In this document: positions 1 through 64,000 of the stretch, piece by piece
How the letters are laid out: each line of letters starts with the position of its first letter
How positions within the stretch are numbered: the first letter of the stretch is position 1
DNA from: Acephala macrosclerotiorum
Taxonomy: Eukaryota; Ascomycota; Leotiomycetes; Helotiales; Mollisiaceae
Direction of reading: 5' to 3'
DNA: 64,000 bases
Assembly: GCA_014904845.1 (NCBI GenBank)
Contig: MU119435.1
Location: 25,651 to 89,650, forward strand
Made by a program: the position numbers and the translations under genes
Notes under the pieces: model-generated
What the model was told of the DNA's origin: nothing
Databases searched by the model: none
Seen by the model: only the letters and a program-made list of their open reading frames with translations

Positions 1-589
1 TAGTTGCAGCTTGAGCTTCATCCTCTAAGAGGATAGGAGTTTTCGTCAACTCTAGTGAATCCTTGGAGTCGATGATATTGGCTTCGTTCTCTATGCTGTC
101 TTTCGTACAGTTGTTGTCGGCTAGGTTGGTACAGTTCTCTTGATTGTTCTCGCTTGTGCCCTGAGTTCCGTCCTCCAAAGGAATAGGTGTTGTGGCGGCG
201 TCAGGAAGGGTCTCGAGGTTGGTGACGTGGGATTCAACCTCTATGCTTCCATTTGTATAGTCGATATTGGCTATGTCGGATCTCATTTCCTGCTTGTTCT
301 CGATTGCGCCTTGTATTTCGTTCCTTAAGGGAGCAGGAGCTCCGGTGACGTCTGGTAGGTTCTCGAGGTCGAGAAGGTCGGATTCTTCCTTCGTGCTATT
401 GTTGGTTTCGTGTGTAGGAGGTGGGGTAAGGGGAGGAGTGATGGTGTTGTCCACGATGGTATCCGTTTTGATCTCTTTTGCGGAAGCCATAACTTTAGGT
501 CTGTTGCGCTTCTCCTTGAATTCTAGAAAGGTGATGGTGTTCGCCATGACGGCACCCATGCCGATATTCCGGCTGGAAGCCGAACCCAT
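1..589 (-). CDS. 5' part of a repeat-containing, possibly N-myristoylated protein (truncated by window edge)
   Basis: An open frame runs from an ATG at 589 down to base 1 without a stop, about 196 codons, so only the N-terminal part is visible. The first in-frame ATG after an upstream stop gives MGSASSRN, which fits the N-myristoylation pattern (Gly2, Ser at position 6). Further in-frame Mets follow at residues 11, 15 and 34, so the start is not certain. After a Pro/Thr-rich stretch (TPPLTPPP) the chain becomes acidic and Asn-rich and shows about two and a half imperfect repeats of roughly 48 residues. Each has a Leu-Pro-Asp/Asn-rich opening, a TPIPLEDGTQG-like or PAPLRNEIQG-like block and an ENxQE block. 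I recognise no domain. The frames on the opposite strand here are shadows. Confidence 0.55.
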   Translation of the reverse strand, partial: MGSASSRNIGMGAVMANTITFLEFKEKRNRPKVMASAKEIKTDTIVDNTITPPLTPPPTHETNNSTKEESDLLDLENLPDVTGAPAPLRNEIQGAIENKQEMRSDIANIDYTNGSIEVESHVTNLETLPDAATTPIPLEDGTQGTSENNQENCTNLADNNCTKDSIENEANIIDSKDSLELTKTPILLEDEAQAAT

Positions 590-2579
590 GTTGTCTGGTT
601 CGTTGCGCTTCTCGGAGAACGTTTTATATCTGGCCTTTTGACCTAATGGCGTGAGAAATCAGCCAAGGAGGTCAGGCGGACGATGTGGCAGTCCAGCGTA
701 AGTCGACGCGTTCGAAGTTTCCGAAAATCACAATAAGATGTCGTCTCCAAGAGAAAAGTCATGTGCAAAAGTCTCCTTTCGAATCATAGGACAACTCTAA
801 GCGAGACCGTACGAGGAACCAACCTTAAATATGAAGCTATTCCGAACCTTGATCCCTACTCTCAATCTCTGTTGGAATCCCGAGAAATGAAGAAAAAGAA
901 AAGAAAGGGACAGGATGCGAACCAAAGTATCGGTGCGAATTGTTTCGCTAATGGCGCCATACTAAACGTCTCTGTGCCGGTACCGGTACGCCCCGCTGAC
1001 AGTTGGGACATGCAGATTGACTGCAGCCCACTTATCCCAATTAGAGTATATTCCGAAGGTTAACCTTATAGGTGGAGGTAAGATGGGAGTTGATAATACG
1101 CCAGGTTACACGAGATGCATCATGTTGATGCGCTGGTAATACTACTTTGTGGCGGAGGTACCCAATTGAGCAACTCGATTGCCCACTTGATTTGGAGAAA
1201 GTGGTAATTGATTGATATCATTGGAAGAGAAGATTCACGGAAGAATTAAACAAGGAAGCAGCTCGGCGTTATGTTGGAGAGGGGAACGTATGATTATTGA
1301 GAAGCAAGTACTTATATCTCTGCGACTGACCTGCAGTAAATACCCTCCTTCGTATCGTCAACATTAACAAGAAAAACAAGAGTGGTCGAGCAGAGAAGAA
1401 TAAGAAACATCCAACCCAGCAAGCGATGTGGCGTCCAAGCTTACGTAGTATGGCGCCATCCGCAAACAAGGATGCTTTCCAGGCCGGAGAACCAGTTCCC
1501 CTCCCTCGGGAACTAGGCTCTTCCCCCCTGTCCCTCAAGGTTACCCGCTTAATGGATCCAAAAAAAAAAAAAAAAAAAAAAACCCCGCTTTCTCCTTCCT
1601 CGTCACCGCATCTTCCGTTCAAACTCAAAGATATTAGCATTCATTCAACGTCGCTCCACCCACACAAATTTTCACATTGTTCTCTCCGTTCTCCTTTCCA
1701 TGATAATCAATCTCATTGATCACTTCTCCGATCCCGACGCAGTCGTAACAGATGCTGGTTGCTGTTACTTGGCTGATGGCTGTGTTTGAGGAGCATGGGA
1801 CTGCCTCACCTCATATCAATGATGCCATGCTCGCCTCCTATATCCGAATAAATACGAGAATGAGAGCAACCATCCCAAAGAGTCCTGCGCCAAGTTTCAA
1901 ATAAACAAAGCTTCCATACGAGGGCAAGAAACATGATTAAGTTTTGCTGATACGAGACAAGGTTGACAGCTGCTTAGCATAAAATTATTCTTGCTGATCT
2001 GGGGCTCTTTTACTTGGAATCTGAGCATGCATGTCATCCAGAGCACAAAATTAGACAGGCCCCGCTTCATCGTGGCAGAGATCAAGCTTGGTGTTGCCGA
2101 GCCCACAGCCTCATCGACTGCAGGGGAGGGGTTTCAACTTTAAACTCTATTTCGAGCTTCGAGCCGAACTTAGGATGGGGCTTTTCCATGAACCAAAAAA
2201 GACGCTCCGAGAAATACAGAAGGTCGCAATTCATAGGAGGCGAATAGCGAGAAATTGGGATTTGATTGATGTCTGATGAGGTAGTTGTCTCACTAAGCGA
2301 GGTACCGATTTTGACCGCATGCATATGTCATGTCCCAGGGGCCTGGAGACGAGGAAAATCAGAATATATTGGGCGCCCCTTGTGTAACCATGTGTAACCA
2401 CAATTTGACTTGCCGACGATGGTACCGACGAGAGAATGCAATATGGTCTCAACTTCATTGCACTGAAATGCTGCTCTAATACCTTCAAACAGATCAATAT
2501 CATTCGTCTCTCTCGTACATCTCAAGGAACTTCTAGCCTCTCTCCTCCCTTCCTGTCCACTTCACTAATACCCACTTCC
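590..2579. other. Intergenic, 2.0 kb, with a poly-A tract and a short inverted repeat
   Basis: I see no convincing gene. A run of 23 A lies at 1560-1582. A 14-bp match in inverted orientation (ATGGCGCCATACTA) occurs near 952-966 and 1447-1461, and weaker similarity extends around both copies. The right part is the 3' flank of the acetate-transporter-like gene. Confidence 0.5.
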
Positions 2580-3596
2580 TTAAGCCCTCAACTCATCTGT
2601 CTTCTCCCTTGCAGCACGTCCCTTGTCAGACTAAGGAAAGTGCCAGACAGGGACAGTAAAGAAAGAATTGCTGCTATCCGCAATACCGGCAAGCGCGATA
2701 TACCGTGCCAAAAACGCAGCCAGCAATCCGAACATACCCCCCGCTTTCTGGATCACAGTATTTTAACCCCCGCCTACGATGTCGGGGGTGAGGATGTAGG
2801 ATATTCCAAGAAGGAAGGTCATCCAGACGGTGAAGAAGAGGGCACAGAAGACGACTGTGGACTTGAGGGTACAGAGCCAGAGGATGAATGTGAAGATAAA
2901 CCACCCCTGAATCAATCGTTACTAATGATTGTCTAGAGACAGTGAAGGAGAATTACCATGAGGAAGAAACCGAAGGCGTAATTGAAATAAACTGGATTGG
3001 TGTATTGGCTAGCGATATTAAACCCACCAGGCGTGAGTACGATGGCCAAACTGATCCAGAAGCCACCGTAAGAACCTTGGGCGGTGGCACCGAAGGTATT
3101 TCCTTGAGCCATTTCCCTTCACTTGTCAGCATATCTTTCAATCGCTCCTGGGATAGAGAACTTACCACATGCCGGCAAGCAGCTGCACTAATCCACCATA
3201 AGCAAACGCAGGTGCAATAACAATACTTGGCTCCGCAGCATGTCGAGTATGCCAGTTGATGAGGGACAAGAGCAAAGTTGTAAACACGAAGGCGACTAGA
3301 CCCATTGGTGCTGGGTTTCCGAGGCTCTTCTTTGGTGGTCTGTAGAGACCCGGCTGAAGATATCCTGCGAAAGGAGGCAGGCGAGCACTCTCGCCAGTGT
3401 TGGCATGAGCAAGAGGGTTTCCTCCATAGTCCCAGTGGGTAGCGTAGGGTTGATTGATAGAACCATTGCCGTCGGTTTCGTTTTGACCGTAAGCTGCTGG
3501 GTGGCCATTTGGGGCACGAGCTTTTTCGATGCTGTTTGAACCGCTGGCTAAGGAGCTGCCATTGACAGCTGAGGGTACTGATCCAGGTGTTGCCAT
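2580..3596 (-). pseudogene. Acetate transporter (GPR1/FUN34/YaaH, AceTr family) with two in-frame nonsense codons
   Basis: Family members are six-helix plasma-membrane acetate/H+ carriers (Ady2/Ato, AcpA). Exons on the minus strand are 3166-3596, 2957-3116 and 2580-2906, with introns of 49 and 50 nt and clean splice sites. The protein has an N-terminal hydrophilic tail, the signature NPAPMGL at the first helix, then GMWEMAQGNTFGATA, SYGGFW and KAGGMFGLLAAFLARY, all family landmarks. In exon 3 the same frame contains TAA at 2763-2765, just before the KAGG block, and TAG at 2631-2633 where relatives have the Trp of HFPW. It then continues as SDKGRAAREK to TAA at 2580-2582. Both stops are explained by C-to-T changes in a CpA context on one strand or the other, the RIP signature. 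A 244-residue truncated product lacking the last helix could still be made. No intron of normal size removes the first stop. Confidence 0.75.
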
Positions 3597-4445
3597 GATG
3601 AAGGCTTAATTATCCAGCAAGAGACACTTAGATTAAATCGAAATGAAAGGAACCATGATTTTCTGCGGAGGAGGGGACATTATAAATGGCAAATGACGTC
3701 TCAACTCTGGGACCGAAAGATAACTATTCCCATGATCCGCGGTTAACAACAGTACTTGCTTGTTGATCTGAGCAGCTCGTCGGATCGTGATCTCCATTGC
3801 CGTGGTGTTCGTCTGCAAGCTATCGTGTTTAGCAGACATGACATCAACGGTGTTACTGAGAGGTTGTTCTGAGAGGTCGGCGATATGAAGCGACGACGAC
3901 GGCGTTGAAGTAGCGGGTGAGGCTATCTCCACCTTAGGGCACCGCACTGGGGAAACTCCTCCGGCTTTTCACAAGTCCGCAGACGACCAGAGCTCTCGTG
4001 ATCTCTGGGTGTGTTGATCTGGCCCATAATCTTACTTGCTTTCCGCGGCCGGATGCGGCAATTGTAGCTCTGAAGCTTCAATCTTGCATATTCGATGTCC
4101 CTGGATCCAATCCGTCTCGGACCACTCAGAACGCGGTGATTAATAGTGAGAGGGAAGAAGAACTAGATGTTAGTCTAAACAAACACGTTATTGAATGTAC
4201 GTGTCAGTGGGTGATATGAAAACGTGTCTGAAGCAGAATTGGTGGGTTGACGATACTAGGACTAACGCGTCTATTTGACAAGAAATCAAACATGGGACAC
4301 TACAAGAAAATAGAATGGTACAATAATGATAATGTTCAATATAGATCTTCTCCTCCACATGGTGAGTGTGTTTAATGAAGAGATGGGTCGAGGAATTGCG
4401 CAACCCGGGTATTCGATGCCTGCTGACTCAGCCGGTCGATGAAAC
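3597..4445. other. Intergenic between divergent genes
   Basis: This lies between the acetate-transporter-like gene (left, minus) and the first 2EXR gene (right, plus). A 104-codon open frame on the minus strand (3633-3947) has no recognisable domain and is not called. No repeat or RNA gene was seen. Confidence 0.4.
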
Positions 4446-5642
4446 ATGTTCCTCGCCATCTGTCACAACCTCGCCCCAACTCGCAGATTCCATCTGCAAA
4501 TCAACTCGTACAGTATTCCAATGGCTTTCGAGTCAACAATCTCCCGCCAGATTCTACCTGCAGAACAGACAGACGATATGGAAATCCGAATGACTCTGGA
4601 ACAACCAAATTTTCCCCGGTCGGCTGAGCTCACATTCTCACGATTCAAAGAACTACCAATAGAGCTCAGGTATGAAATATGGAAGTTGGCAATATCCAGT
4701 CGAATTGTGCATATCTATGAGCGACCAATTCGCGAACCGTCTCCACCTGCGCACACGCTTCTTTTGCCGGGACAAAGTTCTTTGCAAAAACAACATTTGC
4801 AAGATAGAGGAGAATTAGACTGGGAAACAGCTGTACGCCTAGCACGAGAACGAGCAGAACATCAAGGGCAATCTTCATCATGGTCTGATCCGACGCTTTG
4901 GCTATGGAAGCGTTCATCGGAAGGAAGCTCAGCAAGCTTGCAGTCGATCTCCCCTCCACTTCCTTGCGACAACGAAGAACACAGACTGAGGATTGAGGTT
5001 GAAGAACCTGAGCACGATGGGCGTCCAAGGCGAAAGAGAATCCGAGGGACTTGGGGTATTGAATCCGATATGCAGATACCGGGCGTACTCTTAGCATGCC
5101 GCGAATCCTTCAAAATATGCAGTCGCTCATATGGTCGATCATTCGCGACGAAAGGAACCTGGGCTCAAACATACTTCAACTCCGAGCTCGATACCTTGCT
5201 GTTATCCGAGGAATCAGCTGCCTCCCGTTTGGACCCTGAGCCTGTGGGGAACACAGCTGCTAACAGACTTTCCAAGTTGACTAAGCACTTGGGCACTGCA
5301 GGTCAGCTACATTCTGTACAGTACCTAGCCCTCGCGATGCGCAGGACCTGGCATGGAATGGAGTCATGGCTGGTTAGAGTCTTGAGTCATTTTCCTAGAC
5401 TTGAGACTCTCATACTCGTCGTTGATGATCGACCTGAGGGTGACGGCAAACCATGGAAGTCGAAACGCATGTCCGACGTTATCCTCCAGGTTCCGAATTC
5501 ATTATCTACTAAACTTAGCATATCTGTCATCGACGAAAGGCAGCTTGAAAGGCATAGAGCGAATCAATTAGCACATGGTTGCCCTTGTTGGAAGCTTCCT
5601 ACCATTGAGATGAGACATCTGGTCAACTTGGGAGCAAGCTGA
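4446..5642 (+). CDS. 2EXR domain protein, copy 1
   Basis: This is an uninterrupted frame of 398 residues. The 2EXR domain (a cyclin-F-box-like module common in Pezizomycotina, molecular function unknown) starts at about residue 65 with FSRFKELPIELRYEIWKLA followed by RIVHIYERP. Later conserved blocks are GIESDMQIPGVLLACRES, AQTYFNSELDTLLLSEESA and LETLILVVDDRP. The true start could be Met26 (4521) or Met45 (4578), because the first 45 residues have no counterpart in the neighbour. The gene next door (6275-7432) is a clear paralogue with the same blocks in the same order. This copy is truncated: it stops about 30 residues before the neighbour's C-terminus, and the middle linker is longer and different. 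No introns are needed. Confidence 0.75.
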   Translation: MFLAICHNLAPTRRFHLQINSYSIPMAFESTISRQILPAEQTDDMEIRMTLEQPNFPRSAELTFSRFKELPIELRYEIWKLAISSRIVHIYERPIREPSPPAHTLLLPGQSSLQKQHLQDRGELDWETAVRLARERAEHQGQSSSWSDPTLWLWKRSSEGSSASLQSISPPLPCDNEEHRLRIEVEEPEHDGRPRRKRIRGTWGIESDMQIPGVLLACRESFKICSRSYGRSFATKGTWAQTYFNSELDTLLLSEESAASRLDPEPVGNTAANRLSKLTKHLGTAGQLHSVQYLALAMRRTWHGMESWLVRVLSHFPRLETLILVVDDRPEGDGKPWKSKRMSDVILQVPNSLSTKLSISVIDERQLERHRANQLAHGCPCWKLPTIEMRHLVNLGAS

Positions 5643-6274
5643 ACACCTAGAAGTAGGCATCAAAGGTATGAGCTTATGATTAGGCCGGTCAGACATGGCC
5701 GGTGTCCTTTAGGATGGGGAGTTTAGCATTCGGTCTGTTAGGCAGTCGTCTGGTGTTTGAGCGTGCAGATATATATCCTTTGAATGCGGATGTACGGAGA
5801 TTTACTGTTGTCGTTCTCTCTCCCTAAGCATGCCACGCACATCTCGAATCTTCAACCAGGCACGTAAAGAGCTTCTCTAAACGCATAGGTAAGTCGAGCA
5901 CACTGATACTCTCTCTCATCCACTTTTTCTAGTCGTGGGAACTGCCTTCCAAGCCCAGACTTCAATGCCCACAAAGTCTAGCATTTCGGAGCTTGTGCCA
6001 CCAATGAAAAAGCTATGATTGAGTTTGTTCACTTCGCCAGAAAAGTGCCTGAGAACAGAAACAATGGTCCTCAAAATCACCGTTTGAGGAAGAAGTGTGG
6101 AATATGATACCACTGGCGGGTTGCTGACTCAGCGCACCAGCTCTCTGCTTTCCTGACGCCTTCCAGATCAGTTTCTTATCCAAACCACTCCAGTCCACAA
6201 CACTGGACAGTGAATCTGCGACGTCTCCGCAGCGTCGATTCCGAGAGCAAGCCGCTGAAAATAATCCCACAATA
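5643..6274. other. Intergenic spacer between the two 2EXR paralogues
   Basis: About 630 bp with no supported gene. Open frames on the minus strand here have no recognisable motifs. It holds the 3' end of copy 1 and the promoter of copy 2. Confidence 0.4.
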
Positions 6275-7432
6275 GTGTCCGTATATATGATGTCCGGCTC
6301 CAGCCCGCCGATCAAATTCCCACGATTTCGAGACCTTCCTACGGAGTTGAGATACGCGGTATGGCGGATGGCAATGCCTAGGCGGGTGGTACATATCTAC
6401 GAGCGTCCAGTCATTAATCTGCAAGAGCAAGAGGCCCGAAAAAGACAGCGGAGGCTAGAAAGTCTAGGAGTGAAGACGCTGTCCGAATCAAATGACTGGG
6501 CATGGAAACGTCCATGGGATGGCCATTCGAATTGCGGGAGACCCGTCAATTACGAAGAAGAAGAATACTTGGTACATGATCGAGCAGGAACCGAAGAAAC
6601 CTTCTTTTGCAAAGCCTGTAACGCGCACTTGCCCAAGGCACCTCCTTCACGGCCATTGGGCATTGATTCAGATTCGCAGACACCGTCTCTCATATTAGCT
6701 TGTCAAGAATCTTTTCAGGCTTGCAGATACGTACGATCGTTCGTACATAAGGAGAAAGGGACTATTGCCCAGACCTATTTCAACCCCGAAGTTGATACAC
6801 TTTTCTTCTCTGAAAAGTCTGCTTCGCTTCGAGAATCCACTCGTTCGCCGAACTCAGTCTTTGGACGACTTGAGCGCTTTATCACAAAGTTAAGCTCTGC
6901 AGGACAAATTGAATCTGTACGGTATGTCGGACTCACAATCGCAGGGACAAGCTCATGGGCATGGCTCGAGAAATGGTTAGCCAAGATTATAGCTTGTTTT
7001 GCAAACGTTAGGACTCTCTATCTGGTTATTGACGACTGGCCTGTAAGTGCGGATAATGGCAAACCATGGCTTTCCACACATCGAAGGGGCATCGCCTTAG
7101 CTGCTCCCATCAACCCAACCAAAGTTCTGGAGCTCTTCAACAGTCCTGACCCGAAGCTGGCAGATTGGTACCACTTACGTTCAAGGATCCCCACGTGCGG
7201 AATCGATCACCAGAAGTTTCAGGATTTTATTCATGAGCAAAGCGAGACTGCGCCTTGGGCTGGTGGGACATTTGAGGTTGAGACTCGATACGTGATGTCT
7301 AGGGACATGGCTGTGAAGCTCGCGCGAGCGCAGAAAGAATGGATGCAAAAGATCCGACTCGCTGAGGAGCAGGAACCCGTAACACAAGGAATTGAAGCGG
7401 TGTGTGGGGAGCCTTATGGTGTTGCAGAGTAA
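6275..7432 (+). CDS. 2EXR domain protein, copy 2
   Basis: An uninterrupted 385-residue frame starting MSVYMMSGSS; Met6 at 6290 is an alternative start. The 2EXR domain begins at about residue 14 (FPRFRDLPTELRYAVWRMA, then RVVHIYERP). It shares with copy 1 the blocks GIDSDSQTPSLILACQES, AQTYFNPEVDTLFFSEKSA, SAGQIESVRYVGL and LYLVIDDWP plus GKPW. Unlike copy 1 it carries a Cys-X2-Cys pair (FCKACNAHLP) in the linker and a full C-terminal tail with a ETRYVMSRDMA helix region. The same orientation and close spacing point to a local tandem duplication followed by divergence. The biochemical role of 2EXR proteins is not known. Confidence 0.8.
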   Translation: MSVYMMSGSSPPIKFPRFRDLPTELRYAVWRMAMPRRVVHIYERPVINLQEQEARKRQRRLESLGVKTLSESNDWAWKRPWDGHSNCGRPVNYEEEEYLVHDRAGTEETFFCKACNAHLPKAPPSRPLGIDSDSQTPSLILACQESFQACRYVRSFVHKEKGTIAQTYFNPEVDTLFFSEKSASLRESTRSPNSVFGRLERFITKLSSAGQIESVRYVGLTIAGTSSWAWLEKWLAKIIACFANVRTLYLVIDDWPVSADNGKPWLSTHRRGIALAAPINPTKVLELFNSPDPKLADWYHLRSRIPTCGIDHQKFQDFIHEQSETAPWAGGTFEVETRYVMSRDMAVKLARAQKEWMQKIRLAEEQEPVTQGIEAVCGEPYGVAE

Positions 7433-7762
7433 TGTTTTCCTTGGTGTGGAGAGCAAGTACCACAATGTTGATCGAAGCCACAGGCAAGGTCTGATGAAGA
7501 GCTAAGCATCCTCTGCCTTCGGTACAGATACCCAAATGGCTACATATCTAGAAGAGCAATGTCACGCAGAACAATTACGCACTTCCGGATCTAGTCTGCT
7601 ATTCAGGTTGGTCTTCGGATCCCAGATCTCTGTTGACTTTCTCTTCGTGTAATGTTATCGTCTATCAGCTCTCGTGTCCATTTTCAAATTTGGAACATTC
7701 AGTCAAGTCAAGATTCATTACTTCATCCAAAGCCCAGTGTCTACATTTCACACCCAACCTAC

Positions 7763-9533
7763 TCACAACACCATCAAGAAATCCGGATCTCTATCATCCG
7801 CCGACCCTACAAACTCATCATACTTCCCTGCCTTCTTATCCTTATTCACTTTATGACAGTACAGCACGTTCGCAAGCACCCTGTTTTGAAATTAGCACTC
7901 TCCCATCTCGCATCAAATTCATAACTCACATGAACCAACTCATAACCAACAGCCCAAGCACCACAGTATGCCCTTTATGAAACTGCGGCTTATCCTGATT
8001 AGGATAAATAAAGGTCGCTACAAATCCTCCACTGTTCGCAATCATCAACTGCAAGGCAGTAGTTGTCGCTCGTTTGTAATGTCCAGCCGAATTATTAGAA
8101 TTCCAGACTAAGACGCAAGGGACTGAGGCATACATTCCTGTCGCCATGAGGAAGGTCATTCCGTATTTCACTTTTGGATGGGCGACGGATATGTTGGCTA
8201 TTACGGCGTAGCCGATTATGGCGGGGACGAGGACGAAGAGCATTATTACGCCTCGAAGTTTCAACCGATCGGACACCACGGCAATGGCGACGGTTATTAC
8301 CGATGCAACAGCATACGGGATTACAGACCAGAGTTGGGCTTCGTTAGCCGTGTATCCTAACTCGACGATGATAGTCGGGAGGAAGAGACCGAAAGAGTAG
8401 AGGCCGGCGAGGATACCGAAGTAGGAGAATGCTGAGAGCCCTAGGAGTTAGGAATTAGCGAGTGGTGTCTTTGGAAAGGAACCATTGTGTCTTACAAGTG
8501 GATATATTCAAAACACCTCTTCTCACTTCAGACCAACGGAAAGCTTCATGATGATGCTCGCTCCCACCCTCCGCCAGTCTTGACGGCATATCCAGATGCA
8601 ATCTCGACTTGGCATAAACCTGCTCATTCGGCTTCAGGAACGGTGCTGTCTCGACATTGTTTGGCAGCAGGAAGGATGCTATGATCCCGATCGCGACCGT
8701 CAGTAGCCCCTCGATGATGAAGATCCAAGTCCATTGTGCTTGTCCGCCTCGGTTTCCGATGGAGGTGAGGCCTCGGGCGAGGAGACCGCCGAATGCACCG
8801 CTAAGCGAAGCAGCTGTGTAGAAAAGTCCGAGTCGAAGGGCCATTTCGCCGCGGGTGTACATTCCGGAGAGATAGAGAACCATGCCTGGGAGAAGTCCAC
8901 CTTCGCAGATCCCGAGAAGGGCGCGGACAGCCATGAATTCCTTGTAATTCTTAACGAATCCCAGACACATCGTCACAATACCCCAGAAAACCGTCAATAC
9001 AGGAAGCCATATTTTCGGAGATACTTTTCTCAAGACCAGATTACTCGGGATCTCGCTGTGGATCAGTCAGTATACGATCGACACTGCGAGCTAAGATCGC
9101 GACATCTTGGCAGAGTCGGTCACAGCTTTTGACAGCTTGGCAATCCGGGGTTTGTGGGGAATGGGGAAAGCGAACATACGAAACGATATAAGTGGCGTAG
9201 AAGACGGCGAGACCGGTGTCGTATTGGTAGTCTGTCATTTTGAGAGAGGCTTCGAGGCCGTATGTTTTTGCGTTGCCAACGTTTGTTCGGTCGAGGAATG
9301 AGCAGAGGAAGAGGACAGCGAGGACTGGGAGGATTCTGTCCGTCAAGAGACATCAGTGTGAGGTCTCGGGATTTTAGGGAAGGGAAAATAGACCTAATGT
9401 CGAGCTTCAACAGAATCTTTCTCGTGAAAGCAGCATTTTCCTCCAATTGTGTCTCCGAGACACGCTTCTTTTCTCTGATGTCCTCCTTCTCTTCCGCCAA
9501 AGTATCGCGTTTCTCAAGTTCGTCCATCTCCAT
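7763..9533 (-). CDS. MFS transporter, anion:cation symporter (Dal5/allantoate permease-like) family
   Basis: Five exons on the minus strand give 494 residues: 9394-9533, 9180-9335, 8496-9055, 7930-8440 and 7763-7880. All junctions keep frame and family motifs. After a 46-residue charged cytosolic N-terminus (MEMDELEKRD..) come the helix-1 motif FLDRTNVGNAK, then YATYIVSEIPSNLVLRK, the helix 4/5 block RALLGICEGGLLPGMVLYLS, YFGILAGLYSFGLFLPTII, and a C-tail of DDRDPDFLMVL, which is the usual end for this family. Members carry small organic anions such as allantoate, nicotinate, pantothenate, biotin or phthalates across the plasma membrane; the substrate here cannot be told. Length and 12-helix layout are normal. 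The first donor (GTCTAT) and the 124-nt second intron are the least certain details. Confidence 0.88.
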
Positions 9534-10131
9534 GTAATGGTAAATGCCAAATTGTTAGGAATGAATAACAATTCAGAGATAGAAGAAGACAACCCGCAAT
9601 CGAGCAAGAAAGGATAGCAAACAACACATCCGGGGAAATTCTGGGGAGTCCCCTCTTATCACTCCAGTTCTCACCCCCTGTCGCATCCTCGTCCAACCCC
9701 ATCCATGTCGTGTAATCAAGCTGCCCCGTTCAAAGAAAGCTTCTTCTCTCGTGGCGCACAGCAAACCATTTTACCAGCGTTTTCCAAGCCCAAGTCAGTC
9801 ACCCAAGACGGGGATACATCCATCCACCCAATGAAATCTTGAAAGTCGGTCAGCACTTTTCAAATAGACTTCGGAGTCTCACTTGATCAAGTCAAACGCG
9901 GGGTCGACTCGGTGAAAAATGAATTGCCTAGCGATTTCTTACGGCGCCACTTCTGGACCGTTTGACTGTGGAACAGTTGCCGAGATCCAACATGCCGAAC
10001 ATCGCACCATTTCCGACTTGACATCTTGATGTTAAACCTTCTCGAGCTCACTTTATGCCAATCGCCATTCATTGACTGACTGATTGAGCTGAGACGAGAT
10101 CTGAGAAGGAAGAAAAGCAATTGAAGCTACG
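9534..10131. promoter_or_regulatory. Divergent promoter region of the MFS and AhpD-like genes
   Basis: About 600 bp between two divergently transcribed start codons (9533 minus, 10132 plus). It must contain both promoters. I see no long repeat and no motif I would commit to; open frames inside it are short and featureless. Confidence 0.5.
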
Positions 10132-11174
10132 ATGTCCAAACTTTCCTCTTCCCTGAAAGCGCTCATCGCAGCACCCTATGCACGCCCAAACACCCTGCCC
10201 GCCCCACCACACGCACGAAATGTATATGAAGCTTTGAGATCAGAGGCGAGTGGGAAGAATGTTGGGACGCCAGCTTGGTTGACTCTCTCAGTATGTCCCA
10301 AAAGCGCCTTTCGTCCAATCCCAAGCTCTGGGTATAGGGAAGGATTGAGGGAAAGAGCTAATGAGAAGAATAGACAGCAGCGACGATGACAATGAACTCT
10401 CCCGAAGGTCTAGCGCAAATATATGACATCGCGACGGAGAAATCGAAAGATAAAGCACAATCTGTGCAAACGGCAGAGTTGATGCGGGAGGTGGGGTTGA
10501 AGTGTATTGGTTTCAATGGCGTTCGTCTTCCCTTCCTCTTTGCCCGCACTTTCCCCCAATCTGCCATGTTTCCAAATCTGTACTAATAGATTCAATTCCA
10601 GGTCCCGAGAACAATCAATTGCCTCGGTGCCTTCCGCTCCAGTCTCCCCTCCGAAATCGTGGCCGGGTTATCAACACAGCCATCAAGAAACTCGAGTCCC
10701 AAGAACATCAACGACATCCTTAACCGTGGCTCCGCACTCTGGACATCCATCTACCGCCCCTTCGACTCCAAACTCTTCTCCAAACTTGCAGATTCCCACC
10801 CCGACCTCCCAGCCTTCATCGTAAACCACGAATACGGCGCCCTATTCTCCGACCCTCCAGAACTCGGCCACCAAATCCGCCCCGGTGCTAAAATCGGTCG
10901 AGTCCTTACTTCTATTGTGGCGGTGGCATGTTTACGAGCGCAGACTGGTGTAGGACCACAGGTTACGAGCCATGTGTTTGGGTTGAGGAAGGCGTTTGAG
11001 GATGAGAGTTATAAGGCGGAGGGGGAGGAGAAGGTTGAGGGTGGGGAGTGGTTGGCTAGTGAGGAGGGGAATACGTGGTTGTTGGAGGCTATTGACAGGA
11101 TCGTGGAAGCACTAGGCGAGGGGAAAGGAAGTAGTTTTGCGCCGGGAATTGATAAAGTGAATGCGAAGCTATAG
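10132..11174 (+). CDS. AhpD-like (carboxymuconolactone decarboxylase-like) protein, tentative
   Basis: Three exons (10132-10290, 10374-10520, 10602-11174) give 292 residues. Both introns sit between codons and have good branch points (GCTAATG; TACTAAT). The protein opens [20 protein letters not shown] and has the block [46 protein letters not shown] across the second junction, and a C-terminal helical part ending [12 protein letters not shown]. The fold assignment comes from overall resemblance to fungal AhpD-like hypothetical proteins; I see no clear CxxC redox pair, so peroxidase activity should not be assumed. The short N-terminus could be a weak mitochondrial presequence. It converges on the SCOT gene, 253 bp downstream. 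Confidence 0.65.
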
Positions 11175-11427
11175 ATAGAGGAAAGGATGATAGAATGTGA
11201 GCGTTTGTGTATATAGGATGGTAGATATGTACAGTATATATGATGATGGCAGGGCACAGGCGTCTGCCTAGGCACGACTAGAACTTATTTGCGATATAAA
11301 CAGGTAAATTAACGAACACAGTGATCGTAAGAACACCGAACACCTTTTATATAGTTATGTACAATATATATGACAACGAAATCCCAGATGTACATGAAAA
11401 TAATATCTCTCTATAGCGAGGAAAAAT

Positions 11428-13214
11428 CTACTCCATAGACTTCACATCATCTGCGACCTTGAACTTCGCACCTGTCTTGCTCTTTACTTCCTCGACGCCC
11501 ACACCTGGCGCCAGCTCAGTGAGAGTCAGACCACCCTTTTCTCTATCGACCTCAAACACACACAAATCCGTAATAATCGTTGAGACAACCTTTGCCCCCG
11601 TCAACGGCAATTCACACTCCTCCACGATCTTTGGACTCCCATCCTTCGCCACGTGATCCGTTGCAACTACAATCTTTGTCTGATCCGGATTGCCAACAAG
11701 ATCCATCGCTCCTCCCATGCCCTTAAACACCTTTCCTGGGATCATATAATTCGCTAAGTCGCCGTTCGCAGATACTTGGAGGGCGCCGAGGACAGAGACA
11801 TCGATATGTCCGCCGCGGATCATGGCGAATGATTCTGAGGATGAGAAAGTCGAGCCGCCGGGAACGATGGTAACGGTTTCTTTGCCAGCGTTAATGATAT
11901 CTGCGTCGATCGTTTCTTCTGTTGGGTATGGACCCATGCCTAAGAGGCCATTTTCGCTTTGGATCCAGACCTTGGTTTCTGGATCTAGGAAACTGGGTGC
12001 GAGGGTTGGAATCCCGACTCCGAGATTGACGTAGTATCCATGCTTCAATTCTTTACTTGTCCTTCTCGCAATTCTCTCTCGACGAAGTTGAGACTCGGAT
12101 TTCTTGCCATCACCTTTTCCAGACTCCTCTCTGAGGTAGCGAACCTCAATGACCTTCTCCACTGCAGCAGGAACAATTCGATCAACATAAATTCCGGGAA
12201 TATGCACTTGATCCGGATGAATTGATCCAGTTGGTACGATATTCTCTGCTTCGACGATAGTTATTTTGGCGGCTTTAGCCATGACTTCTCCGAAGGCTCG
12301 AGTAGTGTAGCGGAATTGAGTGTTGCCATCTTCGTCTACTTTGTATGCTCGGAGGATGGCGACGTCGCCTTTGATAGCTTCTTCCATGTTGTAGGTTTTG
12401 CCGTTGAATATTCGTGTTTCGCGTGGTTTGCCAGCTTCGAGGATTGTGGTTTTTCCTGTTGCTTTGTCGATGGGGCCGAGGCGGACGGGGATGTCTCCGG
12501 TTTGGACTAATGTGTCTAGAAAAATGTCAGCGAACTGTAATTACTTTTTGGCATGGAGAGAGAGAGAGACTTACTGACTCCGGTAGGAGTGAAGAATGCT
12601 GGAATTCCCGCTCCACCAGCACGTATCCGTTCAGCAATTGTGCCCTGTGGACACAACTCAATTGCAACCTCTCCGTTTAAGTACTTCTTTTCAAGAGACT
12701 TATTTGCCCCCAAGAAACTCAAGATCAGTCTCTCGATTTGTCCCGAGGCAACGAGGGGAGAAAGCCCTCCTCCACCTGCAGCACCGGCATTATTCGATAC
12801 AGCAGTGAGGTTGTTGAGGCCATCTTTTCCTCTTCGCTCAATTGCTGCGATAATAGTTTCTACCCGAAAGTTCAACAATTAGCCAATTGCCCCCAACTCA
12901 AAAAGATGAGAGAAGTGGAAAGGAAACATACCAGCAGTACCACACAGTCCAAATCCAGCACTCAAAATCACTGACCCGCTCTTCAAATCTTTAACAGCTT
13001 CATCAGCATTCTTAAACACCTTGCTCTGTCCCCTCACAATCTTGGGCGCTGGATCGCGTTTCGCGCCAACATTGGCCCTTTGTGTTTCGAATAGTACGCA
13101 TGTTGTGTGTAATTGCCGTGCTCGTGGGATGAATGGGTGGGAGTGGGGTACTGAGAGAGCACCCCGCCGTGAGGTTGCTGCTATGCAGGCTGAGGATATT
13201 CTTCTTGTTGCCAT
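11428..13214 (-). CDS. Succinyl-CoA:3-ketoacid CoA transferase (SCOT), mitochondrial
   Basis: SCOT moves CoA from succinyl-CoA to acetoacetate in the mitochondrial matrix; fungal relatives may act on other short-chain acids. Three exons (12932-13214, 12575-12859, 11428-12515) give 551 residues, close to the usual length. The first 40 residues are Arg/Ser/Ala-rich (MATRRISSACIAATSRR), a mitochondrial presequence. The alpha domain shows GFGLCGTAET and NNAGAAGGGGLSPL; the beta domain shows GYYVNLGVGIPTLAP and SENGLLGMGPYP, whose Glu is the CoA-thioester-forming residue, then GGSTFSSSESFAMIRGGHID and GKVFKGMGGAMDLV. All catalytic landmarks are present. It shares a 414-bp divergent promoter with a dicarboxylate carrier, which fits joint control of mitochondrial organic-acid flux. 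Confidence 0.93.
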
Positions 13215-13628
13215 TGTGAGGGATTGAGTAGAAATTCGGGGAATAGGAGAAGAGAAGGATGAGAAGTGTGAGAATAAATTGAATGGTCGATGACGCCGTG
13301 TCAGAAATGCGAAGTCCGAAAACCATTCTGCCGACCTGGTCTAGGCGGTGGGAACGATGAGCGGGAATTTTTTTGCATCCGATGATGACAATTGCCGAGG
13401 AACAGGCTGGGATTTTGGATGACCGGCTTATTCTTTACGCGCCATTTTTCACGTGAGATCTTATTCTGCTTGCGTCACAGGGCGAGCACGGCGGTGATAC
13501 TTTTGATGCCGAGTAGTGGACTTAATGTTTGAGATGTATTTTTGGGAGGATATATCCTGACTTGTGGCTTGGCTTGGAAATCTTGGAGATGGGTTGAGAC
13601 TGTTGATATAACATACACGTGATCCGGA
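13215..13628. promoter_or_regulatory. Divergent promoter between SCOT and the mitochondrial carrier
   Basis: 414 bp separate the two start codons (13214 minus, 13629 plus). Both products are mitochondrial, so co-regulation through this region is plausible. No specific operator was identified. Confidence 0.5.
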
Positions 13629-14923
13629 ATGGGGAAAGCGCAGCAACCTTTTTGGCTTGGGTGAGTGAGAGATCTTGAATTGCGGGAAGACGTGCTGAAT
13701 CCTAGGAAGTGGTGCATCTGCCTCGATGGCGGCTTGTTTTAGTAAGTCTTCGTTGTGTTGGGAGTTACTTCTACTGACTTTGGAGCAGCACATCCTCTAG
13801 ATCGCACAAAATAGTAAGTTTCTGACGAACGAGCATGAGAGGCCGTGATGGATGATTGAAAGTTGTATGCAAGTCCTTGCTTCGAAACAACCGATGTTAA
13901 AGGCAATGCACACATTTGCTGTTCGAGATGGTATGTCGAGTAGCTGATGTGAGCTGATAACGACTGATGTGTTGAAGGTATCCCCTCGCTCTGGTCTGGT
14001 CTCTCCGCATCCATCCTTCGACAGACGACATACTCTACAGCACGATTCGCCCTGTACGATGTCCTTGCCCGACAGATGCAAAATAGAACAGGTGGGAAGC
14101 TTTCGGCAAGCGAGACCATTGTTTGTGCTGGAGTGGCTGGAGGTCTGGCAGGAATGATTGGGAACCCGACAGAGGTGGGTAACCCGAGTTTGGAGTCGAG
14201 CCATAACTGATATTGGGAGGTTGTCTTGGTTCGGATGTGCTCAGATGGGGTGAAGGATGCCCAACAAAGGTATCGATATCCAAATGCTCTCGCTGGCTTG
14301 GTGAAGATTGGCAAAGAAGAGGGTCTGGACGCCTTCACCAAAGGATTGGGACCGAACATCGTGAGGAGCATTTTGATGAGTAGGTATTGTTCCGAACATT
14401 GGTGTTTGTATCGCTGACATCTTTAGATGTGTCGCAGATAGCTGTGTAGGTCTGGAGATCTGCATGGTGACGGCGTACTGACCCGTAACTAGCTATTCCT
14501 CGGCGAAGCACCAACTCTTGTCGAACAATATCGCCAAGCTCTCGGATGGAGTTCCAGTACATATTGCGGCCTCATTGATTGCTGGGACAATCGCCACAAC
14601 TGTTTGCGCACCAGCAGATGTGTTGAAGAGTAGATTGCAGAACGCCGCCTCGGCCAAGGGGGAGACTCTGGTACGTAGAACATGATGGGAGAGGACAATT
14701 AGCTGATTCGGATAGGGACTCGTGAAAATTGTGGTGAATTCGATGAAGAATGAGGGACTAGGATTCTTGATGAAAGGATGGACGCCAGCCTGGCTTCGAC
14801 TCGCGTAGGTTGAGATCCCTCTTAGAGCTCGCAGAAACTGACGAGAACAGTCCGAACACCGTGCTCACGTTCATCTTCATGGAACAATTGCAACGACTTT
14901 TCGCAGCGAAGAGTACACTATGA
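13629..14923 (+). CDS. Mitochondrial dicarboxylate carrier, oxoglutarate/malate (SLC25A11) type
   Basis: Ten short exons give 290 residues: 13629-13660, 13710-13741, 13789-13813, 13863-13930, 13978-14174, 14220-14379, 14427-14445, 14493-14670, 14716-14804 and 14851-14923. The nine introns are 45-49 nt. The three carrier repeats are visible: PFWLGGASASMAACFTHPLD, GNPTEVVLVRM with RYRYPNALAGLVKI, and CAPADVLKSRLQ, ending LTFIFMEQLQRL. The PTEVVLVRM and LTFIFMEQ blocks point to the 2-oxoglutarate/malate carrier of the inner membrane rather than Dic1. Oddity: after the first P-x-D-x-x-K motif the usual K-V-R-[LM]-Q reads K-Y-C-M-Q, because of how exon 3 joins exon 4; this is either a divergent carrier or a mispredicted junction. 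A long open frame on the opposite strand is a shadow. Confidence 0.85.
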
Positions 14924-15766
14924 AATCTCAACATGAGGGAAAGACAAGAATAGAAATTAGATGATGTCGGGCAGCGAGTGAGTGTCTAAGATGGGGGAGG
15001 GATGTTTGTCTGTCTCTCTTCAAGCTCCGGTTGAGCAAACCATTGCTATGGCGTTTGGGTGATCGATCAAGGCATTCTCTGGATTTGCAAGTATATCGAG
15101 ACATGAATGAAAAGAAGTGTCGCATACGTAACGAAGATAACTTTCTCATCTGGCAGCTTCGTATGAATTTGGACCGCAGCTGAGGTCTGGCACTCCCGAG
15201 TTGCACTGATACTTTGAAATCAACTAAAGTAATTGCGAACATGAGAATGAGAATAAATAGTCCCAATCCGGTAGAAGAACGTGCAACGGATCCAAGAGTG
15301 TGTACTACCTACAGGGCCTTTTAATTGTCAAAACGTCGCCACCCAGATTACCCAATTACAGACCAAAAAAGAAGATCTGGACAGGTGATTGGGCAGACCA
15401 CTCGGAATTTCGACAGAATTTGGACGTATTTTCTCTCGCTTAGCAATTAAAAGGCCCTGTAGGTAGTAGGCTTATGGTTTGATGATGAGTGAGATCGAAA
15501 GGTTTTTGAAAAAGATGCCTGTGCCACATGTCAAGCCACTAATAAGCGGGGTGCATCACGTGGTAATCGCCAACCTCATCAGTTCCGACGCACCACACTT
15601 CTCTCTCTTTCGTGTTCATCCAGCCCGACTTCCCATCACTGTCTCCTGATACAATGATCTCGAATATTTCTTATGCTTCTTCCATCATCCCTGGGACATT
15701 CAACTAAACATCCTTCTTGGCCGCCATGGGAGTATCTTCGAAACGTGTCTCGAGCTCGACATTGAC
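14924..15766. other. Intergenic, 0.8 kb, hosting a MITE
   Basis: No gene recognised. A 112-codon minus-strand frame at 14928-15266 begins with a hydrophobic stretch but has no motif and is not called. The MITE at 15303-15468 occupies the middle; the rest is the promoter of the zinc-cluster regulator. Confidence 0.45.
15303..15468. mobile_element. Mariner-type MITE with 25-bp perfect terminal inverted repeats
   Basis: Positions 15303-15327 and 15444-15468 are exact reverse complements (outer sequence TACTACCTACAGGGCC..). The outermost TA on each side can be read as the duplicated TA target site of Tc1/mariner elements, leaving a 162-bp element with 23-bp inverted repeats. The 116-bp interior has no coding capacity, so this is a non-autonomous element. 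The perfect arms suggest recent insertion and escape from RIP. Confidence 0.8.
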
Positions 15767-18445
15767 ATGGAAGACCGGTCTCCATCCAGCTCCAATACGG
15801 CGGAGAAGGGCGAACAGAAGCAAGCTGCTTGTTTGAACTGCAGGAAAAGCAAGACTCGTTGCCTGAGAAACCCTGGCGATGTGAAATGCAAGAAATGCTC
15901 TCAGTCTCAGGCCGAGTGTGTAATTCCGGATTACCGCGTCGGAAGAAAGAAAGGCATCAAGAAGTGTGTCACTCAATGTCCCAGAAATTCTGGGGGCAAT
16001 ACTGAAGGAATAAAAATTGACCAGAAAGCAGTAAACGTGATGGCCTGGAGAAAGCCGTATACCGCATCGAGCAGGCTATTAAGAAGTCCCGAACGCAGAG
16101 TACCCAGTCTGAGGAGGACAGGAATGCGTTTCACTTGCAGAACCTGCTGAATGAGGCCCAAAGTTTACTGCCCCAGAAATCGAGTTCCGGCGGCGAAATG
16201 CAGGCTTCCAGGAGTGGACTACAACTGGCGCAGCAACAACAGCTTCCACATGGAAACGGACAGCTGGCAAGTCTCACTTTCTCAGAGCAATTTGCCATGT
16301 TCTCCACTTTCTTGAGCCTTGAGATATGTTCTTACTTATCTCGACTGTCCTGCTACCCCTGAGGCTTCCTCAAGCGTTCGAAAGAAGTAAACTGACTCCG
16401 AGATTGTGGGAAATAGGTCCCCGAAACTGCCCGAGACGGTTCGGCAGAAGAGCAATTTGCCGTCGACGATGCCGAGAACCCCCTACAGCTTCTAGCAAGA
16501 GCATCGGATCTCTCAGCTCCGACAGCTCAAGCTTCTTATGCTATGACCAATATTGTCAGGCAACATCGTACATCACGTGCTGCCAGCGATGTTGAACTCC
16601 AAAATTTCTTTGGTCCATTTCGCCCAAGTCTTGATGTCGGTCCAGAAATTGATCCCGTTGACATGGGACTCGTCACCGAAGAGGAAGCAGCTGCTCTATT
16701 TGCGTAGTAAGAATGATCTCATCCATCTCCTCAGTCCTCAATCTCCCAGTCTCGCGAGGATTTTCCCAGCCGACTTTGTCTGAGCAAGCGTGACCGTTAG
16801 CCAAGATCATGATGCCCAATGCATCTAGTATCTAAGCTTAGCAAAGCCTACTAAATTGTCCTGTCAAGACTGGGAGATTGAGAACACTGCTTCTCCTTCG
16901 GCTTACAAAGCTAATTAAAGCAGCTTTTATGAGAATCTGTCTCACACTCGATGGGGTCTTGATTTGCTGTTGCATACCCCTGAATTCGTCCGAAAGCAGT
17001 CTTGCTTTCTGTTTACGTCGATAATGGCTGCATCTGCCCGTTTCATTCCAACAGCAGCAGCCCTCTCAAAAAGACTTTCGACGCACTGCAAACACCTCGC
17101 CCAATCTCTCATGATCAACAGACATCGATCTCCAGAAATTGTGTTAGGTTTCATGGTCAATATTCCATGGATGGCTCCTGGGAGACACTGGTCAGACGAT
17201 GGAACTTGCTCTTACATGGGAGCCGCTCTGACGATAGCCATCGACATCTCCCTCAACAAACTGATTGTCCCATCTCCGAGTTCTTCTCTTGCTGGCATTC
17301 ATGAACGCCGTCCGCCATCAGATTATATCACAGCAAGGAAAGCACTGGATCTGGACGGATTTCACGATGTAGATCCGATGTCTGATTTCGGTAGACGATT
17401 GCTGCGACGGAGAGAGAGGATCTGGCTGGCATTGTTCGTGCTCGACAGAGGCGTCTGTCTGGCGAGAGGCAGAGGGTTCACTGTCCCTTTGACCCCGATC
17501 ATTGAGCACTGTGACAATTGGCACCAGTCTGACATTGCCGACATTTGGGATGGCTCTATGGTATCCTCAGCCATGCTGAGACGAGACCTTGAAACCCTGA
17601 TATCAGATGTCAAGAAAACCTGCGATGGCAATGGGCCTCGTGTAATGAATGGACATGGCATAGCTCAGTCAATTCAGCATATGATCGATGGCTTTTTCAC
17701 AAATTGGTACTCGACGTGGGCATTTGCAACTGGCGGCATGAAAGACAATTCGATTCCTCCCTACGTTGAGATCCTGGTCACTCATGGACGACTTTCTATT
17801 TACAGCAGTGTGATCAACCATCCGACTGCATCCGTCGAGGTCAAAAGGTTCTTTCGAGCTGCGGGCCTTTCATCAGCACTTAACGTGATGCGCGCCGCAG
17901 TACAGGGTGAAAATCGACTGAAGTCTATGCCGAACAATACTGCGATTATGATCTCGTTCGCCGCCTGTTTCGCCTTCTATCTCAGCACAATGGGCTCGAC
18001 TGGAAACATGAGTCTAGCGCCTGCCATCCGAAGACTGATCGAAGAATGCGCTGGCGTGCTGGAGAGAATTGGTTCTAATCCGTCTCATCGACATGGAACT
18101 TCCGCATTGTATGGAAGGCATCTTCGAGAAGTGGTGGGCACTTCGCCGAGCAGATCAGATGCTTCCAGCCAGCGAGGAGCAAGACAGACCCAGACACCCT
18201 TCCCGCCGCATCACAGCGTTTCTATCCAACCTCAAATGCAGACATATCAAGGTCCAGCAAGTTTTGCGCCCATGCAGATGTCGGAACTTCTGCAGTTCTC
18301 AGCGATGTCAGACGATCAGATCAATGAAGCGATCAACAATGCTGGCGAAGAGCTGGAAATGTATCTTCCAAGTTTCCAGATGGATGACAAAACAGGTCTT
18401 GACTGGCTGGATTGGTTCAATATGGATGTCAACATGAACGGTTGA
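15767..18445 (+). CDS. Zn2Cys6 transcription factor
   Basis: The N-terminus carries a full zinc cluster at about residues 22-51: CX2CX6CX8CX2CX6C (CLNCRKSKTRC...CKKC...C), a nuclear DNA-binding module. Next come a GRKKGIK basic patch, a LEKAVYRIEQAI coiled coil, a Gln-rich linker, the DDAENPLQLLARASDL block and a fungal-specific activator domain (HTRWGLDLLLHTPEFVRK, FLFTSIMAASA). Exons: 15767-15963, 16029 to about 16327, about 16437 to 16706, and 16921-18445. The second junction is uncertain: no standard donor/acceptor pair joins the frames neatly, and a T..AC join (16328-16436 removed) is my best reading. The third intron (about 214 nt) is four times the local norm. The C-terminus is acidic/aromatic (LDWLDWFNMDV), like an activation tail. 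Its target genes are unknown. Confidence 0.82.
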
Positions 18446-19266
18446 GGTGGACTGGAGCTTCCCTTATCAGCCTTGCAAACTTCCTTCCTCAGCCTCGCGG
18501 ATTCCCTGTCGTTGAGTCGCGATGTGCAACAAATATCTCCCAATGTTCCAAATCCTTTTGGTACATCTCCAAACTTCGTTGCGTAGAGAGGCGGCCAACA
18601 GATGGTCCAAGGGACATTCTCTCCTTCCGGACCGGGGCGGCAGCGGCAGTGGGCCCTGCGATGTGCAACAAACTGTCTACAATGTCCGACTTTGTCTTCG
18701 AAGTAGCGGAGTGCTACAAGCAGAAACTCAAAGCCCCAAACTTCCTTAATTTTAGTCTTCTTTGTTGCATATCGTGAGGGCCGCAGTAAAAGAACGACCG
18801 GCGGCACTGCAGGAGCATGTCGCAGACTTTCTGCTCGTCCTCCGGCAGGTAGTCCCCGTGGTCGTCCTTCCACTGCCGCCCCTTACGATATGCAACAAAG
18901 ACTAGAATATACAGGATCGTTCCGAGGATTGGAAGATTTGCGCTGAGCTACGATGTTTTTCTGTTTTCGCCAGGAGGAAGATGTTCGATGCAGTAGCACA
19001 TGTTTACATTCATCACTAATCCGACACCCTTGCTATTTGCGGGGAACCTTACATGCTGGCAGCGAAAATCTTCGGGGTCTTGGGAATACTGGCAGTAACA
19101 TGCAATCACTTCGGGGCTATCTAAACAGCTGGGACATGGGTATATAACTTGTTCCTGGAGAGTGATGAGGGGATGTGGAAAGCCCCACAGGATGAATCTA
19201 GATTTGAGTCGTGTCTTCTGCACCCCATGACAGCGACAGTTACTGCCAATGCTGGTTGTCTAGAAT
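18446..19266. other. Intergenic, 0.8 kb, largely repeat-derived
   Basis: No gene supported. The left 460 bp hold a GC-rich foldback and related motif copies (separate entry). The remainder is the presumed promoter of the decayed GH30 gene. Confidence 0.45.
18520..18906. repeat. Foldback repeat cluster built on a TGTTGCAYATCG motif
   Basis: An imperfect inverted repeat with arms of about 45 bp spans roughly 18752-18906. Both arms read TAGTCTT(CTT)TGTTGCA and then ATCGT-AGGG-CGCAGT-AAG-ACGACC, and the left arm has several G-to-A differences of RIP type. The interior is GC-rich. Two partial copies of the motif (TGTTGCACATCG, minus strand) lie at 18520-18531 and 18659-18670, each followed by a different GC-rich segment. 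The same 12-mer recurs at 20932-20943 and 36079-36090. It is probably a degraded non-autonomous element family. Confidence 0.55.
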
Positions 19267-20758
19267 TTGGAAATGCTGCTATCATGTGCAGCTTTAGCTG
19301 CTGCCATTCGAATGGCAGTAGCTCTACTAGATCTGTCTTCAAGGCAGTCTCGCACCACCATCACGGTCGATGTTAGCAAGAAATACCAAACTATGGATGG
19401 GTTTGGCTTCTCGGAGGCGTTTCAAAGGGCAAATGTGATTGTCGAACTTCCAGAGAAGCAGCAAAAAGAAGTGCTCGACATCATGTTCAATGCAACATCT
19501 GGGGCAGGAATGACCCTCCTACGGATCGGCATTGGTTCATCGCCCGACTCGAGCAGCGACCACATGAATACCATCAAGCCCAAGAATTCAGGATCACCTA
19601 CCGCAAAGCTGAATCACGTCTGGGATGGGATAGATAGTGGGCAATTGTTCGTCGCAGCGGAAGCCTATGCTCGTAGTGTGCAGACGTTCTATGCAGATGC
19701 TTGGAGCGCACCAAGAATCGTGAAGATAAATGGCAATGAGAACAATGGCGGATCATTGTGTGGTGTCAGTGGAGCCAAGTACTCATGTGGTAATTAAAAA
19801 CAAGCTTATGCCGATTATTTGGTGCAATATATCAAGTATTACAAAGAAGCTGGAATCGATCTCACTTATGTCGGTTTCCTCAATAAGCCAGAATACAGAC
19901 AAGTCAGATACTGCCCACCAAGCGCTCTTTCCGACAATGGAACAGTGCAAGCTACGCAGGCATTCTCTTATTTGGCACCCAAGCAGCCGACTTCATCAAA
20001 ATCCTGTCCCCCACAATCAAAGCCGCAAACCTTAGCACCGGCATCGCATGCTGCGACAGCGAAGGCTGGTCAAATCAACGATCAATGACGTCTCAAATTA
20101 AATCCGCAGGAGTCGAATCTCTCCTCTCAATTATCGCTTCTCATTCATACACCAGTTCTCCAGGCTCGCCCATTAGCACCAGCAAACGAGTCTGGCAAAC
20201 CGAGAATGTGGATCTTCAAGGTGCGTGGCAGCCTGCTTGGTACGCTAGTGGTGGGGCAGGAGAAGGCATGCATTGGACGAGCTTGATTCATACAGCGGTC
20301 GTAAATACAAATTGCAGCGCGTATTTGTATTGGGTTGGTGTTCAGGGTGGCAGCACGAATTCCAAGATGGTGAGTTGATGGACCATCCTACACTGTCAGC
20401 AAGAGAGTCTGGGCATTTGCTCAGTGGTCCGAGAGGAGCGACGCCGGGCAGTGTGAGAGTTGGTGCCTCTGATGGAGGAAGTGGGCTACAGACTAGTGCA
20501 TATTTGAGGGAAGATGGGAGTGTTGCTATACTGATCATCAATACTGGGACTAGCGCTGCGAGTATGAATATCGGTGGCTTCACGGTAACGAGTGTGAAAG
20601 CGTATGTTGCGGATAATACGCATGACTATGATGCGACGGATGCTACGGTCTCGGCTAGGGCCGTGACTGGGAGTGTGCCGGGACGATTGATGGTGACGTT
20701 GTGTTGGAGAAGTAATCGAAGATTCGTTGTTCGACGCTTGTTCCCCTGTTTCACATAA
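19267..20758 (+). pseudogene. Decayed GH30 family glycosidase (secreted endo-beta-xylanase/glucanase-like)
   Basis: GH30 enzymes are secreted retaining beta-glycosidases acting on xylan or related polymers. Similarity is clear along the whole length: a signal-like start, VDVSKKYQTMDGFGFSEAFQ, GIGSSPDSSSDHMN, DAWSAP, NGNENNGG, YADYLVQYIKYYKEAGIDL, then SAGVESLLSIIASHSYTS, VWQTENVDLQGAW, and a beta-sandwich tail GSVRVGAS...INTGTSAASMNIGGF. It cannot be functional as written. There is a TAA at 19795-19797 where relatives have Trp; the acid/base Glu of the N-E-P motif is Lys (codon 19885-19887); the frame shifts between about 19890 and 19940, and again near 20378-20440. The nucleophile Glu (TEN) is retained. 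The Glu-to-Lys change and the Trp-to-stop change are G-to-A transitions next to T, as RIP produces. Confidence 0.8.
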
Positions 20759-21881
20759 CGTTTTAAGGGTATTTAGATCGATGGCCTTTAGGTTAAGATG
20801 CTTCGCATAGCATCGAGGAGTCTCCGATCCGAAATGCTGCCCCCGCCTTTTGACGCTGTCTTCTTTCTTAACATCCTCGAGGTGGAAAGAAAGCCGACCA
20901 ATGCCACTCATGTTAGCGCTTGATTATTATCTGTTGCATATCGACCGGACCTCCCCAAGAGCGCCGGATCCTTTGTTGTCGGACATGAGCACGATGTCCG
21001 CATTGCAATACGAACACCATTCTACTACGAAGTCAAGAAATCCGGGGCTTCCAGAGGACAAAAAAATCTACAGCCATTGCGTCCGGGTTGCCATCCACAA
21101 GCTACAAATACTCCGTCTCCAAAAGCTGTCATTATGGTGTCTCACGTGACGTGTGTCGAGTCTCGCCCCAGACTGGTTTCAGCTGTGGCAATCTCGAAGG
21201 AGAGCAGAGGACCACATCAGAAGGTTGAGATAGCTGCAGTTATGATGCTTGAGCGATTATACCTTTCAGGTTTTAAATTGCTTGGCATTGTGCTAGAATC
21301 GGAATTGGACAACGTCACAGCTCAAAGTAGTTAAAACGTTTTGGCAGATTTGGACAAGACTTCCCTCGTCTGAGTCTTATTTTGGCAACTTACGTCTTTA
21401 GATCTCCGATAAGGCCCAGCCTCTTCGTCCCATGTGGGGTGTAGCCCTTTAAAGGTTTCGAGAAAACTTCTTAAGTTCCTCATAACCCTCGCAGACGCTC
21501 AAGGCAACCACATCGAGATCTAGCATGCATATATCAAGCAGCCCTCCTCAAATGCGGGCCTATCTCAGATCAAAGACTGAGGAGTGTCTCGCAGTAAACG
21601 AATCGGCATATTCCTCAACGTCGATGTTTAATCAAACCTCGAAACACGATAACTTGGTCTTGTCATTCCAATTCACTTGAGTCGAATTATGTTTCTTCTG
21701 TCTCGTGACCGACACCCCGAAACTTCAAGCTAGAGGACACGACTTAAGTCGTGATTGCAGCCAAGCTTGAGATAATATCTATAGTGAAACTACGGGATGC
21801 GGAAGAATTCATCATGTGCTGATTCCCTTTCGTTTGAGATGACTTCTTTCCTTCCTTCCTACCCTGATCTAACTTCATCGC
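20759..21881. other. Intergenic, 1.1 kb
   Basis: No supported gene or RNA. It carries a copy of the TGTTGCATATCG motif at 20932-20943 inside a short GC-richer stretch. Short plus-strand frames here have no motif. Confidence 0.4.
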
Positions 21882-22990
21882 GATGCTTTTCGACTTATCC
21901 CCGGAGCTTTGCTCCTTCTGATAGCTTCTGCAGCCACTGTGACAGTGACGATCACACAGCAGCCAGCGCTCAGAAGTACTCAGCCTGTGTCGACGCTCAC
22001 TCTGTTACAAATTCCAGCACCAGCCACGATTTACGTTACCTAGTCGGCGTTTGTATCAATATGAACAACCACAAGAACCAAAATAACAACATTGACAGTG
22101 TCCGCGGTATCCACAGAGACTGATATCGCGACTCAGACTTTGCCGCCTTTGACTTTGACGCTGACACAGCTGGCATCCTTGATCACCATTATACAAATGT
22201 CAGTCCCGAACACGACTTATGTAACGGAGATGGCGAGTCCAATCATCATTACGACCATCGGTACCCAGCCAGTATCCATATCGACGAGTACGAAATCGAA
22301 AACCACGACTTTAACGCTTACGGCCACGTTTGTAGCGACCCAGACTCTGCCCCCGGATACAATCTCTCACACACAAACTCTCGAGGTCAAAACAACTACT
22401 CTAACGAGCATCCAAACCACGACTGTCGCGGCAACGCCATGTACTCCCACATCTGGCGATATGATTATCAATGGAGGCTTCGAGGCAGATGATGTGGGGT
22501 GGTCTTTCTACCAGCATGGAAACGCGGGAGAGACGGCCATGAGTGAGATTCTGGGAACGGCAACAAATCCCACTTATGATGAGAGCCAGTAAGTGTCTAT
22601 CCCCTCACTTCCCTCACTTCTTCGGATCGATGGAGAGAGGAGCTGATGAATTTCCCGCTGTATGCTAGGAGTCGAGTTCATCAGCAACAGCAACCCTGGC
22701 ATCGGCTTTATCTGACCAACTTTCAACTCCCCTCTCGCGTGTAACTTGACGTTCGCAGTGAGGTTGGATGCAGCGCATAGTGATGCCACGGGATGTAGGG
22801 GTGCTTGTACTCTGACACGGGAGACTCGCCGGTAGTCGGGTGGGATTCGGCAGATTTGAGTTCTTTGAGCGGGCAGACGACTTGTAGGTCTCAACTTTTC
22901 GTTCTTTGCTGTGTTCTAAGGAGTGGAAGGGTGGCTACACGACCGATAAGGTCGCTTGCTGATGAGGAATATATAGGGGTTACCTTTAGT
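21882..22990 (+). pseudogene. Decayed secreted Thr-rich protein with a carbohydrate-binding-like domain
   Basis: One frame from about 21882 gives a signal-peptide core (FRLIPGALLLLIASA), then a Thr/Val-rich stalk (ATVTVTITQQP, TTLTVSAVSTETDIATQTLPP, repeated T-Q-T-L-P-P blocks). A module opening GDMIINGGFEADDVGWSFYQ follows, resembling the N-G-G-F-E starts of CBM4/9-like domains. It is broken: no in-frame ATG precedes the signal core, TAG at 22041-22043 and TGA at 22062-22064 interrupt the stalk, and after a probable intron (donor near 22590) the module continues as GVEFISNSNPGIGF but is cut by more stops and shifts frame to SPVVGWDSADLSSLSG and DEEYIGVTF. Such proteins are cell-wall or adhesin-like. 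The family call is tentative. Confidence 0.55.
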
Positions 22991-23422
22991 GCGACTTTCC
23001 GAGGAGGAATGTTGGGAGATATGATTGAGATTGATATCGATTCTTGTACTGGTAATACGATATGGTATTTTGATTCGTTTGTTGCTGTGCTTGCTTGATC
23101 GCAGGACTGAGAAATGGGAGTGAGAACGAAAAGGGACGAAAGGAGATGAAAGAAGGGTAAACGCGGGGTATCGTGCAGACTCTAGCTAGAAAGTTTCGAA
23201 TATGAGAGAAGGGAGATGATGCATGGTAAAAAGGATTGAAGTGGGAACATATTAATGTATGGAATTTTTGATAGTAGATGAAGACGAAGAGAACTAATTG
23301 CCCCGCTTAATGTTTCAAATAGCATAGAATTCAGCACTCTATAATTGTATATATAGAATGTAATGATGAAGACGGCTATCATTCCGCCAGTTTGTGACCG
23401 TCGTTCAGACTTGCAAGGACGA
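22991..23422. other. Intergenic, 3' flank of the RelA/SpoT gene
   Basis: About 430 bp, fairly AT-rich near 23220-23370. No gene seen. Confidence 0.4.
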
Positions 23423-26223
23423 CTAATATGCTGAGTAACCTCCTGGGGTGTTGTGACCTGTTAGAGGTGGAGGTTGATACATTGGAACTCCCACCGCATG
23501 ATTGTATGGACGTCTCGGAGGTGGTCCATGCGGATACTGGTAGTTTCGAGGTGCAATGTTCATAGAGGGCTCACTACGATGCTGTCGACGGGTTGGTGAG
23601 GATTGTCTCCTAACAGCAGGCTCGAATCTTGCCCGGAGAGATGGCTCGTTAGTCCTATAGTAGTCATTTCGCCGCGATCGCCCGGTATCTCGGCGTCGTG
23701 GTCTCGGGGGCTCTATGGTAGCGGGCATAGACGGCATTGAGGTAGTCTCGTTTCGAATGTGTTCTCTGTACTCTCTGTCGTATTGCCTTTGTCGTTCTTC
23801 GACGGAGTCCTCTTCCGGTTCTGTGTCTACGTCTGGAGGCTCTGGAACTTCAGGAACTTGAGGCATTGCGGAGTCTCCCGGCATAGAAGCAGTACTTCTG
23901 TACCGTGCAGCTTCTCTCGCCCTTTGCCTTTCTCTAGACTCGCCAGGCATGGACGCAGTGCTTCTCATTCGTACAGTGTCCATCTCCCTTTCTCTCGGCC
24001 TAGTCGGCAGGTTTAATTGTCGCGAACTGTCTTGGTGGATCCTCACCACTGGTCTGCTTGGTCCTGCGTCTGAATCTCCCGAACTGTCGTCCTCGACGTA
24101 GGCAGCTTGATTGCTTGTCCTACGCTCTGGCGAGGGTCTGACTTGACGACTGACTGGGCTTTCTTCTCGTACTCTTTCGCGTACCCTTTCTTCGGGCACC
24201 GCTGCAGGACTTCTTCGTTCGGATGGTCTTTTTGTCGGCTCTGGCTTGGGGTTTGTGTCGATGTACGGCCTCCTAGTGCGTTCTGGAATGACGATTGGTG
24301 AAGGATCTTCCTCCTCATCATTCTCATCTTCGTCTTCTTCTTCGTCGTCGTCTTCTTCCTCCTCCTCTTCCCCCTCCTCTTCTTCCTCTTCTACGTCTGA
24401 CTTTCTGTTCTTTAATGGCGTCGGCGATCTCCACTCACTCTTTCGTGGCTTCTTTTCGCTCCCACTTCTTCGGTAGGAAACCTCTACCGGCTTTAGAATT
24501 TGAGAAGTCGGTGGACTTCTCTCACTCCCGCCGCTCGGGGAAGATTTTGGCGTCGGCGCCTCTGATCCTTCTGGAATTCTAGAGAACCTAGACTCGGTAT
24601 CATCGGATCGTGGACTGAAGTATCCGGGGCTCATAGTTCCTGGACTAATGTATCCAGGGCTCAGATATCCAGCATTGGGCTCATGCACAGACGGCAGACG
24701 TTGAAAGCCACTCGAAGGTCGAAGTTTGATCAACTCTTGGTCGATTTCCTCGACGTTCATCCTTGCCAGGAGCAGAGACACCCTAAATAAAACATCGTCG
24801 TTAATTTCAAACCATGTCCATAGAGGATCAAGTTCCCTTAGCGATATCTCACACAGCCATTTCTCGCTGTCCTTGTTGGTCTTGTCCAGAGGCCGGACGG
24901 TGGCAAAATGGACCAGGTTGTAGAGGGCATAGAACTTTCTAAACTTCTGCGGCATGCCCTCAACAACTAGTATGGATTTCTCTGGAAAGCGCATGATGTC
25001 GGCAACAGATACAGCCATCTCGAGGATATCTCTTTGATCCAAGATCTTGTTACGTGTCTCAATGTCCGTATTAAAACATTTGGGATTCGTTGAGTCAACC
25101 TCTAGATCCTTGACGATCACAGACTTCGGCCGGAGGTAAAGGTTGTTGGAGCGACGTTGTTCTTCGCCAAGGGAGCAGAGAATGTGCTCCAGTATTACGA
25201 GGGCAACGGGGGCTGAGCTTTTGGCTGGTATCACAAAACCTTCGAGGATTTCCCCTAGCCTTCGTGGCGAATCCAGTCCGGCGATTTTCAAGACCTAAAT
25301 CTGAATTAGCACGTCTGGAGCTAAATGACAGTCTTGACAACAGTAAGGGGGCAGGCACGTACGAGAAGTAGGACATCTAAATGCTCCATCGACCCTTTAG
25401 CCTTCTTGATCTGTCCTCGCAAGAAGCTCAAGAGCTCGTATTGTTCGCTGAACGGTTTGTTCTGATATGCCACGCGATCGTCCATTGCCGTCTGCAATTG
25501 CTGCAACAGGACTTCACCAGTATGCACAAGGCCGTTCGTGGCATCGAGAAGTCGAAGCTCTTGCTGTGATGCCGGTCCGCTGGTCAAAGTCTTGTACACG
25601 AGATCGTGGTCTATCTCCGCCCAAGCATGCATCAACACTGATGCGACCTGGATCTCAATTACTGGATTTGTCTTTTGGAAATCATCTCGGAGCTTCTTCG
25701 TAGCTAGGTTCTCGACCCTCATTCGTACCCGGTAGTGATCAGCGGAATAGCCATGGAATCGCTGTTCAAACTCGGAGGCCTTGTCCGTAACGACAGATAC
25801 TGAGTCGGAAACCCGCTTGTTGTCCTGTTCTGGAAAACTTTTATGTTTGACCTCTGCGAAAGCATCATGAATGATCTTGTCGATCTTTTCTCTGTCGCTT
25901 GGGAAATAGAGAGCGATTCGCACTCCAGCGAGATCAACAACGTCGTCGCGAATCTCCTTGGCGCTTCTGTACTCCCTTCCAAGCTTTCGGACTCGCTCCC
26001 GTAACTTCGCTTCAAGTCGATGGCCTTGTTTTACTCGATGGGTGACGATTGCACGAATCGCATTGCTGGCAAGCAGTGTTTCGCAGAGCTCTTGGGCAAG
26101 ACTAGCTGCTTCTGAGTAGAAGTATTTGATCTGTACCCAATCCGCGATGAAAGACGAGATGGTATCTGCTGAGTTGTCGATCCTGCTCCCAGAGTCGTAG
26201 GATGAGAGGGTATCAAGATCCAT
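23423..26223 (-). CDS. RelA/SpoT synthetase-domain protein with long disordered tail
   Basis: Two exons (25363-26223 and 23423-25294; 68-nt intron) give 910 residues. Exon 1 is a complete RelA/SpoT nucleotide pyrophosphokinase-like domain: DDVVDLAGVRIALYF with the metal-binding Asp, HGYSADHYRVRMR at the GYxSxH position, and VIEIQVASVLMHAWAEIDHD followed by LVYK with the conserved Glu. No HD hydrolase domain is present, so it is laid out like a small alarmone synthetase. After a helical middle part, residues from about 500 on are Ser/Pro/Arg-rich, with short repeats (YLSPGYISPGTMSPGYFSP; two RSTASMPG copies) and a run of some 30 Glu/Asp. Whether fungal members make (p)ppGpp-like nucleotides is not settled; activity here is inference. 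The start is the ATG of MDLDTLSS. It is divergent from the CorA-like gene. Confidence 0.88.
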
Positions 26224-26691
26224 CGTTCCGTTCCGATGACCCACGGAGCCTTTCGGCGGGGCTGGCGGGGTTGCAGCGGTACTCAGCGTGGTTCTCAGCC
26301 TCGTGAGGGGTGAAGTGAACAGCCTCCAAGATCAGCGTCTTTAGACTCTCCTCAAAAGCGCTTCTGATGTAGTATGTGTTATCTCTGTTCCGGAGTATGA
26401 AATTCGTCGTAAGGATCTAGAGCATGTTGAACATTAAAAGGATTGAGACAATAAATTTGGGGTCGACACCTCGCGTCAAGCTGGTATGCACGGTCCATGC
26501 TGATGAGGCGCATTCAGAGCGAATAAGCACTGCTATCGTGATGGCCCTGCAGCTCTCACGAGGCCACAATGAGGCTGAGCTCCGATGCTGCCTGGAAGAA
26601 TTTTCCAGCTTGATAAGGCATAATGGGCGGCTTTCCCACCGAACAAGACTCGCTGAAAGCAAAGTGCAGCATTTTGTCGTGGGAAAGGACA
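26224..26691. promoter_or_regulatory. Divergent promoter of the RelA/SpoT and CorA-like genes
   Basis: 468 bp between divergent start codons. A 99-codon plus-strand frame (26424-26723) overlaps the start of the CorA-like gene in another frame; I regard it as chance. Confidence 0.45.
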
Positions 26692-28157
26692 ATGGCTCGA
26701 TCATATTCGGACTACATTTTTGAGCAGAGCAAACGAAATCCATGTCTTCGCAACCTATGCCAGTTCATTGCCAATGATAGTGGCAGGAATGCTTGCCGGC
26801 TTGTCAGCCTCGAATTCCACGCCCAAGATGCAAGGCCTCGCCGAGTTGATCTCGAACTGTTGCAATTCGAGGCTATCGTGAAGAAAGATACAAGTGACTG
26901 TCATGGTCGCCTACTCATTGTTGAAGATCTGAGCAAAGCAGTCATTGAGATTCTAGGGGCTTCTCTGGACATCGACCCGCTCTTCTTTGCTTCACATATT
27001 CATGGCCCGAAAGTAGACATCACTTCGTCCAAACCATCTACTGCTACACTTCCCTCCAAAGTCATGAGCCAGAATTTCCTCAGCCTTCAATACCAGCGAT
27101 CAGTCGACTTTGGGGTATGCCCAACGGCGCCGAGGAAGATGTCCCGCAATAGCAATGTGCCACGGAAAGTTGTGCTTCTACCACCAATGAAGGACACATA
27201 CATCGGACTAGAACAACAAAGCTGTTCCGTTCTGCTGTTAAACACCAGATCCAAGTCATGGCTAGGTAACGTGGAAACCATAGCCGATGGGACAAAGCTC
27301 ACGATAATTTAGGACTGATTCTGGTTGACAAGCCGAACTCCGACCTATACACCTCGCCAGAAAAGCAGATGATACTTCCCTCGAGGCCTTTCCAAGGAGG
27401 CTATGAAGACTTTTCCGAGCGTCCTTCATTCTTTGAACCCGATGCGGGGTATCCAGGACGAACGTCTCTTCTGGAAGACCTGGCCTGGTACTGGCAGAAA
27501 GACCGACCTCCAGCTTTCGACCCCACACAGCCGACTCTACTCTCATTGACCTACTACCCTCTGAAGATTTCAGCAGCTGAATGGGTAAACTATGTAGCGG
27601 TAATGTCGAACAGCATCAAGCAATACGAGTACACGACTGAAGCTCCATCCCAAAGGGACGAGCTGAGAAGGATCGACTCGGATTTGCGCTCTCTCGAGGT
27701 GTGGGGTCGACGTTGCTTGCAAACCACAAGCAAACTTCAGTCTGCGATCGAATTCCTCCAACGTCGTGTAAACAGCGGTCCGGATATCGAAGCATACAGA
27801 TTGCTGATCCGAGACTTCGAACATATCGCTGCATTGGTTGATACGTACGGTCATCGACTAGAAATTATGGTGCCAGTTGTCACCTCGGTCCTCCAAATCG
27901 CAGATACCCGCCGTTCCTTGAGGGAAGCTGCCAACGTCACGCGTTTGACGAACCTCGCCTTACTTTTCGTACCTCTGTCTTTCGTGGCGAGTCTCTTCAG
28001 CATGAATGGTGGTGTGTCCAGGCATGATCTAGCCATTTATTTTGCGGTTGCTATTCCACTATGCGCGGTGGTATTCTTCGTTGCGCGCCTGCCGGCTGTT
28101 GATTTCGGGGGAGCTTTTGCAAAACTCAAAAGATGGTCGAGGAAGTCTCAAAACTGA
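26692..28157 (+). CDS. CorA-like divalent cation transporter (fungal, divergent)
   Basis: Two exons (26692-27265 and 27313-28157; 47-nt intron) give 472 residues. The large N-terminal cytosolic part has no sharp motif. The C-terminal third is CorA-like: a long helix region (RRSLREAANVTRLTNLALLF), a first membrane helix ending FVPLSFVASLFSMNGG, where the canonical G-M-N pore motif reads S-M-N, and a second helix LAIYFAVAIPLCAVVFFVA with a basic tail. CorA proteins are pentameric Mg2+ channels with two helices per subunit; many fungal CorA-like paralogues have unknown ion preference, and the Gly-to-Ser change argues against a standard Mg2+ channel. An in-frame upstream Met at 26623 would add 23 residues. 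It converges on the next gene with only 23 bp between stop codons. Confidence 0.78.
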
Positions 28158-28180
28158 GAAAATGGAAAAGCGTCCTGACC

Positions 28181-30117
28181 TCAGATGACCATCACTAAAG
28201 ATGCTTGCCAGAGTCGCTTGCCAGCTGGGTCAAGCTCCGTTTGCCACAGAACCTTGTCAAGGATCGATCGTGCTGCATCCCAATCTGCAAGCTCCAAGTA
28301 GTCGCGCATTGCTCGGAACTTAAGGACGAACCATTCTTGCTCCCGCTTGCCTTCAGCAGCGACCCCACCAAAGCTAAGAACCCAGAAGTACTTGTCCCAA
28401 GACTCTTGGTCTTGGATGGATGCCACGTCAAAAACTTCGAGAGTATTCTTCAGACGGGTCACCGCGTTTGCCGTGACGGCATAGCTGAGGGGAATATCTC
28501 GAAGACAATGGCCGCAGTAAATAAGGGCAGCTAATGCACAAATACTGTCAAGTTGAGGCACATTTGAGGAACCGTGAGCGATGTCGAAGAGATTTCGTTG
28601 AAGAAAGTAGATCTTGTCGGAGTACCAGATATCAAGTTCAGGAGGTGGGGCAGCTGACCGACGGATGATGTGAAGCTTCTCGGCCAGATCTCGGATTCCA
28701 TAGAAAAGGTGGTCGAGATTAGGACCGACGACGTCCTTAAACGGGCAGGATTGGGGCGTGCCCGTTTGTAGGCTCTGTAGATTGTCTTGAGGTCCTTCCG
28801 TCTCCGGAAGCAGAAGGGGTGGGAATCGTGGTTTCTGTAGAGTTGCGGTCGCAACATGATAATCAGCCCATCCGACTATGCGTTGTACGATAACGGGAAA
28901 TCCAGCTTCGTGAAGTCCACCACGTAGTCTAACCATCTTCTCCAATCCATCCATATGAACAATCATGCTGGACATAGTGCCATTGGAAGACTCGAAAGTG
29001 GCCATGTTCGCAACAGTGGCAATAGTTTCGTTGGCAAGAGCTTGGGAGGGGTCTGCAAGCTTTTCATTGACCAATGAGACTGTCTTGGTTGCATGGTATA
29101 TACTTTCTGACGCATCGTTGGTCTTGAAGCGAACATTGAAGTTCGTGGCGTAGTGGCAGAGGGATGAATGAAACATCGCAGTGTTATGCACAGCTAGTGA
29201 GAAAAGAGTCTTTCGCATTGGCATCATGAGCCATGATGATTTCAATCGAACATTGACTATTCGAAAGATATTAGCATGGAGAATCGGAGAAAGTGAGGGG
29301 AGAGAACGTGATTTGAATCTTACAGTAATGATACAGGAGGAGTTGCGTCCGAGGCGTGATGAGCACCGACGTGGCTGCGAATGGATCCATCATACCAGCA
29401 CCTAGCGATCGATATAATCTAGCGGTTTCCCAGATCGATAAAGGATATCCAAGAGTACCATCCAAGAATTCGCCATACTGTCCAGAAGTCCATACTTCAG
29501 TGCTCTCAGTCCATGCGGGGCTGGGCGTGATCACATTGCGAGTCGTGCTGTGAACAATTAGATCACCTGGATGATCCTGGGTGACTTTGACCTGCTTGTC
29601 TGTTGAGTGAACAGAATCATGCGAGTACTTTGATCTCTCTGGGTACACTCCAGACTCAATATTGGCTTCTTTCGGCTTGGCAGTTTTGCCTCGCTTTCCG
29701 CCTTTTGATTTGACGGGTACCCATGGTCTGAGAATATTTTCTTTTCCCAGTCTGAACTTCTGAGTTTTACCTTTGGCATTGGGCTTCTTGGGGTCCTGGA
29801 CAAGGTCTTGGACTTTGATTTCCCCCGACGCCTGTTGAACACGCCGCTGATGATAGTCTCGCATGACTTGGACTCGAACCTTGGTGCGAGATTCCTTATC
29901 AAGTGATGGCGAGTCCGTAACATTGATGAACGTAGAATCTCCATTCTGGTCTGCATCTCCGGCGGCGGGAAGCTGGACATTGAGGGGCTTTTCACGTGCT
30001 GCGTTGATATCTCTGTCACTCTTACCTTCAACTGCATAAGTCAGCACGAATCCGATTGATAGTCCATTTAAAAAAAAAAAAATGAGGAAAAAGGTTCTGC
30101 TTACTTGAAGAAGACAT
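28181..30117 (-). CDS. Fungal transcription-factor-like protein (DUF3468/'tachykinin family' type) without zinc cluster
   Basis: Three exons (30105-30117, 29324-30031, 28181-29256) give 598 residues; the first exon is only 13 nt (MSSS + 1 nt). The N-terminal part has the block FINVTDSPSLDKESRTKVRVQVMRDYHQRR, a basic region typical of this family, followed by Lys-rich disorder. The C-terminal half is the helical fungal-specific regulator domain: YHYFNVRLKSSW, LAVHNTAMFHSSLCHYA, MIVHMDGLEKMVRLRGGL and LDSICALAALIYC. No Cys6 cluster is visible, so direct DNA binding is doubtful. The frame is open for another 54 codons upstream of the chosen ATG (to 30279), so a longer N-terminus is possible. Its targets are unknown. 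Confidence 0.8.
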
Positions 30118-33100
30118 TGTCGCGTCGTGTTCCCTATATATTTGGTTGCACGCGTCGCTCATCCATACCAAGGCTGCATTACACCAAGGTGAGATGGGCC
30201 TAGCAAAGGTCAAGTCATCGGCACCGCATCTGCTCTCCAAATTCACAACAAATTCGAAAGCTTGATTCGTTACTTTCATACATCTTGAGGTTGCCGAACG
30301 TGAGGAAAGTTATTGATGTAACTTACCTCAGCAAGGTACATTGCCGTAGCTAGTCCTAGAATAGACTAGGCTGTTACCCCTGACAAATTCAACTGACAAA
30401 TGCCTTCGATGACGTTCGGCTTCAAAAGTTCTTCTCCTAGAACTTGATCAATTGCTCTCTTCCTTGACCCCCATTGATATACAGAAGAGGGAATTGTCAT
30501 CGAAAAGTTCTCTAACCAAGATATATACGTAATAGCTAGGAAAACGGGATAATAGGATTTTGTAACACGCGACGGAAGAATATAATAAATATTGTCATCT
30601 TTTCGTAATATCTTTGGGCAGGCCATTGATTGGCCTCTGGAATTTGCATTTGCAACTCTCTTGAACCTTATCTGCTTACTCGCGAATATCATTTTGAATT
30701 TAAGTCTCATGATCATGATTGACACCACGGGGACTTCGAGCGGGATCGAGAGGTTTGGAGCTTCCTAGATAGCTAGAACTCACGTAGAACACTTGCCACA
30801 AATCTTTATTATATGATCATGTATGTCAGGGAAAGGAAAGCCTTTTGAGTTGACCTTTTTACACCAGAGAAGGCGACTCGTGTGACTAACTTCGGAGATA
30901 ATGCAGTGAGGATGATGCGTCAACAACAAATCAAGCATCATCCCACAGCTCAGATTAATGGAGATGTAGGCATTTTGAGTACAAACCCGGAGCCTTGGAG
31001 ATGACTCCTCTACTCATGCATACGCCCCTGGGCGGGAGTGCCGGGGAACTTTACGATGGACAGGCTTCTTCTTCTGGCGGGCTTGAAGGTCCCAAGAAAG
31101 CACTTTGAACCCTCCCGTCCTCCATCTCGCTCAGATCTATGAACTCATTCTCTATTGTCATCTATCGTGGTCGTTTCCATGCAATGTTCCATAGCGGTGC
31201 TCCAGATCCAGCCACTTCTACAAGTGCTCTGGCGCGTCGAAATGCAAGAGAGCAGGGATTGGTAGTATCGTTGCTAAGATGGTCACAATACTTGGTCTTG
31301 GATCTTAAGACGTTCCCTGCAACGCAAGCTACAGTGCAACTTGCTATAGCTTATTCCTGCATCCCCCCGTCGATCGAGGTTGTGATCAATTCCAGGTGTG
31401 AATGTGCGTCACCAATTCAAGAATTACCAAGAACAAGGAGTCGGTCCCAGACCTGTAACTCCAGCTAAGCTCTTATGCAGGCCTGCTGCTATGTCCGCGT
31501 TGTTGGCACAGCCTCCCATTGACAATCTCGCATTTCAATCACAGGTGCGTGGGGACGCAAATCCCAAACCACTGACCAGGTGGCTCGGCCGAGAACCTGT
31601 CTCCAAGCCTGGGACTGACACGTCAGAGCTCTTCTTCTAGACCGAATATCTGAGTACCTCAATCCCCAGGATTAGAGCAAAGCTTCAAGCGGTGTATGAG
31701 TCATTTTAACATCAGCTTCAACCACTTGCCGCTTCACGTACTGAGTGACTTGGAATGTGCAAGTTTTGGATCCCTTCCATGTGTCCAGCCCGTAGAGCAT
31801 ACGTAGAGAGAAGCAGTAATTCACGTACGTTTAATACGATCCCACGCGACAATTCCAATTGCAATCAAAAGTCATAACCCAACAAGAAACGTGCTCTATT
31901 CCACGAACTTGAAGCTACAACACATACCTCTTATCTCCGAGTCTTGCATTTCAATCCTTCAAGCCACGCATAATCCGCTTAAGATTAAGTCCAGCCACTG
32001 CTTTTGAAAGGGCTGACTTCTTCTCACTAGGAAGTGTTTCAAAGTCAAGGCGAAGCACGTAAACATGAAACTCGTCGGCGTCGTGGAATTCCTCGAATTG
32101 GGACAGCGCTCTTCAGCTTCTACACAAAAAGCTAAAATTCGGTTTTCACTTGAGATAATCGGGGTGATTCCTCTCCCGACAGAAAGATTTCAGCTGAAGT
32201 CCCCCTTGGGCACCAGCCCCAATACCCTCGAGACTCGGCCGAGAGGCTCGAAAAGCTCCTCAGCGAGGGACATTCACTTAAGGCAGATAGCTTAAAATAA
32301 GAAAATTTTATTACTGGAAAGCTGAAACTACTTATGCGCAGAATTACACGCCTCTAATTCATCTCTGGCCTCAAGATTGTCATCTGTCTTGCAAGGAAAT
32401 GCCTAGGAATATCACTTCAACTACTACCTTCTCAACTAATTCGCTAACCAGAAACAACTAACATAAACCCCACAACCAAAACTCACAAGCGAAAATCCCC
32501 GAGAAAGGAAAACTTGAAAAGCGTTATTTCTTTCATTGCAACGCTCCTCAAGTCCTCTCGAGCCTCGTCGGTGTTATTCGTATGCTTGCATAAGCTTACA
32601 ACCAGTTGACAGCGCGTCTAAATCCCCCAATTTCCCACTTCCCCGCGTATAAGATTTAGCATTCGTACCTGACTGGCCAACAACGCCAAGCTAGAGGATC
32701 AATCCAGCGCATCGGACGCGAATGGAAGCATCCGAGAACGCTAACTACAATTGGCAACCATGCTCCTCTTTGGGAAAGTCTCCGGAGGAGGTCGGCCGAG
32801 TGGGCTGTAAATGTAATGCTGTCGTGGTGAGGGTTGTGGCAGGGAGGGGTCTGATGGGTTTGATGGGTGATAGGTAAGGAAGCGAGTACGGTCCCAAATT
32901 GAAGTGATGCGGTCCGGAACATACCGCCAACAAGCATAACCTTGCCCCTCTATGCAAATCCACCCTTCAACGATTGGTGAATACGCACCAATCAAACCCC
33001 CACCCGTTACGAAACCCATATATCGGGCTCTACTATACCTGCAAAGGAGCCTCAATCCCATTGACCTCCTCACAGACCTCTCCCTGCCTACCACTCCCAT

Positions 33101-33566
33101 ACACTCCCACATGCATAAACCCCACAAAACTGGCTTACCCAAATCACGCGAGTTATTGATTACAGCCAGGATTCCAGTCATCAGCCACCCGTGTAGTCAT
33201 CCCCCAAGTCTCGCTTGCGACCAATAGAAAAAAAGATGATGGAGTAGGCTGATGACAAAGGATTTGATGCAGGGTAAGCTAGCGCGTTAGCAGTACCGCG
33301 ACGGTATTTGGACGGGGATTTTTGATGATTACGATGGATGGTTGTGATTGGTTGATGTACACGACTTGGATTTTGAAGGGGGGGGGTTTAGTTTAAATGT
33401 TTTGAAGGCTTGTGTTGTACATATAACGCTATTTTCTTCTACGAGGGAGCTTGCTTGTCTTCGCTGAGGAGTAAGTTCGGGAACTTGGCGAAAACATAGC
33501 TCATGAGATCGAGGTCTCACATACCATCCCAATTTCTCGATCGAGAGGAAAGAATATATATGAGTA
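30118..33566. other. Intergenic, 3.4 kb, no supported gene
   Basis: I went through both strands and found no frame with recognisable motifs. The longest candidates are a 120-codon minus frame (30366-30728), a 109-codon plus frame (31139-31468) and a 146-codon minus frame (32741-33181); composition and lack of partners argue against them. A non-coding RNA, a fast-evolving small gene or a decayed gene could be hidden here. A run of nine G lies near 33379-33387. Confidence 0.45.
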
Positions 33567-34333
33567 ATGGCGTCGCCACCTAGGATAGCTCCTGCGATCG
33601 ACACTTCGATGACGACTGAAGCAGAAAAAGAAGCAGAGTCCACAATGACATTCGACTACAGCCAAGAGAACTTCTGGGATGGAGCGGCGTTCTATCAACA
33701 GAGTTTGACAAGTACCCCACTCGAAGGTGGGTTCTTTGAGTCACCACCACTTGGGTTGACGGTAAGTCTGCTGCAGCCTCACATATGTGTATATGTCTTG
33801 CGGTCAGGGTTAATACATATCAGATCAACACCTCAAGTCCTCAATACTCCCATGGCTTGACAAGTGAGCCAGCTGGTGTATCCTATTCGGAATGGGGAGG
33901 TAGCATCCAAGGCGACCTCCTTTCCGGAGGCGATTTTTCTCCCGGACCTGTGGCGTCCCCAAAATCGCGAACTCCCCCAGAGCCCAGTACACGAAGCGGC
34001 GCTGGTCCCAGGCGTCCATCGGCTGAAGCAATTGCGCGAAGACGAAAGCAAAATCGAGTTTCCCAAGCTGCATGGAGAGCACGGAACAAGGAGCTGGTTG
34101 AGGAACTACGCCAAGAGATCGCGGAGTACTCCGAGTACAACCAATCGATGCAAGAAACGATGCATTCGTTGCTCAAGACGACGGAAGCGTTGAGGGGTGT
34201 GATCGAGAATGCGCTTGCTCGACCACCTCCAGGCTCCCAGGAAGCGAGGAAAAATAATGGCGAGGGACAACTGCTTTCCCCACAGTCTTCCAACGAAGGG
34301 CCATGTGATTTGGATGCGCCTCATGATCCATGA
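33567..34333 (+). CDS. Small bZIP transcription factor
   Basis: Two exons (33567-33761 and 33824-34333; 62-nt intron between codons) give 234 residues. The basic region is RRRKQNRVSQAAWRARNKEL followed by a short zipper with Leu/Glu heptads (VEELRQEI..). It resembles the Yap-type basic region (Q-N-R-x-x-Q-x-x-x-R) but with V-S for the usual A-A and A-W-R-A-R-N in place of A-F-R-E-R-K. The N-terminus is acidic and aromatic (TFDYSQENFWDGAAFYQQS), possibly activating. A Ser/Pro-rich linker and a short disordered tail complete it. The ATG used (MASPPRIAP) may be extended or shortened: Met15 and Met27 follow in frame. It is probably nuclear; its regulon is unknown. Confidence 0.82.
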
Positions 34334-36583
34334 AATGTGGCTGGGCGTTCATCTGAACTCTTGGGGCGTTTGGAGTGCATTTGGAAGCCTTTTGTGGGTT
34401 ATTCTCGGAGGAGGACTGGGATGATGGGACGGCGTTCTAGGGATGCCATCAGGCTTGCTTGGCTTTGGGGCGTTTTGCAAATACAATAGACTTCTCTTCG
34501 TATACTGGGCGACCCACGTGGAGCTGGCAGACTTCGCTTGAACACGTAATACTGCAGGAACACAAGCCACTGTCTAGCCATTCAACCTTTATGCAAGACT
34601 TTGACAATATCTCAGACAATAACAATTAATTCGATGAGATTCTAAGTCTCAGAGATCCATCATTCACCTCAGTCTCAAGACGAACTCCTCAGATCTGATT
34701 GTGTTCGAGAGCCTGGTCGTAGCCTCGGTGGCAATTCTTCCATATCGGTAGAGGATCTGGGGATCGACTGGCAGAGTGGGTACCAATTTTCAGCTTCTTC
34801 CGTTGCCACGTTTGACAGCATGCAGTCTAAAGCAGAGTGATTCGGTGTATATTCCCTCGACATTCCTGAATTGCATGCGGGGCATGCATAGCGTGCCTGT
34901 TATTTTCGCTCGAACCCACTCTAGCCGCGTAGGAATCTCCCAATTCCATGTTGAAAGAAAGAACTGTGTTGGTCTTCGGGTTGAAATTCATGCAAACCGC
35001 TTGAAATCTCGGCGGTAATCGTAAATGTGGAAAGGAGAAATCGCAAATGCAACGTGAGTAAGCCTCTCCTGGAAGTTCGTGCAATCATCGATGTCCGTTT
35101 TGACAAGCCACTAAGCTATACCGTGTCCCGTGAAAGATGTTTGGAGACCTATCAGATCGTGCCTGTTCCAGTGTTTTCCAGATTCCCGATAATCGGAGTT
35201 ATTTGCCCAAGCAGTATCGAACATTTGCATCATCGATCCACTCGTGGCAGCTCAGCTATCAATTCGTCCTGTTCTTTTGCTTCAACAAACTACACAAATA
35301 GTGAAATCGTTGGCGACCATCGTGTGGCCGTTGGTGCGATTCGTCTTCTGTAGATTCTGGACTCCTTCCCTTCCTGGATTGCGGATGGAAGCACCTGTAG
35401 TCGGGGATATCAACTCGAGCTTTTCGATCTTCTCTGTCGCTGTCGTATATATACCCAGAAATCGGCCAATCGATAAGACGTCCCCTTCTCTGGGATCTCT
35501 CTGATGGGTCAACACGCGAGTGATCGTTTCCTCGAAGGGAAGGACTCAATGATTTCGTAACTTGTGCTACTCTTGATGAGAATAACTAGTTCCAGCAACT
35601 GGGACATAACTGCGACAGTACTTCGATGAAGATCAGAGGATTGACGTGAACCCAGGAAGATGATATCCAGGAGACCCTGCGAAGTTAATATACGGAGGGA
35701 CTGCGAACAGTCTTCAGCTATTGCATCTTGCTTACATGCTGACAAACGTCCTCAACCTGCAACAGCACCTAAATGTGGTTACCAATTCGACAGCGACGAG
35801 GTTCGCAAGTGAGCTCTCCTACATTGAGTGTCTTCTTTCGAATTGACGTTCGGGTAATGTATCGCAAAAGACGATGACGACGGCGGCTGAAGTCCCAGCG
35901 CGTGTGTGAAAGAGAAAAGCATCAGGGCATGAAGGAAACAATGAATAAGTTCAAGTAACAATCTCGAGCTCGAGTTCCGCACGTTTCAACATGATTCATG
36001 TAGAAAGACCTCTCTTTTTCCGTTCCGACCGACACTCATCGCGACATGATCAACACAAACCTGACCACAATGTCCCTCTGTTGCATATCGCATCGGGTCT
36101 TCGCGCCGAGCATCATTCTCTTCAGGCCATTTCTTCGGATTGGAGAGTACTCAGGGACGAGGGTCTTTCGGAGGCAGGAAAAGGACAAAGAAAAGGACGG
36201 TGATGGTTCGATGGAAGTCAGGCCACAAATATCGTGATCAAGATGTCGTGAGAACCAGCTTGAAAAGCACTATGCCTCGGCCTCACCCGAAACACATGGC
36301 ATCGAGATGGCATTGAATCATAACATAAGATGTCGAATGAAACGGTTGCAGATTGTTCCACGAAAAGTTTGTGTTTTGGGAAAGCAGAAATCGCGACCGC
36401 GAAACAAACAATGGTGTTCTCTAACCTTAAGGTTACGTCACCCCTGCCATGAATTTCATGAACGCGTCTAGAAAGAATCAAGCAGCTTGGTCAACAGCTG
36501 ACTCGCCGCACTCATGGAGTTCTCGTCCTCTCTACAACTCTCTATTCTCCTTCCCTAGCATTTGGACGCTGCAAAGGTCCAAC
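34334..36583. other. Intergenic, 2.2 kb, no supported gene
   Basis: No open frame here shows a recognisable domain. A copy of the dispersed 12-mer TGTTGCATATCG is at 36079-36090. The right end contains the 5' extension (36449-36583) of the acyltransferase frame, which I treat as leader. Confidence 0.4.
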
Positions 36584-38287
36584 ATGGCCTCCCCATTCCC
36601 ACACCTCAGCTCCACGAGCGCTCCTCCAACCTCCCGGCAGGTAATGAACGCTTACCGCTCTGCCTTCTTAACACGCGTCGCAGACGGTTCTCTACGTCCT
36701 CTCGTCATTCCATATCATCTCTACGGCTACCTCCTCCTAATTATATATCTTTGCATACCGCATTCGAGACGGCCCTGGTTGTATGCTGCAAGATGGCCGG
36801 TTTTGGGAATGATAGGATGGTGGCAGTGGAAAACACTCTGGGAGGCAACGAGTATGAGTATGGCGATAGGATTCGCGGCAGGCTTGACGGCAGCTTGGGG
36901 TATGATTTGGGCGGTTACTTGGTTGGTGTTGAATGACCCGCAGAATGAGGCGAAGAGGGTGCAGAGGAGGTGGGTAAAGGCGGGGAGTTTCAGTTCTGGA
37001 GGCGACAATTCAGAAAATACGAATGGGCGTACCAAAGAGAATACCTCAGGACGGACATCGTCTGCCACAACGATATCGGACGAAAAGTTACAAGCCAAGC
37101 AGCGGAGGCAGAATAGCGGGACTTCAGGTGGCAAGGAAACGAATGGATGTGCAATTGGCAATGGCAAGATACAAGACAAGGCACAAAACGAAGGCGGGCT
37201 CGTTGCCGAATACTACTGGCAGGCCTACCCCGAGAAACTCTTAGAACGCATTTCCTGGGTCTTCGACCTCATAGCCAACTTCCGAGGACCGGGTTGGAAC
37301 TGGGCAATCCCCCCTCTGCCATCTCCACCACCATCCATCATGTCCCAACTCTCGTGCGGCCAGGTTGACACCTCCTCCACAACTGGCAGATCGTCAATCG
37401 GCCTTCAGCGCTACGATACTCGCTCAGCCCTGATCCGTGGTCGAGTCCCCCAATTCATAATTGGCTACTTTCTCCTCGACATCCTCAAAGTCCTCATGAT
37501 GCACGACCCCTACTACATCTTCGGTCCCACGACCTACCGTCTTCCTTCCTACCTCCAAGACCTTTCGCCATTGTCCCTCCGCTTCATCCGCCAGGCCATC
37601 AGCTCCTTCGCCGTCATAATCTCCCTAGAAATGATCTTCCTCCTCGCGCCAATAATTTTCTCCCTCCTCCTCGGCCCCCGCGTCTTCGGCGTCTGGGGCG
37701 AATCATGGATGTACCCCACAACATGGGGTTCTTGGTCGAAGGTCATGAACAAAGGTCTCAATGGCCTATGGGGCAGTTGGTGGCATCAAACTTTCCGTTT
37801 CGCCTTTTCTGCTCCAAGCAACTTTTTGATTGATAATGGGTATATAGAGGCTAAATCAGCGACGGCGAGGATAGTGGCAATGGTGGGTGCGTTTGGAACC
37901 TCTGGGATCATACATGCTGGAGGGTCAGTTTCGCAGTTTCCGAAGACGTATCCTTGGCACGCTCCTGTTTTCTTCATGCTCCAAGCAGTGGGAATCCTCC
38001 TTCAAAGTACCGCATGTTCTTTCCTCCACCCTCTACTCAAGAAGACGCCAAGAAAGATTCGTCAAGGAGGAAATTTCGCTTTTGTCTTCGGCTGGCTATT
38101 CTGGACTGGATGGTGGTTAACAGACGATTTTGCGAGGGGTGGGATCTGGCTTTATGAACCAATTCCTATCAGTCCATTGAGGGGGCTGGGTTTTGGAGAA
38201 AGGGATGCGGGGTGGTGGTGTTGGGAGCATATTGGTGTTGGGTGGTATAGTGGGAAGCATTGGTGGGAGAGTGGGGTTGCGATATGA
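36584..38287 (+). CDS. MBOAT / wax-synthase-like membrane acyltransferase
   Basis: A single open frame of 567 residues from MASPFPHLSS; the same frame is open from an ATG at 36449 (612 residues), but those 45 residues look non-conserved. There are about eight hydrophobic helices (LYGYLLLIIYLCIP, MSMAIGFAAGLTAAWGMIWA, FIIGYFLLDILKVLMM, SLEMIFLLAPIIFSLLLG and others). The wax-synthase block is clear: GLNGLWGSWWHQTFRFAFSA followed later by GTSGIIHAGG with the presumed catalytic His. A charged loop at about residues 140-200 is Ser/Lys/Gln-rich. Fungal relatives O-acetylate terpenoid or polyketide alcohols or make esters at the ER. No other biosynthetic gene flanks it closely, so the substrate is unknown. 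The C-terminus is Trp-rich (GWWCWEHIGVGWYSGKHWW). Confidence 0.82.
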   Translation: MASPFPHLSSTSAPPTSRQVMNAYRSAFLTRVADGSLRPLVIPYHLYGYLLLIIYLCIPHSRRPWLYAARWPVLGMIGWWQWKTLWEATSMSMAIGFAAGLTAAWGMIWAVTWLVLNDPQNEAKRVQRRWVKAGSFSSGGDNSENTNGRTKENTSGRTSSATTISDEKLQAKQRRQNSGTSGGKETNGCAIGNGKIQDKAQNEGGLVAEYYWQAYPEKLLERISWVFDLIANFRGPGWNWAIPPLPSPPPSIMSQLSCGQVDTSSTTGRSSIGLQRYDTRSALIRGRVPQFIIGYFLLDILKVLMMHDPYYIFGPTTYRLPSYLQDLSPLSLRFIRQAISSFAVIISLEMIFLLAPIIFSLLLGPRVFGVWGESWMYPTTWGSWSKVMNKGLNGLWGSWWHQTFRFAFSAPSNFLIDNGYIEAKSATARIVAMVGAFGTSGIIHAGGSVSQFPKTYPWHAPVFFMLQAVGILLQSTACSFLHPLLKKTPRKIRQGGNFAFVFGWLFWTGWWLTDDFARGGIWLYEPIPISPLRGLGFGERDAGWWCWEHIGVGWYSGKHWWESGVAI

Positions 38288-38808
38288 GATATGATTTGAT
38301 GAGCATAAGTTATGAAGCATTGGATTCGGCGTTCGTTTAGGCTTGGTTTGCATAGCGAGGACAGCATTTTGGTTGTACAGAGCATTGGTGTCTCAGGTAT
38401 GGCACTGTAGGCGCTTTTGAACGTTTCAATATTCATTGTCATTCAACTATGATTTAAAGTACAGATCTCAGCCTATGTTCTGTATATATTGCAACAGTCT
38501 GCTTTTATAATCATTCCCAGATATATGCTCACTGAACTCGCCCCGGGATTCTCATCAAGTAGTTCTTGACAATAGCGATATACTCTCCCGCGCCGTTTGA
38601 GATGCCTCGGGTCCAGAAAGTTAAGCGGAACTGTTTGCCTGTTCTCATATAGCATTACTGCATCAATATACTGCCTTTGCCTGGAGGATCAATAGATCTC
38701 CAGTTCCTGCCAAGCGCTATCCCGCAGCTCAAGTTTCATAAGGAAAGATTATGAATCGCTGTTCAAAATCCAAACGACAATTCAGCCTTGAGAGTCGAAG
38801 ACTTCCAG
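38288..38808. other. Intergenic between converging genes
   Basis: About 520 bp; 3' flanks of the acyltransferase and of the HExxH gene. Nothing recognisable. Confidence 0.4.
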
Positions 38809-41288
38809 CTAAGGAGTAGAGGCAGGCCAATTCCGTACTAGTCTCCTCAGGACACCATTAGGTCCCCAACTGCACAGATTCGCATTAGCTTGGCCCGTTC
38901 TATTCCTCTTCAAACCCTCTATCTCATCCCCAAGGAAACAAGGAGAAAGGAGAGAAACTCACCACCAAAGCGCCCAATTCTCCCCAAGATTAGCATCATG
39001 CCACTCAATCAGATCTCTCAACATGTCCTCCGTCATCGTGATCCCGTATGGACCGAAGACTTTATTGGCCTCTCCCAGCGCAACGTCGAATTCTATATCT
39101 GGGAAATAGTCCTTCGTCCAATCGTTGTACAGCGAAAAGCTCCGGAACCCGTCTAGATCGTCTTGATCGATGGGACATTGATTCGGATCAGGAGAGAGTG
39201 GTGGAAAGTTGAAAGGAGGAGCTTCGATCCAGGTCAGGACGCCACGACCATCTGGTCGCCATCTGAACAATTCCCCTCTTTCACTAGTTATTCTCACGTA
39301 CGCCCTCCATTCCTCGAATGTAATCTGAGGCTGCAATCCACCAAGAAGAATGATGTGATTCAACAGCGTGTTCTCTGGCATCTCGAAACCCATCGTGTCG
39401 AGGCATAGACGTCCTGGGCCTCGATTCGCCAGTATATATCGACGAATGCTGTTATATCGAGAGCAGGACGGGGCCTCGCTTTGTTCCGTATTTGGCGCAG
39501 GGCTTGAGGGTGTGGCGTTGGTATATTGCGCAGCTTGTGTCCTCGCCTGATATCTCGTATGAGCATTATCTCTTGCTTTCTCCATCTTTCTTGCTGTCGC
39601 CCTTCTCCTGTTCTCATAGTCCGTCGCCGATCTCTCATTAGGTGTCATTGAAGTCCAGATTGGCAATTGAGTCTTGTCCAGTCCGTCAGACAGGGATATC
39701 AGGTCAATAGTATCGGCCTGGATATCGTATCTGTTACCCATAAGCTTGGGTCCCATCTTCGTTGCATCGGCATATTTCCTTGCATGTACGGTCCAGAATT
39801 CTGGATGGAGGAGGGAAGAGAAATATAACGGGTGTCGGGAATGAGTCCATGTGGTCCCAGTCCGAAGGCAAGGGATTAATGGCGGGATAAACGGTATTGT
39901 CTCCGATGAAATGGTGGTTTGATCCAGCGTAGGCGTTGAACCAAGCGTGGTTGAACAGAGCGCCGGACGGGAAACTATTGCCTTCAATAAACGGGGTGGT
40001 GTACATGCTTGTGAGAGAGGTTGTTTTACCACCAAAGATGATCTCTTCCATTGAGAAGCCGAGTTCACATAGATTTTGGCTTTCAAAGTATGGTTCTGGA
40101 AGCTTGTCTGTCCTGCCATGCAGCTTGTAGATTCGGACCCAAATGGCATGCTGTTCGGTTTTGATTAGTCTTAACTTGGGTTTTGAGTTCGATGTACTTA
40201 CACAAACCTCGTGCAGAAGAATGACAGCAACTCGAAATGTATCAATCATCCTCTCAGCAGGCGTGAGATCATTTCTCAACAGCGGCCCCAGCACCTCCAA
40301 AGCAAGTTCGACGTCAGCGGTATCAGTCTTCTTGTTTTCCCTCGTGCACCCGAAATAGAATTCTCCTTGAAGCCATGGCATACCCGTCTTTATATCTGTT
40401 TTCCCGCTGGTGATTCTGAATGTTATCCTTTCGAAGATTTCCAGAAGGTCCTTTCCAAAGCTTCGTCGAGTTCCTTTTGGAGCATTTCGGCCACGACGAG
40501 GAGCTGTGACTTTTTGTAGCTTGCCGCCTTTCCATTGATCGGGTATTCTTTGCTCTATTGAGGTATAGTTCCCATCGATGAGAGTTGTGAACCTAGGAAA
40601 TCGTCAATCCTGCACATTGAAAGGACGGGAACATGTATCAGTGGAAGCTCACCAAGGAATGACGTTGTGATTCTCCAAGAACTGGCTGGCTAATCGCAAG
40701 CAAGGGTCGAGGATATTCCAGACGACAGAATTTCGAGCCTATTGAAATGAGCTCATAAAAATCAGAAGTATAGTAACTTACCTGGCAATATCCTCCAGCT
40801 TGCCCATCCATAAGAAAGAGAGGAACATTATTTGGATTATCAACGTTCCACTTGGAGGGCCTGAAGAGCGGGTTTATTTGATTCATAGGTACTGTAAATG
40901 GTAGAGTAGCAGTGGGAAATGAAGGAGCAAAAGCTTCGACATCTTCAATCTCCTTTGTCGAGAATGCTTCAAATCGACGTCTCTGGTAGGCATCGAGTTC
41001 TTCATATGGTCTTCGTTGACTGCGGGCGGGAAAGACTGGCGATGAGATTGGAGTCATGCCAGATTTCCCCGTCCCTGCAATCACCTTATGATTTGTACCA
41101 ACGGGATGAGTGTACTTCTCTGCCAATGTGGTTAATTGCGTTCTCGCAGGAGGATTCATCGTGGCCATCATGCATGGGGAAAGACGTTGCGGGGCGGTGC
41201 TCGAAGCTATGGTTGGCCTCGAATTGAGCTTGCCTGCTCTATAGCTTTCGGATTTGACATTGCAAATCCCGCAGTGACTTTGATCCAT
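38809..41288 (-). pseudogene. HExxH metalloprotease-like protein gene with an apparent one-base frameshift
   Basis: Exons on the minus strand: 40782-41288, 40653-40738, 40202-40592, 38963-40150 and probably 38809-38869. Splicing of exons 3 and 4 creates a zinc-binding HEVCH motif (VAVILLHEVC then HAIWVRIYKLHG), followed 25-40 residues later by EPYFESQNLCELGFSMEE, IFGG, which supplies the third-ligand Glu of a gluzincin-like site. The N-terminal part is Pro/Arg-rich without a signal peptide. In exon 4 the frame carrying the motif (..WDHMDSF) ends in a stop soon after, while the next frame continues with HPLYFSSLLHPEFW and some 260 further residues to ENWALW. One extra C in the CCC run at 39837-39839 explains the switch. 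It could be a true inactivating indel, a sequencing error or an unseen splice event. The family is an uncharacterised fungal one; the substrate is unknown. Confidence 0.6.
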
Positions 41289-42760
41289 TGTGAGAGGGAA
41301 AACAAAGGAGAGCGCAGCGACTTGCTGGCCCATTTGCGGATGTCTGGCTGCAAACAAAGAAACGAGTCGAATACAATCAGAACCACGCTAAAATGTTACT
41401 GTGAAAGGGACGATCGGAGGTCATCTTTGCAGCCTACTATTGGCTGAATAATCACTTCCATCTGATTGATGAAGGCTCGAGATGGAAGGCTTGTAGTCTT
41501 TGATCTGATGGCGAGGTAGGTAAAAGTCTCTGCAGAAGACAAGAAAAATGGAATAAAATGAGCTGAATCTATCACGAAATGGTTGCAGGAGTTGTGTATA
41601 GAGCCGTTTCGCAAAGAGCATTTCGTGAGTCTGAAGTTGCGATTCTGATGAGAAGAAGGAAAAGGAAGGAAGAGAGGTTGGGAAATAAAATTGCGGTGTG
41701 GCTTGATGAGGTGCAGCCACATGTGGCAACGCCATGCGAAATATCGCGTTATACCTCCTCAATTATGATCATTGCAACTACAACTGAAAGGAAACACATT
41801 GGATAAGTGGGAAATATGAATTAAGTGAAGTTGGGATTTGTGCACGTGATTCCGGCACTTGGCCAAAATTTCGGTCGTTTGCATTCGGGAGCGAAGAGAA
41901 AAACAACCTCACTAAACGACATGATTCGGCATGACCGCATAAGCTTCCTCGCGTTGTACAGGCACTCGGCAGATCTCACGAATCCTCCTCGATGCACTGA
42001 GTGCAGATCCCGCTCCTAATATCGCCTCAGAGCCAGCCTCATCGTCCTCGCTGAACCCTCGGAATTGACCCAGCTGCCCAGAACACTGAGCTTCCAGCAG
42101 CACGGCCCTAGGGCTCGACGAGGCCTTTGATGGAACAATGGGATCCTTATCGACCACGATCTCACCAGGCTCGGTGAAAGATATCCCTCACTTCAAGAAC
42201 CCTATTTCTGCTAGCTCTGGTCAGCACATCGCTTGATGCTCCGCTCTTATCTTTGATACCAGCAATAACCTAGCATAATAGGTCCGAATATCAAAGTTTA
42301 TTCTTTATCACGTACATCAACGCGTCGCTTATCTTGCCGGTCTTATCCCAAGCAGCTGACAGCATGTTACCTCTGCATCGAGTTCAGCCTATTCTATCAG
42401 TCCCCGTGTTGAGCGTTTTTGTGCTGCAGAACCACATACCGCGAGCCAATCAAAGCCTCAAACAAGCTGTCATGCTCGTGGATTCGGGGGAGTAGCACAG
42501 ATATGCAGCTAGAATTCGCACAAACCAGCATCTCTATCATCCCCTGCATCAGTCGTTGCTTGTACGATGTAAGCTCTCCACTTGTTGCTTGTATAAAACA
42601 GGTTCCCCACCCCCAACCCAAGTGATGATGGTGGGCCCTCCACTTCTGAAGAAATGGGGAGTAGCTCCGAAAGATACCTTATCCTGACCATCTGCCTCGT
42701 TGTTTCTTCTCTTTAATCTTGTTCCTCTTCATTCTCAATCGTCGACTTAACAACAGCAAG
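41289..42760. other. Intergenic, 1.5 kb, divergent region
   Basis: Between the HExxH gene (minus) and the permease (plus). The HExxH reading frame is open up to an ATG at 41357. Other short frames lack motifs. Contains the permease promoter. Confidence 0.4.
42592..42598 (+). promoter_or_regulatory. Candidate TATA box of the purine-cytosine permease
   Basis: TATAAAA, 163 bp upstream of the permease ATG, with a pyrimidine-rich leader (CTCGTTGTTTCTTCTC-like) between, which is normal for fungal promoters. Position and sequence only; no mapped start site. Confidence 0.4.
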
Positions 42761-44458
42761 ATGGATTATCAAGAAAAGAAAGGCCCAGAGCCTGATCTGT
42801 ACCAAACAGATTCCGGTCCTCGACAAGGTCAAGTGACTCGAATTAAGAACTTGCGGGATCTTGAAGAGATACCTTCAATATGGACAAAAGTGCATCTCTT
42901 GAGCGAGGGATTGGGTGCAGAGACAATTGGTGTCGAGCAATTACCTGAAGAAGCAAGGAATCCAAATCAGAAGCCATACAGTAAGTCTCCCCATCATTCA
43001 AGTGTATCAATCGCTCACCACTGCTGTCAGGTACCTTCTTCGTCTGGAGCACTGCCAACTTCCATTACTCTGCATTCACAACTGGAGCTCTAGGGCCACT
43101 TCTCTTCGGCCTCGGATGGTGGGATTCATTCCTCACGGTCATTTTCTTCAACTTTTTGGCCGACCTCGCGCCAGGCGTTATGTCATACCTCGGCCCAAGA
43201 CTCGGAATGCGAAGCATGATCATTGTCAGATATAGTTTTGGATTCTACTTGAGCAAGGTGATCGTTCTTTTGAACGCTATCACTTGTATTGGATGGATTA
43301 TCATTAATACCGTCGCTGCTAGTGGACTCTTGTATGATGCGACTGATGCCAAAATGCCTTTGGTGGTGGCTATCATCATCATCTTGGTTGTGTGAGTAAC
43401 TCTGGCCCCTTACGCCTCGGAATTTTGCTGACGACATTCTAGGTCTTTGGTGGCTTCATTCCTCGGATACCGCGCTATTCACCTTTACGACAAATACGGC
43501 TGGCTAGTCCTCATCGTCCTCTCCATAATCGTCGTTGGCTTCGGCGGAAAACACTTTGTTAATGTCCCAATGGCCAGAGATGATGCCCGTCTCGGCGTTC
43601 TCTCCTACGGCGCTCTCGTCTTCTCATGGGGAATCACCTGGGTTCCTCTCACTGCCGATTACTCCCTCTACATGCCCAGCAAGACACCAAAATGGCAAAC
43701 GTTCCTCTGGACCTTCAGCGGAATCTACATCGGCTCCACGCTCGCCTTCTTAATCGGTGTTGCTATTGCCACCTTGATCTCAAACCCCGATCCATTCTAT
43801 AACTTCCCTGCCGTCTACGATGATCGAGGAATCGGTGGTTTGGTTGGAGCTATCTTCGAGGGCCATGGAACTGGAGTGCGAGGATTCGGTCGCTTTATTG
43901 AGGTTCTTCTCGCACTTTCCATCATGGGCGCCAATATCCCAAACATCTACTCCTTCGGTCTTTCCATACAAGCAATCTCTACCTGGACACAAAAGATCCC
44001 TCGCATTCTTGTCACACTCTTCGGATTTGCCGTTGCCCTCACAGTCTCCTGCATTCTCAGAAACAGATTCGTCGAAGCTTTGGAGAATTTCTTGAACGTG
44101 TTGTCTTATTGGTGTACACCATTCGCCGCCGTCGTGATGACGGAGCATTTCGTGTTCAGAAGGAAGATTGGGTATAATGTTGAGGATTGGAGCAGACCAG
44201 GTGGATTGCCTACGGGAATTGCGGCATTTGTGGCTTGGGCTTGTGGTATCACGGCTGCGTTTATGGGGGCTGATCAGACGTGGTTGGTTGGGCCGGCTGC
44301 TAAGAGTATTGGTGGAGCTGATATTGGGTGGGAATTGGTGAGTTCTCCTCGCAAGAGACGATTTGAGAAAGGCTGCTTACTAGTTACAGGGTGCTGCTGT
44401 TGGAACTAGCGTGTATCTGATCACGAGAACGATCGAGTTGAAGATGACCCATCGATAA
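42761..44458 (+). CDS. Purine-cytosine permease (NCS1, Fcy2-like)
   Basis: Four exons (42761-42980, 43031-43391, 43443-44337, 44390-44458) give 514 residues, the usual size. Fcy2-type carriers are plasma-membrane H+ symporters for adenine, guanine, hypoxanthine and cytosine. Landmarks: a hydrophilic N-terminus ending GVEQLPEEARNPNQKPY, then FVWSTANFHYSAFTTGALGP, GLGWWDSF, LGPRLGMRSMIIVRYSFGF, ITCIGWIIINTVAAS, TADYSLYMP, MGANIPNIYSFGLS and a final helix pair ending with RTIELKMTHR. About 12 helices. All splice sites are standard. It lies 111 bp from the convergent UstYa-like gene and could be unrelated to that locus or serve it; many fungal genomes have several such permeases. Confidence 0.9.
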
Positions 44459-44569
44459 AGTACTGTTGTATGATAGGACATTGTACTTCATCAGGCGGTA
44501 CAGATGGATTATATAGACGATAGACAGATAATTAGAAGAATGAAGGAGCGTCTCAGGCTCATCTTTTAA

Positions 44570-45613
44570 TTAAATCCTCTCAGTAACAGGCGAAGGGCCA
44601 ACAATCGACTGAATATCATCCAACCTCCTCTCCTCAATCCACTTCACCGCCTCTTCCCTATTCCTACACATATGCGCCTGTCCCTCCCCAGTCGCATCAA
44701 GCACACTTTCGCTTCCCTCCAACGTCATATCCGCCATACACATGATCTGATTCCTCAGATACTCAAAGCAGTGTGCAGCATGATAGTCGTTTCTCTCGCC
44801 TTCGAACCCGAATTTCGTGCCGTTGCTGATGACGAGTTGGTGATAGGAGTCTACGGTGTAGTAGAGGCAGTGGAGAGCGTGGGTCCAGCTGGCTTCGAAA
44901 ACGGGGCCTTTGTGAATTGGGTCGGTGACGATGGGTTTCCCGAGCATGGGGTGTTGCTTATAGTCCGGGATTAGGACGCTTCCGCTTCCAACTATTTGCT
45001 GTTAGAGAAGAGAGGAGTTGGGGAAGGAGAGAAATTTACGAGGCATCAACATATCCCAGTTCCTTCGGATTTCCATTCGGTTGGCGTCGGTGCTCATGTT
45101 TGGGACGAACTTCTCCTCCTCGGGAGTAAGTAATGTGTACTTATGGCTCGCTGCACAGCTTCTAGTTAGTATATACTTGAGTTCTCGATGTTTGTTCGAC
45201 TTACTTGGAATATAGAGTCCGTTCACATCGCCTCCAGTCTCAGTCTTACTCGTGTCCCACCCCGAAATCCCTCCACTCAAACCTCCCGATTTCGACCCTC
45301 CTGTCAAACTGCTCAAATTCCAGCCCTCCTCAGTCAACACTCCACTCGTCGGCAATAGTAGCATAATAATGATTCCTTGAAGGAAGATTACTATTCCCCA
45401 TCTTGACCAGGTGAGGATAGTGGATAATTTAGAGGAGTTCTCGTGTCGTGAGATTCTTTTGGCACTGTTTTTGCGCAGGAAACCATCTGATGCGAGGGTG
45501 GTTTCCGAGTCGTTGTCGTTGTCCATGTGGTCGAGGTGGTCGAGCTCGTCATTCTCGAGATCGATGTCAAGGGAGGCGTAGCGATGAGGATCTTCTTTGA
45601 TGAGAGGCGCCAT
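44570..45613 (-). CDS. UstYa-like (DUF3328) oxidase-type membrane protein 1
   Basis: Three exons (45205-45613, 45040-45150, 44570-44991; introns 54 and 48 nt) give 313 residues. Layout: acidic cytosolic N-terminus, one membrane helix at about residues 72-90 (IVIFLQGIIIMLLL), Gly/Ser-rich linker, then the globular domain. Both diagnostic copper/metal-type motifs of the family are present: HALHC in SWTHALHCLYY and HAAHC in DYHAAHCFEYLRNQIMC. UstYa/UstYb proteins carry out oxidative macrocyclisation of the core peptide in ustiloxin and other dikaritin RiPPs, and related proteins act in other secondary-metabolite pathways. A second UstYa-like gene and a repetitive secreted protein lie within 4.5 kb, which supports a RiPP-type role. 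The C-terminus adds a helix EEAVKWIEERRLDDI. Confidence 0.88.
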
Positions 45614-47159
45614 TTTGAGCTAATTTGACTTGGTTTTATGTGAGATCGAGGTGATGGGGAGAAAATTGATAGAAACGAATGTAATGAACGAGAGATTGAT
45701 TAACAGAACGAAGATTCCAGCTTCCAGAAAGTAAAGAAACCAGTTCTTGCGTCAGAGGTTAACAACCAAAAATCGACTCAGAAGACCTCACAGAGGATGA
45801 GAACTTAGGAACCACAATCACGAACGTACAAACCTCAGATGGACACCAAGCACCAAGAAAGCCATGCGCACATCAGACACTAGTCCTCCTCCTCACCCTT
45901 CACCCCCACATCCATCACGGTTTCATCCGTTTTGACAAATCTCAGATCTCTACGATCTAAGCAGATAGATTTTGTTCGTCTCGGGTTGCCGCTTGCTTAA
46001 TCAACCCCTGAGTCGGGAGTATCGCCGAAAGGCGGGGCGTGCAGGGTAAGATGAGACGACTTCCGCGCCAGGGGGAACGCGTTATCTGATCGAGAGGAGA
46101 CAGGCATGTGGTGCCGAATTCTGTTTCGAGGTTTGGAAATTCGGAGATTTTGTTTCGATGGTTGAGACGACGTAGTGTTCGAGTGCCGTAAAGGGGGTGC
46201 GGGTTGGATGAAGAGCTATATTGAGGGAGATGGGGAAAGGAGAATTTACGAGAGGCAGGTGCAAGTTTTGACGATAGTTAAGTTCATTAATATTGTGAAG
46301 CATAGTTTCTATACCTATCTCCTAATCTTCGGGTGTTATTTTGTTCCTTCTGAGAGAAGAAACAATTTTTGTTCTCTAGTGAGACTTCACCGTCACTTCG
46401 GCCAAGCTTTTCTCAAACCAGCGCAGAGACGCCAACACTATAACTCAAAAATGTAATTACAGATTGGGCACTAACCAGCAGATCCCCGAATAGAGAAAGG
46501 AGTTAATCTACGAACCCTCTCCGCTGCTGATATGAGCATGTCCGTTCAATTCTATCTTTGTCCCCAGAACTAGCCCTGGTTCGCGGGCTTTCAGTCTCGA
46601 TGAGCATTGTTTCACTGCAATCACGTCTTCTTCATCTCAGCTTCTCCACCAGTCACTAGAGGGAACTGAGAGGATGTTGGCGTCCTAGAATTGCTCCACT
46701 GTCTAGAAATGGAAAGAAGCTTAACGGATGGAGCAGAAGCCTCGACCTCCTCCAGGGGGACAAGAGCAATTCAAAAGTCGAAACAAAGAGGGCCTCCCTT
46801 TCTTCGGACCTCTAATTCAAGGGGCACATTTCTTTAAGGATTGAAGGAAATGGGCCCGGCACAGCAGTCCCAAATTGACTTGGAGCCGATGCACCGCTGA
46901 CGCGGACACTGAAAAGCTTGGCTGATGGATATTAAGCATTGCTAAGGAGAGCATAACCGCACTGGCAAAGCGACAAGTGATCAACAGGCTGCCTGGCGAA
47001 CTTACTACATCAGACTTCAAGACAGCAGAGGGGATGCTTCACTTGAGCTCAAGACGGGAAATCCGTAAAATGACGAGTTTAAGGTTTAACAAATCGCCAT
47101 AAAAATTGCTTGATTATGCTTTGGCTTGCTTCTAAATACACGCTTTGAAAAGATCTAGT
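45614..47159. other. Intergenic, 1.5 kb, between the two UstYa-like genes
   Basis: No supported gene. It contains the promoter of UstYa-like 1 and the 3' flank of UstYa-like 2. A missing small precursor gene would be hard to see here; I found no repeat of the HHTEAQIA type. Confidence 0.4.
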
Positions 47160-48086
47160 TCAGTTCGGGCTAACATCCCCTCTCTCCATATTCCCAACAG
47201 AGTTATCCAACGCCCAATCCCTCACCGCATTGAAGTTTCGGCACTGATGGTAAGAGTTAAGTTCTGGCCATGGAAGTGGGTCGCGCTCAAGAAGGTAGAA
47301 AGTGAAGACTCCAACGTCCGCGTTGCACTGAACATTCATTCTCAAGATCTCGAGACAGTGATCGGTGTGCATCTGCAGCTCCTCATCACCTCCAGCAAAG
47401 TTACCATTACCGAGCTCGACGTAATGGTCTTTATATGTTACTTGTCGCAGGAGATTGATGCAGTGAAGCTGATGGAAAACTTCGAGGCCGACTCTGTAGC
47501 CTTCTACTCCGGTCTTTGGGTGTTTTGCTCTAAGGTGGGTTTTGGGCATGCCGATGATTTCTAATTCTTCGTCTGTGATGACTTGGTCGCCAACTACTCT
47601 GTGTCAGAGCCGATGTTGATCTATTAGATGGGATGCACTTACTGTCGTAAGAGATCGCGTGCCACGCTTTGTCGACCTCTTCACCCTTGCCAACGTATGG
47701 TGATCCCTCTCCCATCGTTGCATTGAATTTCACTCTCTCGTAGTGAACGGCTTCTGCAGCAGGTGCTAATGAATTATCAGCTGTGTCCAGTGCGATCGAA
47801 CATCAAACTCACAATACGCCGAAAACTTTCGCACGTGGTCTAATGTTGAAGCTTTCGTGAACATCGCCGACATGAACATTGTGAATGAAAGTAACAGCAG
47901 CACCGCATGCACCAGCCACATCCATTTCCCACTGAACCTCGATCTTGGCTCTGGCTCTCTATGATCCTCCTCATCCTCTAACAGCGTGGAATCCGAAGTC
48001 GAAGTCGAAGACCGTCTAGGAAACACCTCCGTGAACTTCTCATCATTCTGAACAGCATGGTATTTGGATGCCATAATCGCGATCAA
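47160..48086 (-). CDS. UstYa-like (DUF3328) oxidase-type membrane protein 2
   Basis: Three exons (47813-48086, 47643-47765, 47160-47593; introns 47 and 49 nt) give 276 residues, or 272 if translation starts at the better-placed MASKYHAV (48074). The acidic cytosolic N-terminus is followed by one membrane helix at about residues 56-74 (WMWLVHAVLLLLSFTMFMSA), then the domain with YERVKFN, the block GKGEEVDKAWHAISYD, and both family motifs: HQLHC in EVFHQLHCINLLRQ and HTDHC in QMHTDHCLEILRMNVQC. It is a more canonical family member than UstYa-like 1. It is transcribed away from the tandem-repeat precursor gene, and the two start codons are 1.28 kb apart, so a shared divergent promoter is possible. 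Paired UstYa proteins are the normal state in dikaritin loci. Confidence 0.9.
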
Positions 48087-49363
48087 AAATTAACTCCTGG
48101 CCAGCAAGTGATGAATAGAAAAGAAGGTTAAATGAGCGAATGTACTTGACCAGAAGCAATTGCTGAGAATGGGAAAAGAGAGAGGGAACAGAGAAACCTG
48201 AACTTGAGGCTCAAAAGAATGAGGGAATACCAATTCATGATGGTGCAATTTCGAGTGGGTACAAGTGCAAGCGAACCAGGGCGTCTGATCGCTCCCGTCA
48301 GATTATGCGAGACAGAAAATCATCTATTTTCTGAAACGTCACGACTGGACTCGCAATGTTTGGAGCTACCGAACAAGAACGTCATGGGGACGCCCAGGAA
48401 ATGAAGACCTAAAGGATACTGAAACCCGTGATGAGGACAGAGATGGCCTATATGGAGGCCAGGAACATTCTGAGAATAAAAAGTAGACGCCGAGCTTGTC
48501 GGAACCCAATCTGGTCTTGGCCGACTTTTCGTTGATATCGCGATTGAGTTCTTTGAATGACTCCGAGATGTCAATTTCGTGAATTTGCCTTCAAGGCATA
48601 AATTGCCGATTGCATTTTGGATGAACTCGGTGTTGCATGTGCGCTGCATGAATTTTGACTTCATCCCAAGTCTGCGCGTATCAACCTGCCTCTAAACCGT
48701 GCCGTTTCCCGAATACCAAGATTTCAGCGCCACGAGAATGGTTTCGTGCAGACGCCCATGACTTGCATCATCGGATATCGCTTCCACTTTCGCTTTCTGC
48801 TCCTACAGCATTGATGTTGAGGGATATCTCGAAGTGCTCTGAGACAGTAGATCTGGTTGGTTAGGCTACTCCTTCCCCGCGTTACCTGTCACGCTGCCCC
48901 TGTCGCTAAATCTCCGTGCATCAACCCAACCCAGAGAGCCTCCATCGAGATATCGTGGCAGTTTCTGGCGGCAGCCAGTGTTTGACTGATGGAGGAGAGA
49001 CACGATTCCGTCATCTTCGGATATGATTAGATCCTGGAGACTTGGCTAAGGCTAAATTTGAGTGCTGGAATTAGGGTCCGCGGGTCATCAATCAGTTTCT
49101 GTCTCGAACTCGTTCATGGATTGAATTCAGACTTCCTAGTCGTCCATTGTCTGAAGTTGGCTGTCGCGACAGCAGGGACGTGCTGGTGCGTGTAGTCGTT
49201 GAGCTCCAAAATGACCTGATGTATAAAGTAGAGTACGCCTCTTGCTTATGTTCTCAAATCCACTCACACCTCATCCGCTCACTGACCCACCTCCATCTTC
49301 CGACTTCACTTCACTCGTTTATACTGCCGGCCAGTGATTTTATCATTCATACACTCCTTCAAC
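48087..49363. other. Intergenic, 1.3 kb, divergent region between UstYa-like 2 and the repeat precursor
   Basis: No gene supported. The right end (49230-49363) is a pyrimidine-rich 5' leader typical of strongly expressed fungal genes. Confidence 0.45.
49222..49227 (+). promoter_or_regulatory. Candidate TATA box of the tandem-repeat precursor
   Basis: TATAAA, 137 bp upstream of the precursor ATG, followed by a long CT-rich leader (CTCACTGACCCACCTCCATC-like). This arrangement suggests an efficiently transcribed gene. No start-site data. Confidence 0.45.
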
Positions 49364-50739
49364 ATGTACACTTCAGTTTCAAACATTGTTACTTTGGGCC
49401 TTTTGGTCTCAGCGCCGTTGACATCGGCCTATGTCATCCCCGGTAAAGCCGCTGAGCTTGACAAGAAGGATATTGTGAGCAAATTACAACACGCCATATT
49501 ACAACACGCATGCTGATAAATGATAGGGAGGTCCACTTTCCTGGGTCAGGTCTGTCCTTCCTTTGGATGCTAGACACCACACCGAGGCTCAAATTGCTGT
49601 AAGCCACATTGCCCGCCACATTGACCAAAGACCATGCTGATGGATACAGGCCGAGAAAGCCAAGGCTGGTGCCAGAGATGTCGAGATCTTGGAGACAAGA
49701 CACCACACTGAGGCTCAAATTGCTGCTAAGGAGGCAGAGACTGTCAAAGCTGGTCGTGGTCTTCAAGACAGAGACCCACACCACACCGAAGCACAAATCG
49801 CTGTAAGCATCGTCCACTTGGGTGCATAAACACAGAACTGACATCAATGTAGGCCAAAGAGGCAAAGGCCGGCGCTCGTGATGTCGAGGCTCGTGAGCCC
49901 CATCACACTGAGGCACAGATCGCTGTAAGTACCACTCACTTGAGGATATATCTACGGAGCTGACAAACCTACAGGCCAAGAAAGCTAAGGCTAGCGCTCG
50001 TGATGTAGAGATTGAGGAGCGTGAGCCCCATCACACCGAAGCCCAAATCGCCGCAAAGAAGGCCAAGGCAGGAACACGCGACCTTGAAGACCGCGAGCCA
50101 CACCATACTGAGGCTCAGATTGCTGCAAAGAAAGCCAAGGCCGGTGCCCGTGACATCGAAGTCGAGGCCCGCGAGCCCCATCATACTGAAGCTCAAATCG
50201 CTGCTAAGAAGGCTAAGGCTGGCGCCAGAGATGTCGAGGTTGAAGCTCGTGAGCCTCACCACACCGAAGCCCAGATTGCTGCCAAGGAAGCCAAAGCCGG
50301 TGCACGCGATGTTGAAGTTGAGGCTCGTGAACCCCATCACACCGAGGCTCAAATCGCTGCCAAGAAAGCAAAGGCTGGAGCTCGTGACGTCGAAGTAGAG
50401 GCCAGAGAACCCCACCACACCGAAGCTCAGATTGCGGCAGAGAAGGCTAAGGCTAGTGCCCGTGATGTTGAGGATATCGAGGCTCGCGAACCCCACCACA
50501 CCGAGGCTCAAATCGCCGTAAGTCCTTTGAGATTGCAACATCCATTCCCAATGCTGACAATATCACAGGCGGAAAAGGTCAAGGCAGGTGCTCGTGACGT
50601 CGAAGAGCGTGAAGCCCACCATACTGAAGCCCAAATCGCAGCAAAGGAGGCAAAGGCCGGTGCCCGTGATATCGAGGAGAGAGATCCCCACCACACTGAG
50701 GCTCAGATCGCGGCCAAGGAGGCGAAGGTTGGCAACTAG
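49364..50739 (+). CDS. Secreted tandem-repeat protein; candidate RiPP/KEP-type precursor with 13 HHTEAQIA repeats
   Basis: Six exons, all ending between codons (49364-49474, 49527-49598, 49650-49802, 49853-49924, 49975-50517, 50569-50739), give 373 residues. Residues 1-22 are a signal peptide (MYTSVSNIVTLGLLVSAPLT, cut near SA), followed by YVIPGKAAELDKKD. The rest is 13 repeats of about 26-28 residues: (A)REPHHTEAQIA, then AKKAKAGARD, then VEVEA or a variant. HHTEAQIA is invariant in all 13; the KK is KE or EK in several units. The repeats contain no Tyr, Phe, Trp or Cys. Possible processing sites are the KK pairs and single Arg residues on both sides of the core. Two UstYa-like oxidase genes upstream and an M35 protease downstream make a ribosomal peptide pathway plausible. 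Alternatives: an uncyclised Kex2-processed repeat protein, or an intact His-rich metal-binding secreted protein. Confidence 0.82.
49575..50712 (+). repeat. Coding tandem repeat, 13 units around HHTEAQIA
   Basis: Unit length in the large exon is about 78-84 bp. Copies per exon: one in exon 2, two in exon 3, one in exon 4, seven in exon 5 and two in exon 6. Introns 2 to 5 all interrupt the repeat at the same place, right after the Ala of EAQIA, and each has a GTAAG-type donor. Third-codon positions vary between units while the peptide core stays constant, which indicates selection on the peptide. Confidence 0.9.
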
Positions 50740-52323
50740 ACGCATCTTGCATCTGCTGGCATTCGGGGGATGGTGTGGGAAACTGGCTGAAGTCTTTCAA
50801 TGTACCTAGTTCTAGGCGATAATACCTTGTGTTGAGACAAACCCTTCGAGTGGATAATAATTTTCGTTCTATTTTATGTGTGCTCGAAGATGTGTCGGCT
50901 GTGGGTTCGCGCGTCGAATGTATTTCGAGGGGGAGCGAAGTCTTCGTTTGTTCGTTTGTTTCAGCAAGAGAGATCTTGGTCGAGGCAGTTGGATAAGCTT
51001 GAATTGTGGTTGCTCTCTGGATCTTTATGGAATAAACGATATAGGTTGTTGGTGAGGCTCGTCGTGATCGGTTTGTCATATCCCTCTTCAACCTTTTCCT
51101 CCATGCTGCACAAGCCAACGGTTCTATGCCAGGAAGCCACATTTGATGGTCGATGATCGTCGACGGTGATCCAGAACTCCTCAGTGCAATGTCGAGGCTT
51201 GCTCGGGAGGCTTTGACATCACCTCCAATTCCGCGAATGCCCGGACCGCATCGAAGTCTCGAGTACCACATAGTCTTCGCGTTCGTTGGTTTGCTGTTCA
51301 TCAATTGCCGCCGTCCGTCTACTAACTGCAATCATGTTGACCCGTCTCGATGTTGCTGAAAGCCGCCCAAAGCTCACTTGCCCTTCGATGGCCATGGCTG
51401 AAGAAGCTGCTGAAGTGTCGTTCAGTCTCGATTGTTGATGGCGCACATTGTAGCAATGTCTGCTGGCAAAGACTGGTGGCACTTCTATGATTCTATGAGG
51501 GAGTAGGAGCTTATAAAGATATTTGATACACTGAGGCGGGTTATGGGCTGACGTTGCACGGACCACCGCGACATGGCTGCTGTAAGCAGGAGTTACAACC
51601 CTCTGATCGTTTCAAGAGAGGCCCTCAAAAGGCCTCCTTGAGTTCCTTTGCCTACATCTGGGCACTTGTTCGGGCACATGGCATCAATTATGTATTCTTG
51701 CTTCCACTGAGGTTTCAAACATGCACAGCCTCGCGGGAGGGAGGAGGTGGTTTGCCGCATGGCAGAGAACATTGTCCTAATCGAACTCTATTGGCACAAA
51801 TTAGGGATAGTATAAGTTTGATAAGCTAAGCGCAAACCGCAGGACGGGTCGAGGGCTTTCCACTCCTTCGTACAGAGCTGCGCGCCTGCGATCGCGTCTT
51901 GGTTTCGGCTTCACGGCTGCGACTACCGACCAAATGTCGAGTAGGAATCGGGAATCGAGCGACCATTTCTTTTGCGAAGGTTTGGCTGCGAGAAAAAGCA
52001 CAAGAAGGATGCGGAGTATTCATTCGTTTTTTATTTGTCTGAATACCGAATGCTGTAAAGTCGCGGAGATTGGCGATCGACATCGTCGAGTAAGATTTGT
52101 TAGATCTTCCGACGCACAGCGGCCCCTCCACAGTAGCTCGCTAATGGGAGCACGACGAGATTTGGTACAGAAATTAGGCAAATTAAGTGGAAGAAACAGA
52201 GAGACGTGTTGCGATTTTAAGAAACATACAGGCGGCTAGCGACGTTCTATTCTGAAGATGCGAACGTAAAAATGCCAGCATATCAAGCATTTATAACAAA
52301 GAGATTCGTGTCCAATAGTCGTT
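50740..52323. other. Intergenic, 1.6 kb
   Basis: A long minus-strand frame (50579-51331, 250 codons) is the shadow of the repeat exon plus 3' flank and is not called. Other frames of 100-115 codons (51219-51566 minus, 51826-52131 minus, 51934-52239 plus) have no motif. Nothing else seen. Confidence 0.4.
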
Positions 52324-53669
52324 TTAAGCATTGAAGTACCTCGCGATGGTCTTTAGCCAACGTTTCGTGAGGTTTTTGTATGCTACTAGCTTTCCAGCCA
52401 TGGCATCTGCCTCGAGTTGAATGGCCTCGGCCTGGTTGCTGCGTGTGACTCTCGTGATCAAACGAGGGAGTGTGAAGCCTGATCCCGGAGTACCACCCTG
52501 TGGAATGTAATCGGCTAACAGAGCCCATAAGCCTAGGTACACTGCAAAACCACATCTTTAGCAGTTACTCGGCATAACAAGATAAGGGAGTACCAACTGA
52601 AGCTATCGGCGTTGTTAACCCTTTCCTCGTTGTTCACAAGGTGGACAGACTCGTCCCATCCATAACCCGCATCTGACGTTCTATACGGCCAAACATGAGT
52701 AAACTAGCACGCGGAAAAATGTTAGCGCGAACAGAAGGAGCATCTCCTGCGTACAATACCTCATGCAGAATTATGGCAGGAATACTGAACCTGAATGCCT
52801 CTATATAAGGAAGCTGGGATAAATCATCACTTGGGTCAAGATTGAAAAATCCCAAAAATGCACCATCTGGAGCATCCGAGAAAAGCTTATCGCAAATCTG
52901 TACGACGGGTAAGCGTTGGAATTTCAGGCACTCGAGGTAAACTTTTCGATAACAGAGCTTACAGTTATTGTATTCCGGTGCGGGTTATGTTGCGCACGTT
53001 TTGGAGTTATTTTCATCCTTTTGGAATAGACCTTGGCGAACGTTGCCGTGCTAAGAACACAACGAGGAGACTTCGAAGCATCATACAGCATGAGATTATT
53101 GGGGTCATACACAGCATCTGCATGTTTTGGAAATGGTTTCCATCGTGCATCTATCTAAACCATTAGTATAAACACCGGAGCTGAAGGTTGAAATCAACCT
53201 ACCCTGATCACAATAAATGCGCACGTTGGATGCCAATCTATCCTCCTCTGACCCTCCGGTGACGCTTGTCCAATCATGGCTGATACTATCTAGCATCCCT
53301 AGCAAATGTAAGAGCCAAGCCTTCTCATCTAAACTTCCTTGGTTACTTACCACCAACGAAATTCTTTGCGGTAAGTGGCTGTGGGTCTTCCTTGTCATGT
53401 TCAGTAGCGTAAATGTTTTTGAATGTCGTGAGATCGGTTTTATCGACCCCAAAGATCCTCTTGAAAACTGCCGCAAAATCGGTATCCGTGTCACTGTAAA
53501 CCCGTTCTGAGGCGCGCTTTGCCATGCGGAATGTTTCGGCCATGATCGTGTCCCAAGCTTGGGAGTCTGTAATCTCTAAGCACCCTGGATCGATCCAGTA
53601 TGTGAGGGTAGCAGTAGCAGGCACTGCCGCGCAAGCCAAGCCCAGAGTAGTTGCGAGGTGAAAGTGCAT
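52324..53669 (-). CDS. Secreted M35-type (aspzincin/deuterolysin-like) metallo-endopeptidase
   Basis: Six exons (53351-53669, 53203-53298, 52963-53150, 52760-52897, 52598-52703, 52324-52541) give 354 residues. A signal peptide covers about residues 1-20 (MHFHLATTLGLACAAVPATA). The zinc site is formed by splicing exons 4 and 5: IPAIILHE joined to FTHVW gives HEFTH. It is followed by TSDAGYGWD, matching the GTxDxxYG element that supplies the third, Asp ligand in aspzincins, and by VNNADSF, also a family landmark. The last exon junction (donor GTTGGT) is the weakest. M35 enzymes include deuterolysin and the Lys-specific peptidyl-Lys endopeptidases. Given the Lys-rich repeat protein 1.6 kb away, a role in its cleavage is possible but unproven; it may equally be a general secreted protease. 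Confidence 0.82.
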
Positions 53670-55363
53670 AATAAGAATTGGTATTGGCCAAGAAACAGAA
53701 ATGAGAAGGGTGGATATGCAGTATTCTATAGATATTTGAAATTTGGGTCTGCCAGCTTACAGCTCGGGCAACATAATATATAGGATTGGAGATATGACAA
53801 GCTGTCAAATGGAATGCCAAGTCAAATGACTTGAGCTATTTAAACTCTGCGCATTATTTGATGTATGAAAGGTCGAAGGAGATGTAACATGCTATGTAGA
53901 GATGCAAACCCTTGCAGAGGGCATCTCTGCCTCGCTCGAAATAGTGATGTTGGAGCCGTCAATGGTTATAGCTATTTGTGTAAAGAAATTCGAAGCAGAT
54001 AAAGCTGGACGCCGATTATATTCCAGTTTTCATCATGTTGGTAGGGCCAGTAAGGCTATACATAGCGCAGCATCCTGCATACCTGCACATTCCTCTCAGA
54101 AAACATAGACTACCATGGATGTTAGTCTGTGTAGACTTATATAACTCTGAACAGGGGAGTTGAGGCCGAGGTGGTATGCGCTTAAACATTCTCGAATAAG
54201 AATAGCTGACAGTATCGACGTATGCAAGAACAGTCATGGCAGGAAATAGGTTGGTTGGCCCTTGAGTTTTTCAACCGAAAATATTCGTATGGCTTCGCAA
54301 GTCTCTGGGTTCCCAAACTATTGGATGGCCATGGTCCCAGTGACTTTAATGTCGTACCAGAAGGTGGCTCACCAATGGACCTCTGGCCGTTAGAGTTGCC
54401 AACAGTGGCTATGAAGCGCAGAGATTTTTGTACCCCAGGACTTGGAGTGCTGCAAAGGGATACGCCCCTGGGTGCTCTGCCACCCAAGCTCGACGCACCA
54501 CGAAAGACAAACAGAATGAGAGCTCATTTGAGAAATCTCTTGCTGCTTGCAACCTCGTCAAGAGAAGACGCAGGAAAGGCAAAGTATGGTGGTCCACAAC
54601 CCAATATACCCACCTAACCCAGAATTCAATTGCAGATCTGCGAGCCCATCATACTATTAGAGTTTTCTGCGAGCGGCACAAGTCTCCCACTAGACTGCCC
54701 GCCACTTATGTCCTGGTTCGAGCACGTCCTGCAGATGTTGCAGCGTTCGTCGGATAGATACAAGTAGGAAGGGAAAAGAGTGTGCAGATAGTGATTGCGC
54801 GGCGTATGATCCGGGATACAGAAGGACAGATTGTCGCCGAAAACGATAGTGTTCGAGTGGTCTGAGAAGGATTCGAAGGCGTGTTGCTGTTAGGAAGTTG
54901 GAAGGTCACTGTACATTGACCGTGAAACAATGTTGGTGATGGTCTAGTTGTGATATTTACACTGGACTGCAGAAAGGTTGCCGTAATGCGGTACTAGTAT
55001 ATCATTGTACTAGCCTATATTTAACGAAGGATCCCCTCATCGTTTGTCGAGCTCGCCTCTGCCTCGCAGCTTTTCAACCTCATTATAGCCATAGGATCTC
55101 AAAATGTCCAATAGCATCGCCTTCGTGCATGATTTGCAACAAGCTCTACTAAGTTTAGAAATCTCGTGATCTAAGGCTTCGGTAGGCCCACCCGCCTCAC
55201 TTATATATTGTGCTCTGGTACCCTCGGCATGTTGTTTTTTGACTTGTGAATCATTCGATAAGTCTGTTCTATTTCCAAAGCCAGATTAACGTCTCTCCTT
55301 TGCGCCACTTCTGTTGTAATCCGGAATAACTCTTTGTTTTTGTTCTCTCTGCACAGAATAGCC
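53670..55363. other. Intergenic, 1.7 kb, possible gene remnant
   Basis: A 131-codon plus-strand frame (54222-54617) opens MQEQSWQEIGWLALEFFNRK and has a GHGPSDFN..GGSPMDLWPLE stretch that looks protein-like, but I cannot name a family or find a proper start and end. It may be a remnant or chance. No RNA gene recognised. Confidence 0.3.
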
Positions 55364-58308
55364 ATGCGACCTATGCTATTGTTTGTTATTTTTGGTGTAG
55401 TGAGCTGGAGTAGTGCAGCTTCTTTGTTCGATGCTTTGCCAAGAGTCATCAATCGCGATCGGCCGTTCATCAAAACATCAGTATCGGTGTCGAACAGCCT
55501 CGATTGGATCGTCGACAGCAATATCACCCATGCGCCAAAGCGCCTGTCTCCTCGGGGTACGTCCGCTTGCCCCGAAGACGTTGGCGCGCAACTTTTTTCC
55601 TGCAATGACTGTGGTGGTGAGAATTCAACATATGTCGGGCATTGCTTAGGTCTGAATCCGGGTGGTATGCCGTGTCAATGTAAGTTCTAGCTCTTCCCAC
55701 CAGGCGGCGGCATATGTACATCAAGGGTTTACGCTACTAGGCACGAATGTCAATTCGACCCACGTCCTGTCAACCGTCACTGCAACCCAGTCTACTCAGA
55801 CTGTGGTTGCAACCTATGCTCTTGAAACCATCTCCTCATATACTGAACTCCGACAAAGCATTACGACCACTCTCACAGCATCGAATACTGCTACAGGCGA
55901 GGTTGAGACCGCTGCTGCTGTCGTTCTAGCCGGGGGCGTTTCCTGGTTCCTCGCAGGTTTGTCTTCGTATTTTGGTCATGTGTGGAAGCTACTAAGTACC
56001 GACAGGGTTTGTTGGTGACGCTGGAGTCGCTGAGAGTATCCTAAAGGCCCCCAAGGAAGCCGATGGCCATCCTGATGATAATACTTGCCCAAACCCAGAA
56101 TTATCTTGCAGCGAGTGTGGTGGAACAGCGAGAATGTGCACAACTGGTGCGAATGTCGGCTGTGCTTGTGAAGCATCGACATGCCCCTCTGGCGATCAAG
56201 CGCCCAAATGCTCGGACCGGAACTGCAGTCCGGATACCAGCAATAAATGCACCCTGGAGAATGCTGGATGTGATTGTGAACCAGCCGAGGAGTGTCCAGG
56301 GACAGATGATCCAACTCAACTTCTTACTTGTGATGAATGTGGAGGCAGCGTGGAGGGTTCTGATGGGGTATGCAAAGGGGTAAGAAGAGACAAGAATCTT
56401 GAGCCCCTACACGACCTAGAGTATTTATTTGACTAACAATCCAACCTTTGTAGGACCCAGCAGATAATTATAGGTACAAAGATTGCGATTGCGACGACTA
56501 TCAACCATCAGATCCAAAATTCGATTGCGACTACACTCCACTCCGCGACCCTTCATCGACAACCGAGAAACAAGACACCTTGGCTCTTTTCAAGAATCTG
56601 CCCAAATGGACGGACGCCAGCTATGCCAAGGACGCGAATGATCCAGCCAATGACGCCGTGTGCCAACAAGCAGGATGGGCAGCTCCCCAACGCGACCCAG
56701 ACGGCAGCCCCAGTGTGAGTGATTCCGCGACAGCCTGGTGTACGGCGATGGACGGCAAGACGGTCACAAGCGATGCAACCGGACCCGCTGTCCAATTCGC
56801 CATGTATCCCACTTCGTATTATGCCTTCTGGCTCTCTGCAGCTTTCTGGAATGATGCGCCAGCCGGAAATAATTGTAGTACTACAAGCACAATCTCCAAA
56901 GATGAATGCGAGAATACGTTGAATGTAGCCATGATAGCTTGTGATCCGAACTCCGGCGCAAGTCATGGGGCATCTTTGACAGGCAGTTGCATTCAATACG
57001 TAAGTCTTGAATCAAATAGATTGTAGAAAAGACTGACCACATTGCAGAACATTACTCTGAGTACCGACACAGACCCCCAAAATCCTCCCTGGAATCCTCT
57101 TCCTCAATCTGCCTTACCAGTCTGCGATACGCTCGTCTCAAGCGGCATAAACAACAACTTTTTCGCTGGACTATATCCACAGTTCTGTAATCTGATAGAG
57201 GGAGGGGATAAGACCATCCCAGCGACGAGTGACTTCACCAACACCGACTTCAAAGCCCCCTCCAAAAGATCTCTTGACCCTAGGACCCCACCAGCAAGCA
57301 ACAAGGAATATGACGGTTCCAAATTTCATTTCAAGTGGACCGGAAGCTCAGGCACTTGTCGAACAGATTGCTATGGGGCGTACCAATCCATCATGACGTC
57401 CTCTTGTGAGTTTCGATTTCTGAGTGTCATGAGACGCTCATTGACCTCAAAATATAGGTGGCAACAGCGGCTCGCAGTCTAACTCAATGACTCTTGAAGG
57501 CTCTGTAAACGTAGGCTGCGGAACGTATACATTCGCTATCGAGAACCCAGCTGATGACCCTCCACCAACACCAGAAAGTAGGTGCAATGGGACGTCCGAT
57601 GGGTACTACGTTTCGGGTGCCTCTATCTATGCCAGCTACCCAGACTTTTGCACTAAAGTAGCAGCATTAGGCCCCGCTCGAGGCGGCACCGTTCATACAG
57701 AAACATATAACGACCAGACTCCAGACAAGGTGAATATCGCTGCGACCTTTCCGGGAGACGACGGCACGCTCTACCCTCAGGTTTCGGCAGGTGATTGCAA
57801 CAGTGCCATGAAAAGCTTTCTCGACACATGCAACGTCGCCGGGGACACAAATCCACTGAACTACAAAAACGGTGAGAAGGAATTCAAGCAGATTGAAAGA
57901 TTAACATCAACTGAACACTGGACAGGTGGTTCGTTCACACTGAACTCAATCCTCTATAGCATCAGCCCCATCAATCATCGTCGTGATTCCCGGCCCGCCA
58001 GAGCCAAAGACTCTTGCTGGATGTGGTACAAGTTTCTCTTCAACACCTTCGATATCCAGGGCTATGGCTTTGCGGATGCTGACTCTGGTGATGCATTGCT
58101 TCACCACATTCGAAGCTGCGGCGCGGTGACCGGATGGAGTTTCCAGTATTATCCCTCTGGGCTCACTGACCCGAACAATTATGACGAGTATGAGTGGCAT
58201 GCCTCAGGGAAGTTGCCAATCGGGCAACAACAATGGTCTTGCATTGGGAACGCGATATCGGCTGCAAGCAATGGAAGCACGGGGGGTGGCGGTTGTTCTG
58301 GGCAGTAA
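55364..58308 (+). CDS. Large secreted cysteine-rich protein of unknown function
   Basis: Seven exons (55364-55679, 55741-55956, 56006-56379, 56454-56999, 57048-57405, 57458-57871, 57926-58308) give 868 residues with every junction in frame. A signal peptide (MRPMLLFVIFGVVSWSSAAS) is followed by three short Cys-rich modules sharing C-x2-C-G-G: SCNDCGGEN.., SCSECGGTA.. and TCDECGGSV.., each ending in a C-x-C. A Thr-rich stretch lies between the first and second. From about residue 320 a larger Cys-containing region begins (YRYKDCDCDDYQPSDPKFDC) and reaches a C-terminal part with SFTLNSILYSI and a Gly/Ser-rich tail. The Cys modules resemble those flanking chitinase domains in GH18 'killer-toxin-like' fungal proteins, but I see no GH18 catalytic motif. 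Likely extracellular; function not assignable. Confidence 0.78.
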
Positions 58309-59200
58309 GGAGAATCTCTGAGCTGCACAAAAATCGGTACTTCGGGTCACGTAGCCCAACAAAGGTGAGGAGACGAGGCAAATTCAAAGTCTCATCATAG
58401 ACTAGACGTGCATCTGAGTTTCGTTGCAGATCTCAGTCCCAGCGGCGGCACTTCTGTTCCGATGGCTCCTGCTATTAGTCGGTCCCTTCATTGCACATCA
58501 GGTGAATCTCTGGGATTGGGAGGACAATGAACCTGGGTTTCGTTGCGTACCTTATCACATCAGACTCTCTCCGGTACCACTTCCACTAAGCCTAGGTCCT
58601 CAGTGGATCTTTGGGCATTGAGACCAGGCCCTTTGGCACATCAAATGAGCTTGGAACTTCGGCTTACCTTCGGCGCAAAGATGGATGAAAGGATGAGAGG
58701 CAAAAACGCGTTTGCAGCCTTTGCGAAGGACGGATGATCAAGCAGTGCTGATTTCGATCGGGCCTGGGACCAACTCGTTGCGAAGAGGCGAGAAAGGTCG
58801 AGCGCAATGTTCGCGTAGGGATTTGGTCGGGGTTGGAGGTGAGGTGGGAATGGAAGACCATTCGTTCATTTCCTCCATGTTGCTTGGTACCTTTCGGTCG
58901 AAGTGAGAAACCTTACCTGGCCAAGTTTCAAGTGATCCTATTGTCTGCTTGTAAAAACCAGTGCTCTTGCAACCTCTCGTTCCAGCACGTATTGATTCGG
59001 AAGTTGTTTAAGAATAGTCGGTGTATTAAAGTAGTCTCGCATCTCCAACTCTGAGCAATCCGCCACGCTCTTTTCGAACAAGGAAAGCTCCATTATACTA
59101 GATAGTTGCCTCGCTCATGAATAGTATTCACACCTGTGCAAAGCTCCACTATAAAACTTTTTATCTTGCCTTCCCATTTTAACAAAGTCGAAAACCGAGT
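58309..59200. other. Transition zone between genes and the AT-rich block
   Basis: Base composition is still normal up to about 59,180, then drops sharply. Short frames (for example 58424-58621 plus) show no motif. No gene supported. Confidence 0.45.
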
Positions 59201-61660
59201 ACAATCAATCGTATATAAACAATCGAAAATATCGTTAAAAAAAGTATTCCAAAGTATAATTAATTCGCAAAATAAAAAAAATTAATATATATATTAATAA
59301 TATTAATTTAATTTATTATAAATTTTTTAATTATATATTAAAATAATAAATAAAAATATTAATATTATTTAAAATTTATATATATTTTATTTTAATATTT
59401 TATAAAAAAAAGATTTCGTTTAATAATTTATTAAATAAATTAATAATAAAAAAAGTTTTTTTTTATTTAATATATATTTTATTTTATAAATTTTATAAAA
59501 TTTTTAATTTAAACTTTTTATAAATATTTAAAATTAAAATAATTATTAAATAATAAATTATTAAGTTTTTTAATATTTATTATAAAATATATATTAAATA
59601 AATAAAAACTTTTTTATTTATTATTAATTTATTTAATAAAATCGTTCAATAATTTTTTTTATAAAATATAATAATATTTTATTAATTTTAATTAAAATAA
59701 AAATAATTAAAATATTTTTTTTATTTTTAAAAAAATTCGTTTGTCGATTTATAAACGAATTAATTAACGAACGAATTTTTTTTTTAAAAGTATATTTTAC
59801 TTTATAAACTTCGTAAAAACGTTTTATAAAAAATTATAAAATTTTTTATTTCAAATTTTAAATTAAAAACCTTTAATTTAAACGTTTTATAAACATTTAA
59901 ATTATTAAAATAAAATAATAATTTAAAATTTTCGTTTTATATTTAATTATTACGATTAATTTAATCGATTTAAATTATTTTATTTAATATATAATTTTAA
60001 AAAAAAAAATTTAAATTTTTTTTTTAAAATTTATTTAATATTTAAATAAACGTTTAAATATTTAAAATAAAAAATACTTTTAATAAAATTTTATATTAAA
60101 TAAAACATTTTAAAATTTTCGTTTTTTATATTAAATTATAAATATAATATTATAATTATAAAATTTCGAAATAATAAATAATTATTTTAATAAAAAATAT
60201 TAAAATTTTATATTTATAAATTATTAATTAATTTAAATTATATAAAATTTATAAATAAATTAAAATTTAATTAAATATTTTTATTAATTCGTTATTATAT
60301 AAATTAATAAAATATAATTATATTTAATAAAAATAATAATTATAAATTTTTTTTAAATATATTTTTATTTTAAATATTTTTATAATTATATATTAAAAAA
60401 AAAATTTAAATTAATTAAATAAATTATAATAATTCGATATTATTAATATTATAAAAAATATTAATAATTATTAATAATAATTAATTAAATATATATAAAA
60501 CTTTTTTTAATTTTTAATATATATATTAATTTATAATTAATTAAAATTATTTAAAAAACGAAATTTAAAATATAAAAACTTTATTTTAAAAATAAAATAA
60601 TATTAATTATATACAATTTCAAATTTTACGTAAATATTATATAATATTTATTTTAATATTAATAATTTTTTTTATAATAAAAACGTCGTCGTTTTTAATA
60701 ATTTAAATAAATAAATTTTAAATAATAATAATATTAAAAACAAATATTTTTTTATTTATTTATTTTTATATTTATTTTTATTTTATTATTTATTTTTAAT
60801 TTATTTTTTTTATTTATATTTTAAAATAATTAATATTTAAATTTTTTTTTAAAATTTTATTAAAAATTAATTTTATTATAATATTTATTAAATTATTTTA
60901 ATTTTTTATAATTTTTTTTATTTATATAATTATTAAAATATTAAAAAATAAAAATTTATTTTACGATTATATTTATAATAAATTTAATTATTATTTTATA
61001 AATTTTTTTTTTATTAATATAAATATATTATTTATTTATATTTTAATAACGTTAAATATATATATTTTTTTAATTATAATTAAAAAATAAAAATCGTATA
61101 TAAACGTAATTATTAATTATATATAAATTTAAATAATATTATAAAATTATATTTTAATTATTTTATTTAAAAATTAAATTAATAAAAATATAAATATAAT
61201 AATAATTCGTTAATTAAATTTTTAAATAATTAAAAATTATATTAAAATTTATTATTATTATTATTATATTTTTAAATTATTAATTTTTTTTATTAAAATT
61301 TTTTAAATAATTTTTTAAATATAATAATTATATTTTTTTATAATTATAATAAAAATTTATTATTATTATTATTATTATTTTTAATAAATTTTTATTATTT
61401 ATTTTTTATAAAATATTTTAATTATATATATTTTTTTATTTATTATTAATAATTTATATAAGTTTTTTTTAAATTTTTTATTATTAAATATATATATTTA
61501 AAAAAAATTTAATATTTAAATTATTTTTTATTATAAACGTATTTATAATTTAACGTTTAACGTATAAATATATTTTTTTTATAAATATATTTAAAAAAAA
61601 TTTAATTATTTAAAATATTATTATTAAATTTATTATTTATAAAATTAGTTTTCTATTTGA

Positions 61661-61692
<32 letters not shown>

Positions 61693-64000
61693 AATAATTA
61701 AACTTATAATTATTTTATAAAACAAATTTAAATTTTTTAAATAATTTATTATATATTTAATATTTATAATATAATTTATATATTAAATTATTAATATAAT
61801 TATTTATTTAATATAAAAATTAATATATAATTGATTTAATAAAAAATATTAAATTTTTAATAAATATACAATTATAATTATAAATTATATAAAAATTGCA
61901 AATATATTAAAATTTAATTAAATATTTTTATATTTTAAATTTTAAATAATTTTATTAATTTATTATTATATAAATTAATAAAATTTAATTATATTTAATT
62001 AAAATAATAATTATTAAATTTTTAAATATATTTTTATTTTAAATATTTAATATATTATATAAAGTTTTAAAACGATTTTAAAATTTGTATAAATAATTAA
62101 AAATGTTTATAAAAATATTAAAAATAAAAATAAATATATAACGTATAAAAATTTTATTATTTTTAATATTAAAATTTTATAATTTTTTAAATAAATTTTT
62201 TGTAAAATAATTATTAAAATAATTAATTAAAAATATAAACGAGTTTTTATAAAAATTTATATTTAAAATAATTAAATTTTAATCGTTTTAAATAATAACG
62301 AATAAAAATTATTAAAATTAATTTAATAAAAAACTAAATGCGAAATATATTATTCAATAAATAAAAAAATTATAAAATTTTATTTTATTTTAAATTTTAT
62401 TAAATAAATTAAAAATATTTAAATTATTTTTTTATAATTATTTTTTAAATAATTTTTTAATACGTTTAAAATTATTATAATAATATTTAAAAATTTTAAT
62501 AATAAACGTTTTATTAAACGTATTAAAATTTATATAAAAAAAAAAATTTAAAATTTTTTGTAAAATTATAAATATAATATTTTTAATAAAAAAATAATTA
62601 AAATTTAAATAAAATAAAAAATATTAAAAAAAATATTAAAAAAAATATTAAAAAAAATATTAAAATTTATTTTTAATTTAATTTAAATAAAAATATTTTT
62701 TTATATTATAAATATAATTTAATAAATTTATAATTTAAATTAATAAAATAAATATTATTTTTAAAAAAAAATAATAAAATTTTTTTTTTTTTATATATAC
62801 AAATAATAATAATAAATTTTAAAATTTTTTTAATAATTTTTTTTATTACACGTTATTAAAAACGTTAATATTATTAAATAAATTTATAAATTTATAAATA
62901 TTCGAATTTAAAATATTAAAATTTTAAAAAACGTTTAATTTTTAAATTAAATATTAATTTTAAAAATTTATAATAATTATAAATTAATTAAATAATTTTA
63001 TAAAAAATAAATTAAAAATAATAATAAAAAATAAAACGTTTTATAATTATAATTATTTAATTATATATTTAAAAATAATAAAATAATAAAATAAATAAAT
63101 ATTAAAATTAAATCATTATTTAAAAATAATTAAATTATATATATATTAATAATAATATATAAAAAATTAATATAATAAAACGAATTAATAAAATAATAAT
63201 AAAATAAAATAAAATAATAATTTAAAATATTTAAAAACGAATATTATTTAATAATTAATAAAATAATAAAAAAAATTAAATAATTATATAAATTAAAATT
63301 AATTAAAATTAAAATTTTTATTAATAAAAATAATTTAAAATTAATAAACGTTTAAATATTATTTGAAATTTTTTTTTTTTTAAAAAATATATTAAATTAT
63401 TTAAAAAATAAAACGAAATAATTAAAATTAAAAAACGCGATTAATTATTATAAATACAATATTAGTTTATTAGTCACGTGCGATACTAGGAGTCACGTGC
63501 GATACTAGGCCAGATCGGGACTAGCGCCGCTTGCGCTAGAATTAAAATTATATTTTTCGATTTTTATATATTTATTAAATTTATAATTTATAATTAATTA
63601 ATAATATTAATATTACTAAAAATACTTATTATTAATAATAAATTAAAAACGAAATAAACAAATAAATTAAATAATTCGTTAATAAATTATAAATTTTAAA
63701 TTTAATAAATACATAAAAATTGAAAAATATAATTTCAACTCTAGTACAAGCGGCGCTAGTCCCGATCTGGTCTAGTGTCGCACGTGACTACTAAACTAAT
63801 ATTGTATTTATATTAGTAGTTTTTTTTTATAATAAAAATTAATTTAATTTAATTATTTAAAAAAAGTAATTTTTTTTTATTGTAATTTATTAATATATAA
63901 AATTTATTAATATTTTAATATAAAATTATATAATTCAATTTTAAAAATAATATTAATAAATTAATATTATTTTTAAAGTTTATTAAAAATTATAAATATT
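59201..64000. other. Extremely AT-rich block, RIP-like isochore, runs off the right edge
   Basis: From about 59,220 the sequence is almost entirely A and T, with no open frames of note. The few remaining C/G are clustered as CpG: in 59701-60060 I counted 18 C residues, 12 of them followed by G. This is the appearance of transposon-derived DNA after exhaustive repeat-induced point mutation, or of a subtelomeric/centromeric AT isochore. No transposon protein can be recognised any more. The only non-AT island is the inverted-repeat element at 63449-63812. Confidence 0.8.
63449..63812. repeat. Inverted-repeat (foldback) element inside the AT-rich block
   Basis: The left arm (63449 to about 63598) and right arm (about 63666 to 63812) are reverse complements with scattered transitions. 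Both arms share TATAAATACAATATTAGTTT, then AGTCACGTGCGA-ACTAG, then CCAGATCGGGACTAGCGCCG followed by CTTG and an AT-rich inner part. The left arm contains an extra 19-bp direct duplication (63472-63490 and 63491-63509). The element looks like a MITE or foldback whose GC-rich arm ends resisted the mutation seen all around. GTCACGTG occurs three times (twice left, once right). Confidence 0.75.

Follow-up and report, generated by a model that had tools for sequence, protein, structure and literature searches.

The locus lies in a 64,000-nt stretch (the window) of contig MU119435.1 of Acephala macrosclerotiorum and comprises two intact UstYa-family (DUF3328) genes, g1 and g2, and a divergently transcribed gene for a putative secreted precursor of 373 aa with 13 identical HHTEAQIA cores (Table 1). 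Exon models were built from splice consensus and reading frame, not from transcripts, and bear out the strands and outer limits of the original prediction, with g1 ending at 44570 and the precursor at 50739. The predicted pair of DUF3328 genes with intact paired HxxHC motifs was likewise recovered by gene models, Pfam, and motif positions, and the spliced precursor holds exactly the 13 repeats that had been counted, behind a signal peptide recognised by eye. The stretch between g2 and the precursor is presumed to be their shared promoter region. Scanning 16 of the window's open frames with Pfam identified no tyrosinase, methyltransferase, or flavin oxidase domains.

Table 1. Features of the HHTEAQIA locus (window coordinates).
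Feature	Position	Strand	Remarks
g1, UstYa-family (DUF3328) oxidase	44570..45613	-	3 exons, 313 aa, PF11807
g1 exons	45613-45205, 45150-45040, 44991-44570	-	gene model
g2, UstYa-family (DUF3328) oxidase	47160..48074	-	3 exons, 273 aa, PF11807
g2 exons	48074-47813, 47765-47643, 47596-47160	-	gene model
Intergenic stretch, g2 to precursor (divergent)	48075..49363	.	1.3 kb; gene models
Repeat precursor	49364..50739	+	6 exons, 373 aa, 13 cores; gene model
Precursor exons	49364-49474, 49527-49598, 49650-49802, 49853-49924, 49975-50517, 50569-50739	+	
Exon 1, signal peptide and leader start	49364..49474	+	ends DKKDI; signal peptide by eye
Core 1, HHTEAQIA	49575..49598	+	directly after R, then intron
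Core 2	49701..49724	+	directly after R
Core 3	49779..49802	+	after R-DP, then intron
Core 4	49901..49924	+	after R-EP, then intron; exon 4 is a single 72-nt unit
Cores 5-11	50029..50517	+	all after R-EP; intron after core 11
Cores 5-11, first bases	50029, 50101, 50179, 50257, 50335, 50413, 50494	+	
Cores 12 and 13	50617..50712	+	first bases 50617 (after R-EA) and 50689 (after R-DP)

Dikaritin oxidases are UstYa-family proteins with two HxxHC motifs, and both g1 and g2 are of this kind. They score 61.8 and 183.6 bits, respectively, against the UstYa Pfam family (PF11807, cut-off 25), and the motifs are H211ALHC and H244AAHC in g1 and H170QLHC and H205TDHC in g2. By eye, both also have an N-terminal membrane helix (one in g1). 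A PDB sequence search with g2 gave no match up to E 1, and a fold search of the PDB with the AlphaFold model of P0025 (97% identical to g2, mean pLDDT 76.9) gave no match at E ≤ 0.001 among the 35 listed at E ≤ 10; thus, the PDB lends no structural support to a copper assignment of g1 and g2.

The precursor has a hydrophobic N-terminus, as judged by eye, and its only Tyr, Phe, or Trp residues (Tyr2, Tyr23, and Trp43) all precede core 1 (residue 54), so that every repeat is free of these aromatic residues, as had been proposed. The 13 cores are encoded by 13 distinct DNA sequences with 324 synonymous and no non-synonymous nucleotide differences (78 pairs), which rules out chance repeats; the spacers have a pN/pS of 0.127 (the 11 of 12 that are alignable without gaps). 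KR and RR do not occur in this precursor, which has six KK (residues 34, 138, 164, 188, 214, and 266) and otherwise single Arg, and Kex2 would therefore need single Arg or KK. Four KK-to-KK stretches fit the repeat definition of Kex2-processed repeat proteins (KEPs; at least three tandem repeats, each of 8 aa or more, between KR, KK, RK, or RR, with a repeated sequence of at most 100 aa; PMC7329392), and the stretches before the second KK and after the last one, which also contain repeats, are slightly longer than 100 aa.

Across the precursor family, the HHTEAQIA core is almost invariant, and only 2 of 151 units in the core column tally fall outside the pattern (HHTESQIA in P0006 and HHLPADVA in P0024). 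An Arg followed by zero to five X-P or X-A dipeptides precedes the core in 150 of the 151 units from 25 precursors, 30 of them with zero dipeptides; in the window, 11 of 13 units have one dipeptide after the Arg and two have none. As this is the Kex2/Ste13 signature of alpha-pheromones, the mature peptide should begin with His-His. Between 3 and 13 KR/RR sites are found in 20 of the 24 relatives and none in the other four. A second peptide containing Trp and Phe (DEFG[PS]W) is interleaved with the cores in 22 of 25 precursors. The original prediction held aromatic-free cores to be unusual; the window repeats are indeed aromatic-free, but with this second peptide so widespread, an aromatic-free precursor is the exception in its family. 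The three precursors lacking DEFG[PS]W, those of the window and of two Helotiales, are all accompanied by g2 or by both oxidases, and the retention of an oxidase gene where the Trp/Phe peptide is missing makes HHTEAQIA the likelier substrate. Where present, the Trp/Phe peptide could be another or even the main substrate.

The family is present in at least four Pezizomycotina classes (Leotiomycetes, Eurotiomycetes, Lecanoromycetes, and Sordariomycetes), and as far as sequence comparison goes, its association with the oxidases is conserved in other Pezizomycotina. The grouping of precursor and oxidases into one locus, as the original prediction had it, is borne out by its conservation: at most three locus-tag numbers separate the precursor from a g1 or g2 ortholog in 7 of 13 named relatives, and in Hymenoscyphus and Varicellaria the locus tags give the same gene order as in the window. 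Three further relatives have a g1 or g2 ortholog only on a contig of equal size, and the remaining three have no neighbouring ortholog among the matches listed; as each match stands for a 90%-identity cluster under a single name, and for g2 the list gives the best 120 of 141, an ortholog not seen does not mean that it is absent. In Xylogone, g2 is on a contig of a different size from that of the precursor. A relative of g1 (M419DRAFT_92860) is also present in the laboratory fungus Trichoderma reesei RUT C-30.

Related genes occur elsewhere in the same genome. A shorter precursor paralog with cores is found at G000:C1:452263, with no UstYa gene within the 19.2 kb examined. At a second locus (C70), an oxidase pair related to g1/g2 stands beside an unrelated precursor with HHKGAGGAGAATGG directly after an Arg, which clearly has only the N-terminal His-His in common with the window precursor. 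This HHKGAGG precursor has two units that begin with HH directly after R, the second following KR; the rest of the core is rich in Gly and Ala, and the DEFGxW peptide is absent. In the g1 search, a gene at C112 came marginally ahead of the C70 gene (E 2.0e-11 vs. 3.7e-11); the C112 precursor has 10 copies of GEDLKGMF and no R-HH, and in the tree C112 falls just outside C70 and g1. Long-branch warnings in both trees led us to reject certainty for the g1/C70 grouping; the first tree was computed without four short or incomplete UstYa fragments from this genome and without matches at E above 0.2, and the second with ten more long-branch rows removed. The search for precursors in this genome covered uninterrupted open stretches in which 6-mers recur (C112 by eye), so that those split by introns can escape it, and a 52-aa frame at C71 with two R-HH matches was dismissed as chance because it has no repeat. 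The His-His argument draws on two families of precursors from a single genome, with 21 of 29 UstYa places covered (all except C104, C125, C136, C156, C2, C254, C296, and C37).

Taken together, we interpret the locus as a three-gene ribosomal-peptide module working like a dikaritin locus, with the N-terminal di-histidine as the likeliest point of oxidase action, and assign this reading a probability of roughly 0.55. The precursor would enter the secretory pathway and be cut behind Arg by a Kex2-type protease; trimming of the following X-P or X-A by a dipeptidyl aminopeptidase of the Ste13 type, as in alpha-pheromone maturation, would then release numerous peptide copies that start with His-His-Thr-Glu-Ala-Gln-Ile-Ala-Ala-Lys/Glu. 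The membrane-anchored g1 and g2, possibly dicopper enzymes if the DUF3328 enzyme of asperipin-2a is a guide, would oxidise this peptide. We infer that the pair modifies the N-terminal di-histidine, perhaps by cross-linking an imidazole or by oxidising the beta carbon of a His. The calculated [M+H]+ of HHTEAQIAAK is 1105.575 unmodified, 1103.559 minus 2 H, and 1121.570 plus O; for HHTEAQIAAKKAKAGA, the calculated values are 1631.898 and 1629.882.

The trimming signature is that of alpha-pheromones (PMC9769878), and the C1 paralog carries cores with no UstYa gene nearby. Both would suit a linear, pheromone-like secreted signal peptide on which the oxidases act little or not at all, or beside which they act in trans on another substrate. 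We consider this unlikely, as KEPs annotated as pheromones or mating factors are without DUF3328 genes save for three exceptions, compared to 57 of 64 precursors of type G-3 that have one (PMC7329392), and a g1 or g2 ortholog is close by or on an equal-size contig in 10 of the 13 named relatives. The prevalence of DEFGxW units among the precursors could also mean that the Trp/Phe peptide (of the DEFGPWDSTEDEFGSW type) was the substrate for which the oxidases evolved and that they are relics here or act elsewhere. This seems improbable, since the three precursors without that peptide adjoin g2 or both oxidases, the precursor of the C70 pair lacks it too, and g1 and g2 are both intact in the window.

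The N-terminal His-His may instead be a metal ligand in a secreted peptide that binds copper or zinc, with any oxidase modification tuning the binding. An HH N-terminus recurs in two otherwise unrelated peptide families, and copper binding by noursin, a bacterial His-cross-linked RiPP, depends on the cross-link (PMC10206099), but none of the 16 open window frames scanned with Pfam, which do not span all exons, has a metal-related domain, and there is little chance that this is the explanation. Finally, a secreted product consisting of the uncut repeat protein, such as a wall or surface protein, would agree with the missing KR/RR sites of the window copy and 4 of 24 relatives, but is very improbable given the sites in the other 20 and the trimming signatures in front of the cores, which would be hard to explain if the protein stayed uncut.

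With one residue pair at one terminus implicated, the question of the oxidase substrate becomes directly testable. Histidine is called rare in RiPP cross-links (PMC10206099), and while 1758 fungal repeat precursors adjoin DUF3328 genes (PMC7329392), the dikaritins reported so far number only five in a 2022 review (PMC10512285). The family also combines pheromone-type trimming with UstY genes, which annotated pheromone precursors almost never have (PMC7329392). More tentatively, and with the odds against it, g1/g2 and the C70 pair may represent a separate fungal RiPP class for His-His N-termini, a counterpart of the Tyr-dikaritins whose oxidases join or oxidise both His whatever follows. If so, the modification could be, for example, an imidazole-to-carbon bond within a His-His pair exposed by Kex2 and a Ste13-type peptidase, the class would be conserved across several Pezizomycotina classes, and instead of a toxin it may make a peptide for signalling or copper binding.

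The original prediction also presented the locus type as new, a claim that gives way to KEP type G-3 (#6) of the in-silico survey by Umemura 2020, found like the present locus in Ascomycota, with 64 precursors and a "di-histidine motif" (PMC7329392, Table 2) and no product given in the accessible part of that paper. The locus very likely belongs to this type, an assignment made by motif, genera, and DUF3328 linkage rather than sequence comparison. The window locus has the di-histidine repeat motif and a DUF3328 gene within 15 genes that define G-3, 13 of 20 G-3 genera are among the named relatives of the precursor, g1, or g2, and of the 10 genera with a named precursor relative, the G-3 list includes 5 and the list of G-8, the second di-histidine type, none. 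Our guess is that the C70 locus is of type G-8, from its motif and g2-like matches in Pseudogymnoascus, Colletotrichum, and Pyrenochaeta. In open PMC texts, exclusive of figures and supplements, neither HHTEAQIA nor HHKGAGG variants gave a match, and shorter core and DEFGPW/DEFGSW strings matched only in work on human peptides; the core is also not found in the accessible text of a lichen RiPP survey (PMC12048977) or of Le Marquer 2019 (PMC6339444). New here are the Arg-X-P/X-A signature, the interleaved Trp/Phe peptide, and the C70 pair with its His-His precursor.

Within its own family, the window copy stands apart in lacking both KR/RR and the Trp/Phe peptide. Victorin and epichloecyclin have cores different from HHTEAQIA. 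The precursors of both are among the five reported dikaritins (PMC10512285). Like the loci of ustiloxin, phomopsin, and asperipin-2a, the present one combines paired-HxxHC UstYa oxidases with an adjoining secreted repetitive precursor, but the Tyr at which these three are cross-linked (PMC7329392) is missing from the window cores. With ascomycete alpha-type pheromone precursors, it shares a putative signal peptide, repeated cores, and X-A/X-P dipeptides between basic cleavage site and core (PMC9769878). Pheromone precursors are described as having a Trp-containing core, mostly without DUF3328 neighbours (PMC7329392); in contrast to them, the window copy has a Trp-free core and UstYa neighbours, and its basic sites are single Arg or KK, not KR/RR.

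The original prediction of two UstYa-family (DUF3328) oxidase genes beside a divergently transcribed, secreted repeat precursor is borne out (Table), with both oxidases above the Pfam UstYa cut-off of 25 bits and two HxxHC motifs in each, and the precursor 1.3 kb from g2. The absence of Tyr, Phe and Trp from the repeats also holds, as these residues occur in the precursor at positions 2, 23 and 43 only. The exon models of all three genes are derived solely from splice consensus and reading frame. The g2 protein shares 97% identity with a metagenome protein and 92%, over 76% of its length, with a Mollisiaceae protein; as this family is part of Helotiales, a helotialean host is probable. All five precursor introns (50-52 nt) are in phase 0, and four of them split the array at one spot, directly 3' of HHTEAQIA; given this in-frame position and the 72-nt exons, exon skipping would alter the peptide copy number and keep the frame.

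Features of the window and of related loci in the same genome
Feature	Location	Strand	Description
g1, UstYa family	window 44570-45613	minus	313 aa, three exons, Pfam UstYa 61.8 bits
g2, UstYa family	window 47160-48074	minus	273 aa, three exons, Pfam UstYa 183.6 bits
Repeat precursor gene	window 49364-50739	divergent from g2	six exons, 373 aa, secreted, 13 HHTEAQIA
Precursor introns and the exons between them	window 49475-50568		4/5 introns at same in-frame spot; exons 2 and 4 of 72 nt each
Purine/cytosine-type permease exons (PF02133)	window 43156-44409		immediately left of g1; no known link to cluster
Frame with Fungal_lectin_2 domain	window 57487-58308		AT-rich block to its right
Extremely AT-rich block	window ~59300-64000		GC 2.6% at 60001-62000
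Second UstYa pair (L019)	C70:167975-172209	minus (g1-like), plus (g2-like)	beside R-HH precursor
Precursor paralog (L011)	C1:452263 (~452.1-452.8 kb)	minus	three intact cores, one HHKST variant, RR in leader

The DNA sequences of the 13 window cores are all different, and their 78 pairwise comparisons yield 324 synonymous and 0 non-synonymous nucleotide differences, with a pN/pS of 0.127 in 11 of the 12 spacers. Thus, HHTEAQIA is conserved as a peptide and not by recent DNA copying. A single protein search, in which scoring was limited to the 7995 candidates with the most shared words, found 24 relatives of the precursor, 13 of them with a species name (Talaromyces amestolkiae, Talaromyces stipitatus, Capronia, Ciborinia, Fonsecaea erecta, Fonsecaea multimorphosa, Xylogone, Varicellaria, Icmadophila, Trichoderma chlorosporum, Trichoderma gracile, Scytalidium, and Hymenoscyphus). 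Including the window copy, these 25 precursors contain 151 units, collected with patterns requiring HH, and 140 units have the exact HHTEAQIA. Thr3, Gln6, and Ala9 are invariant and Lys10 is present in 146 of the 149 units tallied by column (HHTESQIA and HHLPADVA left out); checking revealed one HH-less unit, ADIEAQLAAL in the related protein P0002. A second repeated peptide, DEFGxW, is found in 22 of the 25 precursors and is missing from the window, Ciborinia, and Hymenoscyphus copies. In Varicellaria (P0011), the stretch RPMNSGHGIPRRTNKR resembles, by eye, a frame-slipped DEFGPWD unit. Powdery mildews encode g1 relatives (P0200, Blumeria; P0194, Podosphaera), and none of the 24 precursor relatives is named as theirs.

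Arg and zero to five X-P/X-A dipeptides precede the core in 150 of the 151 units (no dipeptide in 30, one in 106), the sole exception being unit 1 of P0020, and elsewhere in the same proteins this pattern ends at 417 of 6129 positions (6.8%). According to the accessible text of PMC9769878, X-P/X-A trimming after a basic site is the Kex2 and Ste13 signature of alpha-pheromones. The present family shares this dipeptide signature, although often with a single Arg. KR/RR sites are absent from the window copy, which has six KK, and from four of the 24 relatives; each of the remaining 20 relatives has between 3 and 13 of them. From the dipeptide signature we infer cleavage by a Kex2/Ste13-type route, and the mature peptide should begin at His1. 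The genome has one match each to P_proprotein (Kex2-type) and DPPIV_N.

The window covers positions 25651-89650 of contig C234 in an assembly of 69.66 Mb and 778 contigs. Searching this assembly with g1 and g2 identified a second UstYa pair on contig C70, outside the window yet central to the His-His argument. Its g2-like gene, aligned in two pieces with identities of 45% and 53%, outranks every other g2 match in this search, and its g1-like gene (47%, E 3.7e-11) is narrowly preceded by a gene on contig C112 (40%, E 2.0e-11). We calculated one tree with 30 own-genome UstYa sequences and 25 relatives and a second without ten long own-genome rows; both gave long-branch warnings on the g1 side. 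The C70 minus-strand gene is sister of the g1 clade (96/84 and 92/83, respectively), with the C112 gene just outside in both trees, and the plus-strand gene groups with g2 in a 16-row clade (98/93 and 97/96). The pair adjoins a small secreted precursor (117-aa model, one 56-nt intron) with the repeat region ...SLAVR/HHKGAGGAGAATGGAGGAAAGLAALFGGAGKTGGANAATSNDKR/HHKGAGGAGAATGG..., comprising two R/HHKGAGGAGAATGG units. Repeat precursors occur at nine UstYa places (21 of the 29 places in the genome examined), and repeated R-HH units are confined to two of these nine, the window and C70. The cores of the other seven (L026, L033, L034, L035, L037, L040, and L043) include EVGIYDYYAP, DEDALFWYKTG, SLEYNDNNAVEKR, DIESIRKR, EDADAGMSFYKEKR, AEAGADEYGAKWAKR, and GEDLKGMF, the last in ten copies on C112. 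The DIESIR repeats, on contig C41, lack any aromatic residue, His included.

DUF3328 proteins are described, in the accessible text of PMC12186524 and PMC12874468, as copper enzymes for cyclisation, halogenation, and hydroxylation. The UstYa pair may act on the HHTEAQIA peptide at its N-terminal histidines. HHTEAQIA appears a likelier substrate than the Trp/Phe peptide, because the three precursors without the latter keep adjoining oxidase genes. The N-terminal histidines would be the likeliest site, since two related oxidase pairs accompany cores with nothing clearly in common beyond His-His. The paralog on contig C1 argues against strict precursor-oxidase pairing: no UstYa gene was detected within the 19.2 kb examined around it (best E 0.62), nor any PF11807 match on C1 in the genome profile search, and it may use the window enzymes in trans or give a linear product. 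The original interpretation is partly supported overall. The role of the di-histidine is a testable prediction; as far as the accessible sources report, there is precedent for a bond to His in another system, noursin (PMC10206099), and histidine is listed among the aromatic partners (PMC12874468).

Our searches of the openly accessible literature returned no earlier account of three features: the trimming signature, the two-peptide architecture with its absence in Helotiales, and the related His-His oxidase pair. The accessible text of Umemura 2020 (PMC7329392), which gives no product for either, describes two di-histidine in-silico types of repeat precursors (KEPs). Type G-8, to which the C70 family may belong, has DUF3328 with 45 of 49 precursors; in that text, its genera include none of the ten represented by the precursor relatives with a species name. 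Type G-3 comprises 64 precursors from 59 strains and 20 genera, 57 of them with DUF3328 within 15 genes, and 13 of these 20 genera recur among the named precursor, g1, and listed g2 matches (120 of 141 for g2). By di-histidine motif, DUF3328 linkage, and genera, as far as that text shows, the window locus matches G-3 and is therefore of an already known kind, rather than new as originally proposed.
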